Shown here in pieces: positions 1 to 64,000 of a stretch of DNA of 64,000 nucleotides. The notes beneath the pieces were generated by a model. It made no database searches and was not told where the DNA came from. It was given only the letters and a program-made list of their open reading frames with translations. The stretch's first letter is position 1, and each line of letters starts with the position of its first letter. Source of the stretch: Gephyromycinifex aptenodytis (GTDB taxonomy: Bacteria; Actinomycetota; Actinomycetes; Actinomycetales; Dermatophilaceae); assembly GCF_012277275.1 (NCBI RefSeq), contig NZ_CP051155.1, forward strand, positions 682,001-746,000. Reading direction: 5' to 3'. The translations under genes and the position numbers were made by a program.

Positions 1-1332
1 GCGGCCGTACTTCTGAACCTCGACGACCTTCTCCGGGGTCATGTCGAGTTCCTTGGCCAACTCTTCCGGGGTGGGCTCGCGGCCCAGGTCCTGAAGCATC
101 TGGCGCTGCACACGGGCGAGCTTGTTGATGACCTCGACCATGTGCACGGGGATACGGATGGTGCGGGCCTGGTCGGCCATCGCCCGGGTGATCGCCTGAC
201 GGATCCACCACGTTGCATAGGTCGAGAACTTGAAGCCCTTGGTGTAGTCGAACTTCTCCACCGCGCGGATCAGACCCAGGTTTCCTTCCTGGATCAGATC
301 CAGGAAGAGCATCCCGCGGCCGGTGTAGCGCTTAGCCAACGAGACCACGAGCCGAAGGTTGGCTTCGAGCAGGTGGTTCTTGGCGTTCTTCCCGTCCTGG
401 GAGATCCACCACAGTTCACGCTTGAGCTTGGGAGCGATCTCCTCGCCGGAGTTGAGCTTCTCCTCAGCGAACAAGCCAGCTTCGATGCGTTTGGCGAGCT
501 CGACTTCCTGCTCAGCGTTCAGCAGCGCGACCTTGCCGATCTGCTTGAGGTAGTCCTTGACCGGGTCTGCGGTAGCGCCCGCAGTGATGACCTGCTGAGC
601 CGGGGCGTCGTCCTCATCGTCCTCCCGGATGACGAAGCCGGTCTCCTCAGGCCCGTCGCTGTCCTTGCCCTTAGCTGCGGGCTGTGCACCCTCGGCAGGC
701 TCGGCCTCATCGGCGGGTGCAGCACCCTCGACGACCTCGACCTCAGCGACCACGCTCTCCAACTCGGCCGGATCGATCTCTTCGATGATCGGATCAACGA
801 CGTCATCGCCTGATGTGGCCGCCGTCTTCTTCGCTGCGGTCTTGGTGGCGGTTTTCGCCGCCGTCTTGGTGGCGGTCTTCTTCGTGGCGCGTTTGGCGGT
901 CTTCTTCGCAGCGGGCGCGCTCTTCTGCGGCGCCTGCGTGCCGGCAGCCGAGTCGTTCGTCTCCGACTCAGGTTCTGCGGCTGCCGTCTTCGTGGTGGTC
1001 TGCTTGACCGCGGTCTTCTTCACCGCCGTCTTCTTCGCGGCCGTCTTCTTCGTGGCCCGCGGACGTCGGGTGGCAACGACGGCCTGCGCGGCATGCGCGG
1101 TGTCGAGCGTGACGACAACTCCCTGACCCTCCAGGGCCCGGATAACGGCCTTCTGGCGGGTGGGGGTGAGCTCAGCAGCTTCCAGAGCGGTCTTCAACTC
1201 GTGGGAGTCCACCGTTCCTCGCGTGCTGCCTACCTTGAGCAGCTCCTTCAAGGCCGGGTGTGAAAATTCGGCGGGGAGGGGCTTAGCGGCTGAAGTTTCG
1301 GCCGATTGCGGGGCGTTCGCCACGTGGGACAC
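1..1332 (-). CDS. sigA: Primary RNA polymerase sigma factor (SigA/HrdB type), C-terminus beyond window edge
   Basis: Housekeeping sigma-70 factor that directs core RNA polymerase to -10/-35 promoters. The reverse frame from about 1332 to base 1 is open for 444 codons. An N-terminal region (about residues 1-80) is followed by a Lys/Ala/Thr-rich stretch with repeated AKKTA-type units (nt 813-1070) and an acidic region. The core starts with [13 protein letters not shown] near residue 255, and region 2 contains the [17 protein letters not shown] and [13 protein letters not shown] motifs (about residues 340-385). The window ends in region 3, so regions 3.1-4 are not seen. The GTG at 1332 is preceded by AAAGG five bases upstream; GTGs at 1338 and 1323 are alternatives. 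A TATAAT promoter element lies 126 nt upstream. Family assignment is very secure; the exact start is not. Confidence 0.96.
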
Positions 1333-1457
1333 CGACACCTTTCATCATGATCGTGCGGTTCGTGGGGTGGTCGCCTGCGGTTTACCGCCCGTGGGGCGGC
1401 GCGCCTGGCCGCGCTAGATAGCTTTGCGCGGGTCGACCAAGAGTCACTCGAACGTCC

Positions 1458-1490
1458 ATTATAATTCTTTACGCCCAAGACGTCGCATTG
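1458..1490 (-). promoter_or_regulatory. Candidate sigA promoter with consensus -10
   Basis: The minus strand reads TATAAT at 1463-1458, a perfect -10 hexamer in an otherwise GC-rich gap. The -35 region, about 17 bp upstream, reads GCGACG or similar and is a poor match. Transcription would begin near 1450 and give a leader of about 120 nt before the sigA start. Position and direction fit sigA; no transcript data are available. Confidence 0.55.
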
Positions 1491-1575
1491 GGTCGCATCG
1501 TCGCAGGTCACAGCGTTTCGGGTAGTCACTGTGCGAGCGCAGGTGTACCGCAGGCGGCGACTGCCGCGTTCGAAC

Positions 1576-1992
1576 TCACACCGAACGGGATACCGGTGCA
1601 GCCTTCACTGCGATCACGGGGCAACCCGCTTCGAGCAGAATCCGTTGCGCGTTGGAGCCCAGGAACAACTTGCCGATCGGAGTGCGGCGTCGCAGACCAA
1701 TGACGATGCATTCGGCGTCCAGTTCCTCAGCCACCTCGATGAGATCCTCAGCAGGTTCGTTGCCATGTGCCAGGACGCGCTCTTCATGACTGATCCCGGC
1801 TTGGTCCAGAACCCGTCGGATCTGCTCCAGGGACTCCTCGAACTTGCGAGTCTCGTCGCGAGCCGGGTTCCGCTCCACCTTGGCGGAGTTGACCACCACA
1901 AGCCTGGTGTTGCGGCGGGTGCACTCGCGCGCGGCATGCTCCAGGGCCGCACGCCCTTCCCTGGTTGGTACGTAGCCCACAACGACGGCCAC
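1576..1992 (-). CDS. Universal stress protein UspA family, single domain
   Basis: 138-residue cytoplasmic Usp-fold protein. The N-terminus (VVVGYVPTREGRAALEHA) matches the first beta strand and helix of UspA domains. Near the C-terminus the nucleotide loop GLRRRTPIGKLFLGS (residues 99-113) corresponds to the G-x2-G-x9-G-S/T ATP motif. The first glycine and the terminal G112-S113 are kept, but the second glycine is Arg102, so ATP binding is likely but not assured. The GTG start at 1992 has AAGGAG eight bases upstream. It lies upstream of sigA on the same strand with a 240 bp gap, so it is probably a separate unit. The family role is stress or dormancy adaptation; no specific substrate can be named. 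Confidence 0.9.
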   Translation of the reverse strand: MAVVVGYVPTREGRAALEHAARECTRRNTRLVVVNSAKVERNPARDETRKFEESLEQIRRVLDQAGISHEERVLAHGNEPAEDLIEVAEELDAECIVIGLRRRTPIGKLFLGSNAQRILLEAGCPVIAVKAAPVSRSV

Positions 1993-2102
1993 AGCTGCGC
2001 TCCTTCATCGGCTGTCGCGCCCACCTTCTGCAGCGTGCACGTGGTCCGACGCTAACGCATCCCCCGGTTCGGTCCCTACTCATCATCGGTTGGGCCGGGC
2101 CG

Positions 2103-3128
2103 CTAGGACAGGCTCAGATCCTGCGGCCGTACCTGCAGCAGCAGGAGCCTGCGCATGAGATCTGCCAACGGGTAGGACGGGTCCGACTCGAACGCCTCAT
2201 CCAGCCCCACCCGAGCCATCGCGCCGTCGCCGAGCGACCAGGCATAAATCGCCAACACGGTGCAGGCCGGTGCCCGCACCTGCACCGGGGCCTCCCGCAC
2301 CAGCTGCACCAGAACCGCCCGTCGACGCTGGCATTCCTCCAGATCGTCGGCGGCCTGCCACGAGGCGAGGCGCCGGAGGTCCTCTTGAGCCGCAGGCGCC
2401 AGGATCGCCGGTGGCACCACCGCCGGCGACAGGGCCGCCAATACCGCGTCTCGGGAGTCAGCCTCGGTCAAGCCAGCCAGGGCCAAGCCCCGGACGGACG
2501 CCTCGGCCTGCTCAGCGAGGACCTGTGTCCAGGCCCGTAAGGTGGCGCGGCGCCAAGCCTGATCAGCGAGGGCGGGCCCGCCTCGACGACGTTGCTGGAC
2601 CGCCTCGTGGAAGGCCGAGGTGACCTCCGACTGCAGGCTCGGGCGAAGAAGACGGACCAGGCCTGCCCTATCCGGTGAGGGGCTCACGCCATACCCGACG
2701 TACTCGCACACCGCCGGCACCGAGGACGGCTCGGGCAGCGGTTGACCATCGGCGGGGCAGCATTGCGGATCGGTGCACAGCACACTGCGCCAACGCCCCT
2801 GCTCGACCACCACCACCTCGCTGATCGGCAGGCCGTATCCCAGCAGATCCTCGCGCAGTTGCTGCGCGGACGCGCTCAGCTGCTCGCCCGGGCCGTAGCC
2901 GACGATGAGCACATTGTCCGGAGGCTGCCGGCGTAGCGCGGCGAGGACCAGGCTCACCTCGCCTGGGTCCGTGCGCTGCCCGGCGGCGGGCCGGTCCAGC
3001 CGGTGCACGAAGGCGAGCTTGCCCTCGCTGAGCGAAATGAGAATGAGCGAATCTGTGGGGTGGAAGCCCAGGTGGTAGGGCAGGAAAGCCAGCAGGTCGC
3101 CGATGCCGCGAACACGCAGATTGGTCAT
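2103..3128 (-). CDS. DUF4192 domain-containing protein
   Basis: 341 residues. The N-terminal signature RVRGIGDLLAFLPYHLGFHPTDSLILISL is typical of actinobacterial DUF4192 proteins. Further on there is a glycine-rich VGYGPGE stretch and a Cys pair region (CTDPQCCP, about residues 118-125) common in the family. The C-terminal half is Ala/Leu/Arg-rich and helical, with a VLAIYAWSLGDGAMARVGLDEA repeat-like helix resembling TPR-type packing. There is no signal peptide, so it is probably cytoplasmic. DUF4192 genes often sit near sigA in Actinobacteria, as here, but the molecular function is unknown. The ATG at 3128 has only a weak ribosome binding site. Confidence 0.85.
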   Translation of the reverse strand: MTNLRVRGIGDLLAFLPYHLGFHPTDSLILISLSEGKLAFVHRLDRPAAGQRTDPGEVSLVLAALRRQPPDNVLIVGYGPGEQLSASAQQLREDLLGYGLPISEVVVVEQGRWRSVLCTDPQCCPADGQPLPEPSSVPAVCEYVGYGVSPSPDRAGLVRLLRPSLQSEVTSAFHEAVQQRRRGGPALADQAWRRATLRAWTQVLAEQAEASVRGLALAGLTEADSRDAVLAALSPAVVPPAILAPAAQEDLRRLASWQAADDLEECQRRRAVLVQLVREAPVQVRAPACTVLAIYAWSLGDGAMARVGLDEAFESDPSYPLADLMRRLLLLQVRPQDLSLS

Positions 3129-3254
3129 GCGCTCAGCGTGCTGGCGCCGGTGAAACGCCGGTGGCGCCCACGCTTGGCTGTGGACGCGTCCGAGGGCCCG
3201 ACCCTGCCTGTGGCTGACTACCCGCCCAGACAGATCAGGCCCTCGGCGCTGCGA

Positions 3255-3965
3255 TCAGGCTGGGGGCAGCCCGGTCAGGGTCGCCTTGACCGGGAACTCC
3301 TGGCGCACGTAGTCGGCGAGCTTGTTGAGGAGGAAGGTGTCGACGCCTGCCCCCACCGCGCCGCCGAGGAAGGGCACCGCGCGTCCCATCCGGGTGAAAG
3401 TGCCACGGCCGATGCTGGTGACGAGGCGGAAGCCGACGCCCTTGTTGATGGCCATCATGACCGGGCCGGGCATCCGCTCGGCGGCCAAGCTCGCCAACCG
3501 GCCACTGCTGGTGTAGCCGACCTTTTTCAGTAGGTCGGAGGCATCGGCACCGACCAGGGAGAGCAGCACCGCTGCGCGCACTCCCTCGTCCTTGAGTTCG
3601 TAGCCGCGCACGGCTGCAATGGCCGCGACCATCCGGGTTGCCAGCACGTAGAAACCCACCACGTTCGCCGGCAGCGCCACCGGCAAGGTGATGAACCCAC
3701 CCAGACCGGTCACGAAGCCATTACCTGCGACCAGGCGCATGTGCTGGCCGACGATGTCGTCGATGGCGCGTTCGGGGTCGCTGCGTCGACTCTGCGCCTC
3801 GCGTGCCACCTTGCTTGCCGAATCGAAGCTCGCTTTGCCGTCGATGCCCACGTCGAGCAGCCGCTCGACCATCTTGGCGCCTTGTGCCGACAGACCGGTC
3901 AGGTCATCGGAACTCATCGGCGTCGGCGCGGCCTTGTTGCCGCCGAAGATGTCGAAGATCCCCAC
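3255..3965 (-). CDS. EcsC-family protein
   Basis: 236 residues resembling the EcsC family (named after the third gene of the Bacillus ecs locus). Typical elements are AIDDIVGQHMRLVAGNGFVTGLGGFITLPVALPANVVGFY in the middle, followed by a hydrophobic VLATRMVAAIAAVRGY helix, then KGVGFRLVTSIGRG and VPFLGGAVGAGVDTFLLNKLADYVRQEFP at the C-terminus. The glycine-rich hydrophobic segments suggest membrane association. The GTG at 3965 follows GGAGGA at ideal spacing. It is flanked by same-strand genes, with hairpin candidates on each side, so it may be monocistronic. No catalytic role is established for the family. Confidence 0.8.
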   Translation of the reverse strand: MGIFDIFGGNKAAPTPMSSDDLTGLSAQGAKMVERLLDVGIDGKASFDSASKVAREAQSRRSDPERAIDDIVGQHMRLVAGNGFVTGLGGFITLPVALPANVVGFYVLATRMVAAIAAVRGYELKDEGVRAAVLLSLVGADASDLLKKVGYTSSGRLASLAAERMPGPVMMAINKGVGFRLVTSIGRGTFTRMGRAVPFLGGAVGAGVDTFLLNKLADYVRQEFPVKATLTGLPPA

Positions 3966-3990
3966 GTGCGTCCTCCTACGAAGTTGGTCT

Positions 3991-4008
3991 CCGTCGCGGT
4001 GGCGACGG
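3991..4008 (-). terminator. Short perfect hairpin after the PAC2 gene
   Basis: CCGTCGC and GCGACGG (7 bp perfect arms) flank a 4-nt loop, 52 bp downstream of the PAC2 stop and just upstream of the EcsC-like gene. There is no T-tract on the minus strand. It could end PAC2 transcription or sit in the EcsC leader. Confidence 0.35.
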
Positions 4009-4059
4009 GATTTACAGCTATCAATGCCCCATCAGGGGGCACTCGACACACTCTCCAGC

Positions 4060-4962
4060 TCAGTTACCCCGGCCGACGTCGCGCAAGAACGCCTCCAACT
4101 CGGCCCCGAGTTGATCAGCCGACGGCAGTTCGGCCTCGTCGATGGGAACGTCCTGGTCGGCAGGCTGGTGACGGGCGTCGTACTGACGCTCCAGCGCCGC
4201 CACGATCTCTGCGGCGTCGGCCGAGGAGGCCAACTCGGCGGCGATGGCGTGCTCGCTGTCGGCCACAGCCAGGTGCAAGCCCGCATCCGGTAGGTCCAAC
4301 CCGGCCACCTCACGTGCACAGCCCAAACCGTAGAGAGCCGCCGCCGGGTGATCTGCCTGGGCCAGATAGTGCGGAACGTGCACGGCGTACCCGACCGCGC
4401 GCCGACCCAGCTCACCCAGTCGCAACTCCAGGAGCGCGGCAAGGCTTCCCGGTAGCGAGATGGTGCCGAACACCGGGGTACCGGAACGCAACTCGGGCAC
4501 GGTGGCGTGCACGGTGGCGCTGATCGGGCGGGTGTGCGGCACGGCCATCGGAATGCCGTGCACGGTCACCGTCAGCTCCACCTGCAGCGCTTTGATGAGG
4601 GTCAGGACCGACTCCACCAGGCGTTCCCACTGGTAGTCCGGCTCGGGACCGGTCAACAGCAGGAACGGTGAGCCTGCGTCGTCGATGAGCCGGTACAGGA
4701 TCAGGGCCGGGTCTGCGTAGTCGACCCAGTGATCCTGAGCGAAGGTCATCATCGGGCGCCGAGCACGGTAGTCGATGAGCTGGTCCAGATCGAAGGTCGC
4801 GACGACCGTGTGGTCCAGGGTGGCCAGCAGGTGCTCGGTGAGCAGGCGTTGGGTATGCCCCGCGTCGAGGTAGCCGCCGAGTGCCACCAGGAGGGTCGGC
4901 GCTGACAGGTCGCCGATGGCGGTGTCGGTCTCCAAGCGATAGAGCGATGCCGGATCCTGCAC
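4060..4962 (-). CDS. PAC2 family protein (proteasome assembly chaperone 2-like)
   Basis: 300 residues. The N-terminal half shows the PAC2 pattern: TLLVALGGYLDAGHTQRLL, FDLDQLIDYRARRPMMTF, then LLTGPEPDYQWERLVESV and VHGIPMAVPHTRPISATVHA. In eukaryotes the family assists proteasome assembly; in Actinobacteria it is widespread and its target is not settled. The GTG start at 4962 is supported by AAGGAGGAG six bases upstream. It lies 111 bp downstream of hrpA on the same strand. The acidic C-terminus (AELPSADQLGAELEAFLRDV) is helical. The family call is firm; a link to a Pup-proteasome cannot be judged from this window. Confidence 0.88.
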   Translation of the reverse strand: MQDPASLYRLETDTAIGDLSAPTLLVALGGYLDAGHTQRLLTEHLLATLDHTVVATFDLDQLIDYRARRPMMTFAQDHWVDYADPALILYRLIDDAGSPFLLLTGPEPDYQWERLVESVLTLIKALQVELTVTVHGIPMAVPHTRPISATVHATVPELRSGTPVFGTISLPGSLAALLELRLGELGRRAVGYAVHVPHYLAQADHPAAALYGLGCAREVAGLDLPDAGLHLAVADSEHAIAAELASSADAAEIVAALERQYDARHQPADQDVPIDEAELPSADQLGAELEAFLRDVGRGN

Positions 4963-5073
4963 AGCTCCTCCTTCCGTTGCCCAAACCTTTGCCCAAACGG
5001 GCCTGCGTTGCTCAGCACCAGAACGTCCAGCACAGCGGGGGGATTCCCGCAGGCCGGGGCGCCACCGGCGCGC

Positions 5074-8000
5074 TCAGCGCAGGTGCGCGTCTTCGACCAG
5101 GTCCATTGCCTTGTAGATGCGCTTCTCCGAGACCGGATGGGCGGTTCCCAGCGACTGCGCGAACAGACTGATCCGCAGCTCCTGGATCATCCACCGCAGA
5201 GCCACCACGTCATCGGCGGCCCGTTCACAGGCCGGCAACGACTCGATCAGACGCACCCGCTCGGCCTCGACGGTGCGCACGATCTCCAACCGGCCCGCGT
5301 CCCGCCAGATCTCCGTCGGCGCCTTCTCCAGCCGGGCGAGCATGCCCTGCAGGTACCGGGGCAGACGCGGCAGGTAGGTGTGACCGGTCTCGGCGACAAA
5401 GCCCGGATGCACCAGGTCTGCCAACTGCGCGCCAAGGTCGGCCTTCATCGCGGCCAGGTCGGGTTGGGCCGGGGTCTTCATCGCGTCCAGCGCCAACCGC
5501 ACGGCAAGGGCCCGGTCCAGTACCGGGTGCACGTTCTGAACGATCTCGATGACGGTGGGCACGATCTCGCGTCGCACTGCCGCCAACGCATCCTCGAATT
5601 GGGCGGGGGTGCGCACCAGCTCTGCGCCCTCGGCCGCCAGTCGCCGTGCCACGATCGCATCCAACGCCGCCGCCAGCACGTCATCGAGCAGGGCTGGAAC
5701 ACTGCCGTGCGGGTTGTTGCCCAACGCCAACTTCTGGGTGTTGGACAGCAGACCGAGGATGCGTTTCCACGGCACGCTGGTATTGAGCAACAGCAGGCGC
5801 CGTACGCCGAGTCGGGTGGCGGCGAGTTGTTCTGCCCGCCCGGCCAGGACCTGCACGGCCACCGAATCGCCTTGATCGACCAAAGCCGGATAGCCGTGCA
5901 CGCTGCGCGTGCCGACCCGACGGTCGAAGACCTCGGGTAGCTCCTCGAACGCCCACGAGGTCAGACCGGTGCGTTCGATGTCGTGGGCGGCTTTGGCCAT
6001 CGTGGTGCGCACCGCCGGCGCCAAGGCTTCCTGCAGCTCGCCGAGGTCTTTACTCTCCCCCAGCTTGCGCCCGGCGGTGTCTTCGACCCGGAAGGTCATC
6101 CGCAGATGGTCCGGAACGCGGGAGGGGTCCCACTCGCCGACCGGGACCCGGTGTCCGGTGCGGATGTACAGCGCCCGCCCGAGCTCCTCCACCAAGGGCA
6201 CCCCGGCTTCCATCTCGGCCTCGTCGGCTTGCGCCAGCGCCTGGCGCGCGTGGTCGGGGGTGGGTACGAAGTTCTTGCGGGTCGCCTTAGGCAAGCTCTT
6301 CAGCAGCGCCGTGGCCAACTCCGAACGCAAACCGGGCACCTGCCAGTCGAACCCCTCCACGCTGACCTGGTTCAGTTGCTCGACCGGGATGTGCACGGTG
6401 ACCCCGTCGGCGTGGGCGCCCGGCTCGAACTGGTAGGTCAGTCGCAGCCGCAGCTCGCCCTGCACCCACTCGTGGGGATAGTCCCGGGCATCTACCGCGT
6501 CGGCATCGTCGGAGACCAGGAAGTCCTCGGTGAACGTCAGCAGTTCGGGACGGCGCCGACGCTCCTTCTTCCACCAGGCATCGAAGTGCGCGCCGGAGAC
6601 GATGCTGGCGGGCAGGCGGGTGTCATAGAACTCCACCAGGGTTTCCTCATCGACGAGGATGTCGCGGCGCCGGGCGCGCGATTCCAGCTCGGCGAGCTTG
6701 GCGATGAGTTTGCGGTTGTCGTGGAAGAAGCGGTGCGGGGTGTCCCAATCACCTTCGACGAGCGCGTTGCGGATGAACAACGCCCGGGATTCCTCCGGGT
6801 CGATTGCCCCGTAGCTGACCGGTCGGGCGGTGACCAGTGGCACGCCGTAGAGGGTGACCCGTTCGTTGGCGACCACGCCGGCGCGTTTGCGGCTCCAGTG
6901 CGGTTCGCTGTAATTGCGTTTGAGCAGGTGCGCAGCCGCCTCCTCGATCCATGCCGGATCGGTGGCCGCATTGGTGCGCGCCCACAGCCGCGATGTCTCG
7001 ACGAGCTCGGCGCTCATCACCCACTCGGGGTTCTTGCGGTGCAAGGCCGAACCGGGCTGGATCGCGAACTTAGCGCCGCGCGCACCCGCGTATTCGCGTC
7101 GTTCCCGGTCGTAGAGACCAACCTGGCTGAGCAGACCGGTCAGCAGCGCCTGATGCACCTGATCCGCCGAAGCCGGGTGCTCGTTGGGGTGCAGATCGAG
7201 TTCGCGCAGCGCTGAGTGCAACTGGCTGACCAGGTCCTGCCACTCCCGAATCCGCAGGTAGTGCAGGAATTCGGCGGCGCACATCCGCCGGAAAGCGCTG
7301 CCGGAGAGCTCCTTCTGTTTCTTGCGCAGGTACTTCCACAGGTTGAGGATGCCGATGAAGTCCGAGGACTCGTCCTTGAACCGGGCATGCTGCTGGTCGG
7401 CCTGGGCCTGTTTCTCCAACGGCCGCTCTCGCACGTCCTGGATCGACAAGGCGGCCACGATGATCATCACCTCGCGCAGCGCCCCGGTGTGCTCGGCCGC
7501 CAACAACATCCGCGCCAGTCTCGGGTCGACCGGCAACCGCGAGATGCTGCGCCCGAGCGGCGTGAGGCGCCGACGGGGATCAGGTTCGTCCGGATTGATC
7601 GCGTGCAGTTCGTGCAGCAGCCGCAGCCCATCGGTGACCATCCGTGAATCCGGGGGTTGCACGAACGGGAACCGGGCGATGTCGCCCAGACCGAGCGCCG
7701 TCATCTGCAGGATGACCGAGGCGAGGTTGGTGCGCAGGATCTCGGGGTCGGTGAACTCGGGACGGGCTTCGAAGTCCTCCTGGGAGTACAGGCGGATCGC
7801 AATGCCGTCGGCGACCCGACCGCACCGACCGGAGCGCTGGTTGGCGCTGGCCTGACTGATCGGCTCGATCGGCAGCCGCTGCACCTTGGTCCGCTGGCTG
7901 TACCGGCTGATCCGGGCCGTTCCGGCGTCCACCACGTAGCGGATCCCCGGGACGGTCAGCGACGTTTCTGCCACGTTGGTCGCCAACACCACGCGTCGCC

Positions 8001-9279
8001 CGGAGTGCCGGGAGAAGACGCGATGCTGCTCGGCCGCCGAAAGCCGCCCGAACAGCGGCAACACCTCAGTCCCGGGCAGTCCCAGCGAGCTCAACGCGTC
8101 TGCTGCGTCACGGATCTCTCGCTCCCCGGAGAGGAAGACGAGCACATCGTGGCCGGCTCCGTCGCCGCCGCCGCCGGCCTCGGTCCACAACTCCTCGACC
8201 GCCTCGCAGATGCCGGTGACCTGGTCGACCTCGATCTCCAGATCGGGTTTTCCGGGCGTCTTAGCGGGTTCCCGACGCACCAATGGCCGGTACCGGATCT
8301 CCACCGGGAAGGTACGCCCGGAGACCTCGATAATCGGCGCGGCTCGCCCGGACCGATCCGCGAAGTGCGCGGCGAAGCGCTGCGGGTCGATGGTGGCCGA
8401 GGTGATGATGACTTTGAGGTCCGGACGGCGTGGCAGGAGCTGCTTGAGGTAGCCGAGGATGAAGTCGATATTGAGGCTGCGTTCGTGCGCCTCGTCAATG
8501 ATGATCGTGTCGTAACGGCGCAGCTCCCGATCCCGCTGCAACTCGTTGAGCAGGATGCCGTCGGTCATCACCTTCACGAGCGTGTCGCGGCTGGAGGTGT
8601 CGGTGAAGCGCACCTGGTATCCGATGACCCCGCCGAGCTCCACGTCCAGTTCGTCGCAGAGCCGCTCGGAGACTGAGCGCGCGGCGATCCGCCGGGGTTG
8701 GGTGTGCCCGATCTGGCCCTGCACCCCGCGACCGAGTTCCAGACAGATCTTGGGAATCTGGGTGGTCTTGCCGGAGCCGGTCTCCCCGGCGATGACGACG
8801 ACCTGGTTGTCCCGGATCGCCGCAGCGATGTCGTCCCGGACTGCGCTGACCGGCAGGTCGGGGTAGCTGATCTTCAGCCCGGCCGCTGCTGCCCGACGCG
8901 CCGCCACCCTCTTCTCGCGTGCTTCGCGGCGAGCGGCCTTCTCCGGATCGCTGCCGGCGGGATCGGCTCGGGGCCCGGCGGGCTTGCCGCGGCGCCCTCG
9001 GCCCTCGTTGGGTTTCTTCTTTGCTGGCGCCGACTCCGGTGTCGGATCGGTTGCCTGTGCGGCAGGACGAGCAGGTCCCCGACGCGCCCGACGGGCAGCG
9101 GCCTGCGGGGCGGTCGCTGCCGGCGGGGCGGGCTGAATGTCCGCCGACCCGGGGGTGGGCCGACGGCCGTCGTCGCCGGAACGTGGTTTCGGGGTGGCCC
9201 CCGGGCCGGGATTGCCTTGAGCGCCCCGACGCCGACCACGCGAACCCCGCTTCGGGCGCGGCTGGTCGGGCGTGGGCAT
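5074..9279 (-). CDS. hrpA: ATP-dependent RNA helicase HrpA (DEAH box)
   Basis: About 1401 residues, normal for bacterial HrpA. After a low-complexity Pro/Ala/Arg-rich N-terminus (about 125 residues) comes the DEAH helicase core: Walker A GETGSGKTTQIPK near residue 164, DEAH (IIIDEAHERS) near 257, SAT near 295, and motif VI QRSGRCGR near 480. The helicase-associated/OB region follows, and the long C-terminal DUF3418-type half (PHEWVQGELRLRLTYQFEPG) is specific to HrpA. It unwinds RNA in the cytoplasm; roles in mRNA processing and ribosome rescue are reported for the family. I chose the ATG at 9279 because the frame's earlier ATG at 9417 would run into the divergent gene at 9376, and the sequence upstream of 9279 has a G-rich run (GGGGGG) able to serve as a ribosome site. 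Confidence 0.95.
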   Translation of the reverse strand: MPTPDQPRPKRGSRGRRRGAQGNPGPGATPKPRSGDDGRRPTPGSADIQPAPPAATAPQAAARRARRGPARPAAQATDPTPESAPAKKKPNEGRGRRGKPAGPRADPAGSDPEKAARREAREKRVAARRAAAAGLKISYPDLPVSAVRDDIAAAIRDNQVVVIAGETGSGKTTQIPKICLELGRGVQGQIGHTQPRRIAARSVSERLCDELDVELGGVIGYQVRFTDTSSRDTLVKVMTDGILLNELQRDRELRRYDTIIIDEAHERSLNIDFILGYLKQLLPRRPDLKVIITSATIDPQRFAAHFADRSGRAAPIIEVSGRTFPVEIRYRPLVRREPAKTPGKPDLEIEVDQVTGICEAVEELWTEAGGGGDGAGHDVLVFLSGEREIRDAADALSSLGLPGTEVLPLFGRLSAAEQHRVFSRHSGRRVVLATNVAETSLTVPGIRYVVDAGTARISRYSQRTKVQRLPIEPISQASANQRSGRCGRVADGIAIRLYSQEDFEARPEFTDPEILRTNLASVILQMTALGLGDIARFPFVQPPDSRMVTDGLRLLHELHAINPDEPDPRRRLTPLGRSISRLPVDPRLARMLLAAEHTGALREVMIIVAALSIQDVRERPLEKQAQADQQHARFKDESSDFIGILNLWKYLRKKQKELSGSAFRRMCAAEFLHYLRIREWQDLVSQLHSALRELDLHPNEHPASADQVHQALLTGLLSQVGLYDRERREYAGARGAKFAIQPGSALHRKNPEWVMSAELVETSRLWARTNAATDPAWIEEAAAHLLKRNYSEPHWSRKRAGVVANERVTLYGVPLVTARPVSYGAIDPEESRALFIRNALVEGDWDTPHRFFHDNRKLIAKLAELESRARRRDILVDEETLVEFYDTRLPASIVSGAHFDAWWKKERRRRPELLTFTEDFLVSDDADAVDARDYPHEWVQGELRLRLTYQFEPGAHADGVTVHIPVEQLNQVSVEGFDWQVPGLRSELATALLKSLPKATRKNFVPTPDHARQALAQADEAEMEAGVPLVEELGRALYIRTGHRVPVGEWDPSRVPDHLRMTFRVEDTAGRKLGESKDLGELQEALAPAVRTTMAKAAHDIERTGLTSWAFEELPEVFDRRVGTRSVHGYPALVDQGDSVAVQVLAGRAEQLAATRLGVRRLLLLNTSVPWKRILGLLSNTQKLALGNNPHGSVPALLDDVLAAALDAIVARRLAAEGAELVRTPAQFEDALAAVRREIVPTVIEIVQNVHPVLDRALAVRLALDAMKTPAQPDLAAMKADLGAQLADLVHPGFVAETGHTYLPRLPRYLQGMLARLEKAPTEIWRDAGRLEIVRTVEAERVRLIESLPACERAADDVVALRWMIQELRISLFAQSLGTAHPVSEKRIYKAMDLVEDAHLR

Positions 9280-9375
9280 TTCGGGCACGCCCCCCAGGAT
9301 ACGGGCGACCTGAGCAGGCTCTGTCACCGAGCAAGTGGCAGGGTGGAAGCGCGAATCGACCCAAGGAGAACCCTG

Positions 9376-9696
9376 ATGATCCTCATCAACGTCAAGTTTC
9401 CGGTGAAGCCCGAACACGCAGATGACTGGCCGCAGCTCGCCCGCGAGTTCACCCAGGCCACCCTGGCCGAGCCGAAGAACCTCTGGTTCGAGTGGTCACG
9501 CTCGGTGCAGGACCCGAACACCTACGTCCTCATCGAGGCGTTCGAAGACGACGGGGCCGAAGCTCACGTCAACTCCGAACACTTCGCCAAGATGCAGCGC
9601 GAGTTCCCCCAGTACCTCAGCGCCACCCCCGCGATCGTCAACGGCCAGATCGAAGCCACCGGTTGGGACCGGATGGCCGAAATCAGTGTCGACTGA
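9376..9696 (+). CDS. Putative quinol/antibiotic-biosynthesis monooxygenase (ABM domain)
   Basis: 106 residues with the ABM dimeric alpha/beta-barrel pattern: MILINVKFPVKPEHADDW (beta1 and helix), EFTQATLAEPKNLWFEWSRSV, VLIEAFEDDGAEAHVNSEHF and a C-terminal strand. The motif S-x-H-F (NSEHF, residues 75-79) and the beta-strand FEWSRS are typical of YgiN-like putative quinol monooxygenases. The substrate is unknown. The ATG at 9376 has AAGGAG seven bases upstream. It is divergent from hrpA and convergent with bkdC, with strong inverted repeats behind it. Confidence 0.88.
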   Translation: MILINVKFPVKPEHADDWPQLAREFTQATLAEPKNLWFEWSRSVQDPNTYVLIEAFEDDGAEAHVNSEHFAKMQREFPQYLSATPAIVNGQIEATGWDRMAEISVD

Positions 9697-9737
9697 GCCG
9701 CACTGAGCCGACCTGAGCCCATCGGGTCGAGACGGCT

Positions 9738-9757
9738 CCGGGTCGGGACCGACCCGG
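9738..9757. terminator. Hairpin behind the ABM gene
   Basis: CCGGGTCGG and CCGACCCGG are perfect 9-bp arms around a 2-nt loop, about 40 bp after the ABM stop codon. With the larger repeat at 9777-9816 it forms a double hairpin between convergent genes. Confidence 0.5.
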
Positions 9758-9776
9758 TGAGTCGCCGGACATCCAG

Positions 9777-9816
9777 GCGCGCCCGGGGATCGTTAGGCAG
9801 CGATCCCCGGGCGCGC
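9777..9816. terminator. Bidirectional terminator, 16-bp perfect stem
   Basis: GCGCGCCCGGGGATCG (9777-9792) and its exact complement at 9801-9816 enclose an 8-nt loop. It lies between the convergent ABM gene (stop 9696) and bkdC (stop 9828). No T-tract follows on either side, as is common in high-GC actinobacteria, so action in both directions is inferred from position and stem strength. Confidence 0.7.
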
Positions 9817-9827
9817 TTCGCGTGTGG

Positions 9828-11315
9828 CTACAGACCGACCAGCAGAGCCCCGGGCCGCTCCACGCAGTCCGCGACATAGCGCAGGAACCCGCCGGCCACC
9901 GCCCCGTCGCAGACGCGATGGTCGAAGCTCAGCGAGAGCTGGGTCACCGGACGTACCGCGAGTTGGCCCTCGACGACCCAGGGCTTGTCGATGATGCGGC
10001 CCACGCCAAGCATCCCGGCTTCGGGGTGGTTGATGATCGGAGTCGAGCCGTCGACCCCGTACACCCCGTAGTTGTTCAGCGTGAAGGTACCTCCGCTCAT
10101 CTCCTGCGGGCTCAGTGTCCCGGCCCGGGCACGCTCGGTCAGGTCACGGATCGCCGCAGCAAGCTGCTCGGTGCTGAGTTGATCGGCGTGATGCACCACC
10201 GGAACCACCAACCCGCGCGGGCCCTGCGCGGCAAACGACAGGTGCACATGTGGCAGCCGGACGATCTCCCGGGCTTCCTGGTCGACGCGAGCGTTGAGCT
10301 CCGGGAAGCGCACCAGACCTGCGACGACGATCCGAGCCAGCAGCGCCAGATAACCGATCCGGGCCTGCGGCACACAGGCCGCGATATCGGCCTTGAGTGC
10401 GGCCAACCCGCTGGCATCCACATCGACCCAGGTGGTGGCGTCGGGGATTTCAGTGCGGGATCGAGAAAGCCGCTCTGCCATCACCTTTCGGATCCCCGTG
10501 ATCGGGATCCGCTCGTCGCGTAGCCCCACCGGCGCTGTGGGCGATGCGTCCGGCGCGCCTGCTCCCGAGGCTGCGTCGGCTGGACTGCTCTGGGCAACCT
10601 GTGCGCCGGCCTGGTCGGCGCGCGCCTCGCTGCCCTGGGCCCGCTCGCTCGCGGCAGCCTCGACGTCCCGGCGGGTGATGACGCCCCCGGCGCCGGTGGG
10701 GGTGATCGCCAGCAGGTCCAGAGCATGCTCGCGGGCAAGCTTGCGCACCAGCGGCGAGATGACCCGCACCGCCTGCGTTGCGGCCGAACCACTCTGGGCC
10801 GCTGCCCCGGTGGGCTGCGCTGCCGAGTCTGCTGGGGCCATCTCCTGCGGCTGCGTCGCGGCCACCGATCGGCTTTGCGAACCAGCTTCAGCCGGGTCGA
10901 CCCCGCTGGGTGAGGCGCGCCCGATGCGTCTGCGGCGCACCCGCGTCGTCTCCGAGGTGCCGTAGCCGATGAGGACGTTGCCCGACCCGGCCCGTTCTTC
11001 CTCCATCCGCTCCTGCACCTGCGGCTCGCGCCGGCTGGCCTCTTGGGCCAGCACGGTGTCGCTGTCACTGCCGACGCTGGTCTCGATGCTGATCAGCGGC
11101 TTGCCCACGTCGAGCACCTGGCCGGGCTCGACATGCAGTTTGGCCACCGTCCCGGCGTACGGGCAGGGCAGCTCGACCTGGGCTTTGGCGGTCTCCACGA
11201 CGGCGATCACCTGGTCGACGGCCACCTGCTCGCCGAGGGCGACTTCCCAGGTGACAACCTCGCCCTCGGTGAGTCCCTCGCCCAGGTCGGGCAGCACGAA
11301 GGTCTTCTCACTCAT
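9828..11315 (-). CDS. bkdC: 2-oxoacid dehydrogenase complex E2 (branched-chain type) dihydrolipoyl acyltransferase
   Basis: 495 residues. The N-terminal lipoyl domain carries the lipoylation lysine in VVETAKAQVELP (Lys44). An Ala/Gln/Ser-rich linker leads to a peripheral-subunit-binding domain (ISPLVRKLAREHALDL...GAGGVITRRDV), a second linker, and the catalytic domain ending in FDHRVCDGAVAGGF, with catalytic His466 and Asp470 of the HxxxDG motif. It transfers acyl groups from lipoate to CoA. It is the last gene of bkdABC: the E1-beta stop overlaps its start by 4 bp, implying translational coupling. Branched-chain specificity rests on similarity to Mycobacterium BkdABC and the divergent Lrp-type gene; a pyruvate dehydrogenase role is the alternative. 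No E3 gene is in the window. Confidence 0.92.
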   Translation of the reverse strand: MSEKTFVLPDLGEGLTEGEVVTWEVALGEQVAVDQVIAVVETAKAQVELPCPYAGTVAKLHVEPGQVLDVGKPLISIETSVGSDSDTVLAQEASRREPQVQERMEEERAGSGNVLIGYGTSETTRVRRRRIGRASPSGVDPAEAGSQSRSVAATQPQEMAPADSAAQPTGAAAQSGSAATQAVRVISPLVRKLAREHALDLLAITPTGAGGVITRRDVEAAASERAQGSEARADQAGAQVAQSSPADAASGAGAPDASPTAPVGLRDERIPITGIRKVMAERLSRSRTEIPDATTWVDVDASGLAALKADIAACVPQARIGYLALLARIVVAGLVRFPELNARVDQEAREIVRLPHVHLSFAAQGPRGLVVPVVHHADQLSTEQLAAAIRDLTERARAGTLSPQEMSGGTFTLNNYGVYGVDGSTPIINHPEAGMLGVGRIIDKPWVVEGQLAVRPVTQLSLSFDHRVCDGAVAGGFLRYVADCVERPGALLVGL

Positions 11316-12358
11316 CGGCCGATCTCCATCCGGGCACCGGCGCCCAGGTAGCGATCTTCGGGAGTGTCATCCCACTGCAGCCGGGCGATCGCGTCCAGGA
11401 CACGGTCGACGCCGGGCAGGTGGTGGTGCTCCAGCTTCGGCGGCGGATACGGGATATCCAGACCGCTGACCCGCAACACCGGCGCGGCCAGAGAGTGGAA
11501 GGCCCGCTCCTGCACTCGGGCGGCGATCTCCGCACCGACTCCGGCGAAGCCCTGCGCCTCCTGCACGACGACGCAGCGTCCGGTGCGGCGCACCGAGGCG
11601 ACGATGGTGTCGTCGTCGTAGGGGTTGATCGTGCGCAGGTCGACGACCTCGGCGCTCCAACCCTCTTCCTGCGCGGCCTGGGCGGCTTCCATCGCTACCG
11701 GCAGGCTCGGGCCGTATGCCACCAGGGTGACGTCGCTGCCCTGGCGCCGAACTACGGCCTGCCCGGGCGGGGTTCCGCCGTCGCCATTCAAAGCCTCAAG
11801 GTCGACCTGATCCTTACACCAGTAGAGCCGCTTGGGCTCCAGGAAGACCACCGGGTCCGGGTCCTTGATGGCGGCCCGCAACAGGCTGTATGCATCCTCG
11901 ACCGTCGCCGGGGTGTACACGCGCAGGCCCGGCGTGTGGGCGTAGTAGGCCTCTGAGGAGTCACAGTGGTGCTCGACGCCGCCGATTCCACCGGCGTAGG
12001 GCACCCGGATGACCATCGGCAGGGTCAACGACCCCCGGGTGCGGTTACGCATTTTCGCGACGTGGCTGGTGATCTGTTCGAAGGCCGGGTAGGCGAACGC
12101 ATCGAACTGCATCTCGACCACCGGCCGCAGACCTGCCATGCACATGCCGATGGCGAAGCCGATGATGCCGGATTCGGCCAGCGGGGTATCGAAGCACCGA
12201 TCCTCGCCGAAGTCCCGGGCGATCCCGTCGGTGATACGGAACACCCCGCCTGCAGCGCCGACGTCTTCGCCGAAGATCTGTACCCGTTCGTCGGTAGCTA
12301 CCGCGTCTCGCAGCGCCTGGTTGAGCGCCGCGGCGAAGGTCACCTGTGTCGTTGCCAT
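11312..12358 (-). CDS. bkdB: 2-oxoacid dehydrogenase E1 beta subunit
   Basis: 348 residues, the usual length. Clear E1-beta motifs: ALRDAVATDERVQIFGEDVG near the N-terminus, FDTPLAESGIIGFAIGMCMAGLRPVVEMQF, GIGGVEHHCDSSEAYYAHTPGLRV, and the C-terminal transketolase domain (VDLRTINPYDDDTIVASV, VVQEAQGFAGVGAEIAARV). With E1 alpha it forms the thiamine-diphosphate-dependent decarboxylase that feeds acyl groups to E2. It starts 1 bp after the E1-alpha stop, with AGAGGA eight bases upstream inside that gene. The 4-bp overlap with E2 downstream makes the three genes one operon. Confidence 0.94.
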   Translation of the reverse strand: MATTQVTFAAALNQALRDAVATDERVQIFGEDVGAAGGVFRITDGIARDFGEDRCFDTPLAESGIIGFAIGMCMAGLRPVVEMQFDAFAYPAFEQITSHVAKMRNRTRGSLTLPMVIRVPYAGGIGGVEHHCDSSEAYYAHTPGLRVYTPATVEDAYSLLRAAIKDPDPVVFLEPKRLYWCKDQVDLEALNGDGGTPPGQAVVRRQGSDVTLVAYGPSLPVAMEAAQAAQEEGWSAEVVDLRTINPYDDDTIVASVRRTGRCVVVQEAQGFAGVGAEIAARVQERAFHSLAAPVLRVSGLDIPYPPPKLEHHHLPGVDRVLDAIARLQWDDTPEDRYLGAGARMEIGR

Positions 12359-12359
12359 C

Positions 12360-13547
12360 TCAGGCGTCCTCTCCGGTCAGGGCTTCGTGTTCGGCCTCGA
12401 TCTCATCGAGAACCATCTGCTGCTGCTCTTGCAGTTGCGCCGTGGGGCTGTCGTACACGTGCTCGAACATCGAGGCGGGTCCCACCTGCGGGTCCTCGTT
12501 CATCCGGTCACGCAGCTGCGCCGCTTCGTCCTCGGCCTGCTGGGCGTAGCTTGCGGCGAGTTCGTCGTCGAGCTTGCCGACCGAACGCAGGTAGGTCTCC
12601 AATCGGGCCAGCGGGTCCTTCTTCAGCCACGCGTCCACCTGATCCGAGGTGCGGTATCGGGTCTGATCGTCGGCGTTGGTGTGGGCCTCCATCCGGTAGG
12701 TGTGCAGTTCGACCAGCACCGGCCCCTTCCCGGCCCGAGCCCAGTCGACGGCCTTACCCACCACAGCCAGCACGGCCAGGGCATCGTTGCCGTCGACCTG
12801 CTCGCACACCACGCCGTAACCGATGCCCTTGTAGGCCAGGCTCGGCGCGGCGGTCTGCTTTTCCAGCGGTACCGAAATGGCCCAGCCGTTGTTCTGCACG
12901 ACGAAGACCACCGGAGCCTTGAAGACGGCGGCGAAGTTCAGCGCTTCGTGGAAGTCCCCTTCGCTGGTGGCGCCGTCACCGATGAAGGCCAGCGCCACCC
13001 GATCCCGCCCCTGCCGTTTCTCGCCGTAGGCGACACCGGCGGCATGCAGCAGTTGGGTGGCAAGCGGGGTGCACTGCGCGGCCGTGAAGGTGGCTGCGGC
13101 GTCATAGCCGCAGTGCGCGTCGCCGCGCAGCAAGGTGAGGACCTGCACCGGGTCGATGCCGCGCGAGACGAGCGCCACCGAGTCGCGGTAGGTGGGGAAG
13201 AACCAGTCGTCTTGACGGATCTTCATGACCGACCCGACCTGGCAGGCCTCCTGCCCCCGGGAGCTGGGGTAGACCGCCAACCGCCCCTGGCGGGTGAGCG
13301 CGCTGGCCTGCACATCGAAGCGCCGACCGAGCACCATGCGCCGGTAGCACTCGAGAACCTCCTCGTCGCTGGGTGGCTCGTAGTCCTCGGTGACGGGATC
13401 AACTCGCTGACCATGCTCGTCGAGGAACCGAACGGGCACCGGGGCCGGGATCAATCCCTTTTGGAACGGCGCCTCGACTTCCTCGGGGGCTGCCTGGGCG
13501 GCAGCTTTAGCGGCCCTGGCGTTCGCGGCTTTGCGGGTGGGAGCCAT
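12360..13547 (-). CDS. bkdA: 2-oxoacid dehydrogenase E1 alpha subunit
   Basis: 395 residues. The thiamine diphosphate motif GDG(x~27)NN appears as GDGATSEGDFHEALNF...VVQNNGWAIS. EAHTNADDQTRYR is the phosphorylation-loop-like segment characteristic of branched-chain E1 alpha. The N-terminus has an Ala/Lys-rich extension (residues 1-25). The ATG at 13547 is preceded by AGGAG. It is the first gene of bkdABC; the 136-bp gap to the divergent Lrp-family gene carries a perfect 7-bp inverted repeat. Expected role: oxidative decarboxylation of 2-oxoacids from Val, Leu and Ile, supplying branched acyl-CoA primers or propionyl/acetyl-CoA. Confidence 0.93.
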   Translation of the reverse strand: MAPTRKAANARAAKAAAQAAPEEVEAPFQKGLIPAPVPVRFLDEHGQRVDPVTEDYEPPSDEEVLECYRRMVLGRRFDVQASALTRQGRLAVYPSSRGQEACQVGSVMKIRQDDWFFPTYRDSVALVSRGIDPVQVLTLLRGDAHCGYDAAATFTAAQCTPLATQLLHAAGVAYGEKRQGRDRVALAFIGDGATSEGDFHEALNFAAVFKAPVVFVVQNNGWAISVPLEKQTAAPSLAYKGIGYGVVCEQVDGNDALAVLAVVGKAVDWARAGKGPVLVELHTYRMEAHTNADDQTRYRTSDQVDAWLKKDPLARLETYLRSVGKLDDELAASYAQQAEDEAAQLRDRMNEDPQVGPASMFEHVYDSPTAQLQEQQQMVLDEIEAEHEALTGEDA

Positions 13548-13640
13548 GCGTCTCCTCAGCGGAGTAGTGCCGACATCACTGGCGGCGGGGTGGCGTCATC
13601 GTCCACCCGATGGTCCCTGCTGCGTACCCTTTGCTCAATA

Positions 13641-13660
13641 CGTCTGCACAGTCGCAGACG
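13641..13660. promoter_or_regulatory. Candidate operator between bkdA and the Lrp-family gene
   Basis: CGTCTGC (13641-13647) and GCAGACG (13654-13660) form a perfect inverted repeat with a 6-bp spacer, 24 bp before the regulator's ATG and about 95 bp upstream of bkdA. Lrp/AsnC proteins commonly bind such dyads in divergent promoter regions. Binding is inferred. Confidence 0.5.
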
Positions 13661-13683
13661 ATTGGTCACCTCTAGGAGTCCAT

Positions 13684-14163
13684 ATGAGCACGGCGTCCGG
13701 GAACGTCGACCCGTTGGACACAATCGACCGACGGATGGTCACCGAGCTGGTGGCTGATGGCCGGATCTCGATGCGCACCCTGGCCGAGCGCGTCCACATC
13801 AGCCGGGCTAGTGTCTACTCCCGCCTGGAGCGATTGCGGGCCGCCGGGGTCATCACCGGCTTCGAAGCCCGCATCGACCCCTCGAAATCGGGATTGGCCA
13901 CCAGCGCTTATGTCGCGCTGTCCATCGCGCAGGATGCCTGGCGTGAGATCAGCACCCGGCTGCGCACCGTGCGCTATGTCGAGCACGTCGCCCTGGTCGC
14001 CGCCGAGTTCGATGTTCTCGTCCTCGTGCGAGCACCGGACAACACCACCCTCAAAGAGGTGGTCTTGGAAGAACTGCAGTCCATCCCCGGTGTGAAGTCC
14101 ACCCGCACCTGGCTGGTGTTCGCCGATGAAGAAGGGCCTGGAGCCTGGCGCGACCCGGAATGA
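13684..14163 (+). CDS. Lrp/AsnC family transcriptional regulator, probably controlling bkdABC
   Basis: 159 residues. The N-terminal AsnC helix-turn-helix is DTIDRRMVTELVADGRISMRTLAERVHISRASVYSRLERLRAAGVITGF, followed by a RAM/Lrp ligand domain (YVEHVALVAAEFDVLVLVRAPDN, LQSIPGVKSTRTWLVF). The ATG at 13684 has TAGGAG seven bases upstream, although the frame stays open upstream. It is divergent from bkdABC, an arrangement known from BkdR/Lrp regulators of branched-chain 2-oxoacid dehydrogenase genes, which respond to branched-chain amino acids. Its effector and sign of regulation cannot be read from the sequence. Confidence 0.92.
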   Translation: MSTASGNVDPLDTIDRRMVTELVADGRISMRTLAERVHISRASVYSRLERLRAAGVITGFEARIDPSKSGLATSAYVALSIAQDAWREISTRLRTVRYVEHVALVAAEFDVLVLVRAPDNTTLKEVVLEELQSIPGVKSTRTWLVFADEEGPGAWRDPE

Positions 14164-14195
14164 TGCCCGCGATCCCGGGCCGCGCCACGGCCGGC

Positions 14196-15512
14196 TCAGC
14201 GCGCGGCTGCGAAGCCCCGCTCCAGATCAGCCAGGATGTCGTCGATGTGTTCGATCCCCACTGAGAGCCGGATCAGACCCGGCGTCACCCCGGCGCCGAG
14301 ACGATCCTCGTCACTACCTTGGCTGTGGGTGGTCGATGCCGGGTGGATGACCAGGCTGCGCACATCACCGATGTTGGCGACGTGGCTGTGCAGCTCACAG
14401 GCGTCGACGAACGCCCGCCCGGCAGCCACTCCCCCGGAGATCTCGAAGCTGAGCACGGCACCGGAGCCGGCCGGGGTGTATTTGTCGGCCAGGTCCTTGT
14501 TGGGGTTGCCCGGCAGCGAGGCGTAATTGACCTTCTCCACCTGGGCGTGCCCGGTCAGGAACTGCGCCACCTGTTGCGCGTTCTGCACGTGCCGCTCCAT
14601 CCGCAGCGACAACGTCTCGATGCCCTGGGCCAGCAGGAAAGCGTTGAACGGCGAGACGGCCGCGCCCAGATCGCGCAGCAACTCCACCCGCGCCTTGAGG
14701 ATGAAAGCCAGGTTCGCGCCCAGCGCACACCCCACGCCCAGGTCACGGGCGAAGACCAACCCGTGGTAACTCTCGCTGGGGGTGTTGAAGGAGGGGAAGC
14801 GCTGCGGGTCGCCCGCATAGTCGAACCGACCGGCATCCACGATCGCGCCGACGATGGAGTTGCCGTGCCCGCCGAGGTACTTGGTGGCCGAGTGGATGAC
14901 GACATCCGCGCCGTACTCGAACGGGCGGATGAGGTAGGGCGTGGCCACGGTGTTGTCCACGAACAGCGGCACCCCCGCCTCGTGGGCCACCCCCGCCAGC
15001 GTCTCGATGTCCAGGATCTGTTGGTCGGGATTGGAAATGCTCTCACCCAGCAGCAACTTGGTGTTGGGACGGATTGCTGCCTTCCAAGCGCCGATGTCGC
15101 GCTGGTCGGTGATGAAGGTCGTCTCGATGCCGAGCCTGGCAAGGGTGAACTTCAGCAGGTTGTACGTGCCGCCGTACAGGGCCGCTCCTGCCACCACGTG
15201 GTCGCCGGCACCGGCCACGTTCAGGATCGCCAACGTGGTGGCCGCCATCCCGGAGGACAGCAGCAGCGCACCGACGCCACCTTCCAGCGACGCGATTCGG
15301 GCCTCCACCGCTTCCTGGGTGGGGTTGCCGATTCGGGTGTAGATCGGCCCGAGGTCGGTCAGCGCGAACCGGTCTGCCGCCGTCTGGGCGTCATCGAAAA
15401 CGTAACTCGTGGTCTGGTAGATCGGCAGCGCACGCGACCCGGTGGCGGTATCCGGGGTTTGACCTGCGTGGATCTGCCGGGTCTCGAAAGCCCAGTTGGG
15501 GTTGATGGTCAT
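14196..15512 (-). CDS. metY: O-acetylhomoserine sulfhydrylase / cystathionine synthase-type PLP enzyme
   Basis: 438 residues of the Cys/Met metabolism PLP family, in the length range of MetY. N-terminus: FETRQIHAGQTPDTATGSRALPIYQTTSYVF; substrate loop: LGPIYTRIGNPTQEAVEARIASLEGG; PLP-binding lysine Lys211 in HSATKYLGGHG; C-terminal LVIHPASTTHSQ. It makes homocysteine from O-acetylhomoserine and sulfide. The ATG at 15512 has AAGGAGGAG seven bases upstream. The frame stays open upstream, but that part is the SAM-IV riboswitch leader, not protein. The riboswitch independently supports a methionine-pathway role and SAM feedback. Confidence 0.95.
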   Translation of the reverse strand: MTINPNWAFETRQIHAGQTPDTATGSRALPIYQTTSYVFDDAQTAADRFALTDLGPIYTRIGNPTQEAVEARIASLEGGVGALLLSSGMAATTLAILNVAGAGDHVVAGAALYGGTYNLLKFTLARLGIETTFITDQRDIGAWKAAIRPNTKLLLGESISNPDQQILDIETLAGVAHEAGVPLFVDNTVATPYLIRPFEYGADVVIHSATKYLGGHGNSIVGAIVDAGRFDYAGDPQRFPSFNTPSESYHGLVFARDLGVGCALGANLAFILKARVELLRDLGAAVSPFNAFLLAQGIETLSLRMERHVQNAQQVAQFLTGHAQVEKVNYASLPGNPNKDLADKYTPAGSGAVLSFEISGGVAAGRAFVDACELHSHVANIGDVRSLVIHPASTTHSQGSDEDRLGAGVTPGLIRLSVGIEHIDDILADLERGFAAAR

Positions 15513-15531
15513 TGCTCTCCTCCTTGCCTGC

Positions 15532-15554
15532 GGTGGCACTACAAGAAGGCCACC
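15532..15554 (-). promoter_or_regulatory. Leader hairpin between SAM-IV aptamer and metY ribosome site
   Basis: GGTGGC and GCCACC (6-bp perfect arms, 11-nt loop) lie between the aptamer and the AAGGAGGAG site of metY. There is no T-tract. It may belong to the expression platform, but the mechanism (translation or termination) is not visible. Confidence 0.35.
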
Positions 15555-15584
15555 ACCGTGACGTGATGCGGGGAGCCGGATCGC

Positions 15585-15694
15585 ACCCGCGCTTGCGGAC
15601 GTGTTGTCCGCCTGGTCTTCACCCGGGGCACCCCAGCGGCAGGCGGAGGGGTTGCCGGCCAGCGAGCCGGGGCTTGGTGCTGGCACTCATGACC
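15585..15694 (-). ncRNA. SAM-IV riboswitch upstream of metY
   Basis: The minus-strand leader reads, in order, GGTCATGAGTGCCAGC, then CAAGCCCCGGCT, GCTGGCCGGCAACCC, GGGGTGCCCCGGGTGA and AGACC closing the first helix, then a small hairpin (GGACAACACGTCC) and GCAAGCGCGGGT. This matches, nearly base for base in the conserved positions, the SAM-IV aptamer I recall upstream of sulfhydrylase genes in Streptomyces. GGTC at 15694 pairs with GACC near 15614 to form P1. SAM binding would lower metY expression. The aptamer sits 73-182 nt upstream of the metY start. Confidence 0.93.
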
Positions 15695-15791
15695 GCGAAT
15701 CACGTTAGCAACGCCGTGTGGATCGCCGCGGCCCCCGTCTTACCATTCGGAACTGCTATCCATGCCCTGGACGATCGGGCCACGGGATGAG

Positions 15792-16454
15792 TCAGGCCCG
15801 TGCCCACTGGGTGCCGCCCAAGCGCGGGGTGCCCTGCCCACCGGTCAGCTGCGATACCAGCGCGACAAGGTCGCCCGCCTGCTCGGGTTCGACGTCCAGA
15901 TGCAGGGTTGCGCAGCCGGCGTAGTCGGTCCCGGCCACCAGGATCCCCCGCGAGCGCAACTCGTTCTCGATCCGCCCGGCCTGGGCGATGGCCGTATCCA
16001 GGTCGAGGCGCTGCAGGAGGCGATATCGCACCGGCCGGGCGACATCCAGCGCCGCGCGAACCGCGTCGCCGTAGGCGCGGATCAGCCCCCCGGTGCCCAA
16101 CAGTGTCCCGCCGAACCACCGCGTCACGACGGCGACGACGTCGCTGACTTCTCGACCGGTGAGGACCTCGAGCATCGGGGCCCCCGCCGTCCCCGCCGGT
16201 TCCCCGTCATCGGAGGAGCGCCGGATCACACCCTCGACTCCCCCTCGTCCCACCGCACCTTCGACCCCCAGGACGAAAGCCGAGCAGTGGTGGCGCGCAT
16301 CCCAATGGCGTTTGCGGGCCGCCTCTACGCACGCTCTGGCGGCCGTTTCGTCGGTGACCGGTTCCAGGCGGGCCAGGAAGCGCGAGCGTTTGACCTCGAT
16401 CTCGGCCTCGACGGCGGCCGCGATGGAGCAGATCTGCGGCCCAGGCTCACTCAT
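15792..16454 (-). CDS. YigZ/IMPACT family protein
   Basis: 220 residues. N-terminal IMPACT domain: EAEIEVKRSRFLARLEPVTDETAARACVEAARKRHWDARHHCSAFVLG, then SDDGEPAGTAGAPMLEVL and VVAVVTRWFGGTLLGTGGLIRAYGDAV, the family signature. A C-terminal DUF1949-like domain follows. Eukaryotic IMPACT modulates Gcn2/translation; the bacterial role is uncharacterized. The ATG at 16454 lies inside the end of the upstream P1-peptidase gene (8-bp overlap), so the two form a translationally coupled pair. The longer upstream frame is a shadow of the peptidase. Confidence 0.92.
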   Translation of the reverse strand: MSEPGPQICSIAAAVEAEIEVKRSRFLARLEPVTDETAARACVEAARKRHWDARHHCSAFVLGVEGAVGRGGVEGVIRRSSDDGEPAGTAGAPMLEVLTGREVSDVVAVVTRWFGGTLLGTGGLIRAYGDAVRAALDVARPVRYRLLQRLDLDTAIAQAGRIENELRSRGILVAGTDYAGCATLHLDVEPEQAGDLVALVSQLTGGQGTPRLGGTQWARA

Positions 16455-17544
16455 GCGGGCCTCGATCCGGGCTCGCGTCGCCGGACGGCTCGGCAAAGGC
16501 GCTCGGGAAAGCCTCCCGGTAGCTGCGCCAGGTCCCGGCAGAAGTGGTGGTGGAGGTCGCGGCCAGCACCGCCCGCACGATGGCGCGCGAGACCACCCGG
16601 GGGGCGTGCGTGAGGACCTCGTGGAACAGAGCCAAGTCGGGGACCTCCCCCTGTCCGGTGGCCAGCCCGAACAGGGTGTCTCCGTCGAGCATCGTGTGAG
16701 CCGGGTCCACCGCACGGGCGATCCCGTCGTGGCCGACACCGGCGAGCTTGGCGCACTGTGCCTTGGTCAGGCTCAGGTCAGTGGCGACGACACCGATGGT
16801 GGTGGCCAGGCCGGGACGCCCCACCGGCATCGGCGCAGCAGTGCGGGCGGCCGCGGCAGCCTGCGCCAGGTCCTGCTCATCCGGGGCTCGCAGCGCCGGG
16901 GCATCGGCCGGCAACAGGTAGCGCTGGGCGTGGAAGGTGCCCTGCGGCGTGATGACCTCCCCCAAGCTGTTGCACACGATGAGCGCACCGATGGCGGCAC
17001 CGCCCGGCAGGACGACACTGGCGGTGCCGACCCCGCCTTTGAGCCCGCCCGCCTTCGCGCCCGTACCGGCACCGACACAGCCCTGCTCGACCGGCCCCCC
17101 GGCCTTAGCCGCGGCGTAGGCCTGGGCCCCGGTGGCGGCATCGGGACGCGCCGCGAAGTCTCCACCACGACCCAAGTCGAAGATCACCGCAGCGGGTACC
17201 AGCGGGACGACCTCTCCCGGCCCACCCATCGGCAGTCCGATGCCGTCGGTGTACAAGCCCTGCATGACACCGTCAGCGGCCGCCAGCCCGAACGCGCTAC
17301 CACCGCACAAAGCGATCGCGTGTACCCGTTCGACGACGTTGCGCGGGTCGAGCAGATCGGTTTCACGGGTCCCCGGGCCGCCACCGCGCACATCGACCCC
17401 GGCCACCACGCCCTGCTCTCCGGCCAACACCACGCTGACCCCGCTCAGGTGAGGTGGGTCTGCGCGGGTTGCCTGCCCCAGACGCAACCCGGCCACATCG
17501 AGAAGCGAATTGGTCGGTCCTGGTCCGGGGCGCTGCGCAGTCAT
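16447..17544 (-). CDS. P1 (S58) family peptidase, DmpA/aminopeptidase-esterase-like
   Basis: 365 residues. The signature VSVVLAGEQGVVAGVDVRGGGPGTRETDLLDP near the N-terminus and ALCGGSAFGLAAADGVMQGL are typical of the DmpA/P1 family of self-processing Ntn-type hydrolases. The likely autocleavage and nucleophile region is in the AIGALIVCNSLGE segment (about residue 185). Family members act as L-aminopeptidases, D-esterases or beta-peptidyl peptidases; the substrate here is unknown. The ATG at 17544 follows AGGAG. It is first in a two-gene operon with the YigZ-like gene. Confidence 0.9.
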   Translation of the reverse strand: MTAQRPGPGPTNSLLDVAGLRLGQATRADPPHLSGVSVVLAGEQGVVAGVDVRGGGPGTRETDLLDPRNVVERVHAIALCGGSAFGLAAADGVMQGLYTDGIGLPMGGPGEVVPLVPAAVIFDLGRGGDFAARPDAATGAQAYAAAKAGGPVEQGCVGAGTGAKAGGLKGGVGTASVVLPGGAAIGALIVCNSLGEVITPQGTFHAQRYLLPADAPALRAPDEQDLAQAAAAARTAAPMPVGRPGLATTIGVVATDLSLTKAQCAKLAGVGHDGIARAVDPAHTMLDGDTLFGLATGQGEVPDLALFHEVLTHAPRVVSRAIVRAVLAATSTTTSAGTWRSYREAFPSAFAEPSGDASPDRGPHE

Positions 17545-17664
17545 GGGGTTCTCCTGTCGCCGTTGACACGTTGGGCTGGCGTGCCCTCCTGACTAGTCTC
17601 GCCCGGCTCGTCCACCCGCATGCCCCGGCGTGCCCGCGGTCGTGTCGCGTCGGGCCGTGGCGCT

Positions 17665-19431
17665 TCAGCGCAGGCGAGCCAGATCCGCCGGGGCAGCCCC
17701 ACGCAGGGCACGCTCCAAGGTCGGGATCGCGGCCACCAGACGCTGGGTGTAGGGGTGTTGCGGATCGTCGTAAATGCGCCCGGTGGGTCCCGATTCCACG
17801 ATCTCTCCGGCGCGCATCACCAACACCCGGTCGCAGACATGCCGCACCACCGAAAGATCGTGGGAGACGAACACCAACGTGAGCCCGAGGCGGTCCACCA
17901 GCGAATCGAGCAGGTCGAGAACCTGGGCCCGTACCGAGACGTCCAGTGCGCTGACCGCCTCGTCGGCGAGCAGTATGCCGGGATCGGTGGACAGCGCCCG
18001 CGCGATGGAGATGCGTTGGCGTTCTCCACCGGAGAACTGGTGCGGGAAGCGGTTGGCCATCTGCGGGCGCAACCCGACACCGGTCAACAGCTCCTCGATG
18101 CGCTCCTGGGTCGGCGCACGCCCTTGGGCCACCAGCGGCTCAGCCACGATGTCGCGCACTCGCATCCGAGGGTCCAAAGAACTCATCGGGTCTTGGAACA
18201 CCAGTTGCAGCCGCTCCCGCAGGAACCCCAGCCGACGTTCGGGAAGCTTCGCGATGTCGGTGCCGTCGATGCGCACACTTCCGGCGCTCGGTCGGTCCAA
18301 CCCGGCAAGGATGCGCAGCAAGGTGGATTTGCCGCACCCGGACTCCCCCACGATGCCCACGCGCTCCCCGGCCTGGACAGTCATGTCGATATTGCGCAGG
18401 GCGCGCACCACCGGCGCTGCTTCGAACAAGGTCCGGCGGCTGCGTCGATAGTCGCGGGAGACCTGCGAGCACTGGATCACCGGCGAAGCGGGTCGATCCT
18501 CGCGGGCCTCCTGGCCAGGTGCCGCGGTTTTGGCCCCCGGCAGCGCCGGCGCCCTCGGCGAATCGGCGGCCGCGTTCTGTTGCGAACGGGCGTGGGCCGA
18601 CTGCTGGTGTTCCCGGCGGGCCTGCTCGCCGGCACCGTGCCCCTGGCGCGGGGCCAGCGAGGAGGCATCCAGGAGTCGCCGGGTGTAGGGGTGGGTGGGG
18701 CGTTGCAGTACCTGCTCGGTCGGGCCCGACTCGACGATCCGTCCTTCGTTCATCACGTAGACCCGGTCGCACACCGTGGCCACCACCGGCAGGTCGTGGC
18801 TGATGAACAACACCGAGGATCCGCGCTGCGCGGCGCTGGTGACGATCCGGTGCAGCACGAAGGCCTGGACGGTGACGTCCAGCGCGGTGGTCGGTTCGTC
18901 GCACACGAGCAAAGCGGGGTCGTTGGCCAGGGCGATGGCCAGCATCACTCGTTGGCGTTGGCCACCGGAGAGTTGATGCGGGTAGGCACGCGCTGCCTGG
19001 GCCGGCTCAGGGATGCTCATGTCCTCCATGAGTTCCACGGCGGCCTGGCCGGCGCTGGCGCGGTCGGGGCGGTTGTGGTGGATGAGCAGTGCCTCGGCGA
19101 TCTGGTCGCCGACCCGCATCGTGGGATTGAGCGCTGAGAGCGGTTCCTGGAACACCATCGAGACGTCTTTGCCCCGCATCCGGGCCAGATGCCGTTCCGA
19201 GGCGCCGACGATCTCCTCATCGAAACCGGCTACCCGGATCGATCCGCGAGCGTGCAGGGTGTGTGGCAACAAGCCCAGCACAGACAGCGCCGTCAGTGAC
19301 TTGCCCGAGCCGGACTCTCCGATGAGACCGACCCGCTCGCCGCGTTCGATGCGCAGATCGATCCCGGACAGCAGCGGGCGCCCGTCGGAGTACACATCGA
19401 GCCCGTCCACCACCAGCGCTGGGGTGTTCAT
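17665..19431 (-). CDS. Peptide-type ABC transporter ATPase, fused double (DppD-DppF/OppDF-like)
   Basis: 588 residues carrying two complete ABC ATPase domains. Domain 1: Walker A GESGSGKS at residues 38-45, signature LSGGQRQRV, Walker B LLVCDEPTTALD. Domain 2: Walker A GESGCGKS near 362, signature FSGGERQRIS, Walker B LLADEAVSALD. An Ala/Gln/Arg-rich linker with low complexity joins them. The protein sits on the cytoplasmic face and powers uptake through the two permeases encoded upstream. The ATG at 19431 overlaps the permease stop by 4 bp; the much longer upstream frame is a shadow. It is the last gene of a four-gene operon. Substrate class (oligopeptide, dipeptide or nickel) is not decided by the sequence. 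Confidence 0.93.
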   Translation of the reverse strand: MNTPALVVDGLDVYSDGRPLLSGIDLRIERGERVGLIGESGSGKSLTALSVLGLLPHTLHARGSIRVAGFDEEIVGASERHLARMRGKDVSMVFQEPLSALNPTMRVGDQIAEALLIHHNRPDRASAGQAAVELMEDMSIPEPAQAARAYPHQLSGGQRQRVMLAIALANDPALLVCDEPTTALDVTVQAFVLHRIVTSAAQRGSSVLFISHDLPVVATVCDRVYVMNEGRIVESGPTEQVLQRPTHPYTRRLLDASSLAPRQGHGAGEQARREHQQSAHARSQQNAAADSPRAPALPGAKTAAPGQEAREDRPASPVIQCSQVSRDYRRSRRTLFEAAPVVRALRNIDMTVQAGERVGIVGESGCGKSTLLRILAGLDRPSAGSVRIDGTDIAKLPERRLGFLRERLQLVFQDPMSSLDPRMRVRDIVAEPLVAQGRAPTQERIEELLTGVGLRPQMANRFPHQFSGGERQRISIARALSTDPGILLADEAVSALDVSVRAQVLDLLDSLVDRLGLTLVFVSHDLSVVRHVCDRVLVMRAGEIVESGPTGRIYDDPQHPYTQRLVAAIPTLERALRGAAPADLARLR

Positions 19432-20282
19432 GTGCGCTCCCGAAGTTTGGGGTCCAGGGCGTCGCGCAGACCGTCCCCGAAGAGGTTGAAGCCGAGCACC
19501 GCCAACGCGATCGCCAAGCCGGGCGCCAAGGCCAGGTGCGGAGCTACCTGCAGCAGTTCCTGGCTCTCCTGCAGCATCCGCCCCCAGGAGGGGGTCGGCG
19601 GTGGAGTCCCGAAACCGAGGAAGCTCAAGGCCGCCTCGGCCAGGATCGCGATGGCGAAAGAGACCGAGGCCTGCACGATGACCAGCCCTGCCACATTGGG
19701 CAGAACATGACGCAGCGCGATCGCCGGGCCACCTCGACCGGCCGCTCGGGCCGCGAGGATGTACTCGGTGCGCATCACCTGCAGCGCTCCCGAGCGCACA
19801 ACCCGCGCGAAGGAGGGGATGCTGGCGATCCCGATAGCCAGCATCGCCATCGACGTGCTGGCCCCGTACACAGCCGAGAACATGATCGCCAGCAGCAGCG
19901 CGGGGAAGGCCAACAGGATGTCCATGCCGCGCATGAGGATCGCGGCCAACGGTCGAGAACTCATCGCGGCCAGGATGCCCAGCGGCACTCCGACCAGCGC
20001 GGCCACCCCCACCGCCACCACACCCACGAGCAAGGTGGTGCGCGAACCGACGAGCAGGGAACTGGCCACGTCGCGGCCGAACTTGTCCGTACCGAGCCAG
20101 TGCTGGGCCCCAGGACCTTGCAGTCTGGCCGCCGGGTCCATCGCCAGCGGGTCGTAGGGGGTCCACACGAAGGACACCAGGGCCGCCAGCACGACCGCGC
20201 AGACGAGGGCGCCGCCCACGATCAGCGAGGCGTCCGTACGTCGCCAGCGGTGTGTGCGTGGCGTCCAGGTAGCTGTGCTCAT
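19428..20282 (-). CDS. ABC transporter permease, DppC/OppC type
   Basis: 284 residues. An N-terminal membrane helix (LIVGGALVCAVVLAALVSFVW) is followed by the OppC N-region PYDPLAMDPAARLQGPGAQHWLGTDKFGRDV, which is diagnostic. The BPD permease domain with several helices includes the EAA-type loop AARAAGRGGPAIALRHVLPN that contacts the ATPase. The C-terminus has the usual LGFNLFGDGLRDALDPKLRE. It overlaps both neighbours by 4 bp, so the operon is translationally coupled. Confidence 0.94.
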   Translation of the reverse strand: MSTATWTPRTHRWRRTDASLIVGGALVCAVVLAALVSFVWTPYDPLAMDPAARLQGPGAQHWLGTDKFGRDVASSLLVGSRTTLLVGVVAVGVAALVGVPLGILAAMSSRPLAAILMRGMDILLAFPALLLAIMFSAVYGASTSMAMLAIGIASIPSFARVVRSGALQVMRTEYILAARAAGRGGPAIALRHVLPNVAGLVIVQASVSFAIAILAEAALSFLGFGTPPPTPSWGRMLQESQELLQVAPHLALAPGLAIALAVLGFNLFGDGLRDALDPKLRERT

Positions 20283-21232
20283 GAGCGCCGCACCCGCATC
20301 CGCGGGTCGATGAGCAGGTAACAGACCTCCACTAGGGCGTTCACCGCGAGTACGGCCAGCACCAACACCATGACGACGTTCTGCACAACGAGCAGATCTC
20401 GGGAGCCGACCGCGTCCAGCAGTAGCGAACCCAGACCGGGGATGACGAAGACCCGCTCGACGACCACCGCCCCGATGAGCAGCGTCGTGAGTTGCAGCGC
20501 CAGCACCGTCACGACAGGGATGGAGGCGTTTCGCAGCCCGTGCCGCACCAGGGCAGGCAGCGGCAACAGCCCCTTGGCACGCGCAGTACGCAGGTAGTCC
20601 TCACGTAGCACCTCCAACACCGAGGAACGGACGTAGCGGGTGAGCACCGCGCCCTGCACCAACCCCAGGGACAGCGCCGGCAGGACCAGCGCCCGAGCGA
20701 ATGCGACCGGGTCGCTACTGGGGGCGGACCACCCGCCCGCCGGCAACCAGCGCAGGTGCACCGCGAACACCGTGATAAGGAGGATCCCCGCCAGGAAAGC
20801 CGGGATGGCCACCCCCACCTGAGAGAACGCAGCCAGGGCAACCCCGCTGGGACGACGGTGGCGCACCGCAGCCAACACGCCCAGCGGCACGGCGACCAGG
20901 CAGGCCACGAGCATGCCCGCCCCGACGAGCCAGGCGGTGACCCCGAGGCGGTCGGCGATGAGCGGGCCGATCTGCAGATGGGACAGGTAACTGACTCCGA
21001 GGTCGCCGTGGGCCAGTCCATTCATCCACTCCAGGTACCGAGTGGGTAGCGGCCGGTCCAGCCCGTAGTCGGCCCGCAGCTGAGCCACGGCCTCTTCGGA
21101 GGCGTTGATTCCCAGGGCTACCCGAGCCGGGTCGCCGGGTAGTACCTGCATGAAGGCGAACACCAACACCGAACTGACGAGCACACTCACCGCGAGCACC
21201 CAGAGCCGGCGGGCCAAGGCGGACAGCGTCAT
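20279..21232 (-). CDS. ABC transporter permease, DppB/OppB type
   Basis: 317 residues. First helix LWVLAVSVLVSSVLVFAFMQVLPGDPARVALG, then the OppB periplasmic motif LRADYGLDRPLPTRYLEWMNGLAHGDLGVSY. Five or six further helices and the EAA loop (DYLRTARAKGLLPLPALVRHGLRNA) follow, ending with CYLLIDPRMRVR. It pairs with the DppC-type permease (4-bp overlap) and follows the binding-protein gene by 12 bp. Confidence 0.94.
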   Translation of the reverse strand: MTLSALARRLWVLAVSVLVSSVLVFAFMQVLPGDPARVALGINASEEAVAQLRADYGLDRPLPTRYLEWMNGLAHGDLGVSYLSHLQIGPLIADRLGVTAWLVGAGMLVACLVAVPLGVLAAVRHRRPSGVALAAFSQVGVAIPAFLAGILLITVFAVHLRWLPAGGWSAPSSDPVAFARALVLPALSLGLVQGAVLTRYVRSSVLEVLREDYLRTARAKGLLPLPALVRHGLRNASIPVVTVLALQLTTLLIGAVVVERVFVIPGLGSLLLDAVGSRDLLVVQNVVMVLVLAVLAVNALVEVCYLLIDPRMRVRRS

Positions 21233-21244
21233 CTCACCAACCTG

Positions 21245-22753
21245 TCACGACCGGGCCAGGCCGGTCAGATCGAAGGACTCCGACAGGGAGTTCTTCGGCA
21301 GTCCGGTGATGTCCTTGTCGGCCACGGTGAGGTTCGGTAAGAGGAACAACCAGTCCGAGGCCGCATCCTCGGCGATGACACGGGCGGCCTCCTTCATCTT
21401 GGCTACCTGGGTGGCCTCGTCGCCGGCGTCTGCGGCGGCAATCGCCTCTCGCACCTTCTTGTTGTCGTAGTGCAAGTAGTACTTCGGATTTCCGTACAGC
21501 GTCGGCAGGTCGCGCGGTTCCACGTGGGCGATGATCGAGGCGTCGTAGTCTCCTCCGCGCAGCACCTGGGTGATCCACGCGGCGGGGAACTCCAACTGAT
21601 CCAGCGTGACCTTGAAGCCCACCTTTTCCAGGTCGCTCTTGACCACCTGCCCGCACGAGGTCGCGTACGGCAAGGTCGGGAGCCGTAGCCGTACCGCCGG
21701 GTTCGGCGTGCCCGCCTTGGCCAGCAGGGCCTTGGCCTTGGCCGGGTCGTAGGGGGCCACCCCCGTCAGGTCCTCATACCAGGGGTCGGTGGGCGCCACC
21801 ATGGAGCCGATGAGGTGCCCGCGGCCCGCCCAGCAGGTGGCTAGCAGTGTCTTCTTGTCGATTGCTGCCCGGGCAGCCTGTCGGACCCGCACATCGTCAA
21901 AGGGCGGTCGGGCGCTGTTGAAGGACAGGACCACCTCCCCGTTCGTGGTCCCCTCGGTCACCACGAAACGCTCGTCCCCGGTGAATTGCGCCAGAGACTC
22001 CGGGGCCTGCACGGTGGAGATCACGTCGATGGAGCCGGTCAGCAGGGCGTTGTTCAGCGCCGTCGGGTCCTTGTAGTACCGCAGTGTCACCGAGTCGAAG
22101 TACGGCGCGGTACCCCCGTAGTGCGGGTTGCGCTTCAGCTTCAGGGAGTCCCCGCGTTTCCAGGTGTCCACGGTGTAGGGGCCGGTGCCGACCGTCTTGG
22201 TGGCCAGTGAATCCACCCCGGTGCGGCTGAACATCGCCCCGATCCGGGTCGTCATCCGGTACAGCCAGTCGTTACTCGGACGAGCCAAGGTGACCGTGAC
22301 CTGAGCGGGAGAGGTTGCCTTCACCGAGGTCACCACGTCCATGGCCGCAGCCAGCGAGGTCGTCCAGTCCTGTTTGACCCGCTCGATGGAAAACACCGCA
22401 TCGTCCGCGGTGAACGGGGTCCCGTCCGAGAAGGTGGCGTCCGTGGCCAGTTCGAAGGTGTAGGTGCGCCGGTCCGGGGAGATCGTCCAACTCTTGGCCA
22501 GTGCCGGCACGATGGCCCCGGACTCATCGACCTTGACGAGCCCTTCGTAGACATTGGTCAGCAACGCCTGCGGAATGGCGGCGCCGTCGGTGGTGGTGAA
22601 GTCGAGATTGGTGGGCTCGGCAACCATCCCTACGGCTAGTGCGTTCCCCTCCTGCGCGCTGCCCGCAGAATCCGCGGTCGAGCCGGCCGAACAGCCGACC
22701 AGGGCCAGTGTCACTGCGGCGAGGACCACTGGCCGCTTCGTCGCTGTACCCAT
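21245..22753 (-). CDS. Lipoprotein substrate-binding protein of peptide-type ABC transporter (SBP family 5)
   Basis: 502 residues. An N-terminal signal peptide ends in the lipobox LVG-C (Cys21), so it should be a membrane-anchored lipoprotein outside the cell. The mature part is an SBP_bac_5 protein: EPTNLDFTTTDGAAIPQALLTNVYEGLVKVDESGAIVPALAKSW, then TYTFELATDATFSDGTPFTADDAVFSIERV and FDDVRVRQAARAAIDKKTLL. It captures the substrate for the permeases and double ATPase encoded downstream. The ATG at 22753 follows AAGGAGAT. The first gene of the operon lies 197 bp from the divergent acyl-CoA ligase. Confidence 0.93.
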   Translation of the reverse strand: MGTATKRPVVLAAVTLALVGCSAGSTADSAGSAQEGNALAVGMVAEPTNLDFTTTDGAAIPQALLTNVYEGLVKVDESGAIVPALAKSWTISPDRRTYTFELATDATFSDGTPFTADDAVFSIERVKQDWTTSLAAAMDVVTSVKATSPAQVTVTLARPSNDWLYRMTTRIGAMFSRTGVDSLATKTVGTGPYTVDTWKRGDSLKLKRNPHYGGTAPYFDSVTLRYYKDPTALNNALLTGSIDVISTVQAPESLAQFTGDERFVVTEGTTNGEVVLSFNSARPPFDDVRVRQAARAAIDKKTLLATCWAGRGHLIGSMVAPTDPWYEDLTGVAPYDPAKAKALLAKAGTPNPAVRLRLPTLPYATSCGQVVKSDLEKVGFKVTLDQLEFPAAWITQVLRGGDYDASIIAHVEPRDLPTLYGNPKYYLHYDNKKVREAIAAADAGDEATQVAKMKEAARVIAEDAASDWLFLLPNLTVADKDITGLPKNSLSESFDLTGLARS

Positions 22754-22889
22754 CGGTTGATCTCCTTCATCTGCGCCCCGCGCGCGTAAACCACCGGTCG
22801 GCCCGGCGGCATGCTTCGAAGCAGAGTTGCCAGGTGAGGTTACCCCTGAAACCCTCAAAACACGGGAGCCCCACCCTTCCCCCCTCTGT

Positions 22890-22918
22890 CTACGGTGGCG
22901 TAAGTTACGTCGACGTAA
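22890..22918. promoter_or_regulatory. Tandem operator-like repeats before the acyl-CoA ligase
   Basis: CTACGGTGGCGTAAG (22890-22904), an imperfect dyad, abuts TTACGTCGACGTAA (22905-22918), a perfect 14-bp palindrome. The pair ends 32 bp before the ligase ATG. TACGGT/CGTAAG-type dyads resemble TetR-family sites seen before lipid genes in Actinobacteria; that likeness is recalled, not searched. Confidence 0.5.
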
Positions 22919-22950
22919 GGTCCGCGATCGACGTCTCCAGGAGCAGCCCG

Positions 22951-24780
22951 ATGACACAGGAAACCTTGGCTCGATCGCTGGTCACGGCGATGGAGACACA
23001 CGCCGAACGCACTGCGCTGCGGGTGCGTCGGCAAGGCCGCTGGCAGTGCCTGAGTTATACCGAAATGGATAGGCGCACAAAGAATCTGGCGGCCGCGTTA
23101 CTTGCCAGCGGGCTCGAGCGGGGCGACCGCATCGGGATCTTTGCCACCAATTCACCCGAGTGGACCCTGTTCGATATCGCCGCCCTGCGCGCGGGCCTGG
23201 TGTCTGTCCCGCTGTACGCCACCAGTTCCCCCTCGCAGGCGGCGCACATCCTCTCCGACAGCGGTTGTCGGCTGGTGGCGTGCGGATCGACGCACATTCT
23301 CGCCCAGAGTCTGCGCGCGATCCAGACCTGCCCGCAGGTCAGCACCTTGGTGCTGATCGAGGGCGACCTGAGCCAGGCTCAGGCGCAGGCGAGCGACCAG
23401 CCGGACAGCGCCGACCTCCGTAGCGACATCACCCTGCACACGCTCAGCGAGTTCGAACAAATCGCCGACCCGCAGGCCTGGGATGCCCCCCTGCAGGAGG
23501 TTGTGAACAGCGGCGAACTCGATGACCTGACGACGATCGTCTACACCTCGGGCACCACCGGCAGCCCCAAGGGCGTGATGCTCACCAACCGCACCCTGCT
23601 CCAGCAGATCAAGTCGATGGACCTCCTTTTCGACCTGCGTCCGGGGCAGCGCAACATGTGTTTCCTGCCGCTGTCGCATGCCTACGAACGGGCCTGGACC
23701 TACGTCATGCTGCACTCGGGTCTGGAGAACTGTTACGTCCTGGACCCCAAGGCCGTCGCGGCCGCGATGCTGGATATCCAACCCGATACGTTCGTGTCCG
23801 TCCCGCGCCTGTACGAGAAGGTGTACGACACCGCGCACACCCAAGCCGGCAGTGGACTCAAACGGCGCATCTTCGATGAGGCGGTGCGCACCGGCGCCCT
23901 CGTGCAGCGACGGATCGCCGACGCCCGACCCATCGGCCCCGCGCTCAAGGCACGCCATGCCATCGCCGACTCCGTGGTGCTGCACCGGGTACGAGACGCG
24001 GTCGGCGGACCCAAGAACGTCATGGCGGCAGGCGGCGCCCCGCTGCGCCGCGAGGTCGAGGAGTTCTTCTTCGCTGCCGGCCTGACGATCTACCAGGGTT
24101 ACGGCCTCACCGAGACCTCCCCGCTGGTCTCGTGCAATGCTCCGGGCCAGGTGAAGTTCGGCACCGTCGGCAAGCCGGTCCCCGGCACGGAGGTGCGCCT
24201 GGACGACGAGACCGGCGAGATCCTCGTGCGCGGCGACAACGTGATGGCCGGCTATTACGGTGACCCGGAAGCCAGCGCCGAGGTGATCGATGAAGACGGC
24301 TGGTTTCACACCGGGGACGTGGGTCAATTCGACGAGGACGGCTACCTGCTCATCACCGACCGCATCAAGGACCTGATCGTCACCGCGCAGGGTAAGAACA
24401 TCGCCCCGGGGCCGATCGAGAGCGCGCTGACCGCCTCCCCGCTCGTAGAAGCAGCCGTGGTTGTCGGCGACGAACGCAAATACCTCACCGCGCTCATCCA
24501 GCCCGCCTTCGAAGCCCTGGAGGAGCACGCCCGCTCACTGTCGTGGGTGTTCACCTCCCGGGCCGAACTGGTGAAGCTGCCGCAGGTGCAAAAGCTGTAC
24601 AGCGACATCAAGGACAAGGTCGGCCGAGACGCCGCCCCGTACGAACGAGTGCAGAAACTGCACCTGCTGGACACCGAGCTGACGATGGACGACGAGGACC
24701 TCACCCCGACGTTGAAGGTGCGCCGGCGCCGGGTGGAGCAGAAGTTCCTGCACTTCATCGACGCGATGTACAAACAGTGA
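22951..24780 (+). CDS. Long-chain acyl-CoA synthetase (FadD15-like AMP-forming ligase)
   Basis: 609 residues of the ANL superfamily. The adenylate motif TSGTTGSPKG is at residues 199-208. Others: AYERAWTYVMLHSG, GGAPLRREVEEFFFAAGLTIYQGYGLTETSPLVSCN, GWFHTGDVGQFDEDGYLLITDRIKDLIVTAQGKNIAPGPIES and DLTPTLKVRRRRVEQKF at the C-terminus, with the catalytic lysine region. It activates fatty acids to acyl-CoA through acyl-AMP. The ATG at 22951 follows CAGGAG. The closest family pattern is the AMP-ligases annotated FadD15 in Mycobacterium. The promoter region carries tandem operator-like repeats. Confidence 0.93.
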   Translation: MTQETLARSLVTAMETHAERTALRVRRQGRWQCLSYTEMDRRTKNLAAALLASGLERGDRIGIFATNSPEWTLFDIAALRAGLVSVPLYATSSPSQAAHILSDSGCRLVACGSTHILAQSLRAIQTCPQVSTLVLIEGDLSQAQAQASDQPDSADLRSDITLHTLSEFEQIADPQAWDAPLQEVVNSGELDDLTTIVYTSGTTGSPKGVMLTNRTLLQQIKSMDLLFDLRPGQRNMCFLPLSHAYERAWTYVMLHSGLENCYVLDPKAVAAAMLDIQPDTFVSVPRLYEKVYDTAHTQAGSGLKRRIFDEAVRTGALVQRRIADARPIGPALKARHAIADSVVLHRVRDAVGGPKNVMAAGGAPLRREVEEFFFAAGLTIYQGYGLTETSPLVSCNAPGQVKFGTVGKPVPGTEVRLDDETGEILVRGDNVMAGYYGDPEASAEVIDEDGWFHTGDVGQFDEDGYLLITDRIKDLIVTAQGKNIAPGPIESALTASPLVEAAVVVGDERKYLTALIQPAFEALEEHARSLSWVFTSRAELVKLPQVQKLYSDIKDKVGRDAAPYERVQKLHLLDTELTMDDEDLTPTLKVRRRRVEQKFLHFIDAMYKQ

Positions 24781-24817
24781 CGTCTCGCGCCGGGGCGCTG
24801 ACGCCTCGGCGCGAGCC

Positions 24818-26068
24818 TCAGCCGACGAGCTGGCTGACCGTGTGGATGAGCAACCCGGCCAATCCGCCCACCACGGTGCCGTTGATCCGGATGAACTGCA
24901 GGTCCCGACCGACGTGCAGTTCAATGCGTTCGGCGGCTTCTTTACCGTCCCAACGTTCGATGACCTGGGAGATCACCGGCACCAGCTCGGCCCCGTAGGT
25001 GTCCACCAGGCTGGAGATGACCTCCCCCACCCGGCGATCGACACGCTCCTGCAACTCGGCATCGTGTTGCAGCCGCTCACCCAGACTGACCAGCTCGGTG
25101 TACAGCCGGGCTCGCAGTCGGCCCTGCGGATCCGACATCGCCTCATGCAGGGTTCGGCGCAGCACCTCCCACAGGCTCACCGCCGTTTCCATCGTCTGGG
25201 CGTGGGTCAGGAAACGCTCCTTGAGGGTCTCGGCTCGCTGCATCGTCGCCGGGTCTTCCTGCAGGTTGCCGGCCAGGTCGGCAAGGAGTTCGTTGACCGC
25301 CAGGCGCACCCGGTGCCCGGGGTTGTCACGCACATCGCGCACCCACCCCAAGGCCTCGGTGTGCAGCCGATCCACGACAAGCTCGTTGACCCACAACGGG
25401 GTCCAGGTAGGGGCGCGCTCACCTACCACGGCTGCGAAGGTCTGCGGGTTGTCCAGCAGCCAGTCGTGGGCTTCGACGACCACCAGGTCGACGAGGTGGC
25501 GGTGCACGTCATCACGCACCACCTGGTCCAGCAACGAACCGGCCAGCGGCGCGATCGGTTCCTGCGCCAGCCGCGGCAGTACCGAGTGGCCCAAGATCTC
25601 GCGGATTTCGCCGTCCGAGACGTGGTTGAGGCCGCGTTGGGTCAAGGCGGCCACTTCGGCGACCACCCGGGTGCTGTTCTCCGGCCTGGCCAGCCACTGC
25701 CCCACCCGCGGCGTCGCACCCGAGGCCAGGAACCGCTCCCGGGCGGCTTCGCCGGTCAGGAAGTGCCCGGAGACGAAATCTTCCAGGCTTTTGGCGAAGA
25801 CGTCCTTTTTCTTGGGCACCAGCGCGGTGTGTGGAATGGGTAGGCCGAGCGGGTGGCGGAACAGTGCCGTCACGGCGAACCAGTCTGCGAGAGCACCGAC
25901 CATCGCCGCTTCGGCCGTGGCGTTGACGTAGCCCAGGGCTCCGCCTCGGTTGTGGGTGAACACGAACACGATCGCCGCGAACACCAGCAGGGCCGTTGCC
26001 AGGAAGCGCATTCGCCGCAGCGACTCCTGCCGCGCTTCGTCGGCCGCGCTCAGAGCCATCATCGTCAT
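24818..26068 (-). CDS. DUF445 family membrane protein
   Basis: 416 residues. A first helix (FLATALLVFAAIVFVFT) leads to the DUF445 hallmark GALGYVNATAEAAMVGALADWFAVTALFRHPLGLPIPHTALVPKKKD. A long helical middle follows, ending in DLQFIRINGTVVGGLAGLLIHTVSQLV, a terminal membrane segment. The relative YheB/YjiN group has no settled function. The ATG at 26068 (MTMM) is chosen over a longer upstream frame that is only a shadow of the divergent gene. ATGs at 26062 and 26059 are possible. Confidence 0.9.
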   Translation of the reverse strand: MTMMALSAADEARQESLRRMRFLATALLVFAAIVFVFTHNRGGALGYVNATAEAAMVGALADWFAVTALFRHPLGLPIPHTALVPKKKDVFAKSLEDFVSGHFLTGEAARERFLASGATPRVGQWLARPENSTRVVAEVAALTQRGLNHVSDGEIREILGHSVLPRLAQEPIAPLAGSLLDQVVRDDVHRHLVDLVVVEAHDWLLDNPQTFAAVVGERAPTWTPLWVNELVVDRLHTEALGWVRDVRDNPGHRVRLAVNELLADLAGNLQEDPATMQRAETLKERFLTHAQTMETAVSLWEVLRRTLHEAMSDPQGRLRARLYTELVSLGERLQHDAELQERVDRRVGEVISSLVDTYGAELVPVISQVIERWDGKEAAERIELHVGRDLQFIRINGTVVGGLAGLLIHTVSQLVG

Positions 26069-26359
26069 AGCTCGATTCTCCCCCGTCGCACCGACAACAT
26101 CCTCCCGGCACCCACATCGGCACACTGACCAGGTAGCCACCCACGCTCGATGCGCCCCGCTACCGGCCCCGGCAACCAGCGACGCTCGCGGCTGTCTGCT
26201 GGGTTGGGCAGGCCAGGTGGGCCTGGGTATAGGCCGCCTGGGAACACCGGCCTCGGAATCAGCACCGGTTGCTTGTCCTTGCCTCCGGGCGGGGCGCGCC
26301 CAGTGGCGAATCGACCTGAGAGACAGGGACAACAGCCTTCCCGTGGGACCCTGGTAGGC

Positions 26360-27658
26360 ATGGTGGGGGTGCAGGTGGTGGAACGGGCGCAGCGCGCAGG
26401 TCAGCGCGCGCTGGCCTCGATGCGGCGCGGCCTGGAAAGACTGAACGCCCAGCGCTCCAACATCCTCCGACTCACCGCGGCGGCAATCCTGGCCTATGTG
26501 CTCTCCGCACGGCTCAACCCCAGCTCCGACCTGACCGGACCGCTGACCGCGCTCCTGGTCGTGCAGGCCAGCCTGGTGCAGAGCCTGCGCAGCGGCATCG
26601 GGCGGGTGGGTGCCGTCCTGACCGGGATCTTGGTGGCCATCCTGCTCTCCACCTGGGTGGAGTTGAGCTGGTGGAGCCTCGGGCTGGCGATCGCGATCGC
26701 GTTGTCCTTGGGGTACGCGCTGCGGTTGGGCGACCACGTCCTTGAGACCCCCATCAGCGCCATGCTCATCCTCGGCGTAGCCCAACACGGCGTCGCTGCT
26801 GAGATCCGACTCATCAACACCTTGATCGGCGCCGGGGTGGGGATGGCGTTCAACCTGGCTTTCCCTCCCCCGGTACGCGCCGGCACCGCCCAGCAAGCGG
26901 TCCGGGAATTAGCCGATAGCGCCGCCGCAGCGCTGGAGCGGGCCGGTCAGGAACTGGCCACAGAGCTGAGCCGAACCCGCATCGAAGGGTGGCTGCGCGA
27001 TATCCACGCGGTCCTGCCGCTGGTCGGTGAAGCCGAAGAGGCCATCCACGCTGCCGAAGAGCGCCGCCGCCTCAACCCGCGCGCCATCACCAGCGCGGAC
27101 CCACTCCCTGTGTTGCGCTCAGCGATCGGGCCGCTGGACCGTTCGGTCCTGGCCGCCCGCCAGACGCTGCTGGCCATCCAGGAAGAGGCGCCCGACCAGG
27201 TCGATGAGGAGGACGACTACCAAGAGGAGTTGCGCCGAGCCTTCTCCATCGTGCTCAGCGACATGGCCGGCTGCCTGCGGGCCTTCGGCCGGCTGGCTAT
27301 CTCCGACGCTGACGGCGGCGACCAGGAAGCGGCGCAGGCTCTGGCCGAGGCACTGGAGATCCTGCGCGAGACCCGGGCCATCCTCACCGAGTTGTACCTG
27401 GTCGACCCGGGCGGGCCCGGCTCGGCATGGTTGTTGCGCGGTGCGGTGCTAAGCGGGGTAGAGCGCCTGCTGCGGGAACTGGATCTGGAGGAACGGGCCC
27501 GGGAACGCGAGCGGATGCTTCAGGAAAGCAATCGGCGACGGGTGCCAACCCAAGCGGTGACGCGTCTGTGGCTCAGCGCCCACGCCTGGGCCGAGGAAGC
27601 CGGACGCAACGTCCGGCGCTCATGGGACGCCGACGACCCGTGGCATCACGAGCCGTAG
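26360..27658 (+). CDS. FUSC/aromatic acid exporter-like membrane protein
   Basis: 432 residues from the ATG at 26360. The N-terminal half has about five membrane helices: ILRLTAAAILAYVLSARL, ALLVVQASLVQSL, VGAVLTGILVAILLSTWVE, WWSLGLAIAIALSLGYAL and LIGAGVGMAFNLAFPPPV. The pattern resembles one FUSC/ArAE unit. The C-terminal 230 residues are soluble, acidic and helical (QVDEEDDYQEEL; RELDLEERARERERM), probably cytoplasmic. It is divergent from the DUF445 gene over a 291-bp gap. Export of aromatic or small organic compounds is the family suggestion; the substrate is unknown. Start uncertain: no strong ribosome site, and the frame is open to 26150. Confidence 0.78.
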   Translation: MVGVQVVERAQRAGQRALASMRRGLERLNAQRSNILRLTAAAILAYVLSARLNPSSDLTGPLTALLVVQASLVQSLRSGIGRVGAVLTGILVAILLSTWVELSWWSLGLAIAIALSLGYALRLGDHVLETPISAMLILGVAQHGVAAEIRLINTLIGAGVGMAFNLAFPPPVRAGTAQQAVRELADSAAAALERAGQELATELSRTRIEGWLRDIHAVLPLVGEAEEAIHAAEERRRLNPRAITSADPLPVLRSAIGPLDRSVLAARQTLLAIQEEAPDQVDEEDDYQEELRRAFSIVLSDMAGCLRAFGRLAISDADGGDQEAAQALAEALEILRETRAILTELYLVDPGGPGSAWLLRGAVLSGVERLLRELDLEERARERERMLQESNRRRVPTQAVTRLWLSAHAWAEEAGRNVRRSWDADDPWHHEP

Positions 27659-27677
27659 CGTCCCTGAGCGGGGATTT

Positions 27678-28388
27678 TCAGGTGCGTTTCGGCGCATGCA
27701 TCCACACGATGACGTCCAGGTGGCGCAGCAGGTTCGCGGGGTCGCCGACATCGACGCCCTCGGGCTCGGCGCAGCGACAGATGAGGCGCTCTAGGCGCTC
27801 CCGGACCTCGGGGGTGGAGATGATTCGCGCAAACACCTGCCAGTCGACCTGGTATTGGGAGGGCCACAGCCCCAGGTAGCGGCAGACAACCTCGTCGCGG
27901 ACCGGGAACAGGTTAGGGCGTTTCCGACTGGCCAGTTTCGCCGCTGTCGACCAGTTCACCGAGTAGCGGTTACGCGAGGGCGGAATGACGCCGCGCAGCG
28001 CGGTGTACAGCTCGTCCATGGCCATCAGAAGCTCCGGGGTCGCCTCCTCCAGCCGCGCAGTCATCGGCAGACGCTCCAGGGACAGCAGTTCGTGTACCTG
28101 CTCGGCGCTTTCCTGCTCGACCAGCAACGCGCGCACAGTCGCCGGGGGAATCGTGGCGTCCAACAGGCTGGCCGCCAGCAGGTCGCGTTCGGTGATGCGG
28201 GTGGGCTCTGGGTCATGCAGCTGCGTGAAGGTGGCGCCCGCGTAATTACTGTTGAGCGAGTAATAGCGCGTCAATCGTTCGGGGGTGCGAGGGTCACGAA
28301 GAGCGGTCAACGCCCGCTCGACTGCCCCCTCGTAGTACGACCCAGCACTGAGCCACCCCTTCGGCACCGGTAGTGAGTACGCAGCCAT
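27678..28388 (-). CDS. Conserved hypothetical protein, DUF6308-like
   Basis: 236 residues with no signal or membrane segment. Notable parts are RYYSLNSNYAGATFTQL (residues about 41-57), a helical middle, and PNLFPVRDEVVCRYLGLWPSQYQVDWQVFARII near the C-terminus. The pattern recalls the DUF6308 family of Actinobacteria, where the FPVRDxxV segment is conserved. No function is known. The ATG at 28388 has AGAGGA seven bases upstream. It converges on the FUSC-like gene with a 19-bp gap. Confidence 0.65.
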   Translation of the reverse strand: MAAYSLPVPKGWLSAGSYYEGAVERALTALRDPRTPERLTRYYSLNSNYAGATFTQLHDPEPTRITERDLLAASLLDATIPPATVRALLVEQESAEQVHELLSLERLPMTARLEEATPELLMAMDELYTALRGVIPPSRNRYSVNWSTAAKLASRKRPNLFPVRDEVVCRYLGLWPSQYQVDWQVFARIISTPEVRERLERLICRCAEPEGVDVGDPANLLRHLDVIVWMHAPKRT

Positions 28389-28592
28389 GCGTTGTTCCTC
28401 TCCTAGACGACATCCTCACGGTACGTGCCGAGTTCTTCGGCAGGCCTCCCACCGGCGCAAATGTGTTCTGAACGACATGAGGGCCAGCCACCTGAGGATC
28501 ACCTCGGCGCCGCAATCAGCTACGCCCAGACACGAGGAGCGGTACGGGGCCACCTGGAGACAGCGCCAGCACCGCCGGGGTCCGGGGAACCT

Positions 28593-28633
28593 TCCCCGGC
28601 GACAGCCCCGATCAGCTGTGCTGTCGCCGGGGA
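28593..28633 (-). terminator. Terminator after the glutamine synthetase gene
   Basis: TCCCCGGCGACAG (28593-28605) and its exact complement CTGTCGCCGGGGA (28621-28633) form a 13-bp stem with a 15-nt loop, 25 bp beyond the glutamine synthetase stop. The rest of the 269-bp gap (28389-28657) shows nothing I recognise. Confidence 0.65.
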
Positions 28634-28657
28634 CCCGCAGTGCTGGCCGGCCTGGGC

Positions 28658-30166
28658 TCAGCCGCAGTGCAGGTGTCGCTGAACCAGTTCACCCAAGGCG
28701 GCATCATCGCCGAAGAGCCGCTCGCTCAGCCCTTCGTCGCCGAGGTCCTCCAACTGTTCGGCCACCGAATCGAGCAGGCCGGTCGGGAAGACGCCATCCT
28801 CGGCGTAGATGTGGCGGTCGGCTCGCAGTGCCCGGCCGGATTCGGTGCACGAGGCCGGCAACTGGTCCAGGCCCTGAACCGTAGCGGCATCGGTATCCAC
28901 CAGGAGTCTCTGGGCCACGTCCAGGGACTCGGGGTGCTCCAGCCCGTAACGGGCCGCTACCGTCAGCGCCGCCATGTAGAAGTGCACGCTCGCCGAGCCG
29001 TCACCGCTACGGATCTCCACCGTCTGCGGGTTCGGGCCCGACAGAGGCTCAACCTGCGGCTCGCACGGGTTGGCGGAGCCGACCATGCTCATCGCGTCCC
29101 CAGTCCAGCCCAATGGCACCCGGACCAGGACCGAACGGTTGCTACGTCCCCAGCAAATGCTGGTCGGCGCCTCCTGTTTGGGGACCAGACGCAGGTAGGA
29201 GGTGGGCACCGTGTTGCCGAAGGCAGTCAGGGAACGAGCGCACATCAGGTAACCGGCGATCACCTTGCGCGCCGCAGCTGAGAGGTCGTCATCCTCGACG
29301 AAGGCGTTGACGCCGTCCTTCATCAACCGGGTGTGGACGTGGAAGCCGCTGCCGGCCTGCCCGACGATGATCTTGGGAGCGAAACTGACCTCCAGGCCAT
29401 GGGCATAGGCCACCTCGCGCAGCACCCACTTGGCCAGCACCACCTGGTCGGCGGCCTCCTCCACCGGCACCGGCAGGAATTCGATCTCACCCTGGACCAT
29501 CTGGCGCCCCTCGCGCACGATGTTGCCGACCTCGGCGTGCCCGTACTTGATCTGGGCGCCCATCCGGGCCAGATGCATCATCGCCTCCCGGCGCACCACG
29601 CCCCACTTCGAGAACGGGTGCGACTCGTGGTATCCCCGCTGCTCGGTGATGGGGTAGATCTCTTCGGCCCGGTCGAAGATGTAATACTCCAGCTCCCCGA
29701 GGGCTTCCATGGTGTACCCGGTGCGTTCCTGCAATGACCGCTGTGCCTTGGCCAGGACGTTCTCCGGAGCGCTCTCCAGCGGTTTGCCCTCGCGGGTGTA
29801 GAAGGAGCACAACAGGTCGATCGTCGGTTCCTCGGCGAAGGGGTTGATGAACGCGGTGCGATACCGCGGCACGACGTACAGATCGCTGGACTGGGCATCG
29901 ATGAAGGGGAACAAGCTCGAGCCGTCGACCCGCTCCCCCAGGGTCAGCACCGTTTCCAGGTGGGCACGACTGTTGATGACGAAGTTGAGCTTCTTCAGCC
30001 GCCCGTCCCCGGCGACATAGCGCAGGTTCAACATTCGGATGCCGAGCTCTTCAACCGCCCGCACGATGTCGGCCCGGGTGAATCGGGATGCCGGTTTACC
30101 GAGTAAGCGAACGAGCGTGTTCGGGTTGAGGTTGAATGCGCTGTCGTGCGCGGGGTCGTGTGCCAT
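28658..30166 (-). CDS. Glutamine synthetase catalytic-family protein, ~500-residue Bacteroidetes-like type
   Basis: 502 residues. The GS catalytic pattern is present in modified form: MEALGELEYYIF (metal Glu), KYGHAEVGNIVREGRQ then VQGEIEFLPV (replacing the HHEVxxGQxE block, with an insertion), IIVGQAGSGFHVHTRLMKDG (G-x-G-x-H-x-H), SYLRLVPKQEAPTSICWGRSNRSVLVRVP (ATP/glutamate Arg block) and VEIRSGDGSASVHFYMAAL (usual ExRxPD...N block altered). The N-terminus (LVRLLGKPASRFTRADIVRAVEELGIRMLNLRYV) and the C-terminal HCG ending are as I recall for a GS type common in Bacteroidetes, unlike actinobacterial GlnA1-A4. It would make glutamine or a gamma-glutamyl compound. The ATG at 30166 follows GGAG. 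It appears monocistronic. Confidence 0.85.
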   Translation of the reverse strand: MAHDPAHDSAFNLNPNTLVRLLGKPASRFTRADIVRAVEELGIRMLNLRYVAGDGRLKKLNFVINSRAHLETVLTLGERVDGSSLFPFIDAQSSDLYVVPRYRTAFINPFAEEPTIDLLCSFYTREGKPLESAPENVLAKAQRSLQERTGYTMEALGELEYYIFDRAEEIYPITEQRGYHESHPFSKWGVVRREAMMHLARMGAQIKYGHAEVGNIVREGRQMVQGEIEFLPVPVEEAADQVVLAKWVLREVAYAHGLEVSFAPKIIVGQAGSGFHVHTRLMKDGVNAFVEDDDLSAAARKVIAGYLMCARSLTAFGNTVPTSYLRLVPKQEAPTSICWGRSNRSVLVRVPLGWTGDAMSMVGSANPCEPQVEPLSGPNPQTVEIRSGDGSASVHFYMAALTVAARYGLEHPESLDVAQRLLVDTDAATVQGLDQLPASCTESGRALRADRHIYAEDGVFPTGLLDSVAEQLEDLGDEGLSERLFGDDAALGELVQRHLHCG

Positions 30167-30213
30167 GGGGGTCTCCTTCGTCGCGCCTGTGCCTCAACTC
30201 TTTCAGAGCCCGA

Positions 30214-30232
30214 CCCCGCACGGGGCGTTTTT
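30214..30232 (+). terminator. Plus-strand intrinsic-terminator-like hairpin with no plus-strand gene
   Basis: CCCCG, a 2-nt loop, CGGGG, then CGTTTTT on the plus strand: a short stem with a five-T tail. It lies in the leader region of the minus-strand glutamine synthetase. No plus-strand gene ends here, so it would stop antisense transcription or an unrecognised small RNA. Confidence 0.4.
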
Positions 30233-30250
30233 CGGCAGAGCGCCCACGCC

Positions 30251-30300
30251 GAGCGGCCCGGCCGCCGATCCCCCTATCGGGGACGGCGACCGGGCCGCTC
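30251..30300. terminator. Long inverted repeat after the malectin-GH26 gene
   Basis: GAGCGGCCCGG (30251-30261) pairs exactly with CCGGGCCGCTC (30290-30300), and an inner GCCG-TCCCC/GGGGA-GGC stem extends it. It is 18 bp beyond the GH26 stop codon, so it probably terminates that gene. Confidence 0.6.
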
Positions 30301-30317
30301 GATGGTGTGCTGCGACC

Positions 30318-32411
30318 TCAGGAGGTCTTGGTCAGCAGCGGCATCCAGCGCTTGTATTCGGCCGAGGCCTTCGGGCTGTTGCATGTGAACAGGTCGGAAC
30401 GGATGTAGCTCATCGACTCACTGAAGTAGCTTTCGTAAGCGATGTGTTCCTGGTTCTGCTTCAGCCAGTTGTAGACGAAGTTGATGTACTTGGGGTTGTC
30501 GCCGCCACCGGCGGAGTTCGCGGGCGCGATGCCCCACTCGGGCAGGACGAACTTCTTACCGTGGGCCTTGGCGAAATTCAGCCAGTGGTTCCACCCGTAG
30601 GCCTCATCCCGGTGACGGGCGATGTTGGCGTCGGTGGTGTAACCAGGCCACCAGTCGTAGGCGTCCATTCCGATGTAGTCCACGTAGGCATCACCGGGGT
30701 AGAAGATGGCGGCGTCCTTGGTGCCGGTCTGGCCGGGGCCCTCGTTGACCACCCAGGCGATCCGCAGGTTCGGGCCGCCCTTGCGGATGGCGCCCACCGC
30801 CTGGCGGTAGGCCTGCTTCCACTGATCGGCCGTGTTCGGGTAGGCGGCTGCCTTCCAGCTCGGCAGGTTCATCTCCCAGCCCAGACGGATGTAGGCGTCG
30901 GGGTAACGGGCTGAGATGTTGCGGGCCAGCCTCTCCCATTCGGCGTTGTAACCGCCGGCTGCGGCCGTGGACAGGTTGCCGTCGTTGGGCCACAGCGGCA
31001 CTCCCACGTCCAGAGTCCCCTTGTACCCGGCCGGGATCCGTTCGTTGTCCATGAACCAGGTGCTCTGCATGTTGTTCCAGGATTCCCGTGACGGGAAGAC
31101 GGTGATGACGTCGACCTTCTTACCGCGGGCGTTCTCCCACTTGGTGACCTCCCCGGCCTTATTCATCGGGTACATGCCCGAGTCGAACAACAACCCGCTC
31201 TGCTTGCCGAAGTTGGACTTGGAACTGCCTGGGGCGGGCGTGGTGGGTGCCGGAGTCGTGGGTGTCGGTGCAGGTGTGGTCGGTGTCGGTGCCGGCGTGG
31301 TGGGGGCTGGGGTGGACGGTGTCGGTGCCGGCGTCGTCGGGGTAGGCGCGGGCGTACCGGAGCCGCCGACCTTGGAAAGGACGATGGCTGAGACGGTGGC
31401 GCCGTTGACCTTGCCGGTGAAGCCCAAGTCGAGACGGCCATCTTTGACCTCGACGCGGAAGGTGCGGTTGTAGGCCACGTCCTTACCAGCGGTCTTGATC
31501 AGGTCTAGATCGTTGATCTGGGGGCGGCCCTCGGCGGTGACGCTGAACACCCGCTCACCGGCGGAGCTGAAGTAGGCCTCCCGCATCATCAATGTGACGT
31601 CGTAGGTGCCGTTGGGCACGGCACGCTGCCAGGCGGACATGTGGATGTACTCGGGGCGGTACGGGGCGTCGTTGGTGGTGCCCTTGACGTCGCGCCCGTC
31701 AGAGAAGAGCGTCTCGTTGGACCAGCCACCGACGAACCCCGAGCGACCTTCGTAGGTGCCGTCCGTCCCCTTGATGGGCTTGGTGGAGGTCGTCATCCGG
31801 GCCACGACCGAACTCGTGTCGGGAGCCGGCGTGGGTGCGGGGGCGGGGTCGGCGATCCGGGTGACCTCCAGAGCCGAGAGCGCAGCCGAGTCCTTGGTGG
31901 CCGTGAAACCAAGGTCGAGTCGACCGTCCTTGACGGTCACGTCGAAGGTGCGGTCGTAGGCCGCGCCCTTACCGACCGCGGCGAAGATGTCGATATTCGA
32001 CAGCTTGGGCTGACCTTCGGCCGAGACGGAGAAGACACGGTCACCGGCCTTGGTCCACCAGCTCTCCCGCATCTTCAGGGTGACCCGGTAGGTGCCGTTC
32101 TCCATCTGCTTGGACCAGGAGTTCATCCGGACCAACTCGGGGTAGTAAAGCGCGTCCTCTGAGGTCCCCTTGATGTCGGTAGGGGCCCAGTAGGAGGGGG
32201 AGAAGTCGCCGGTGTCGAACCCGGCGCGAGCCGCCCAGGTTCGACCGGCCGAGTCCCGGTAAGAGGTGTCTGCAACCGTCATTCGGAAAGAGTCCCCGAC
32301 TGCGGCTTGCGCCGGCTGGGACATCGTCAGGGCAGCGCCACCCATGGTGACGGCAAGGGCAAGAGTCGTGATCGCGCTGGCAGGACGCGTGATCACCGAA
32401 GACTTTTTCAT
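30318..32411 (-). CDS. Secreted malectin-malectin-GH26-like glycoside hydrolase
   Basis: 697 residues. Signal peptide 1-36 (cleavage likely after AQA). Two tandem malectin/carbohydrate-binding-like domains (about 37-190 and 200-350) share the pattern RMTxADTSYRD/TKPIKGTDGT...NGTYxVTLxMRE...RxFxVxxKDGRLDLGFT. A Pro/Thr/Ala linker of about 40 residues follows. The C-terminal catalytic domain resembles GH26: RLGWEMNLPSW carries the probable acid/base Glu513, and FVLPEWGIAP the probable nucleophile Glu625. It is exported and would cut a polysaccharide, with the malectin-like modules binding sugar. It lies downstream of the glycosyltransferase gene but is separated by a terminator-like repeat, so it is its own unit. 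Substrate unknown; the context suggests the strain's own exopolysaccharide. Confidence 0.85.
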   Translation of the reverse strand: MKKSSVITRPASAITTLALAVTMGGAALTMSQPAQAAVGDSFRMTVADTSYRDSAGRTWAARAGFDTGDFSPSYWAPTDIKGTSEDALYYPELVRMNSWSKQMENGTYRVTLKMRESWWTKAGDRVFSVSAEGQPKLSNIDIFAAVGKGAAYDRTFDVTVKDGRLDLGFTATKDSAALSALEVTRIADPAPAPTPAPDTSSVVARMTTSTKPIKGTDGTYEGRSGFVGGWSNETLFSDGRDVKGTTNDAPYRPEYIHMSAWQRAVPNGTYDVTLMMREAYFSSAGERVFSVTAEGRPQINDLDLIKTAGKDVAYNRTFRVEVKDGRLDLGFTGKVNGATVSAIVLSKVGGSGTPAPTPTTPAPTPSTPAPTTPAPTPTTPAPTPTTPAPTTPAPGSSKSNFGKQSGLLFDSGMYPMNKAGEVTKWENARGKKVDVITVFPSRESWNNMQSTWFMDNERIPAGYKGTLDVGVPLWPNDGNLSTAAAGGYNAEWERLARNISARYPDAYIRLGWEMNLPSWKAAAYPNTADQWKQAYRQAVGAIRKGGPNLRIAWVVNEGPGQTGTKDAAIFYPGDAYVDYIGMDAYDWWPGYTTDANIARHRDEAYGWNHWLNFAKAHGKKFVLPEWGIAPANSAGGGDNPKYINFVYNWLKQNQEHIAYESYFSESMSYIRSDLFTCNSPKASAEYKRWMPLLTKTS

Positions 32412-32607
32412 CGCGGCAGGGTTCCTTCGGCATAAGGAGTGAGACGCCAAACTGATCGTCTGCTCCGGCCCCGGCCGTACCGTTTTGCTGCAAACTGCCG
32501 CGCCGCGCGCCACGCCAAGCGCCGCTGGGGAACCCTCCGACGGCATCCCGCCGATGGCGGGATGGTGACCAATCCCAGCCCCGGAGCTGAGAATCGGTTA
32601 CGCGCAC

Positions 32608-32643
32608 GATGCGGGGCGCCCAAGCGTCCGGGCGCCCCGCATC
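32608..32643 (-). terminator. 14-bp perfect stem after the fused glycosyltransferase
   Basis: GATGCGGGGCGCCC (32608-32621) and its exact complement (32630-32643) surround an 8-nt loop. It is 53 bp beyond the glycosyltransferase stop (32696) and 197 bp before the GH26-like start, so it separates the two transcription units. Confidence 0.65.
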
Positions 32644-32695
32644 ACCAAAACTTTCTCACGTCACGTAAGGGTGCTTGTCCCACATGGCGGACGAT

Positions 32696-34885
32696 TCAGG
32701 CGGGCAGGACCTCCGCTACCGTTCCCAGTGCCGAGTCCCAGCCGTAAATGGACAGCATCGCTGCGACCTGCTCTGCGGGAATGACCAGCGGGCCGCCGGC
32801 CAGTTCCTTTCGGATCGCGGCGCAGAAGGCCTGGGCATCCTCTGGGGTCTGCACGATCGCCCCGCGAGGCAGGTTGTCCAGGCCGGAAGCCCCCACCACC
32901 GTGGAGACCGAGGGCAGCCCGTGCGCGATGTACTCCAGCAGCTTGATGCGCGAGCCGCCACCCTCCAACAACGGCGCAATCCCCAGCCGGGCCCGCTCCA
33001 ACAGCGGTTGCATGCTCGGCACGTCCGCCTCCAGGCGCACCCCTGGCGCGGCCTCTAGGCGTGCTCGGAATTCCGCCGAAGGGTTCCGCCCAGCGACGGT
33101 GAGCACAATCTCGGGGCGTTCGGCCACCAGATCGCGCCAGGCCTGACTCTCGATCAGCCAGGTGATGCCGTTGATGTTGGGGCGCCAGTCCAGGGCTCCG
33201 GTGAACAGCAACTCGGTGCGCGGGTTCTGCGCCAACGCAACCGCGCGTTGAGAGCCGCTCGGCGGGGTCACCCCGTTGCGGGCCACAACGACCTCGGCGC
33301 CCCCGTCCCGACGAACCCGGTCGGCGTCGGCCTGCGTGCAGACCACACTCGGGTAGGACGTGCCAGGACCGCGCTCCAGCCGGCGAAGCAAGGACGACTC
33401 GAGATGGGCGGCCACCTTGGTGGGCCCACTTTCGGCGCCGGCGCGCTGCCGCATGAGGTCGGACTCGACGTTGTGGGTACTCAGGATCACCGGCAACTGC
33501 GGCGGGAGAGAGTCGGCGACCCCGAAAAGGCAGGTGTGGTCCACGACAGCAGCCTGGAAGGGACCCAGTTGCGCCAGTGTCTCGCGTAGACCGGTGATCA
33601 GCGCGGAACCGCAGGTGCGCGGGGCGCCCAGGCAGCGATAGGTCGGCAAGGTGAATGCGTCGGCCACCAGCGAACGTGATGGGGCTTGGCGCAACTGCTC
33701 AATGACCACTTCGCCTTGCACGGTGCGTAGCCCGGTAACCCCGCGCGGTGAGACCACAACCACCGGCGCCCGCCCGGCCAGCCAGCGTGCGATGGCCAAG
33801 GTGCGCAGCATGCCGCCCGAAGTCGCGGGTACCCCGAATTCCTTGGTGATGAGCAGGTAGGGCCGCTCGGCGGCCGACCCCTGCACCGACGCGTTCGCCG
33901 TCTGGGCCGTCTCACGCATCCGGCGGGCGGCGACCTCTTCACCAGCCACGAAGGCGCGCCCGGTGAGCAGACCTTTGGCCTGGGCCAGATACTGCGCGGC
34001 CAGATCCCGGTCACTCTTGCCTATCTGCACGCCCGAGCGCAGCAGGTAACCCCCCGCGAGGATGCTCTGCATGGCTTTGGCCTGCGGCCCGGGGTGGTAA
34101 CGGTTGACGTAGTTGGAGAAGGAGGCGCCCTTCATCCGCATCATTTCCAACGACGGGGCGCCCGAGGACCCGGCACCGTGCCGCACGACCACGTCGTGGC
34201 GCAGTCGTTGACCCAACCCAGCCTGGCGCACCCGGCGCCCGAAGGACATGTCCTCGGAATAGACGAAGAACGATTCATCGAACCCGCCGAGCCGGCGGAA
34301 CTGCTCGGTTCGCACCGCCATACAGGCCCCGGTGGTCCAGTCCACGTCCAGACGCTCACCGATCGCGGGCTTGGCGTAGACGCCGATCTTGGGCCACTTC
34401 TTGTGCAGGCCCACCGCGTAGGCGCTGGTCCGGAGCACGTCCGGCTCCCATCCCCCGACGCCGATCTCGACGTCCTCATCAGCGCTGGTCACCGTGGCGG
34501 CGTGCGATGCCGACAGCGGGTCCACGGCCAGACCGTCCACGAGCGCGCGCAGGTCATCGACCGTCGGGCGCGAGTCGGGGTTGACGAACACGACAAAGCG
34601 TTTGGTCGAACTGAAGGCGCCGAGATTGGCCGCCCGGGCGAAGCCCTGACCGCCGCCGTCGAGGTAGCGCACCAGCGGCTGGTCAGCCGCGAACTGCGCC
34701 AGGCCGTCTGCGCCGCTGGCGTTGTCGACGATGACCACCGCCAGGCCTGGCCACATCTGGACCAGCTGTTCTACGTGCGCGCGGCTGCGATAACTGACCA
34801 GCACGACTTCGATCTCATCGAGATCGACCCGTGTTTCCCCCGCGGACTGATCGATCCCACTCCGATGTTGCTGCATCATGCCCAT
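32696..34885 (-). CDS. Two-domain glycosyltransferase, GT2 fused to GT4
   Basis: About 729 residues. The N-terminal GT2 domain (rhamnosyltransferase-like) has VVLVSYRSRAHVEQL, VDNASGADGL, the metal/sugar-nucleotide motif VFVNPDSRP, and WTTGACMAVRTEQFRRLGGFDESFFVYSEDMSF. The C-terminal half is a GT4-type transferase: YLLITKEFGVPATSGGMLRTL, VVARNGVTPP, ELLFTGALDWRPNINGI and GIAPLLEGGGSRIKLLEYIAHGLPSVST, with the nucleotide-sugar Glu motif. It probably adds two sugars in sequence to a lipid-linked oligosaccharide at the inner membrane face. The start is uncertain: ATGs at 34885, 34879 and 34876 all lie near G-rich ribosome sites; a TTG at 34918 is also in frame. It is divergent from the priming transferase. 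Confidence 0.9.
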   Translation of the reverse strand: MGMMQQHRSGIDQSAGETRVDLDEIEVVLVSYRSRAHVEQLVQMWPGLAVVIVDNASGADGLAQFAADQPLVRYLDGGGQGFARAANLGAFSSTKRFVVFVNPDSRPTVDDLRALVDGLAVDPLSASHAATVTSADEDVEIGVGGWEPDVLRTSAYAVGLHKKWPKIGVYAKPAIGERLDVDWTTGACMAVRTEQFRRLGGFDESFFVYSEDMSFGRRVRQAGLGQRLRHDVVVRHGAGSSGAPSLEMMRMKGASFSNYVNRYHPGPQAKAMQSILAGGYLLRSGVQIGKSDRDLAAQYLAQAKGLLTGRAFVAGEEVAARRMRETAQTANASVQGSAAERPYLLITKEFGVPATSGGMLRTLAIARWLAGRAPVVVVSPRGVTGLRTVQGEVVIEQLRQAPSRSLVADAFTLPTYRCLGAPRTCGSALITGLRETLAQLGPFQAAVVDHTCLFGVADSLPPQLPVILSTHNVESDLMRQRAGAESGPTKVAAHLESSLLRRLERGPGTSYPSVVCTQADADRVRRDGGAEVVVARNGVTPPSGSQRAVALAQNPRTELLFTGALDWRPNINGITWLIESQAWRDLVAERPEIVLTVAGRNPSAEFRARLEAAPGVRLEADVPSMQPLLERARLGIAPLLEGGGSRIKLLEYIAHGLPSVSTVVGASGLDNLPRGAIVQTPEDAQAFCAAIRKELAGGPLVIPAEQVAAMLSIYGWDSALGTVAEVLPA

Positions 34886-35292
34886 CCCCCCATGGTTTCC
34901 TGCAGATCTGCAGGGCAACCTTAAACCTGAGGGTGTTCATCTGGACAATCGACCGAGATACGTGCAAAAGATCGAGTTACCGCAGCTCAGCTGAGCCGGA
35001 CTGTCCGAGTGCGGGGTTCGCCGAGATTACGAATCGCTTCCCCACCTGGGCGACCCGCCCACATGCGCTAGGAGGTGGCATCGGGCGGTATCGGTGGTTA
35101 GAGTGGGTCCGTCGTCCAAGTCAGGTGTCTGGAATCAGCAGGGCGTGAGCGTCCGCGGAGTCGGGGCGGGCATCTGGCATCAAGGGGTATTCGGGGGCTG
35201 TGCGGCGTTTTGACGTCAGGCACAGGCTGTGTTCAACACGGAGGGGTCTTCACTTGTCCATTCACGAACGTGAGGTGACCGGAGAAGCACGA
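34886..35292. promoter_or_regulatory. Divergent control region of the exopolysaccharide genes (407 bp, no gene)
   Basis: No coding frame is convincing here. The gap holds two perfect palindromes: CCTGCAGATCTGCAGG (34899-34914, 16 bp) just ahead of the glycosyltransferase start, and GCTCAGCTGAGC (34985-34996). A TTGACG near 35208-35213 is a -35 candidate for the priming transferase but lacks a good -10. The long leader suggests regulation, but no known riboswitch is recognised. Confidence 0.4.
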
Positions 35293-36816
35293 ATGTCGCA
35301 TCGCCGGTCCAAACGACCCCGTGTCGGGGCCGAGCGTGTGTCGGTGCCTGGGGGGGCTACCGCAGTCAACGCGCCGTCCATCGACGGCGACATCTTTGCT
35401 GTCGCTTCTCGCGCAGGAACCTGGTCGCGCCGCTACCTGAAGCGCCTGGTCGCCTTTGACCTCCTCGGCGCGCTACTGGCCGTCGGTGCGGCTCTGGCCA
35501 TCGGGCCCGGCGCCCGCGACATGAACATGTCGTATGTCATCGCCAGTGCCGCTATGCCGCTGTTGTGGATCGGCGCACTGGCCCTTTCCCGGGCTTATGA
35601 ACGCCGTTATCTCGGCGTTTCCGACGAGGAGTACCGCGCAGTCGGTCGCGCCGTCGTCGGTCTGCTCGGGTTGCTCGCTGTCGGCGGGCTCTTCGTCAAG
35701 GCGCAATGGAGCCGCTCCTACATCTTGACGCTGATCGTCTTGCTCTTCGCGTTCGGGCTGCTGGCCCGCCGGCTGTGCCGGGTCTGGCTGGAACGGCACC
35801 GCAGCGAGGGCCGCCTCATGCAGCGCACCGTCGTCGTCGGGCGCGCTGACGCCGCCGCCGAACTCATCCGCAACATCAAGCGTTCGCCTGACCAGGGCCT
35901 GGACGTAGTCGCGGTCTGCACGTCGGGACTGGACTCGGACTGGAACACCACATCCTCCATCGAGGGCGTGCCGGTCATGGGGAACGCTTACGACGCCGTG
36001 TCTGCCGTGGACCTGTGCGATGCAGAGGTCGTGGCTGTCACCTCCCACCCCGAACTGGCCGGGAAGGGGCTGCGCCGCCTGGCGTGGGCACTCGAAGAGC
36101 GCGATGTCGAACTGGTGGTCTCCACCGGACTGCTCGACGTTGCCGGGCCGCGGTTGTCGCTGCGCCAGTCCACGGACATGTCGCTGCTGCACATCGAACG
36201 TCCCGCGGCTACCCGCCGCTCGGTCTTCCTCAAGAGCCTCATGGACCGCACGCTGGCAGCGTTGCTCGTCCTGGTCCTGTCACCGTTGTTCCTGGGCATC
36301 GCCCTGGCCATCAAGCTCACCTCCCCCGGCCCGGTGCTGTTCAAGCAGAAGCGGGTAGGGGTTGGTGGCGAGTTCTTCACCATCTACAAGTTCCGCACGA
36401 TGGTCGTCGACGCAGAGAAGCAACTCGCGGCCCTCATGCAGTACAGCGACGGCAACGCGGTGCAGTTCAAGATGAAGAAGGACCCGCGGGTCACCCCGAT
36501 CGGCGTCTTCTTGCGCCGGTTCAGCCTCGATGAACTGCCGCAACTGTTCAACGTGCTCATCGGCAACATGTCGCTCGTGGGCCCACGCCCGCAGAGCCAG
36601 GCAGAGGTCGAGCAGTACGAGCCCGACGCCATGCGGCGCCTGCACGTTCGCCCCGGCATGACCGGCCTGTGGCAGGTCAGCGGCCGAAGCGACCTGGACT
36701 GGGAACAGTCACTGCGGCTGGACCTTCGGTACGTGGACAACTGGTCGCCCATCGTGGACCTGCAGATCTTGTTCCGTACCTTCCGCGCCGTGATCACCAG
36801 CAACGGAGCCTACTGA
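35293..36816 (+). CDS. Polyprenyl glycosylphosphotransferase (exopolysaccharide priming sugar transferase)
   Basis: 507 residues from the ATG at 35293 (GGAG eight bases upstream). Four N-terminal membrane helices (FDLLGALLAVGAALAIG, AAMPLLWIGALALSRA, VGLLGLLAVGGLFV, ILTLIVLLFAFGLLA) precede a CoA-binding/Rossmann-like domain (TVVVGRADAAAELIRNIK). A further helix (ALLVLVLSPLFLGIALAIKLTS) leads to the sugar transferase domain: SPGPVLFKQKRVG, FTIYKFRTMV, RRFSLDELPQLFNVL, MSLVGPRPQ and RPGMTGLWQVSGRS. This is the WcaJ/CpsE (PHPT) architecture. It transfers a sugar-1-phosphate to undecaprenyl phosphate to begin polysaccharide repeat units. It is divergent from the GT2-GT4 gene. No flippase, polymerase or chain-length gene is in the window. 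Confidence 0.95.
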   Translation: MSHRRSKRPRVGAERVSVPGGATAVNAPSIDGDIFAVASRAGTWSRRYLKRLVAFDLLGALLAVGAALAIGPGARDMNMSYVIASAAMPLLWIGALALSRAYERRYLGVSDEEYRAVGRAVVGLLGLLAVGGLFVKAQWSRSYILTLIVLLFAFGLLARRLCRVWLERHRSEGRLMQRTVVVGRADAAAELIRNIKRSPDQGLDVVAVCTSGLDSDWNTTSSIEGVPVMGNAYDAVSAVDLCDAEVVAVTSHPELAGKGLRRLAWALEERDVELVVSTGLLDVAGPRLSLRQSTDMSLLHIERPAATRRSVFLKSLMDRTLAALLVLVLSPLFLGIALAIKLTSPGPVLFKQKRVGVGGEFFTIYKFRTMVVDAEKQLAALMQYSDGNAVQFKMKKDPRVTPIGVFLRRFSLDELPQLFNVLIGNMSLVGPRPQSQAEVEQYEPDAMRRLHVRPGMTGLWQVSGRSDLDWEQSLRLDLRYVDNWSPIVDLQILFRTFRAVITSNGAY

Positions 36817-36835
36817 GCCTCCTGGACGAGACTTC

Positions 36836-36882
36836 AGACAACTGTCGCGCCACGCCCCTCGGGTATGGCGCGACAGTTGTCT
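36836..36882 (+). terminator. 17-bp perfect stem after the priming transferase
   Basis: AGACAACTGTCGCGCCA (36836-36852) and its exact complement (36866-36882) enclose a 13-nt loop, 20 bp beyond the stop codon. It is one of the longest perfect stems in the window. Confidence 0.75.
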
Positions 36883-37004
36883 GCGGTACTTGGTGCAGGC
36901 CACCCCAGCGCAGTTCCACTCCGGGTCAGGCGAACGGCCGACGGGGGCAACCGACTATGGCCGTTGCGTCCCGCTTGAGTGCCACGGGGCCGAACCGGCA
37001 AAAC

Positions 37005-37045
37005 GTGGGCCCCCGCCCTGCCGGTTCGACAGCGTGGGGGCCCAC
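37005..37045 (-). terminator. Intrinsic terminator of hpd
   Basis: GTGGGCCCCC (37005-37014) and GGGGGCCCAC (37036-37045) are exact 10-bp arms. On the minus strand the stem is followed by GTTTTGCC, giving a T-tail. It lies 15 bp beyond the hpd stop codon. A competing hairpin (36991-37000 with 37019-37028) overlaps it. Confidence 0.75.
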
Positions 37046-37059
37046 ATTCAGCGATTGGA

Positions 37060-38680
<1,621 letters not shown>

Positions 38681-41563
38681 TCAACTGCACCCAGAGGTGC
38701 TGCCGCAGCCTTCGCAGACATAGCAACTGCCTGCCGGACGCATCTTGGTGCCGCAGGTCATACACATCGGCGCGTCTGCGGCCTTGCCTTGAAACTTCTC
38801 GATCAGCTCCGCCGAGGAGTGCACGGCAGGCCCGGCCTCCCGGGCAGCCGCGACACCGGCACCGGAGGTCACATCCATTCGTCGGGCCTGTTCCACGGCG
38901 GTGGGGCGTGAGTTCTTCGGTGCCGCCGTCTGGGAGTAGTTCTCCAACTCCTCCTCGTAGGCGTCGTCGCTGCCCTCGTCGGTGGCCGGCGCGTAGGAAC
39001 CGGTCTCCAACTGGCGGGCCCGCTCATCGGCACTGTGGATCCCCATGAAGGAACGGGTCTCGAAATCGAGGTAGTCCAGCGCCAGGCGACGGAAGACGTA
39101 GTCCATGATCGACTGGGCCATCCGCACATCGGGGTCGTCGGTCAAACCGGCAGGCTCGAAGCGCAGGTTGGTGAACTTGTCGACGTAGGTCTCCAGCGGC
39201 ACGCCGTACTGCAACGCCACCGAGACAGCCAACGAGAAGGCGTCCATCAGGCCGGCAAGGGTGGAGCCCTGCTTGCCGAACTTGAGGAAGATCTCCCCCA
39301 GACCGTCGTCGGGGTAGGAGCTCGCGGTGAGGTAACCCTCCGCACCGCCTACCGTGAAGGACGTCGTGACCGAGTTGCGACGCTTGGGCAAACGCTTGCG
39401 CACCGGGCGGTACTCGACGACCTTCTCAACCTTGGGCGTCGTGCTCGCCTTGTGCGAAGCCTCCGAGGACAGCGGCTGGCCGACCTTGCAGTTGTCGCGG
39501 TAGACGGCCAACGCCTTCAAGCCCATCTTCCAACCCTGCAAGTAGACGTCCGCGATGTCTTCCACGGTCGCCGACTCCGGCAGGTTCACCGTCTTGCTGA
39601 TCGCGCCAGACAGGAACGGCTGGCAGGCGGCCATCATCCGCACGTGGCCCAGCGGGGAGATCGCACGAGTACCCATGGCGCAGTCGAACACCTCGTAGTG
39701 CTCCGGCTTGAGTCCTGGAGCGTCGACGACATGCCCGTTCTCGGCGATGTACTCCACAATCGCCTCGACCTGCTCATCCTGGTAACCCAGCTTGCGCAGC
39801 GCACGGGGGATCGTCAGGTTGACGATCTGCATAGAGCCGCCACCGACGAGCTTCTTGAACTTCACCAAGGAGAAGTCCGGTTCGATACCGGTGGTGTCGC
39901 AGTCCATCATGAAGCCGATGGTGCCGGTGGGCGCCAGCACCGATGCCTGAGCGTTGCGGAAACCGTTCTTAGCGCCGAGCGTCACCACTTCGTCCCAGGC
40001 TTTGACCGCGGCGCGGTGGATAGACCCGCCCATGTCGTCCAGCGGGCGCACCTCGTCGTTGGCGGCCTGGTGCTTGCGCATCACCCGCAGGTGGGCCTCG
40101 GTATTGCGGGCATACCCCTCATAGGGGCCGACGATGGCCGCCAACTCAGCGGAACGTTTGTACGCCGCACCCGTCAGTAGCGAGGTGATCGAGGCAGCCA
40201 GTGCCCGGCCGCCGTCGGAGTCGTAGCCGTGCCCCGTCGCCATCAGCAGCGCACCGAGGTTGGCGTAGCCGATGCCGAGCTGGCGGTACTCGCGGGTGGT
40301 GTTGCCGATCGCCTCGGTGGGGAAGTCTGCGAAGCAGATCGAGATGTCCATCGCCGTGATGACCAGCTCGGTCACCTTCTGGAAGGTCACCTCATCGAAG
40401 GAGCCGTCGTCCTTGAGGAACTTCAACAGGTTCAGCGAGGCCAGGTTGCACGAGGAGTTGTCCAGCGACATGTACTCCGAGCAGGGGTTGGACGCGGTGA
40501 TCCGGCCGGTCTCGGGGTTGGTGTGCCAGTCGTTGATGGTGTCGTCGTACTGCAAGCCGGGATCAGCGCACGCCCAGGCAGCTTGCGCGATCTTGTTGAA
40601 CAGCGTCCGCGCGTCCACGGTGTCGATGACGTCGCCCGTCATTCGGGCTCGTAGACCGAATTCGCCGCCCTCTTCCACCGCCGCCATGAACTCATCCGAG
40701 ACCCGGACGGAGTTGTTCGCGTTCTGGTACTGGACCGAGACGATGTCCTTACCGCCCAAGTCCATGTCGAAGCCAGCGTCGCGAAGGGCCCGGATCTTCA
40801 CCTCTTCGCGGGCTTTGGTCTCTACGAACTCCTCGATGTCGGGGTGATCGACATCCAGCACGACCATCTTGGCGGCCCGTCGCGTCGCGCCACCGGACTT
40901 GATCGTCCCTGCAGAGGCGTCGGCGCCGCGCATGAAGCTCACCGGCCCCGAGGCGGTCCCCCCCGAGGACAACAGTTCCTTGCTGGAGCGGATCCGAGAC
41001 AGGTTGAGCCCGGCGCCGGAACCGCCCTTGAAGATGAACCCTTCTTCCTTGTACCAGTTGAGGATCGAGTCCATCGAGTCTTCGACTGAAAGGATGAAGC
41101 AGGCGCTGACCTGCTGCGGGCTGGAGGTACCGACGTTGAACCACACCGGTGAGTTGAAGCTGAAGACCTGGTGCAGCAGCGCGTAGGTCAGCTCCTGCTC
41201 GAAGATCGTCGCATCTTCTTCGGTCGCGAAGTACCCGTGCCGCTTACCGGCAGCGGTGTAGGTGAGCACGACGCGGTCGATGAGTGCTTTGAGGGAGCGC
41301 TCTCGCCGCTCGGTGCCCAGCGCCCCGCGGAAGTACTTGGTGGTGACGATCGTCGAGGCGTTGACTGACCAGAAGTCTGGGAACTCCACGCCGCGCTGTT
41401 CGAAGATGGTCTCCCCCGTCTTCCAGTTCTGCTGCACGACATCGCGCTGTTCCCAGGTGACCTCGTCGTAGGGGTGCACGCCGGGGGTGGTGTAGATGCG
41501 CTGCACGCGAATGCCCGACGAGCCACGCTTGCGGGACGTCCTCGAGCCTGTGGTCTCCGTCAT
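38681..41563 (-). CDS. nrdJ: Adenosylcobalamin-dependent class II ribonucleotide reductase
   Basis: 960 residues, the size of actinobacterial NrdJ. The redox/active-site region starts with FNSPVWFNVG...QQVSACFILSVEDSMDSI. Catalytic core NPCSEYMSLDNSSCNLASLNL carries the thiyl Cys, Asn and Glu (N-x-C-S-E) and the second redox Cys. GATRRAAKMVVLDVDHPDI and APTGTIGFMMDCDTTGIEPDF are family hallmarks. The C-terminal tail (MCMTCGTKMRPAGSCYVCEGCGSTSGCS, quoted here only as a Cys-rich end) has paired CxxC motifs for zinc or thiol shuttling. It reduces ribonucleotides using vitamin B12, with no oxygen requirement. It follows nrdR by 113 bp, probably co-transcribed and under NrdR control. Confidence 0.97.
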   Translation of the reverse strand: MTETTGSRTSRKRGSSGIRVQRIYTTPGVHPYDEVTWEQRDVVQQNWKTGETIFEQRGVEFPDFWSVNASTIVTTKYFRGALGTERRERSLKALIDRVVLTYTAAGKRHGYFATEEDATIFEQELTYALLHQVFSFNSPVWFNVGTSSPQQVSACFILSVEDSMDSILNWYKEEGFIFKGGSGAGLNLSRIRSSKELLSSGGTASGPVSFMRGADASAGTIKSGGATRRAAKMVVLDVDHPDIEEFVETKAREEVKIRALRDAGFDMDLGGKDIVSVQYQNANNSVRVSDEFMAAVEEGGEFGLRARMTGDVIDTVDARTLFNKIAQAAWACADPGLQYDDTINDWHTNPETGRITASNPCSEYMSLDNSSCNLASLNLLKFLKDDGSFDEVTFQKVTELVITAMDISICFADFPTEAIGNTTREYRQLGIGYANLGALLMATGHGYDSDGGRALAASITSLLTGAAYKRSAELAAIVGPYEGYARNTEAHLRVMRKHQAANDEVRPLDDMGGSIHRAAVKAWDEVVTLGAKNGFRNAQASVLAPTGTIGFMMDCDTTGIEPDFSLVKFKKLVGGGSMQIVNLTIPRALRKLGYQDEQVEAIVEYIAENGHVVDAPGLKPEHYEVFDCAMGTRAISPLGHVRMMAACQPFLSGAISKTVNLPESATVEDIADVYLQGWKMGLKALAVYRDNCKVGQPLSSEASHKASTTPKVEKVVEYRPVRKRLPKRRNSVTTSFTVGGAEGYLTASSYPDDGLGEIFLKFGKQGSTLAGLMDAFSLAVSVALQYGVPLETYVDKFTNLRFEPAGLTDDPDVRMAQSIMDYVFRRLALDYLDFETRSFMGIHSADERARQLETGSYAPATDEGSDDAYEEELENYSQTAAPKNSRPTAVEQARRMDVTSGAGVAAAREAGPAVHSSAELIEKFQGKAADAPMCMTCGTKMRPAGSCYVCEGCGSTSGCS

Positions 41564-41676
41564 GTGTTGCTGCCTCCCTGACCGTGGTGTCGATCTGTCT
41601 GCGGGGTGATGCCGGGCCGACAGTGCGGCACAGGCGGTGGGGTGGTGCGGTCGTACAAAAGTGCTGAAAGTGGACT

Positions 41677-42180
41677 TCAGGACTGCCGCGAAGGCAGGTC
41701 CGAGTCCGGGCTCACCGGCGACGGTGGGCTCACGTCTGGCTCGGCTCGAAGTAGTTCGATTGCGGCGCAGAAGTCGTCGAGAGTCTCGAAGTTGCGGTAG
41801 ACGGAGGCGAAGCGCAGGTAGGCGACCTCGTCCAGCAGGCGCAACGGTTCCAAGACCGCCAGCCCCACCTCGTGGGAGTCGATCTCGGCCTGCCCGGAAG
41901 CGCGAAGCGTCTCCTCGACCTGCTGAGCCAGCAATGCCAGGTCATCTTCATGGACCGGACGCCCTTGGCAGGCCTTACGCACACCGACCAGGACCTTGGT
42001 TCTACTGAACGGCTCGGTCACCCCGGATCGCTTGATGACCTGCAGTCCCGCTGATTCGATAGTGGTGAAGCGGCGACCGCAGTCCGAGCAACAGCGGCGA
42101 CGCCGGATAGTCGCGCCTTCTTCGGCGAGCCGGCTGTCTACGACGCGAGTATCGGTGGCACGACAGAAAGGACAGTGCAC
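41677..42180 (-). CDS. nrdR: Transcriptional repressor NrdR
   Basis: 167 residues. The zinc ribbon has Cys3/Cys6 (MHCPFC) and Cys31/Cys34 (CSDC), followed by GRRFTTIE. The ATP-cone domain contains [29 protein letters not shown] and is followed by [33 protein letters not shown]. It binds ATP/dATP and represses ribonucleotide reductase genes. The GTG at 42180 follows GGGAG. It lies directly upstream of nrdJ, and its own promoter carries two NrdR boxes, so it is autoregulated and controls nrdJ. The Ser/Pro-rich tail is variable. Confidence 0.97.
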
Positions 42181-42246
42181 CTGCGTCTCCCTTCTTCACC
42201 AGGCCGGTCGTCGTCGGAGACGAGAACTGTCGCCAACCCAGGGACC

Positions 42247-42294
42247 CCAACATGTAGGTGATCCGGTTGGCACTTGCCACAACATCTAGGATGT
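42247..42294 (-). promoter_or_regulatory. Paired NrdR boxes upstream of nrdR-nrdJ
   Basis: Two related 16-bp sites, CCAACATGTAGGTGAT (42247-42262) and ACAACATCTAGGATGT (42279-42294), share AACATNTAGG and are offset by exactly 32 bp, about three helical turns. Paired NrdR boxes at integral-turn spacing are the rule in front of NrdR-controlled genes. They sit 67-115 bp upstream of the nrdR start. Confidence 0.8.
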
Positions 42295-42319
42295 TAGGCC
42301 TTGGCGGGTGTGGAAACAA
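42291..42319 (-). promoter_or_regulatory. Candidate nrdR promoter
   Basis: On the minus strand TTGTTT (42319-42314) and TAACAT (42296-42291) are separated by 17 bp. The -10 hexamer overlaps the promoter-proximal NrdR box, consistent with repression by blocking polymerase. Confidence 0.5.
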
Positions 42320-42566
42320 CCTGCGGCGTGTCGCCCCCAGGCCACCTCTGATGCGGAAGACTTCACGCGGGTGGCAGCCGCAGCGACTGTACCCGGCAAC
42401 CACCCACGCGCCCCGCGGCACGCCCGTGACACCGGGTCAAAGAACGGTCAAGGGATAGCCCTCACGCGCCAGAAGGACCGACCCGAGCGCTACCTTCGAC
42501 CGCTCCCGTGCCGAACGAGTTCCTTTGCTGCCCAGGTCAGGGTTTGCGCCGCACCCGGCCAGCAGC

Positions 42567-42950
42567 TCAGGAGGCCGGAATGAGCAGCGACTGCCCCTGA
42601 ACCACGCTGGAGCTGTTCATTGCGTTCGCCACCTGGATGCGCGTCACGGCAACACCGATTGGCAGGTGCGGCAGCTCTTCTCGGGCCACATCAGACAACG
42701 TCTGACCCGCCTGGATGACCGCCACATGCTCAACCGTGGGCGCCGGAGCCGCCATCCGGGCTGCCAGGACCAGGGCGAGCAGGCTGATCGCCCCGAACGC
42801 AAGCAGCGTCATCGCCAGACGGCCACGGCGGGTGATGCGCAAGCTTGGCAGCGGCGCCTCTTCCACCGGAGGCAGCACCGTGAGCCTCGCCCGTTGCGGC
42901 ACCTGAGGTGCGACCCGCTCGACAGCCGGGCTCCACGCCAGTGCGCTCAT
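42567..42950 (-). CDS. LysM-domain membrane protein beside lexA (YneA-like)
   Basis: 127 residues. A cytoplasmic Pro-rich N-terminus (1-45) precedes one membrane helix (about 47-66, MTLLAFGAISLLALVLAARM). An external LysM domain (about 73-125) follows: VAVIQAGQTLSDVAREELPHLPIGVAVTRIQVANAMNSSSVVQGQSLLIP. LysM binds peptidoglycan. The gene is divergent from lexA, like Bacillus yneA and corynebacterial divS, which inhibit division during the SOS response; that role is inferred from context and architecture. The ATG at 42950 follows AAGGGAA; the open frame upstream crosses the SOS boxes and is not coding. The gap 42181-42566 downstream holds only the nrdR control region. Confidence 0.85.
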   Translation of the reverse strand: MSALAWSPAVERVAPQVPQRARLTVLPPVEEAPLPSLRITRRGRLAMTLLAFGAISLLALVLAARMAAPAPTVEHVAVIQAGQTLSDVAREELPHLPIGVAVTRIQVANAMNSSSVVQGQSLLIPAS

Positions 42951-42991
42951 GATCGATTCCCTTCGGCCAGCCCGTTCGGGCAAGTGTTCTA

Positions 42992-43007
42992 TCGAACTTA
43001 CGTACGA
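42992..43007. promoter_or_regulatory. SOS box (LexA site) near the LysM gene
   Basis: TCGAACTTACGTACGA matches the actinobacterial LexA consensus TCGAAC-N4-GTTCGA with one mismatch. It lies 42 bp upstream of the LysM gene start. Confidence 0.75.
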
Positions 43008-43043
43008 TTCTGGCATCCTAACTACCCGCCTGTCCACACTCGC

Positions 43044-43059
43044 TCGTACAGATGTTTGA
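43044..43059. promoter_or_regulatory. Second SOS box overlapping the lexA promoter
   Basis: TCGTACAGATGTTTGA matches TCGAAC-N4-GTTCGA with one mismatch in each half. It overlaps the candidate lexA -35 hexamer (43056-43061), the expected place for autorepression. Confidence 0.6.
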
Positions 43060-43085
43060 AACGCCTGTGCGAATCGGCGTAGGAT
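43056..43085 (+). promoter_or_regulatory. Candidate lexA promoter
   Basis: TTGAAA (43056-43061) and TAGGAT (43080-43085) with an 18-bp spacer, about 105 bp upstream of the lexA GTG. The -35 overlaps an SOS box. Confidence 0.55.
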
Positions 43086-43189
43086 GCCGTTCAGGTGCAA
43101 TTCGATCACCCAGCACTGACAACCCTTCGTCGCCGAAGCGTCGTCGTTACGTTCGCCCTGGTCAGGGCGCCCGGCAGAGAGGACCACCA

Positions 43190-43894
43190 GTGAGCACCGT
43201 CCGTAACCTCCCCACGCGACGTGGGTCTGCGGGGCTGACCCCGAGACAACGCAAGGTCTTGGAGTACATTCGCGGCACGGTGGCTGCTCGGGGCTATCCG
43301 CCGAGCCTGCGCGAGATCGGCAACGCGGTCGGGCTCACCAGCCCCAGCAGCGTGGCCCACCAGCTTTCGGCTCTGGAGCGCAAGGGTTATCTGCGCAAGG
43401 ACCCCAACCGCCCGCGGGCCATCGAGGTCGTCTCTCCCCCACCGGATGGGGACGCCGCCGCCATCGCCGCGGCCATCGTCTCGGGCCACGACGAAACGGG
43501 CTTACTGGATGAGCACCCCACACCCACCTACGTGCCCGTCCTAGGCCATATCGCCGCTGGCGTGCCGATCACGGCAGAAGAGGTCGTTGAAGACGTCTTC
43601 GCGTTGCCGTCGCAACTCGTCGGAGACGGGCAGCACTTCCTGCTACGGGTGCAAGGTCAATCCATGATCGAGGCCGCAATCTGCGATGGCGACTGGGTGG
43701 TCATCCGTCAGCAGCCCACAGCCGAGAACGGCGACATCGTCGCCGCCCTCATCGACGGCGAGGCGACGGTAAAGACCTTCAAGCGGCGCGACGGCCACGT
43801 CTGGTTACTGCCGCACAACCCAGCTTTCGACCCCATCGAGGGTGATGAAGCCACCATCCTCGGACGCGTTGTGACCGTGCTGCGAAAGGTTTGA
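43190..43894 (+). CDS. lexA: SOS repressor LexA
   Basis: 234 residues from the GTG at 43190 (GAGAGGA seven bases upstream); the longer open frame upstream spans the promoter. The winged-helix DNA-binding domain has [52 protein letters not shown]. Autocleavage occurs at Ala123-Gly124 (HIAAGVP), with catalytic Ser158 (QGQSMIE) and Lys195 (EATVKTFKR). RecA filaments on single-stranded DNA trigger cleavage and induce DNA-repair genes. Divergent from the LysM gene with SOS boxes between them. Confidence 0.97.
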
Positions 43895-43978
43895 GCTCGT
43901 CCAGACGATCCTGCCTGGTGTGCACACTCGGCCTCGAGATAACCCGCTCTTATGGATATACGGGGCTACCCTGACCTC

Positions 43979-44902
43979 ATGATCGATGCTGCAGGCCTGC
44001 GCGTCATGCGCGCCATCGCCCAAGAGGGCAGTTTCACGGGTGCAGCCATCTCCCTGGGCTACTCTCAGCCCGCGATCTCTCAGATGGTGCGTCGGCTGGA
44101 GCAGCGGTTGGGCACCGTCTTGGTGGAACGGGTGGGTCGAACCATCCGCTTGACCGAAGCGGGCGCCGTCCTGGCCCGGCACGCGGTCCCGGTGCTGAGC
44201 GCTCTGGACGCCGCCGAGGAGGAAGTTGCGGCTATCGCAGGCCTGCGTGCGGGACGGGTGCGGTTGATGGCTTTCCCCTCCTCCTGCTCGACGCTGGTAC
44301 CTGGCGCCCTGGCGCTGGTCCAGCAGCGCTTCCCAGACGTGTCGGTGCACTTCACCGAAGCCGAGCCGAGCGAGTCTCTGTTAGCGCTGCGCAACGGCGA
44401 ATGCGACTTGGCAGTGGCCTTCTCCTACGAAGGTTCCGACCTTGTTCGAGGGGAAACCGACCTCGATGCGTTCGTCATTCATCACTTGCTTGATGACCCG
44501 GTGCGCTGCGCAGTGCCAGCTGATCACCCGCTGGCGGATGCTGCGGTGATGGATCTGGCCGATCTGGCCAATGACCGTTGGATCGCCGGCTGCCCGCGCT
44601 GTCGTGGTCACCTCCTCACGCTGTGCGATGCGGCGGGGTTCCGGCCAGAGGTCGACTTCGAGACCGAGGACTACGTGGCCGTGCAGGGGTTCGTCGCTGC
44701 CGGGCTCGGGGTGGCGTTGATCCCCGATCTGATCCTGCGCAGCATCACCCACCCTGATGTGCGGGTCATCCCCATCGACCCTGCCTCGCACCGTGCCGTC
44801 TACATCGTCACTACCCCCGACCTGGCTCGTGTACCCGCGGTGGCCGCGACCATCGATGCGCTCTGTGAGAACTCCCGGCCGCTGACCCCCAAGGCCGGCT
44901 GA
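43979..44902 (+). CDS. LysR-family transcriptional regulator
   Basis: 307 residues from the ATG at 43979 (an in-frame ATG at 43952 would add nine). N-terminal HTH: LRVMRAIAQEGSFTGAAISLGYSQPAISQMVRRLEQRLGTVLVERVGRTIRLTEAG. The effector domain (RVRLMAFPSSCSTLVPGALALV...FPDVSVHFTEAEPSESLLALRNGECDLAVAFSY) follows. A CPRCRGH segment with paired Cys lies near residue 205. Neither start has a strong ribosome site, so a leaderless mRNA is possible. Target genes and effector are unknown; neighbours (lexA, comEC) give no hint. Confidence 0.92.
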   Translation: MIDAAGLRVMRAIAQEGSFTGAAISLGYSQPAISQMVRRLEQRLGTVLVERVGRTIRLTEAGAVLARHAVPVLSALDAAEEEVAAIAGLRAGRVRLMAFPSSCSTLVPGALALVQQRFPDVSVHFTEAEPSESLLALRNGECDLAVAFSYEGSDLVRGETDLDAFVIHHLLDDPVRCAVPADHPLADAAVMDLADLANDRWIAGCPRCRGHLLTLCDAAGFRPEVDFETEDYVAVQGFVAAGLGVALIPDLILRSITHPDVRVIPIDPASHRAVYIVTTPDLARVPAVAATIDALCENSRPLTPKAG

Positions 44903-44962
44903 TCGAGCACGCTCGAGGCGCACTGAGGCCGTCCGCGCGGGCTGGGAGCGCCCCCGCCCGGC

Positions 44963-47287
44963 TCAACCTGGTTGCGAGATGGCCACATACAGCGCTCCGT
45001 TGCGACGACCAAGTGCCAGATGCCCCTGCTGGTCAGTCCGGTACACCGCAGCCCCGGTGCGGGCCAGGCTTCGTAGCAGGGTGGGCGCGGGGTGCCCGTA
45101 GTCGTTGTCCGCCCCGACGCTGATGAACGCCACCGGCGCTCGTGCCTCGGCCAGGAGCTGCGGGTCGTGATCGGCCGACCCGTGGTGGGCCACTTTGACC
45201 ACGTCGAAGCCGCTCGACAAGCTCGGCCGCACCGATCTGAGGACCGCGGCCCCCGCAACGGCGTCAGCATCAGCCAAGAGCAGCGAGCGAACTGTGCCGC
45301 CTTGGCTGGTGGACGTCACGTCCAGGACGATGGAGCCACGGTTGGGGCTCATCCCGGGTACCGGGTGAGCGGGTGGGTTCCGAACGGTGGCGCGCACTCC
45401 GGGCCAGGTCAGGATGTCCCCGTCGGCGACCTGCAGCGGTTCGCGCTGTTGCGCCCGCCACCATCGCTGCACCCGGGCAGCCGCCAGCGGCCGCCCGGGC
45501 TGGGTGGAGATGACGACTTCGCCGATCGAGCGCCCCCGGCTCACCCCGTCCAGGCCACCGACGTGATCGAGGTCGAAATGGGTCAGCACGACTGCGTCCA
45601 GGACGCCGATCCGCAAGTCCCGCAGACAATCATCAACGGTTTGGGCATCGGGACCGGCATCGACGAGCACCGCATGCCCGGGCGAGGTCGGCAGCACCAG
45701 GGCATCCCCCTGCCCCACATCGCAGGCCACCAGAGCAGGGTGGGGCCCAGGCCAATCGCGTGGCTTGACCGGCCACAACAGGACGACCGAAGCGGCCAGG
45801 ACGGCGAGCCAGAGCAGCGGCCTGCGCCGTGCCCACCGGAGCAGTACCCGGTGCGCGCTCAACAGAGCCACGATGATCACCGCCAAGCCCAGAGCTGCCG
45901 CCAGACTCGTGGGCCACGGCACGGCCCCGTGCGGAACGGCCGAGCTCATCCGGGCGATGCGGGCGATGCCCAGCGCCGGCAGACCGGGCAGCCAGGCCAG
46001 TACAGCCGCCAGGCCAGGAGCGGGTACTGCAAGCATGGCCAGGCACACCCCACCGATAGTGGTTGGCGCCACCAGCGGCGCGGCCAACAGGTTAGCGACC
46101 ACCCCGACCAGCGTGATCTCGCCTTGCAGGGTGACGATCACCGGGGCGCAAGCCACCTGGGCTGCGACCGGCACGGCCAGCGCGTCCGCGAACCAAGCCA
46201 ACCGCGAGGGCAGGAAGGCACGCCAACGCTGCGCCCACGGCCTGGCCAGGATGAGCAGTCCCAAGGTGGCCAGCACCGAGAGCGCGAATCCGTAAGAACG
46301 CGCCAGCCACGGGTCGAGCGCCAACAACACGATCACGGCCCCGGCCAGGGCCGGAAGCCCGGATTGGGGGCGTGACCGAGCCACGGCGATCAGTCCGATC
46401 GTGCCCATCACGGCGGCGCGGATGACGCTGGGATCAGGCCGGGCCACAACGACGAACCCGGCGATGACCAGGAGCGCCGACAGGGGCCGCAACCGACGTG
46501 GGGCGCCGACGCCCCGAGCAAGCAGCAGCGCTGCGCCCCCGACCAACGCCACATTGGTGCCCGAGACGGCAGTCAGGTGGGACATACCTGTCTGCTTCAT
46601 CGCATCGGCCAGATCGGGTGGAGTTTGGCTGCGATCGCCGATGACGAGTCCCGGGAGCAACCCACGGGCATCCTCGGGAAGATCATGTACGGCACCACGC
46701 AGGCCCGCGCGCACCACCTCTGCTGCCTGCAACACCGGACCAGGACCAGCCAGGACGCGGGGGCCGGCGCCTACCCGCAGCACCGCGACCACGTCCTGTC
46801 CCGGTTCGGCGGGCGACAGACGTCCGCGCAGGGCAACCTGCGAACGCCAGCGCCAGCCATCGGCGGCGGTGGTGATGATAAGCACGGGGCTGCGCACCCG
46901 ATGCTGTTGCCCGCGCGCTTGCACCCCGAGCACCAGGACGCGGACGGCGACCTGCTCCGGGCCGACTTCGCGTTCCTGCAACCGGACAGGCTCACCGGTG
47001 ACCCGGCCTTGGATCATCACCGAGGCCCGCACCTGGGCCAACTCCTCGATCGGACCCAGCGAACGCACGGTTTCCGCTGCGCACAGACAGCACAGCAGCA
47101 GGCAGCAGATGAGGGCGCACATCGCGGTGACCGGGTTACGGAGGCGGGGGTGGGCCGCGACGAGCGCCACCACCAGGCAACCGGCCGCGGCTGCGGCCAC
47201 GACCGGGACGGGTAGGTGCAGAACCACGGCCAGAACCGCCCAGCCCAGCAACGCCGGCAGCAGCAGACGGGCATCAGCCTGGTTCAC
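44963..47287 (-). CDS. comEC: ComEC/Rec2-family DNA-uptake membrane protein
   Basis: 774 residues from the GTG at 47287. N-terminal hydrophobic segments (LLLPALLGWAVLAVVLHLPVP, VAAAAAGCLVVALVAA) and a soluble DUF4131 region precede the competence domain of many helices (LLPGLVIGDRSQTPPDLADAMKQTGMSHLTAVSGTNVALV). The C-terminal metallo-beta-lactamase domain (VACDVGQGDALVL, LTHFDLDHVGGLDG, KVAHHGSADHD) has the HxxxDH metal motif. In competent bacteria ComEC forms the DNA channel. The GTG overlaps the comEA stop as GTGA, so the pair is translationally coupled. The longer upstream frame runs through comEA and is not coding. Confidence 0.94.
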   Translation of the reverse strand: MNQADARLLLPALLGWAVLAVVLHLPVPVVAAAAAGCLVVALVAAHPRLRNPVTAMCALICCLLLCCLCAAETVRSLGPIEELAQVRASVMIQGRVTGEPVRLQEREVGPEQVAVRVLVLGVQARGQQHRVRSPVLIITTAADGWRWRSQVALRGRLSPAEPGQDVVAVLRVGAGPRVLAGPGPVLQAAEVVRAGLRGAVHDLPEDARGLLPGLVIGDRSQTPPDLADAMKQTGMSHLTAVSGTNVALVGGAALLLARGVGAPRRLRPLSALLVIAGFVVVARPDPSVIRAAVMGTIGLIAVARSRPQSGLPALAGAVIVLLALDPWLARSYGFALSVLATLGLLILARPWAQRWRAFLPSRLAWFADALAVPVAAQVACAPVIVTLQGEITLVGVVANLLAAPLVAPTTIGGVCLAMLAVPAPGLAAVLAWLPGLPALGIARIARMSSAVPHGAVPWPTSLAAALGLAVIIVALLSAHRVLLRWARRRPLLWLAVLAASVVLLWPVKPRDWPGPHPALVACDVGQGDALVLPTSPGHAVLVDAGPDAQTVDDCLRDLRIGVLDAVVLTHFDLDHVGGLDGVSRGRSIGEVVISTQPGRPLAAARVQRWWRAQQREPLQVADGDILTWPGVRATVRNPPAHPVPGMSPNRGSIVLDVTSTSQGGTVRSLLLADADAVAGAAVLRSVRPSLSSGFDVVKVAHHGSADHDPQLLAEARAPVAFISVGADNDYGHPAPTLLRSLARTGAAVYRTDQQGHLALGRRNGALYVAISQPG

Positions 47288-48291
47288 ACCCGAACCCGGG
47301 GCGCAAGTTCGGCGTAGCGTTTCTCCCCCACCCCGCTGACCTCGGCGAGTTCCTCCACCGAGGAGAACCGTCCGTGCTCGGCCCGCCACTGCAGGATGCG
47401 CGCGGCCAGCACCGGGCCGACCCCCGGCAACGTCTCCAGGGTCGCCTGATCGGCCGTGTTGAGGTCGATCACCGCCCCCGGGGTCGCCCCGCCCGTCCCG
47501 GCCGGCGCCCCACCCGATCCGGCTGGCGCTGCACCCGAGGCTGGTACGCCTGGGGCTCCGGGCGGCGCGGGCGGTGGCACCTCGCCCACCTGCGGGATCA
47601 CCAACTGTTCGCCGTCGATGGCGCGCCGGGCCAGGTTGACCGCCGTCAGATCCGCGCCTTTGACGGGCCCGCCCGCGGCCGTCACCACATCCTGGACCCG
47701 GGAACCGTCCGGGACATTGACCACGCCGGGGCGAGCCACCTTGCCGATCACATGGATCACCAGGTGCGGCCGCGCCTGAGCGGTAAGTGGCGTGGATACT
47801 GCGCTCGCCTCACCCGGGGCCGCCGCGGGGCTGGACACGATCGCCGCCGGTTCCTGGGAGGCACCCGCGGCGGGCGTTCGCCCCGGCGTGGGGGTATAGC
47901 CGGTGGCGACCGGCTCAGACAATGCCGACGCCGACAGGATTCGCCAGGTCATCACGCTGATGGCCAGCACCACCACTACGGCTGCCCCGATAACGGCCCG
48001 CCACGGTGGGCTCACCCTGGCCGAACGCAACGCGCCCGGAAGCTGCACATCCCCCTTGGAGGGATCGATTGCCGCAACCGCCCGACGCGTGCGCGGCAGC
48101 GCGGCCGACTGGCAGGGCGGCGACCCAGCCACCGCCAGCGACGCCCGGAGCGACTCGGGTGCATCTACGGACGGGGTCGCGGCGGTTGCCGCTGACGGCT
48201 GGGGCGGCTGGGCTACCCGGGGTGGCGGGCTGGCGGCTGTGAGGAGTGCAGTAGCCCGATCATGCGGCAGGGCGTGCGAGGAGCGGGGCAT
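47284..48291 (-). CDS. comEA: ComEA-family DNA-binding protein (SLBB plus helix-hairpin-helix)
   Basis: About 335 residues from the ATG at 48291 (start uncertain; no strong ribosome site). A Pro/Ala-rich cytoplasmic N-terminus and one membrane helix (VIGAAVVVVLAISVMTWRIL) are followed by an Ala/Pro-rich stalk, an SLBB domain (HLVIHVIGKVARPGVVNVPDGSRVQDVVTAAGG) and a second Pro/Gly/Ala linker. The double helix-hairpin-helix domain is at the C-terminus (IDLNTADQATLETLPGVGPVLAARILQWRAEHGRF). It would bind incoming double-stranded DNA at the cell surface for ComEC. Confidence 0.93.
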   Translation of the reverse strand: MPRSSHALPHDRATALLTAASPPPRVAQPPQPSAATAATPSVDAPESLRASLAVAGSPPCQSAALPRTRRAVAAIDPSKGDVQLPGALRSARVSPPWRAVIGAAVVVVLAISVMTWRILSASALSEPVATGYTPTPGRTPAAGASQEPAAIVSSPAAAPGEASAVSTPLTAQARPHLVIHVIGKVARPGVVNVPDGSRVQDVVTAAGGPVKGADLTAVNLARRAIDGEQLVIPQVGEVPPPAPPGAPGVPASGAAPAGSGGAPAGTGGATPGAVIDLNTADQATLETLPGVGPVLAARILQWRAEHGRFSSVEELAEVSGVGEKRYAELAPRVRV

Positions 48292-48464
48292 GCGGGGAAC
48301 GCTAAAGCGCACATAGCGGGCGCGGGCGCCGCCTGCCACCTCCTGTGGACGACGAACGACCGCAAAAGGCGCCCTGAGGATGACTCGACGGTGAACGTTC
48401 GGTCCCGGACACGCAATCGCCCTCACAGTCACGGACGCAGTGGCGCCCCCGACAACGTGAACCC

Positions 48465-49331
48465 CTACTCGTGATGCGGGCTGACAACAACGGCCAACGC
48501 CCCCGGGCCCAGATGAGCCGCAGCCACCGCCCCGATCTCGATCACGGGAACAGCCCCCTGCCCCAGACAGCCGCCGACCCGTTCGCGCAAGGTCCCGGCC
48601 AGCCGTTCGGCGCGTTCCGGGGCATCGATGTGGTGCACGGCAACCTCGACCGGCCCGTCGTGCCCGTCAGACTCGACCATCTGGACCGCCAAGTCCGTCA
48701 ACCGCGCCACCGCCCGACCGGCAGTGCGCAGCTTCTCAACCGGTTCGATCCGCCCACTCTGCAGACACAACAGCGGCTTGACCGCCAACGCCGAACCCAA
48801 CAGCGCCGAAGCGGCGCCGATCCGCCCTCCCAGACGCAGGTACTCCAAGGTGTTGACGTAGAACAACAGCCGAGCCCGCCGAGCCTGATCACCGACCACC
48901 TGAGCCACCTGTTGCGCATCCCCGCCGGCCTCGATAGCACGCGCCCCCGCAAGCACAGCGAAGCCCAGTCCCATCCCCATGCTGCGCGAATCCACCACAG
49001 TGACCGGCACGCTGGAGGAACGCGCCGCCAACTCGGCAGCGTCGCAGGTCCCGGACAACTCCCCGGACAGATGCGCCGAGACGATGTGAGTGGCACCCTG
49101 CGCGGCGAGCCGCTCATAGGCCTCATAGAGCACCACCGGCGAAGGGCGTGAGGTCGTCAACCGGCGCCCTTTGCGCAGGATCGACACCAACTCCTCACGG
49201 CCGAGGTCGATGCCTTCGCGATACTCCCGCTCCTCGCAGGCCACCCTGAGCGGAACGACAGCCACCCGATACTGCTGCAGGAGCTCCGCGGGCAAGTAGG
49301 CGGTGGAGTCCGTGACAAGGGCGAGCGACAC
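48465..49331 (-). CDS. DegV family fatty-acid-binding protein
   Basis: 288 residues. DegV pattern: LALVTDSTAYLPAELLQQYRVAVVPLRV, then LTTSRPSPVVLYEAYERLAAQGATHIVSAHLSGELSGTCDAAELAA, VVDSRSMGMGLGF, YVNTLEYLRLGGRIGAASALLGSALAVKPLLCL and IEIGAVAAAHLGPGALAVV. Relatives (FakB) bind a single fatty acid and present it to the kinase FakA for phosphorylation. No FakA is in the window. The GTG start at 49331 lies 6 bp after the leuS stop, so it is probably in the leuS transcript. Confidence 0.93.
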   Translation of the reverse strand: MSLALVTDSTAYLPAELLQQYRVAVVPLRVACEEREYREGIDLGREELVSILRKGRRLTTSRPSPVVLYEAYERLAAQGATHIVSAHLSGELSGTCDAAELAARSSSVPVTVVDSRSMGMGLGFAVLAGARAIEAGGDAQQVAQVVGDQARRARLLFYVNTLEYLRLGGRIGAASALLGSALAVKPLLCLQSGRIEPVEKLRTAGRAVARLTDLAVQMVESDGHDGPVEVAVHHIDAPERAERLAGTLRERVGGCLGQGAVPVIEIGAVAAAHLGPGALAVVVSPHHE

Positions 49332-49337
49332 TGGGCC

Positions 49338-52274
49338 TCAGCCGGCGACGATGTTGACCAGCGACGGCGCCCGCACGATCACCTTGCGGATGGTTTTACC
49401 TGCCAACAGCTCGGCGACCCGCTCCTGCCCCAGCGCCAGTTGCTCCAGGTCCTGGGCCGCGATGTCAGCGGGAACCTCCATGCGGTGGCGCACCTTGCCC
49501 TGAATCTGCACCACACAGGTGACGCTGTCGTCCATCAGCAGCGCGGGGTCAGCCTGCGGAAAGTCCGTGAAGGCCAACGAAGACTGATGCCCGAGCCGGT
49601 TCCACAACTCCTCGGCGATGTGCGGCGCGACCGGTGCCACCATGAGAATCAACGGCTCGACGATCTCGCGCGGGGCGACCTCCAGCTTGGTCAGTGCGTT
49701 GTTGAGCTCGATCAGCTTGGCGATGGCGGTGTTGAAGCGCAGGCCCGCGTAGTCGGTCCGGACCCCGTCGATGGTGCGGTGCAACAAGCGGCGCAGCTCC
49801 TCAGAGGCAGGCACGTCCTGCACACTCAAGCTGCCGTCCTGCTCGTCGATCACGTTGCGCCACAACCGCTGCAAGAAGCGTTGCGCGCCGACGACCGCGC
49901 GGGTCTCCCACGGCTTGCTGAGCTCCAACGGGCCCATGCTCATCTCGTACACCCGGAAGGTGTCAGCACCGTACTGCTCGTACATCTCATCGGGGCTGAC
50001 TGCGTTCTTCAGCGATTTGCCGATCTTGCCGTACTCGCGCTGGACCCGGGCACCGTTCCAGGTGAACGTAGGCTCCCCGGTTGCCTCCGGCGGGCCCTCG
50101 ACGACCTCCGCCGCAGGAACCGGTTGCCCGCGGTCGTCCCGGTAGGCGTAGGCCTGGATGTAGCCCTGGCTGAAGTAGGTGCGGAACGGCTCCTGCGCGC
50201 TGACGTGGCCGAGGTCGTACAGGACCTTCTGCCAGAACCGGGCGTACAACAGGTGCAGCACGGCGTGCTCGACACCGCCGACGTACAGGTCGACACCGCC
50301 CGGATCCCGGGTGCCCTCCGGAGCGCCGGCTACGGGCTGGTCCCGGGGGCCCATCCAGTACCGCTCGACCTCGGGGTCGACCAGGGCCTGAGTGTTGCCC
50401 GGGTCGAGGTAGCGCAGGAAGTACCAGCACGAACCGGCCCAGTTGGGCATCGTGTTCGTTTCCCGGTGGTAGGTCTTCTCGCCCTCGCCGAGGTCCATCG
50501 TGACCTCCACCCATTCCGGGACCCGCGACAGCGGCGGCTCGGGGGCAGTATCGGCGTCATCGGGGTCGAAGGTCTTCGGGCTGTAGTCAGGTACATCCGG
50601 CAACTCCACCGGCAGCGCCGAATCCGGCAGCCCGTGCGCCCGACCGTCCTCGTCGAAGACCACCGGGAAGGGCTCGCCCCAGTAACGTTGGCGGCTGAAC
50701 AGCCAGTCCCGCAGCCGGTAGTTCACCGTGCTCTGCCCCAGGCCCTTGGCTTCCAGCCAGGACGTGATCGCGGTCTTGGCCTCAGCCACCGCCAGTCCGT
50801 CCAGGCTGACCTCGTCGTTCGCGGAGTTGACTGCGACCCCGTCCCCGACGAAGGCCTGGCCGGCGCGCAACGAAGTGTCCGGCGCGGCGGGCTGCCCGGC
50901 GGGCGCTACGACATCGATGATGGGCAGGCGGAACTGGCGCGCGAACTCGTAGTCGCGGGTGTCGTGCGCCGGCACCGCCATGATCGCGCCCGTCCCGTAA
51001 CCCATCAGGACGTAGTCGGCGATGAAGACGGGCACCTTGCGTCCGTCGACGGGGTTGATGGCGTAACCGCCGGTGAACACACCGGTCTTCGTCTTGTCCT
51101 CGAGTTGCCGTTCGACATCCGATTTGCGGGAGGCGGCGAGCCGGTAGGCGGCCACGGCCTGGGCCGGCGTCTCACCGAAGCCGTCGTCGACCCCCATCCA
51201 CTCCGGTTTGGTCTCCTCCGGCCAGGCGTCGCTCACCAGCCGCTCGACCAACGGGTGTTCGGGGGCCAACACCATGAAGGTGGCGCCGAAGAGAGTGTCG
51301 GGGCGGGTCGTGAAGACCGAGATCGTGGTGTCGGGGTCGTTCTCCAGCGGGAACTCGACGCGGGCGCCGTGGCTTCGCCCGATCCAGTTGCGCTGCATGA
51401 GCTTGACCTTCTCGGGCCAGTCGACCCGGTCCAAGTCGTCAGCCAGCCGGTCTGCGTAGGCGGTGATCCGCATCTTCCACTGCCGCAGGTCGGCCCGGAA
51501 CACCGGGTAGTTGCCGCGTTCGGAGCGGCCGTCGTTGGTGACCTCTTCGTTGGACAGCACCGTCCCCAGGCCGGGACACCAGTTGACGGGGGCTTTGCTG
51601 GTGTAGGCCAGCCGGTAGGAGTCCAGCAAGTCGCGGCGCTCCCCGGTGTCCAGGGACTGCCAGCTGCGACCGGCGAACTGCCCGCTCGGCGTGATCCGCC
51701 CGGCGGCCAGCTCATCCTCGAGTTCGCTGATCGGACGGGCACGGCCCACTCCCCCGTCCGGGCGCTGTGCCTGCGGGTCATACCAGGAGTTGTAGATCTG
51801 CAGGAAGATCCATTGGGTCCAGCGGTAGTACTCGGGATCGATGGTCTCGATTGCGCGCCGGTCATCGTGGCCCAGCCCCAGGCGACGCAGTTGGCGCCGC
51901 ATGGTGACGATGTTGGCCTCGGTCGTCAGCCGGGGGTGCTGTCCGGTCTGGACGGCGTACTGCTCAGCGGGCAGACCGAAGGCGTCGTATCCCAGGCAGT
52001 GCAGGACGTTTTTGCCGGTCATCCGGTGGTAGCGGGCGAACACGTCGGTGGCGATGTACCCCAGCGGGTGACCGACGTGCAGCCCGGCACCGGAGGGGTA
52101 GGGAAACATGTCGAGCACGAGCAGCTTCTCGCGACCGGCGACTTCGTCCGGCTGTGCCCACGGTCCGGCCGGGTTGGGCGCGCGGAAGGTGCCTGCGTTC
52201 TCCCACCGGTCCTGCCAGGAGGTTTCGATCTCCTGCGCCAGTGCGGCGTCGTACCGGAAGGGCGTGTCGTTCAT
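49338..52274 (-). CDS. leuS: Leucyl-tRNA synthetase
   Basis: 978 residues, normal size. Class I motifs: HIGH as HVGH (66-69, in [19 protein letters not shown]) and KMSKS as KIGKS (750-754, in [28 protein letters not shown]). The CP1 editing domain ([25 protein letters not shown]) and the C-terminal anticodon-binding and tail domains ([14 protein letters not shown]) are complete. It charges tRNA-Leu. The ATG at 52274 is the start that fits family length. The frame upstream overlaps the galK terminator. A T-box or leader is not seen. Confidence 0.97.
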
Positions 52275-52348
52275 GGTTTCGTCCTCATCCAAAGTGGGCG
52301 GCGGTTCGTACACCGGTGGCCGTTGTCGACGGCGCTCACTGCACGCAC

Positions 52349-52376
52349 GTGCCCCCGCGCCAGGCGCGTGGGGCAC
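52349..52376 (-). terminator. Hairpin between galK and leuS
   Basis: GTGCCCC and GGGGCAC arms with an inner CGCG/CGCG stem around CCTGG (minus strand), 30 bp beyond the galK stop. No T-tract. Confidence 0.5.
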
Positions 52377-52405
52377 TCGGCCAGGCTATCGCAGCGGCGC
52401 TCGGT

Positions 52406-53566
52406 TCAATCCAGGCGTTTTGCGCCGTCGGCGGGAACCACCGGGAAGATCTGGGGGGCCGCGAAGCCGTGCTCGGCGTAGGCCTGCCGCACTCCTTGAC
52501 TGACTTGATCCACGGCGTCGGCCTCGACGAGGGCGATCGCCGATCCGCCGAAGCCCCCGCCGGTCATCCGCGCACCGTAGGCCCCCGCCTGCAGAGCTGC
52601 CTCGACGGCGACGTCAAGGTGGGGCACGGTCACTTCGAAGTCATCACGCAGCGAGGCGTGGGATTGCGTCAGCGCCGGGCCGATGTCGCGCGGGTCACCC
52701 CCGGCGCGTAGGTGCTGCACGACCTGCAGCACTCGAGCATCCTCGGTCACCACGTGTCGTACCCGCCGTTGCACAGTGGGGTCCGTGATTCGCGCTAGCG
52801 CGTCATCCAGGCGTTCCGGGGCGACATCTCGCAGCGCCTGTACGCCCAGCGTCTGCGCGGCTTGTTCACAGGCCGAGCGTCGAGCGGCGTACTGACCGTC
52901 GACGAGGGCGTGCGGGGCGCAGGTGTCGATGACGAGCAGTGCCAGCCCGGCAGCGGGCAGGTCGAAGGGCACATTCTCTACTGCCAGGCTTCGGGTGTCG
53001 ATGAAGACGAGGTGGCCGGATTTGCCGTGCATCGAGGCAAGCTGGTCCATGTTGCCGGTCGCGGCACCGACGAAGTCGTTCTCACACCGCTGACCGGTCA
53101 GTGCCAGCTCGGTCGGGCTTAGTTCCAGCGACCCCAGATCCGTCGCTGCGGCGCCCGTGGCGCATTCGATGGCAGCCGAGCTGGACAGCCCGGCGCCGAC
53201 CGGAACATCCGAATCGAGCACCATGTCGAGCTCGGGCACTTCAAGACCGCGCTGACCCAGCGCCCAGAACATACCCGCGACGTAGGCGGCCCACCCGCGC
53301 ACGTCCTCGGGGGTCACGCTCGCTGCATCGAACTCGACGATGCCTTCCTGCTGTAAGGACAAGACGCGGCTGCTCCGGCCTGCCGCCGGTGCCGCAGCTA
53401 TGCGGCACCGGCGGGTCAGTGCGAGCGGGAGGACGAAACCGTCGTTGTAATCCGTGTGCTCACCGATGAGGTTGACCCGGCCGGGAGCGGCCCATACCCC
53501 GGCAGGTTCGCAACCGTACGCCTCGCGGAAGCGACGACGCAGGCTAGTCAGATCATCGGTGCTCAC
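52406..53566 (-). CDS. galK: Galactokinase
   Basis: 386 residues from the GTG at 53566, which has GGAGGA seven bases upstream; an in-frame TTG at 53572 is too close to that site. GHMP-kinase motifs: galactose-binding GRVNLIGEHTDYNDGFVLP near residues 29-46, phosphate loop PVGAGLSSSAAIE near 122-134, and C-terminal ARMTGGGFGGSAIALV. It phosphorylates galactose at C1 in the Leloir pathway. It is downstream of the SSS symporter and small membrane protein, with galM further upstream, forming a galactose uptake and use module. galT and galE are not in the window. Confidence 0.95.
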   Translation of the reverse strand: MSTDDLTSLRRRFREAYGCEPAGVWAAPGRVNLIGEHTDYNDGFVLPLALTRRCRIAAAPAAGRSSRVLSLQQEGIVEFDAASVTPEDVRGWAAYVAGMFWALGQRGLEVPELDMVLDSDVPVGAGLSSSAAIECATGAAATDLGSLELSPTELALTGQRCENDFVGAATGNMDQLASMHGKSGHLVFIDTRSLAVENVPFDLPAAGLALLVIDTCAPHALVDGQYAARRSACEQAAQTLGVQALRDVAPERLDDALARITDPTVQRRVRHVVTEDARVLQVVQHLRAGGDPRDIGPALTQSHASLRDDFEVTVPHLDVAVEAALQAGAYGARMTGGGFGGSAIALVEADAVDQVSQGVRQAYAEHGFAAPQIFPVVPADGAKRLD

Positions 53567-53585
53567 GATCAATTCCTCCGTTGTT

Positions 53586-53607
53586 CCGGCCGGCCTGGAC
53601 CGGCCGG
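53586..53607 (-). terminator. Perfect 8-bp hairpin between the small membrane protein and galK
   Basis: CCGGCCGG (53586-53593) and CCGGCCGG (53600-53607) with a 6-nt loop, in the 59-bp gap before galK. It could attenuate or stabilise; it is close to the galK ribosome site. Confidence 0.4.
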
Positions 53608-53625
53608 CTTGGGGCTTGGTCGATC

Positions 53626-53904
53626 TCAGTGAACCGGTGGAGCGTCCGCGGTCTCAATGTGGGCAGGAACCACGATAGGACGGAACTTCGCCCAGAGCAT
53701 GAAGGTCACTCCGGCCACCAGCAAGGCCAGACCGGTCCACAGGTTGGCATTCACGCCGCCGGTCTTGGCCAGTTCGGGGTCCCCGAACAGACCGGCTCCG
53801 GTCAGCAGAACGCCGTAGAGAGACAACAGCAGCCCGATGAAGTTGCGAATGTCGAAGGCGCCTGCAGTATGACGAACGGGTTTTTCGTTCACAGCATGTG
53901 ACAT
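53626..53904 (-). CDS. Small two-helix membrane protein next to the symporter
   Basis: 92 residues. Two hydrophobic segments (about 22-41, FIGLLLSLYGVLLTGAGLFG, and 55-72, LWTGLALLVAGVTFMLW), with a conserved-looking FDIRNFIG entry. No catalytic motif. It starts 10 bp after the symporter stop and is clearly co-transcribed. Small two-helix accessory subunits accompany several SSS-family transporters (DUF4212, DUF485 types), but I cannot place this one in those families. Function unknown; a symporter partner is inferred. Confidence 0.75.
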   Translation of the reverse strand: MSHAVNEKPVRHTAGAFDIRNFIGLLLSLYGVLLTGAGLFGDPELAKTGGVNANLWTGLALLVAGVTFMLWAKFRPIVVPAHIETADAPPVH

Positions 53905-53914
53905 GAGATTCCCC

Positions 53915-55645
53915 TTAGAACATCACGTTGAGCACAAGGACCATGGCAAGCGCAATGCAGGCCAGAGGCACCGTGCGCTGGTAGAAGGGCAGCTTCGCCT
54001 CTTCGATGTCGACGAGGTCTTCCTTGGGGGTCTCGGAATACACCAGACCCTTCAGCGAACCTTCCGGCTTGGGCTCGGTCATCAACGACACGACAACGCT
54101 GACGACGATATCCACAACGAAAGCAGTGGTCGCAGCAGCGAAGGCCAGACCCTGGCCGGGGAGTTCGAACCAGCCCAGGAACTTGGACCCGTACCACAGG
54201 GTGATGGCGGAAACCGTTCCGGCGACCAAACCCGCCCATCCAGCAGTGGAGGTCATTCGCTTCCAGAACATACCGAGGATGAACGTGGCGAACAGCGGAG
54301 CGTTGAAGAAGCCGAACAGCGTCTGCAGATACTCCATGACGTTGCCGAACTGGCCTGCGATCAGCGCGGTGAAGATCGCGATGATGGTGGCGGCCAGCGT
54401 CGCCAGCCGACCGGTACGCAGGTAGTAGCTGTCTTCACGGTCCTTGACGACATAGGTCTGCCAAAGGTCGTAGCTGAAAACGGTGTTGAAGGCCGAGATG
54501 TTGGCGGCCATACCTGCCATGAAGGCAGCGAGCAGGCCTGCGATGGCCAGACCGAGCAGACCGTTGGGCAGTACTTCGCGCATGAGCAGCAACAGCGAGT
54601 CGTTGTAGGTGACCCCGTTGACATTGCCACCGCCGGCCGCCTTGAGATCGCTGATCTCCTGAACGGTGACCGCGGCGATCATGCCCGGGACGATGACGAT
54701 GAACGGAACGAACATCTTGGGGAAGGCGCCGATGATCGGCGTCTTGCGCGCGGCCGAGATGGAGTTGCTGGCCATCGCCCGCTGGACCTCAACGAAGTTC
54801 GTGGTCCAGTACCCGAAGGAGAGCACGAAACCGAGACCGAACACGATGCCCACCGCCGACATCACGGGGTTATCGAAGCCGGAAAGAGCCTGGCCGGGCC
54901 AGGACTCGAGCTGCTGCGCGGCTGGCGTGACCGTGTCCGGGTGAGCGGCAGCGGCCTGGGTGATCTTGTCGGTGAGCCCGCTCCAGCCGCCCACTCGGTG
55001 TAGACCGATCAGGGTCAGCGGCAGCAACGCCGCAACGATGACGAAGAACTGCAGGACCTCGTTGTAGATCGCCGCCGACAGACCGCCAAGGGTGATGTAA
55101 GACAGCACGATGGCAGCGGCCACGATGAGAGAAACCCATTGCGGCCAACCGAGCAGCGCGTTGACGATCGTGGCGAGCAGGTAGAGGTTCACACCGGCGA
55201 TGAGCAGCTGAGCCAGGGCGAACGAAACGGAGTTCACCAGGTGCGCACCGGGACCGAACCGGCGCAGCATGAACTCCGGTACCGACCGGACCTTAGATCC
55301 GTAATAGAACGGCATCATCACGACGCCGAGGAACAGCATCGCCGGAATGGCCCCGACCCAGAAGTAGTGCACGGTCGGCATACCGAACTGGGCGCCGGTG
55401 GCACTCATACCCATGATTTCTACCGCGCCGAGGTTGGCGGAGATGAACGCCAATCCGGTGACCCAGGCCGGCAGCGACCGCCCGGAGAGGAAGAAGTCGA
55501 TGGAATCCGAGACCTGGCGCCTGGCCATGAACCCGATGCCGATGACAAAAACGAAGTAGAGCGCGATAAGCGAGTAATCGAGCGCGGTGGCCTCGATTAA
55601 CGTATCTGCCGCTGGAACAGCGGCCAAGGCGGGCAAAGACTGCAC
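53915..55645 (-). CDS. Sodium:solute symporter (SSS family), probable galactose/sugar uptake
   Basis: 576 residues from the GTG at 55645, with AAAGGAGAA eight bases upstream. It has about 14 membrane helices with SSS features: DYSLIALYFVFVIGIGFMARRQVSDSIDFFLSGRSLPAWVTGLAFISANLGAVEIMGMS, GLSAAIYNEVLQFF, SFGYWTTNFVEVQRAMAS, LPNGLLGLAIAGLLAAFMAGMAANISAFNTVFSYDLW. The last is the Na+-site helix region (SGLT-like). The arrangement resembles vSGLT-type sugar symporters. Context (galM upstream, galK downstream) supports galactose uptake. The upstream part of the longer open frame is not coding. Confidence 0.92.
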   Translation of the reverse strand: MQSLPALAAVPAADTLIEATALDYSLIALYFVFVIGIGFMARRQVSDSIDFFLSGRSLPAWVTGLAFISANLGAVEIMGMSATGAQFGMPTVHYFWVGAIPAMLFLGVVMMPFYYGSKVRSVPEFMLRRFGPGAHLVNSVSFALAQLLIAGVNLYLLATIVNALLGWPQWVSLIVAAAIVLSYITLGGLSAAIYNEVLQFFVIVAALLPLTLIGLHRVGGWSGLTDKITQAAAAHPDTVTPAAQQLESWPGQALSGFDNPVMSAVGIVFGLGFVLSFGYWTTNFVEVQRAMASNSISAARKTPIIGAFPKMFVPFIVIVPGMIAAVTVQEISDLKAAGGGNVNGVTYNDSLLLLMREVLPNGLLGLAIAGLLAAFMAGMAANISAFNTVFSYDLWQTYVVKDREDSYYLRTGRLATLAATIIAIFTALIAGQFGNVMEYLQTLFGFFNAPLFATFILGMFWKRMTSTAGWAGLVAGTVSAITLWYGSKFLGWFELPGQGLAFAAATTAFVVDIVVSVVVSLMTEPKPEGSLKGLVYSETPKEDLVDIEEAKLPFYQRTVPLACIALAMVLVLNVMF

Positions 55646-55765
55646 CCCGGTTCTCCTTTGACTTGGGTGACGCACCAGGTGACAGAGGGGACCTGGGCGG
55701 CGGTGGCACCGACGGTACACCCCGGATGCAAACGCCGATCAGGGCCCTATCGTTTTGCCCCCGGG

Positions 55766-55787
55766 GCTCGGGACCAGATGCCCGAGC
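55766..55787 (-). terminator. Hairpin after galM
   Basis: GCTCGGG (55766-55772) and CCCGAGC (55781-55787), 8-nt loop, 7 bp beyond the galM stop. No T-tract, so read-through to the symporter is possible. Confidence 0.45.
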
Positions 55788-55794
55788 GCCGTAC

Positions 55795-56757
55795 TCAACC
55801 CTGAATTCCCCACCGGGCCGTCCAGGTACCACCCGGCTGCAGAGTGATCAGGTCGCGCCCACTTTCAAAAGCGCGCGGGGGGCAGGTCATCGGTTCGACC
55901 GCCACCCCGGAGGCGCGGGAGAGTTTGCCCGGCAGCGGGTCACCGGTGAAGACCTGAGCCCACGGGAAGGCGTCCGCCTGCGCCCAGAGCACCGTTGAGC
56001 GGTCCGCGTGACTCAGCCGGACCCGCCAACACCCATCCGGGTCAGCCTCGAAGTCGGTGTAGGCCAGGTCGAGCGCGGTCTGCCCCAGGGGGCGCGGCTC
56101 GCGCAAATCGAGGGCCCCATCCACCGGCACGGGCTCGGCGTCCAGGCTCGGCAAGAGCCGTTCGGGGTCCACGAGCAACCGCGAGCGGGCCGGGACGTGC
56201 AGGGAGGCGTCATCGACGCGTGCTTCGCCAGCCGTCAGATAAGGGTGGGCCCCGTAACCGAAAGGTGCCGGTTGCGAGCCCAGGTTCGTCACCTTCGGGG
56301 TGATGCTCAGACCGTCCCGAGTCAGGGCGTACTCGGTGGACACATCCAGGATCCAGTCCCAACCCGGCTGCGGCGCCAGCACCATGCCGACCACGAGACG
56401 ATCCGCGCAACGTTCACGAAGATCCCAGCGCGCCCAGGAGACCAGGCCGTGGGACGCGTTATGCCGCTCCGGCTCGGTGAGGCTCAGCTGCCGTTCGACC
56501 CCGCCGAAGCGGTAGCTGCCATCTGCGATGCGGTTCGGCCACGGAACGAGAATCTGCCCGCGGCCGCTGTCACACATGTCGTGTTCGCCGTAGCCGTACA
56601 GCAGGGGCACCCCGGCGCGGGTGAGCGCGCGCACACCGCCACCGACCTGCACCACCACTGCCGAGAGATCCCCGCAGGAGATGCTCCACTGTTCCCCGCT
56701 TGCCAAAACTTGCCTCGAGCCAGCCATGGGATCAACGTACGCTGCCTCACCGCTCAT
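55795..56757 (-). CDS. galM: Aldose 1-epimerase family protein
   Basis: 320 residues. Galactose-mutarotase fold: VGGGVRALTRAGVPLLYGY, GQILVPWPNRIADGSYRFGG, ERHNASHGLVSWARW (catalytic His region), PFGYGAHPYLTAGEARVDD (second His), and VAVEPMTCPPRAFESG with the conserved catalytic Glu. It interconverts alpha and beta anomers of galactose or glucose. First gene of the gal module; the stop lies 149 bp before the symporter start. The ATG at 56757 or 56727 could be the start; neither has a strong ribosome site. Confidence 0.9.
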   Translation of the reverse strand: MSGEAAYVDPMAGSRQVLASGEQWSISCGDLSAVVVQVGGGVRALTRAGVPLLYGYGEHDMCDSGRGQILVPWPNRIADGSYRFGGVERQLSLTEPERHNASHGLVSWARWDLRERCADRLVVGMVLAPQPGWDWILDVSTEYALTRDGLSITPKVTNLGSQPAPFGYGAHPYLTAGEARVDDASLHVPARSRLLVDPERLLPSLDAEPVPVDGALDLREPRPLGQTALDLAYTDFEADPDGCWRVRLSHADRSTVLWAQADAFPWAQVFTGDPLPGKLSRASGVAVEPMTCPPRAFESGRDLITLQPGGTWTARWGIQG

Positions 56758-56807
56758 CCGGTGGCAGGCCCGGTTCGGGCGCGCAGATATGAATGCGGGG
56801 AACAGCA

Positions 56808-56843
56808 CGGCGGGCCGCCCCTTGGAACTGGGACGGCCCGCCG
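56808..56843 (-). terminator. Terminator of rpsT
   Basis: CGGCGGGCCG (56808-56817) and CGGCCCGCCG (56834-56843), exact 10-bp arms with a 16-nt loop, 22 bp beyond the rpsT stop. Confidence 0.65.
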
Positions 56844-56864
56844 ATGAGTGCGCTACGGCACGGA

Positions 56865-57125
56865 TCAGAGCTGGTTGAACACCTTCGCCATGGCAGCCTT
56901 CTTGTTGGCGGCCTGGTTCTTGTGGATAACGCCCTTGCCAGCGGCCTTGTCGAGCCGGCGGCCGGCCTGACGCAGGGCAGCCTCGGCAGCCTCTTTGTCG
57001 CCAGCAGCAGCAGCTTCGCGGAACTTACGGTTCCACGTACGCAGCTCAGACTTGTACGCCCGGTTGCGCTCGGTGCGCTTGGCGTTGGTCTTGATGCGCT
57101 TGATCTGCGACTTGATATTCGCCAT
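56865..57125 (-). CDS. rpsT: 30S ribosomal protein S20
   Basis: 86 residues, highly basic: [37 protein letters not shown] at the N-terminus and [27 protein letters not shown] at the C-terminus are unmistakable S20. It binds 16S rRNA early in 30S assembly. The ATG at 57125 has a GAGAG site. Its 139-bp leader starts from a candidate promoter at 57261-57289. Confidence 0.98.
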
Positions 57126-57260
57126 GGTCCACTCTCATTTCCGGTCGTTCGGCTGTCGGAGGACAGGCCCGCCCTCGAATCCGGCAGTGGTGAGTTGCCG
57201 GGCAAAAGCGGACTGCTTGACGCGTGTAAGCGCACGACCTGGGCGCACACGCAAGGGGTA

Positions 57261-57289
57261 ACGCTACCAGCGCGGGAGCGTGGTCCCAA
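57261..57289 (-). promoter_or_regulatory. Candidate rpsT promoter
   Basis: On the minus strand TTGGGA (57289-57284) and TAGCGT (57266-57261) are separated by exactly 17 bp, about 140 bp ahead of rpsT. The -35 shares two bases with the T-tract of the holA terminator. Confidence 0.5.
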
Positions 57290-57306
57290 AAAGTCGGCTA
57301 AGCCGA
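57288..57306 (-). terminator. Intrinsic terminator after holA
   Basis: Minus strand TCGGC-TTA-GCCGA followed by CTTTTT: a 5-bp stem, triloop and five-T tail, about 45 bp beyond the holA stop. Small, but it has the classic form. Confidence 0.55.
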
Positions 57307-57349
57307 GCGGTCAAGGTCGACACACGACGTGCGCTGGACGAAGCGGGGC

Positions 57350-58327
57350 TCAGCGCTGCCGACGTAGCTCGCAGATGGTCCACACCGCATGTTCCACGGC
57401 ATAGACCGGATCGCGACCGCCACCTTTGACGGCGAAGTCGGCGGCGGCAACCGCCTGGATGGCAGCGCCGAGAGCCTCGACATCCCAGCCCTGCAGCGAC
57501 CGGCGAGCTCGCTCGATCTGCCACGGCGCCATTCCCAGCCCTTTGGCCAGCTGTCCGGTGGGGCCACGACCGGCCCCGGCCACCTTGATCAGCTGGCGCA
57601 GTTGCACGGCCAGAACCGCAACGATCGGCACCGGGTCGACCCCGGAGGCCAGCGCGTGGCGCAGCAGCCGCAACGCTTCGGCGCTGTTGCCCGCCACGGC
57701 CGCGTCGGCGACCCGAAAACCCGTGGCGTCGACCCGTCCCCCGTGGTAGCGGTGCACGGTGTCCTCGTCGATGACCCCGGTGGTGTCGTCGATGAGTTGT
57801 TTGCAGGCCGATGCCAGTTCGCGTACGTCCCGACCGACGGCCTCGATCAAGGAGCGCACCGCACCCGCAGTGGCCTTGCGCCCGGCCCGGCGGAACTCGT
57901 GGGTGGCGAAGTCGGTCTTGTCCTTATCGGATTTGATCGCAGGGGCTTCGATGACGCGCGCCCCCGACTTCTTCATGGCCTCCAACACCTTCTTGCCGCG
58001 GTTGCCACCTTTGTGCAGCGCGACCAGGGTCACGTCCTCGACCGGGGACTTCAGGAAGCCCAGCAGGTCGGACTGCAGGTCCTCCCCCGCCTCGTCGACG
58101 TCGCTGACCACGAGCGCCTTGGCACCACCGAACAGAGACGGCGCGCTCTGCATCCCGACCTGGCCTGGTTCGTAGGCGGCGCCGTAGAGGCGGACCACCT
58201 CCAGGTCTGACTGGGTGCAGCGCAGTGCGTCCAGCGTGGATTCCAGCGCCCGTTCGGCGATGACGGCTTCCGGGCCGCTGATGAGTACCAGCGGCGGCAC
58301 ACCTGAGGCGGGCGGGGCAGAGGTCAC
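57350..58327 (-). CDS. holA: DNA polymerase III delta subunit
   Basis: About 325 residues from the GTG at 58327 (an ATG at 58378 is possible). Delta-subunit pattern: PLVLISGPEAVIAERALESTLDAL, VRLYGAAYEPGQVGMQSAPSLFGGAKALVVSDVDEAGEDLQSDLLGFL, then IEAPAIKSDKDKTDFATHEFRRAG, RDVRELASACKQLIDDTTGVIDEDTV and the C-terminal collar domain (QLAKGLGMAPWQIERARRSLQGWD). It opens the beta clamp in the clamp loader. Located just upstream of rpsT, as in many bacteria (holA-rpsT). Confidence 0.93.
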   Translation of the reverse strand: MTSAPPASGVPPLVLISGPEAVIAERALESTLDALRCTQSDLEVVRLYGAAYEPGQVGMQSAPSLFGGAKALVVSDVDEAGEDLQSDLLGFLKSPVEDVTLVALHKGGNRGKKVLEAMKKSGARVIEAPAIKSDKDKTDFATHEFRRAGRKATAGAVRSLIEAVGRDVRELASACKQLIDDTTGVIDEDTVHRYHGGRVDATGFRVADAAVAGNSAEALRLLRHALASGVDPVPIVAVLAVQLRQLIKVAGAGRGPTGQLAKGLGMAPWQIERARRSLQGWDVEALGAAIQAVAAADFAVKGGGRDPVYAVEHAVWTICELRRQR

Positions 58328-58403
58328 GCTGCCCAGCTTGGCATGCTCGCCGCAGCCTCGGCCATCCCACCGGCTCACCGCCCAGCCGACCCGCGCGCCA
58401 GGC

Positions 58404-60692
58404 TCACAACCCGAGCAGACGCAAGCGAGTTTCCACCAACCCCACGGCGAGCTCGAGATGTTCGGACAACTCTTGGGGGCTCAACCCCAGTTCGATGCCG
58501 TCCTTGAGTTCTTCATCCTCCTCGCGGGTCCAGGCGTGCCCGCCGGTCACCGCGGTCCGTTCCCGGGGCGCGGTCGGGGCACCGGTGGCGATGGCCTCAC
58601 TGACCTTGGGCGCAGGAGGGTGTTCGGTCTCCCCCGCCTCCAGCTTCGCCGGGTCCTGTTCCAGGACTGCTCCCACCCCGCGCGGCGCCGGTTTGAGATG
58701 TGGAACCACGGGCGCGGCGCCCGCGTCCAGGCGACGCAGCGACTCCAGCACCCGTTGAGTGTTCGTGGTCGGCCAGAACGGCGGTAGCGAGCGCTGCAGG
58801 AAGCCGGCATAGCGGGCGCTGATCATCCGGGAGTCCAAGAAGGCGACCACCCCTTTGTCGTCGCTGCGGCGAATGAGGCGCCCCGCTCCCTGGGCAAGCC
58901 GCAGCGCTGCGTGCGTCACCGAGACGGCCATGAAGCCATTGCCACCCCGGCGGGCGATGGCCTGTGTGCGGGCCGAGGCGAGCGGGTCATCCGGTCGCGG
59001 GAACGGGATCCGGTCGATGACGACGAGTTGGCAGGCCGGGCCTGGCACGTCCACGCCTTGCCACAGCGTCAAGGTCCCGAACAGGCAGGTTTTCGCGTCG
59101 GCAGCGAAATCTCGCACCAATGTGCTGATCTGATCCTCACCTTGGCACAGGATCGGGAACTCCTGGCCCAACCGGGCCCGCATCTGCTCGGCGGCGTTCT
59201 GCGCGGCGCGCATGGAGGAGAACAGGCCCAGGGTGCGCCCACCGGCGGCGCGGATGAGGTCCTCTAACTCCTGGAGCATGTCCGGGTGCGGTCCTTCACG
59301 CCCCGGGGGCGGCAGGTGTGCGGCCACGTAGGCGATGCCCTGGCGCGGGTAGTCAAAGGGGCTACCCACATCCAGGCAGGTCCAGGGCGGGGCTCCGGCT
59401 CCGCGTAGTCCCATCGTGCCGGCCACCGCATCGAAGCTGCCGCCCAGTTCGATCGTCGCCGAGGTCAGCACGACGGTGCGTTCCGAGAACAGCTTTTCGC
59501 GCAGATCCATCGCCACACTCATCGGGGCGACCCGCAGCGCAGGGCCGCGGTTGGGGTTCTGTGTCACCCAGGCCACGTCCAGCTCGCGTTCTTCGAGCAA
59601 GCGGTCCACGACATCGACGAGTTCATCCACCGCTGCCCGGGCCAACGCCCGGGCGCCATCGGCCGAATCAGCGGCCTTGGCCTGTCCCGACTCCGGTTTC
59701 AAGCCGCTCTGCACCCCTCGGGCCGACTCGCGGACCCGGCTCAGCGCTGCGGCCAGCGACTCCGGCAGACAGCTGAGACGGCCTTCGGGTAGCGGCGCCA
59801 GGGCTTCGGAGAGCACCTCGGCGGTCGCGCCCAGATCGTCGGTATCGGCCAGTCGCGCCGCGCGGCGTGCGGCGGCGCTCACCGCGCCGGGAGTCAACTC
59901 GTCGGTGACCGTGGCGGTGACCCGGTCGACCAGTTCATGGGCCTCATCGATGACCAGCAGGTCGTGCTCGGGCAGCATTGATCGACCCTCGAATGCGTCG
60001 ATCGCCATGAAGCTGTGGTTGGTGACGACGACGTCGACGTCTTTGGCGGCAGCCCGGGAAGTCTCCACGAAACATTCCGAGACCATCGGGCAGCGCGAAC
60101 CGAGACATTCCTTAGCCGAGACCGACACCTGGCGCCAGGCCCGTTCAGTGACACCGGGGACCAGTTCGTCGCGATCCCCGGAGTCGCTCTCCTGCGCCCA
60201 CTGCCGCAGCCGCACCACTTCGGCACCCAAGGCCGAGCTCGGCGCTTCCTCGGGCTCGGCGCCGACGGTGAACAGACCCGAGGATGCGAACAGCGCGCCC
60301 TCATCATCGGGGAAACCCCCGTCCAGTTTGTGCTTGCACAGGTAGTTCCGCCGCCCCTTGACCAGGGCGTACGTGGGGCGGCGGCCGAGCAGTGGCGCCA
60401 GCGCGCCAGCCAGGCGCGGCATGTCTCGGTCGACGATCTGGGCCTGTAGTGCCAACGTCGCGGTGGCCACTACTGCCGGTTTCGAGGTGGCGACGGCGTG
60501 CGCGACCGCCGGGACGAGGTAGGCCAGCGACTTGCCGGTACCCGTCCCAGCTTGCACGAGCAGGTGTTCCTCGGCAGCTACCGCGTCCTGGACCGCGAGC
60601 GCCATCTGGACCTGGCCGGGGCGTTCGCTGCCGCCCACTGCGGCTACAGCGGCGCGCAACATCTCAGGTAGATCGGATCCAGGCACCAGCAC
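58404..60692 (-). CDS. ATP-dependent DNA helicase, DinG/YoaA (XPD-like) family
   Basis: 762 residues, GTG start at 60692 (weak ribosome site; a GTG two codons later is possible). Walker A QAGTGTGKS (residues 47-55); four Cys for the Fe-S cluster in NYLCKHK, KECLGSRCP and SECF; DEAH (LLVIDEAHEL); SAT (VVLTSATIELGG); motif V/VI GTLTLWQGVDVPG and QGAGRLIRRSDDKG. This is the DinG superfamily 2 helicase that unwinds 5'-tailed duplexes, R-loops and forks. The C-terminal 110 residues form a variable extension (TREEDEELKDGIELGLSPQELSEHLEL). It lies 77 bp upstream of holA. Confidence 0.94.
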   Translation of the reverse strand: MLVPGSDLPEMLRAAVAAVGGSERPGQVQMALAVQDAVAAEEHLLVQAGTGTGKSLAYLVPAVAHAVATSKPAVVATATLALQAQIVDRDMPRLAGALAPLLGRRPTYALVKGRRNYLCKHKLDGGFPDDEGALFASSGLFTVGAEPEEAPSSALGAEVVRLRQWAQESDSGDRDELVPGVTERAWRQVSVSAKECLGSRCPMVSECFVETSRAAAKDVDVVVTNHSFMAIDAFEGRSMLPEHDLLVIDEAHELVDRVTATVTDELTPGAVSAAARRAARLADTDDLGATAEVLSEALAPLPEGRLSCLPESLAAALSRVRESARGVQSGLKPESGQAKAADSADGARALARAAVDELVDVVDRLLEERELDVAWVTQNPNRGPALRVAPMSVAMDLREKLFSERTVVLTSATIELGGSFDAVAGTMGLRGAGAPPWTCLDVGSPFDYPRQGIAYVAAHLPPPGREGPHPDMLQELEDLIRAAGGRTLGLFSSMRAAQNAAEQMRARLGQEFPILCQGEDQISTLVRDFAADAKTCLFGTLTLWQGVDVPGPACQLVVIDRIPFPRPDDPLASARTQAIARRGGNGFMAVSVTHAALRLAQGAGRLIRRSDDKGVVAFLDSRMISARYAGFLQRSLPPFWPTTNTQRVLESLRRLDAGAAPVVPHLKPAPRGVGAVLEQDPAKLEAGETEHPPAPKVSEAIATGAPTAPRERTAVTGGHAWTREEDEELKDGIELGLSPQELSEHLELAVGLVETRLRLLGL

Positions 60693-60819
60693 AGCCTAAG
60701 CGCGTGGGCACCGCGCGCTCTCCCGGCACACACAGCGCCTGAGGTCAGCCGCCGACCGAGGACAGCGCGCCCGGAGGCGCTCCAGGTGCGAACTCGCCGA
60801 CGGGGCCTGCGTTCGGGGC

Positions 60820-61866
60820 TCAACCCGAGCCGGTGAAGGCGCTCGGGGTGAGCGCGCGCAAGAAGATGACCTGGTCTGCGGGCTCTTTCGTAGGAACCTT
60901 GACGAACCCGGGCAGACGCCCCACCTCGCGATAACCCAAGGCGCTCAGCAAGCCTTCGGCGCGCGGGTCCCCCTGCGTTTCGGCAGCCACCAGTTCGACC
61001 TGCGGATGTTCACGTCGCAGCAGGCCGTGCAGGCCGGCCAACAACATCCGGCCGTGGCCTCGGCCCGGGGTGCGCACACAGAGGTGACTCACGGTGGCGG
61101 TGTGCGCGTGCGTGCCGATGCCCACGACGGCCCACCCGCATCCGATGAGCTGACCGTCGTGGGCCCGCAAAGTGAGCAGCACGCTCTCCTCGCGCGCCAG
61201 CGCGAGCAGCATCCGGCGCACGGCCGGTGAGGTCCCGCCGGGTGAGGACGCTGCGGGGTGATCACGCAGCAGCGACACGATTTCTTCCGCCAGCCCAGGC
61301 TCGCCAGCCTGCTCGGGGCTGATCGGGACCAGGGTGGGTGAGACCCACCGGCCATAACGTGATCCGGAGGCGGCCGACCCGTCCGGGTCCAGCGCGTCGC
61401 GGGGTTCGGTGCAGACCAGGCCGGCAGCTTCGGCCGAGCGGATCGAGGCGGTGTTGTCGAATCGGATGACCCCGTGCACGGCGGGTTCCGGCAGCCATTC
61501 GCAGGCCCAGGCCAGGGTGGCTTTGGCGGCCTCGGCGCCGAATCCGTAACCGTGGGCACCGTAGGAGAGCCGGTAATACAGGTTGAGCCCCGTGCTTTCG
61601 CGGCGCACCCCCGCGAACCCCAGCTGCGCCCCCGTGTGCCGGTCCTCCACGAGCCAATAGCAGATGCCGTCGCGCTCCCAGCTGCGAAGCCACCCGGTGA
61701 ACTCGGCAAGAGACTCGGCACCGGTGCTTCGCCGCGCTCCGGGCACCGAGAACAACCGCGCATCCGAATGAACCGCGTGGTGAAAGGCTGCGTCCTGCAT
61801 CTGCGGAGGACGCAGCCGTAGCCGCTCGGTCTCCACGACGCAGGGCCATGGGCGGTTCCCGCTCAT
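60820..61866 (-). CDS. Tandem GNAT acetyltransferase (RimJ-like plus second GNAT domain)
   Basis: 348 residues with two GNAT folds. Domain 1 (about 1-175) is of the RimJ/RimL type: ETERLRLRPPQMQDAAFHHAVHSD, LGFAGVRRESTGLNLYYRLSYGAHGYGFGAEAAKATLAWACE, with VIRFDNTASIRSAEAAGLV. Domain 2 (about 195-348) has SHLCVRTPGRGHGRMLLAGLHGLLRREHPQVELVAAETQGDPRAEGLLSALGYREVG, with an acetyl-CoA P-loop-like RTPGRGHGRML. Either one acts on two substrates or one half is a regulator. Target unknown. It is 22 bp upstream of hflX on the opposite flank of its stop, same strand, but divergence in role is not clear. Confidence 0.9.
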   Translation of the reverse strand: MSGNRPWPCVVETERLRLRPPQMQDAAFHHAVHSDARLFSVPGARRSTGAESLAEFTGWLRSWERDGICYWLVEDRHTGAQLGFAGVRRESTGLNLYYRLSYGAHGYGFGAEAAKATLAWACEWLPEPAVHGVIRFDNTASIRSAEAAGLVCTEPRDALDPDGSAASGSRYGRWVSPTLVPISPEQAGEPGLAEEIVSLLRDHPAASSPGGTSPAVRRMLLALAREESVLLTLRAHDGQLIGCGWAVVGIGTHAHTATVSHLCVRTPGRGHGRMLLAGLHGLLRREHPQVELVAAETQGDPRAEGLLSALGYREVGRLPGFVKVPTKEPADQVIFLRALTPSAFTGSG

Positions 61867-61888
61867 GGCAGGCAGCGTATCCGGCCAA

Positions 61889-63352
61889 TCAAACTGCGAA
61901 GCAGCGGAGTTCCTCGACCTGGTGCGCCATCACGAGAACGCTCAACCGAGTGCCTTCGCCGGTGTGCTCTTCAGCGCGGATCTCGGCGTTGACGTGCAGG
62001 TCGTTGACGATCTCGCCGCGGTCGTAGGGGATGAGCAGTTCCAGCGCGACGTTGGGCCGCGGCAGCTCATCGGCAATGATCTGCCGCAGCTCCGCCAAGC
62101 CTTCCCCGGTACGAGCCGAGACGACGACCGAGTGCTTCTCCTGACGACGCAGCGAATCCAACACTTCGGGGTCGGCCGCGTCGGCCTTGTTGATGACGAT
62201 GACCTCAGTCGGCCATTCCCGCCCGTGTTCGCCCAAAACGTCCATGAGCACCGCGCGTACCGCGCTGATCTGTCCGGCTGGGCTCGGGTGGGAACCGTCC
62301 ACGACATGCAACAGCAGGTCTGCCTCGGCGACCTCCTCCAGCGTGGAGCGGAAGGCCTCGACGAGCTGATGGGGCAGTGAGCGCACGAAACCGACGGTGT
62401 CGGCGAGGGTGTATTCGCGACCGTCCTCGGTCTGGGCCCGGCGCACGGTCGGGTCCAGCGTGGCGAAGAGTTGGTTCTCGACCAACACCCCGGCGCCGGT
62501 CAGCCGGTTCAGCAGGGAGGACTTCCCGGCGTTGGTGTAGCCGGCGATAGCCACCGAGGGCACCCCACCGGCTGTGCGCGAACTACGTTTGGTGTCTCGA
62601 ACGGTCTTCATGTCGCGGATCTCGCGCTTGAGTTTGCTGATCCGCTGGTTGATCCGGCGCCGGTCGAGTTCGATCTTGGTCTCACCGGGGCCGCGCGAGC
62701 CCATCCCGGCCCCTCCGGAGACCTGTCCACCGGCCTGCCGGGACATCGATTCACCCCAACCGCGCAGTCGCGGCAGCAGGTACTGCAGTTGCGCCAGCTC
62801 GACCTGGGCTTTGCCCTCTCGGCTCTTGGCGTGCTGGGCGAAGATGTCCAGGATCAACGCGGTGCGGTCGATGACCTTGACCTTGACGACATCTTCGAGA
62901 GCCCGGCGCTGGCTCGGGGCGAGTTCGTCGTCGCACACCACGGTGTCGGCGCCTTCGGCGCGCACGATCTCGGCCAGCTCCTCGGCCTTACCCGAACCGA
63001 GATAGGTGGCGGGGTCCGGGCGTTGGCGGCGTTGCACCACCCCGGCCAGCACGCTGGATCCAGCGGTTTCTGCCAAGGCGGCCAACTCCCGCAGTGAGTT
63101 CTCCGCCTCGGCCAACGTGCCCTCGCACCACACCCCGGCGAGCACCACCCGCTCCAGCCGCAGCTGGCGGTACTCGACCTCGGTGACGTCATCGAGTTCG
63201 GTCGACAACCCCGCGACGCGACGCATCGCGGCGCGCTCCTCGCGTTCGAGCTGGTCTCCGTCGAAGGAGAGGAAATCGGGGTCTTTGCTGTGCCAGTCGT
63301 CGCTGTCGGAGAGCGCGGACGCCTTGGCATCGAAGATGTCTGAGTTCGTCAT
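61889..63352 (-). CDS. hflX: GTPase HflX
   Basis: 487 residues from the ATG at 63352 (MTNSDIF). The HflX N-terminal domain has RQLRLERVVLAGVW and GSGKAEELAEIVRAEGADTVVCDDELAPSQRRALEDVVKVKVIDRTALILDIFAQHAKSREGKAQVELAQLQYLLPRLRG, the family signature. The G domain follows: G1 GYTNAGKSS near residue 268, G3 DTVGFVRSLPHQLVEAF, G4 NKAD. It splits stalled or heat-damaged 70S ribosomes. GAGAGG sits just ahead of the start; the spacing is short. It lies 22 bp upstream of the tandem GNAT gene and may be co-transcribed with it. Confidence 0.96.
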   Translation of the reverse strand: MTNSDIFDAKASALSDSDDWHSKDPDFLSFDGDQLEREERAAMRRVAGLSTELDDVTEVEYRQLRLERVVLAGVWCEGTLAEAENSLRELAALAETAGSSVLAGVVQRRQRPDPATYLGSGKAEELAEIVRAEGADTVVCDDELAPSQRRALEDVVKVKVIDRTALILDIFAQHAKSREGKAQVELAQLQYLLPRLRGWGESMSRQAGGQVSGGAGMGSRGPGETKIELDRRRINQRISKLKREIRDMKTVRDTKRSSRTAGGVPSVAIAGYTNAGKSSLLNRLTGAGVLVENQLFATLDPTVRRAQTEDGREYTLADTVGFVRSLPHQLVEAFRSTLEEVAEADLLLHVVDGSHPSPAGQISAVRAVLMDVLGEHGREWPTEVIVINKADAADPEVLDSLRRQEKHSVVVSARTGEGLAELRQIIADELPRPNVALELLIPYDRGEIVNDLHVNAEIRAEEHTGEGTRLSVLVMAHQVEELRCFAV

Positions 63353-63657
63353 ATCCCTCTCAGAATCGCAGACGCCCGCCCCGGATGCGAGGCAATACCT
63401 GCCAGGGCCGGTCTCAGTCCCCCATCGAGGGCCCCGCAACGACTGACTGACGACTGATCGCAGCCCCGATGACCGGCAACCCCTCCCCTGGTCGCTGCCG
63501 CGGCGCGACTGCCCGTAGGCCCGGCCTGACCGGCTACGGCCGGGGGCCCCCTGTTGCACCTCGGTGCGGGCGCATCCGGGCCGCCGCGCGGCCGTGGCAC
63601 TATGAGGCGGTTCCGCTTCGTGCTGTTGGACCCCCGCCCGACCCCAAGGAACCCCTG
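63353..63657. other. 305-bp divergent gap between hflX and a membrane protein gene
   Basis: No coding frame is credible. It must contain both divergent promoters. A small hairpin (GGCCG/CGGCC, 63579-63593) and a GACTGACTGAC repeat near 63452 are visible; neither has a recognised role. Confidence 0.4.
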
Positions 63658-64000
63658 GTGCTGATCTTCCTGTTCGCCCTCGCCCTCATTCCCTCGATGG
63701 CTCTGGCCACCGCGTTGGGCGCCGGGTCGGCTGCGATCGTCGGGGGGATGGTGGCTTTCTTCGCCCTGATCTCCTTCATGGCCGGCCCACTGCGTCGGGA
63801 TCTGCGTCTGGCGTTGATGTTGGCACCGATCATGACCGCCGGAGCCGTCCTTCCGAGGCTCGTCGCCGAGGCCTCCCGCCCGGCGGGAATAGCGCTGGCC
63901 GTAGTCGTGGTGGGCGTCGCGGCGCTGCTGCCGCTCTGGGGACGCCACCTCACCAGCGCGGGGACCGGGCTGGGGATGAGCTCACTGTTCGCTTTCGGAT
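63658..64000 (+). CDS. Polytopic membrane protein, N-terminal part (runs off window)
   Basis: Open frame of 114 codons from the GTG at 63658, with AAGGA seven bases upstream, and still open at the right edge. Hydrophobic helices: LIFLFALALIPSMALATALG, AAIVGGMVAFFALISFMAG, LALMLAPIMTAGAVLPRLV and GIALAVVVVGVAALLPLWG. The spacing resembles the first half of a FUSC/exporter-like unit, but this is weak. A charged cytoplasmic loop (PLRRDLR) separates helices 2 and 3. Function not assigned. Confidence 0.65.
   Translation, partial: MLIFLFALALIPSMALATALGAGSAAIVGGMVAFFALISFMAGPLRRDLRLALMLAPIMTAGAVLPRLVAEASRPAGIALAVVVVGVAALLPLWGRHLTSAGTGLGMSSLFAFG

Follow-up and report, generated by a model that had tools for sequence, protein, structure and literature searches.

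A three-gene locus with a malectin-GH26 hydrolase in a penguin-gut actinobacterium and candidate exopolysaccharide partners elsewhere on its chromosome

A priming transferase, a fused glycosyltransferase and a secreted hydrolase encoded side by side raise the question of whether three genes can constitute a surface polysaccharide system by themselves or represent one part of a pathway whose other genes reside elsewhere. The locus belongs to Gephyromycinifex aptenodytis NJES-13 (Dermatophilaceae), isolated from emperor penguin, with a genome of 67.0% G+C (PMC8400323), and was analysed within a window of 64 kb (G000:C1:682001-746000) of the closed 3,449,783-bp genome. This penguin-gut actinobacterium visibly produces an exopolysaccharide (EPS) layer (PMC8400323, PMC8779670) and is reported to yield a strongly flocculating polysaccharide of unsolved structure. 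The original prediction, made from the sequence of the window, described a minimal exopolysaccharide island of only three genes lacking Wzx, Wzy and chain-length control genes in the window.

The three genes and their surroundings

The three open reading frames are present with the extents predicted, and the domains attributed to them were borne out (Malectin, GH26, Glycos_transf_2 plus Glyco_trans_1_4, and Bac_transf by Pfam; TIGR03025).

30318..32411, minus strand: secreted hydrolase with a signal peptide, two malectin domains, a Pro/Thr linker and a C-terminal GH26 domain
About 31370-31815 and 31855-32305, minus strand: malectin domains of the hydrolase (Pfam)
30318-31214, minus strand: C-terminal GH26 domain of the hydrolase
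About 30873-30875 and 30537-30539, minus strand: catalytic Glu pair of the hydrolase, aligned with 2bv9
32696..34918, minus strand: fused glycosyltransferase (Glycos_transf_2 and Glyco_trans_1_4, Pfam)
About 33899-34813, minus strand: GT2 domain of the fused glycosyltransferase
About 32699-33865, minus strand: GT4 domain of the fused glycosyltransferase
35200..36816, plus strand: polyprenyl-phosphate hexose-1-phosphate transferase (PHPT; TIGR03025), divergent from the GT2-GT4 gene
30250..30301: strong hairpin downstream of the hydrolase gene, probable terminator (-62 kcal/mol, z -7.5)
32608..32643: perfect 14-bp inverted repeat between the GT2-GT4 and hydrolase genes, probable terminator without a T run (-36.5 kcal/mol, z -3.8)
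36835..36883: strong hairpin downstream of the PHPT gene, probable terminator (-49.7 kcal/mol, z -8.5)

The PHPT matched Bac_transf (Pfam, 4.3e-69) and the EPS sugar transferase model TIGR03025 (7.7e-126, above cut-off), and its conserved start is probably the TTG at 35254 (LSIHERE). The hydrolase reading frame opens at 32546, and its start is likely the internal ATG at 32411, which is followed by the signal peptide as in the orthologues. Malectin was matched with 1.3e-31 over two stretches, and the predicted fold of the N-terminal half resembles human and Xenopus malectin as well as plant tandem-malectin ectodomains. The model has a mean pLDDT of 79 and is good over the domains; with a pTM of 0.49 the relative placement of the domains is not fixed. 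For the catalytic domain, the Pfam score of GH26 was 20.4 bits against a cut-off of 20.2, with GH5 (PF00150) scoring slightly higher. A profile built from twelve hydrolase homologues matched Lic26, a lichenase of Clostridium thermocellum (2bv9), with 4.3e-18, and the predicted domain superimposed on this structure with a TM-score of 0.79-0.81. The Glu of RLGWEMN and that of LPEWG, both invariant in the 12 homologues, align with E109 and E222 of 2bv9, which we take to be the acid/base and the nucleophile, respectively. The assignment to GH26 is confirmed by the profile, the predicted barrel fold and the catalytic Glu pair.

Pfam scans of the other large open reading frames of the window revealed housekeeping and metabolic genes, with no further polysaccharide assembly gene in the 64 kb, and genome-wide searches placed every Wzx, Wzy or Wzz match outside 682001-746000, in agreement with the absence that had been predicted. 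The term island does not hold. The G+C content of the trio (0.65-0.68) is at the level of its surroundings, core genes flank it on both sides, and the same order is found at a core locus in eight relatives (L003-L009 and L079), which argues against an island. Order and orientation are kept in Mobilicoccus caccae, M. massiliensis, M. pelagius, a Mobilicoccus metagenome-assembled genome, Piscicoccus intestinalis, Kineosphaera limosa, Agilicoccus flavus (with GT2 and GT4 as separate genes) and a 2.63-Mb closed genome, G014. Ribonucleotide reductase, glyoxalase-family and DUF445 genes are conserved neighbours, and these vary while the trio persists: the glyoxalase and glutamine-synthetase-like neighbours are missing in Piscicoccus and G014, and ribonucleotide reductase was not found in the Kineosphaera stretch compared. 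Conservation thus supports the view that the three genes belong together. The divergent orientation of the PHPT gene and the strong hairpins suggest that they do not form one operon and are probably expressed as three transcription units. In Piscicoccus and Kineosphaera an extra GT2 gene on the opposite strand (77% identity between the two) occupies the junction between the GT2-GT4 and hydrolase genes.

The fused transferase and the clustered loci of relatives

In Austwickia chelonae (L010) GT2 (6125-7078) and GT4 (about 9990-11176) are separate genes in the order GT2, Wzy-like, Wzx-like, GT4, flanked by genes for a Wzz-like protein, a deacetylase, a second GT2, a hexapeptide acyltransferase and two GH26 proteins. 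G042, a member of a different family in the order, brings together within about 26 kb (L081/L082) the genes for a PHPT-like protein, GT4, GH26, Wzx, Wzy, GT2 and a further GH26. Thus, three arrangements are found: GT2-wzy-wzx-GT4 in Austwickia, adjacent GT2 and GT4 in Agilicoccus, and the GT2::GT4 fusion in the host and seven others.

In the fused proteins the end of the GT2 part coincides with the C-terminus of the free GT2 in Agilicoccus (EETARA-stop) and in Austwickia, and a linker variable in length and sequence extends from there to the start of GT4. In Agilicoccus the stop codon of the free GT2 gene falls at the fusion point; 83 nt separate it from the start of GT4, which is preceded by a GA-rich stretch resembling a ribosome-binding site. 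Since the fusion is located where Austwickia has wzy and wzx, it is probably, in the direction of change that we infer, the scar of their departure. The simplest order would be the loss of wzy-wzx from between GT2 and GT4 first and the fusion afterwards; the tree is compatible with Agilicoccus either preceding the fusion or being a later split, so its separate genes may also derive from a fused ancestor. The reverse event, an insertion of wzy-wzx confined to Austwickia, is less plausible given that G042 carries Wzx and Wzy of these types close to its own GT2, GT4 and GH26 genes. As regards priming, the trio PHPTs form their own supported clade in the PHPT tree. The Austwickia PHPT was considered as the counterpart of the window PHPT and rejected: it falls outside this clade, and its gene adjoins L25-like and prs-like genes, as do the 1.385-Mb paralogues of the host.

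These loci also bear on the role of the hydrolase. One possibility is that it scavenges foreign polysaccharide as a glucanase or mannanase and has no functional link to the transferases next to it, a reading compatible with the hairpins that set it apart (the inverted repeat at 32608..32643 makes a separate transcript likely), with the fact that characterised GH26 relatives are lichenases and mannanases, and with the conservation of the flanking genes as well, owing to which neighbourhood alone proves little. However, GH26 genes adjoin the homologous transferases in Austwickia and G042 despite differences in flanks, order and family, and a GH26 gene is described within a Wzx/Wzy cluster of Actinoplanes missouriensis (PMC13390465). 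Scavenging is therefore considered quite improbable. That GH26 genes accompany complete Wzx/Wzy loci in Austwickia and in a second family favours a hydrolase that would act on the polymer of its own producer.

Candidate flippase and polymerase at distant loci

The Wzx and Wzy of Austwickia and G042 were compared with ten flippases and polymerases of the host, each finding a sole match among the ten.

Genome 2,490,135-2,491,445: solitary Wzx-like flippase gene, adjoining a methionine-aminopeptidase-like gene
Genome 3,042,801-3,044,306: Wzy-like polymerase gene, best candidate, within another conserved polysaccharide region

The 2.490-Mb protein was matched by the Wzx of Austwickia (31%, 2e-48) and of G042 (38%, 8e-69), and the 3.043-Mb protein by their Wzy (28%, 1e-33 and 28%, 1e-31, respectively). 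Whole-genome searches with the Austwickia proteins, to which the similarity of the dispersed pair is only 28-31%, again retrieved just these two in the host. The search for dispersed wzx and wzy suggested with the original prediction thus yielded one homologue of each, and the notion of a minimal system of only three genes is not supported, since a flippase and a polymerase of the types encoded alongside such transferases in other genomes are present at distant loci. Neither protein has a Pfam match, which means that the Pfam Wzx/Wzy models alone would miss key partners. Wzz-like genes exist elsewhere in the genome, none of them linked to the trio.

The flippase is syntenic, with its methionine-aminopeptidase-like neighbour, in three other trio genera (Mobilicoccus, G014 and Piscicoccus). 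In G014 it adjoins a polysaccharide deacetylase gene; members of this family likewise occur at the Austwickia locus and as neighbours of Wzx in G050. In whole-genome searches a strong GT2 match was obtained in 7 of 58 genomes. Wzx occurred in all seven and in one 75%-complete genome, being absent from 50 of the 51 others, and Wzy occurred in exactly the same seven and in none of the remaining 51. This co-occurrence (Fisher 3e-9) is uncorrected for kinship, and the counts are not independent because five of the seven genomes belong to one family; the other two, G042 and G050, represent two further families. Two solitary Wzy_C proteins were discarded as partners: among the trio genomes compared, a syntenic copy of the one at 33 kb was seen in Mobilicoccus alone, and a close homologue of the one at 2.40 Mb in Piscicoccus alone.

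The assignment of the polymerase to the trio is tentative, as its gene belongs to a different conserved polysaccharide region, which encodes a flippase and a PHPT of its own and which the polymerase may serve exclusively. In another reading, the trio makes a short lipid-linked oligosaccharide, exported by the solitary flippase and transferred to protein or a wall polymer with no polymerisation: the flippase gene alone, and no polymerase gene, clearly stands outside other clusters, and one PHPT acting with two transferases would yield a unit of about three sugars. Nevertheless, the homologous loci of Austwickia and G042 contain a polymerase (in Austwickia also a Wzz-like protein), and an endo-type GH26 enzyme with two binding domains is better suited to a polymer. 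An unpolymerised product is thus regarded as improbable.

Alternatively, the trio could feed a malectin-rich cluster at 3.10 Mb (L028), which encodes Wzx, Wzy, Wzz, an acyltransferase, three transferases and secreted malectin proteins; the window PHPT would start that polymer and the malectin-GH26 enzyme would act on it. The cluster contains no PHPT gene and occurs in each of the five trio genera examined; the malectin domains of its secreted proteins share 31-46% identity with those of the hydrolase. The Austwickia GH26 proteins have no recognised malectin domains, so the domain may have been borrowed. On the other hand, the 3.10-Mb Wzy is also encoded in G035, G045, G049 and G052, all without the trio GT2, whereas G042 and G050, which have that GT2, lack this Wzy; moreover, Austwickia has the 3.10-Mb cluster and, separately, the local Wzx/Wzy beside GT2 and GT4. 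The distribution of the 3.10-Mb cluster fits the trio less well, and this connection, although worth considering, is judged unlikely.

Based on the available evidence, the trio is best described as the front end, plus hydrolase, of a Wzx/Wzy-dependent EPS pathway with genes scattered over the chromosome, a proposal to which we give roughly an even chance of being correct. The PHPT would load a sugar phosphate onto undecaprenyl phosphate. Still in the cytoplasm, the GT2 and GT4 domains of the fused transferase would attach the sugars that follow. The lipid-linked unit would then be turned over by the solitary Wzx-like flippase encoded at 2.490 Mb and polymerised by the Wzy-like protein encoded at 3.043 Mb, as the best candidate. 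The two malectin domains may hold the secreted GH26 enzyme on the polymer, which it would cut, with the result that the coat is released, trimmed or remodelled. Pathway membership of the distant genes, the specificities of the enzymes, the substrate of the hydrolase and the chemistry are what we infer. A more ambitious reading, put forward tentatively as a possibility somewhat short of probable, is that a Wzx/Wzy cluster has been caught scattering, with the Austwickia, Agilicoccus and fused arrangements within one family, a flippase and a polymerase lost from the locus but retained at other sites, and a malectin-tethered GH26 enzyme dedicated to the producer's own polymer.

Significance and comparison with known systems

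A seemingly incomplete polysaccharide locus may be completed by searching the chromosome with the flippase and polymerase of a relative in which they are still clustered, and the arrangements described here offer a concrete series for how polysaccharide clusters come apart. In addition, GH26 enzymes, mainly known from the breakdown of plant glucan and mannan, become candidates for the handling of a bacterium's own coat. Since the flocculating polysaccharide reported for this organism has an unsolved structure, the genes named here are testable.

The nearest parallel to the proposed pathway is wps-1 of Actinoplanes missouriensis, an actinobacterial Wzx/Wzy locus with a GH26 gene (WpsE) and a GT2 gene (PMC13390465). 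Unlike the genes of the host, wps-1 is a compact cluster of 11 genes with wzx, wzy, wzz and sulfotransferases, and malectin and a GT2-GT4 fusion are not mentioned in the available part of the report. This 2026 paper states that a Wzx/Wzy cluster involving a GH26 enzyme had never been characterised before, and WpsE was the one prior report of GH26 in an actinobacterial Wzx/Wzy cluster found in the literature (PMC13390465). In the imp cluster of the same species the gene of the hydrolase GimB adjoins the polymer genes, and cutting of the polymer was shown experimentally; in contrast to the host, GimB belongs to GH5 rather than GH26 and the imp transferases and flippase are clustered (PMC12691653). 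The sanxan genes of Sphingomonas sanxanigenens are likewise scattered over the chromosome, for which a cluster-to-scatter model was proposed, but this organism is a proteobacterium, and neither a fusion scar nor GH26 is mentioned in the available part of that source (PMC5399355). PslG of Pseudomonas aeruginosa is a glycoside hydrolase encoded with polymer synthesis genes whose role in shaping the matrix was shown (PMC9075953). Lic26 (PDB 2bv9), the closest solved relative of the catalytic domain, is a plant beta-glucan enzyme about 20% identical to it, and its solved chain, unlike the hydrolase, lacks malectin. The parts of the system described here are of known kinds, and what is new is their combination and the series of arrangements in which they occur.

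A domain shared by proteins at the 3.10-Mb Wzx/Wzy cluster

Three secreted or membrane proteins adjoin the Wzx/Wzy cluster located at 3.10 Mb in the genome of G. aptenodytis, within stretch L028 (G000:C1:3092001-3112000), which, like the other stretches cited below, has its own numbering:

L028 931-2547, secreted or membrane protein
L028 2804-4891, secreted or membrane protein
L028 7653-8936, secreted or membrane protein

All three contain a conserved domain of ~300 residues, accompanied by malectin domains in two of them, and at least six other genomes have homologs of them next to this same Wzy. Searches with this domain gave no matches in Pfam and none that were informative in NCBIfam. Its predicted model was confident across most of its length, and a fold search with that model against the PDB produced no match (best E 0.6).

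GH26 genes in Piscicoccus

In the draft assembly of Piscicoccus, a frame change inside the malectin part breaks the hydrolase gene (L005 / L085) but leaves its GH26 part intact. This organism has another GH26 gene, which shares 49% identity with one from Austwickia:

L152 18831-19961 (Piscicoccus C25), second GH26 gene

This gene lies ~7 kb away from a Wzy gene of the type found at 3.043 Mb in G. aptenodytis, and constitutes another case of a GH26 close to a Wzy.

Additional genes and their distribution in relatives

L030 211-1893 and 2622-4196 (also in L153 and L164), PHPT genes near L25-like and prs-like genes
Window 28658-30166, glutamine-synthetase-like gene, flanked by the hydrolase and DUF6308 genes
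L023 9784-11127 (genome ~33 kb), solitary Wzy_C (O-antigen ligase-like) gene

PHPT genes in the L25-like/prs-like context are common to G. aptenodytis (two copies), Austwickia and the closed genome G014, the copy of the latter being broken and split over two frames. The glutamine-synthetase-like gene is patchy at this position, present in M. caccae and M. pelagius and missing from other relatives. The Wzy_C gene, distant from every polysaccharide cluster, has a syntenic copy in Mobilicoccus pelagius.

PMC8400323 states that the EPS genes wzx, exo and muc of strain NJES-13 were not found in M. pelagius. In the present analysis, M. pelagius (L008, L105) has the trio, together with the solitary flippase and the Wzx/Wzy cluster known here from 3.10 Mb.
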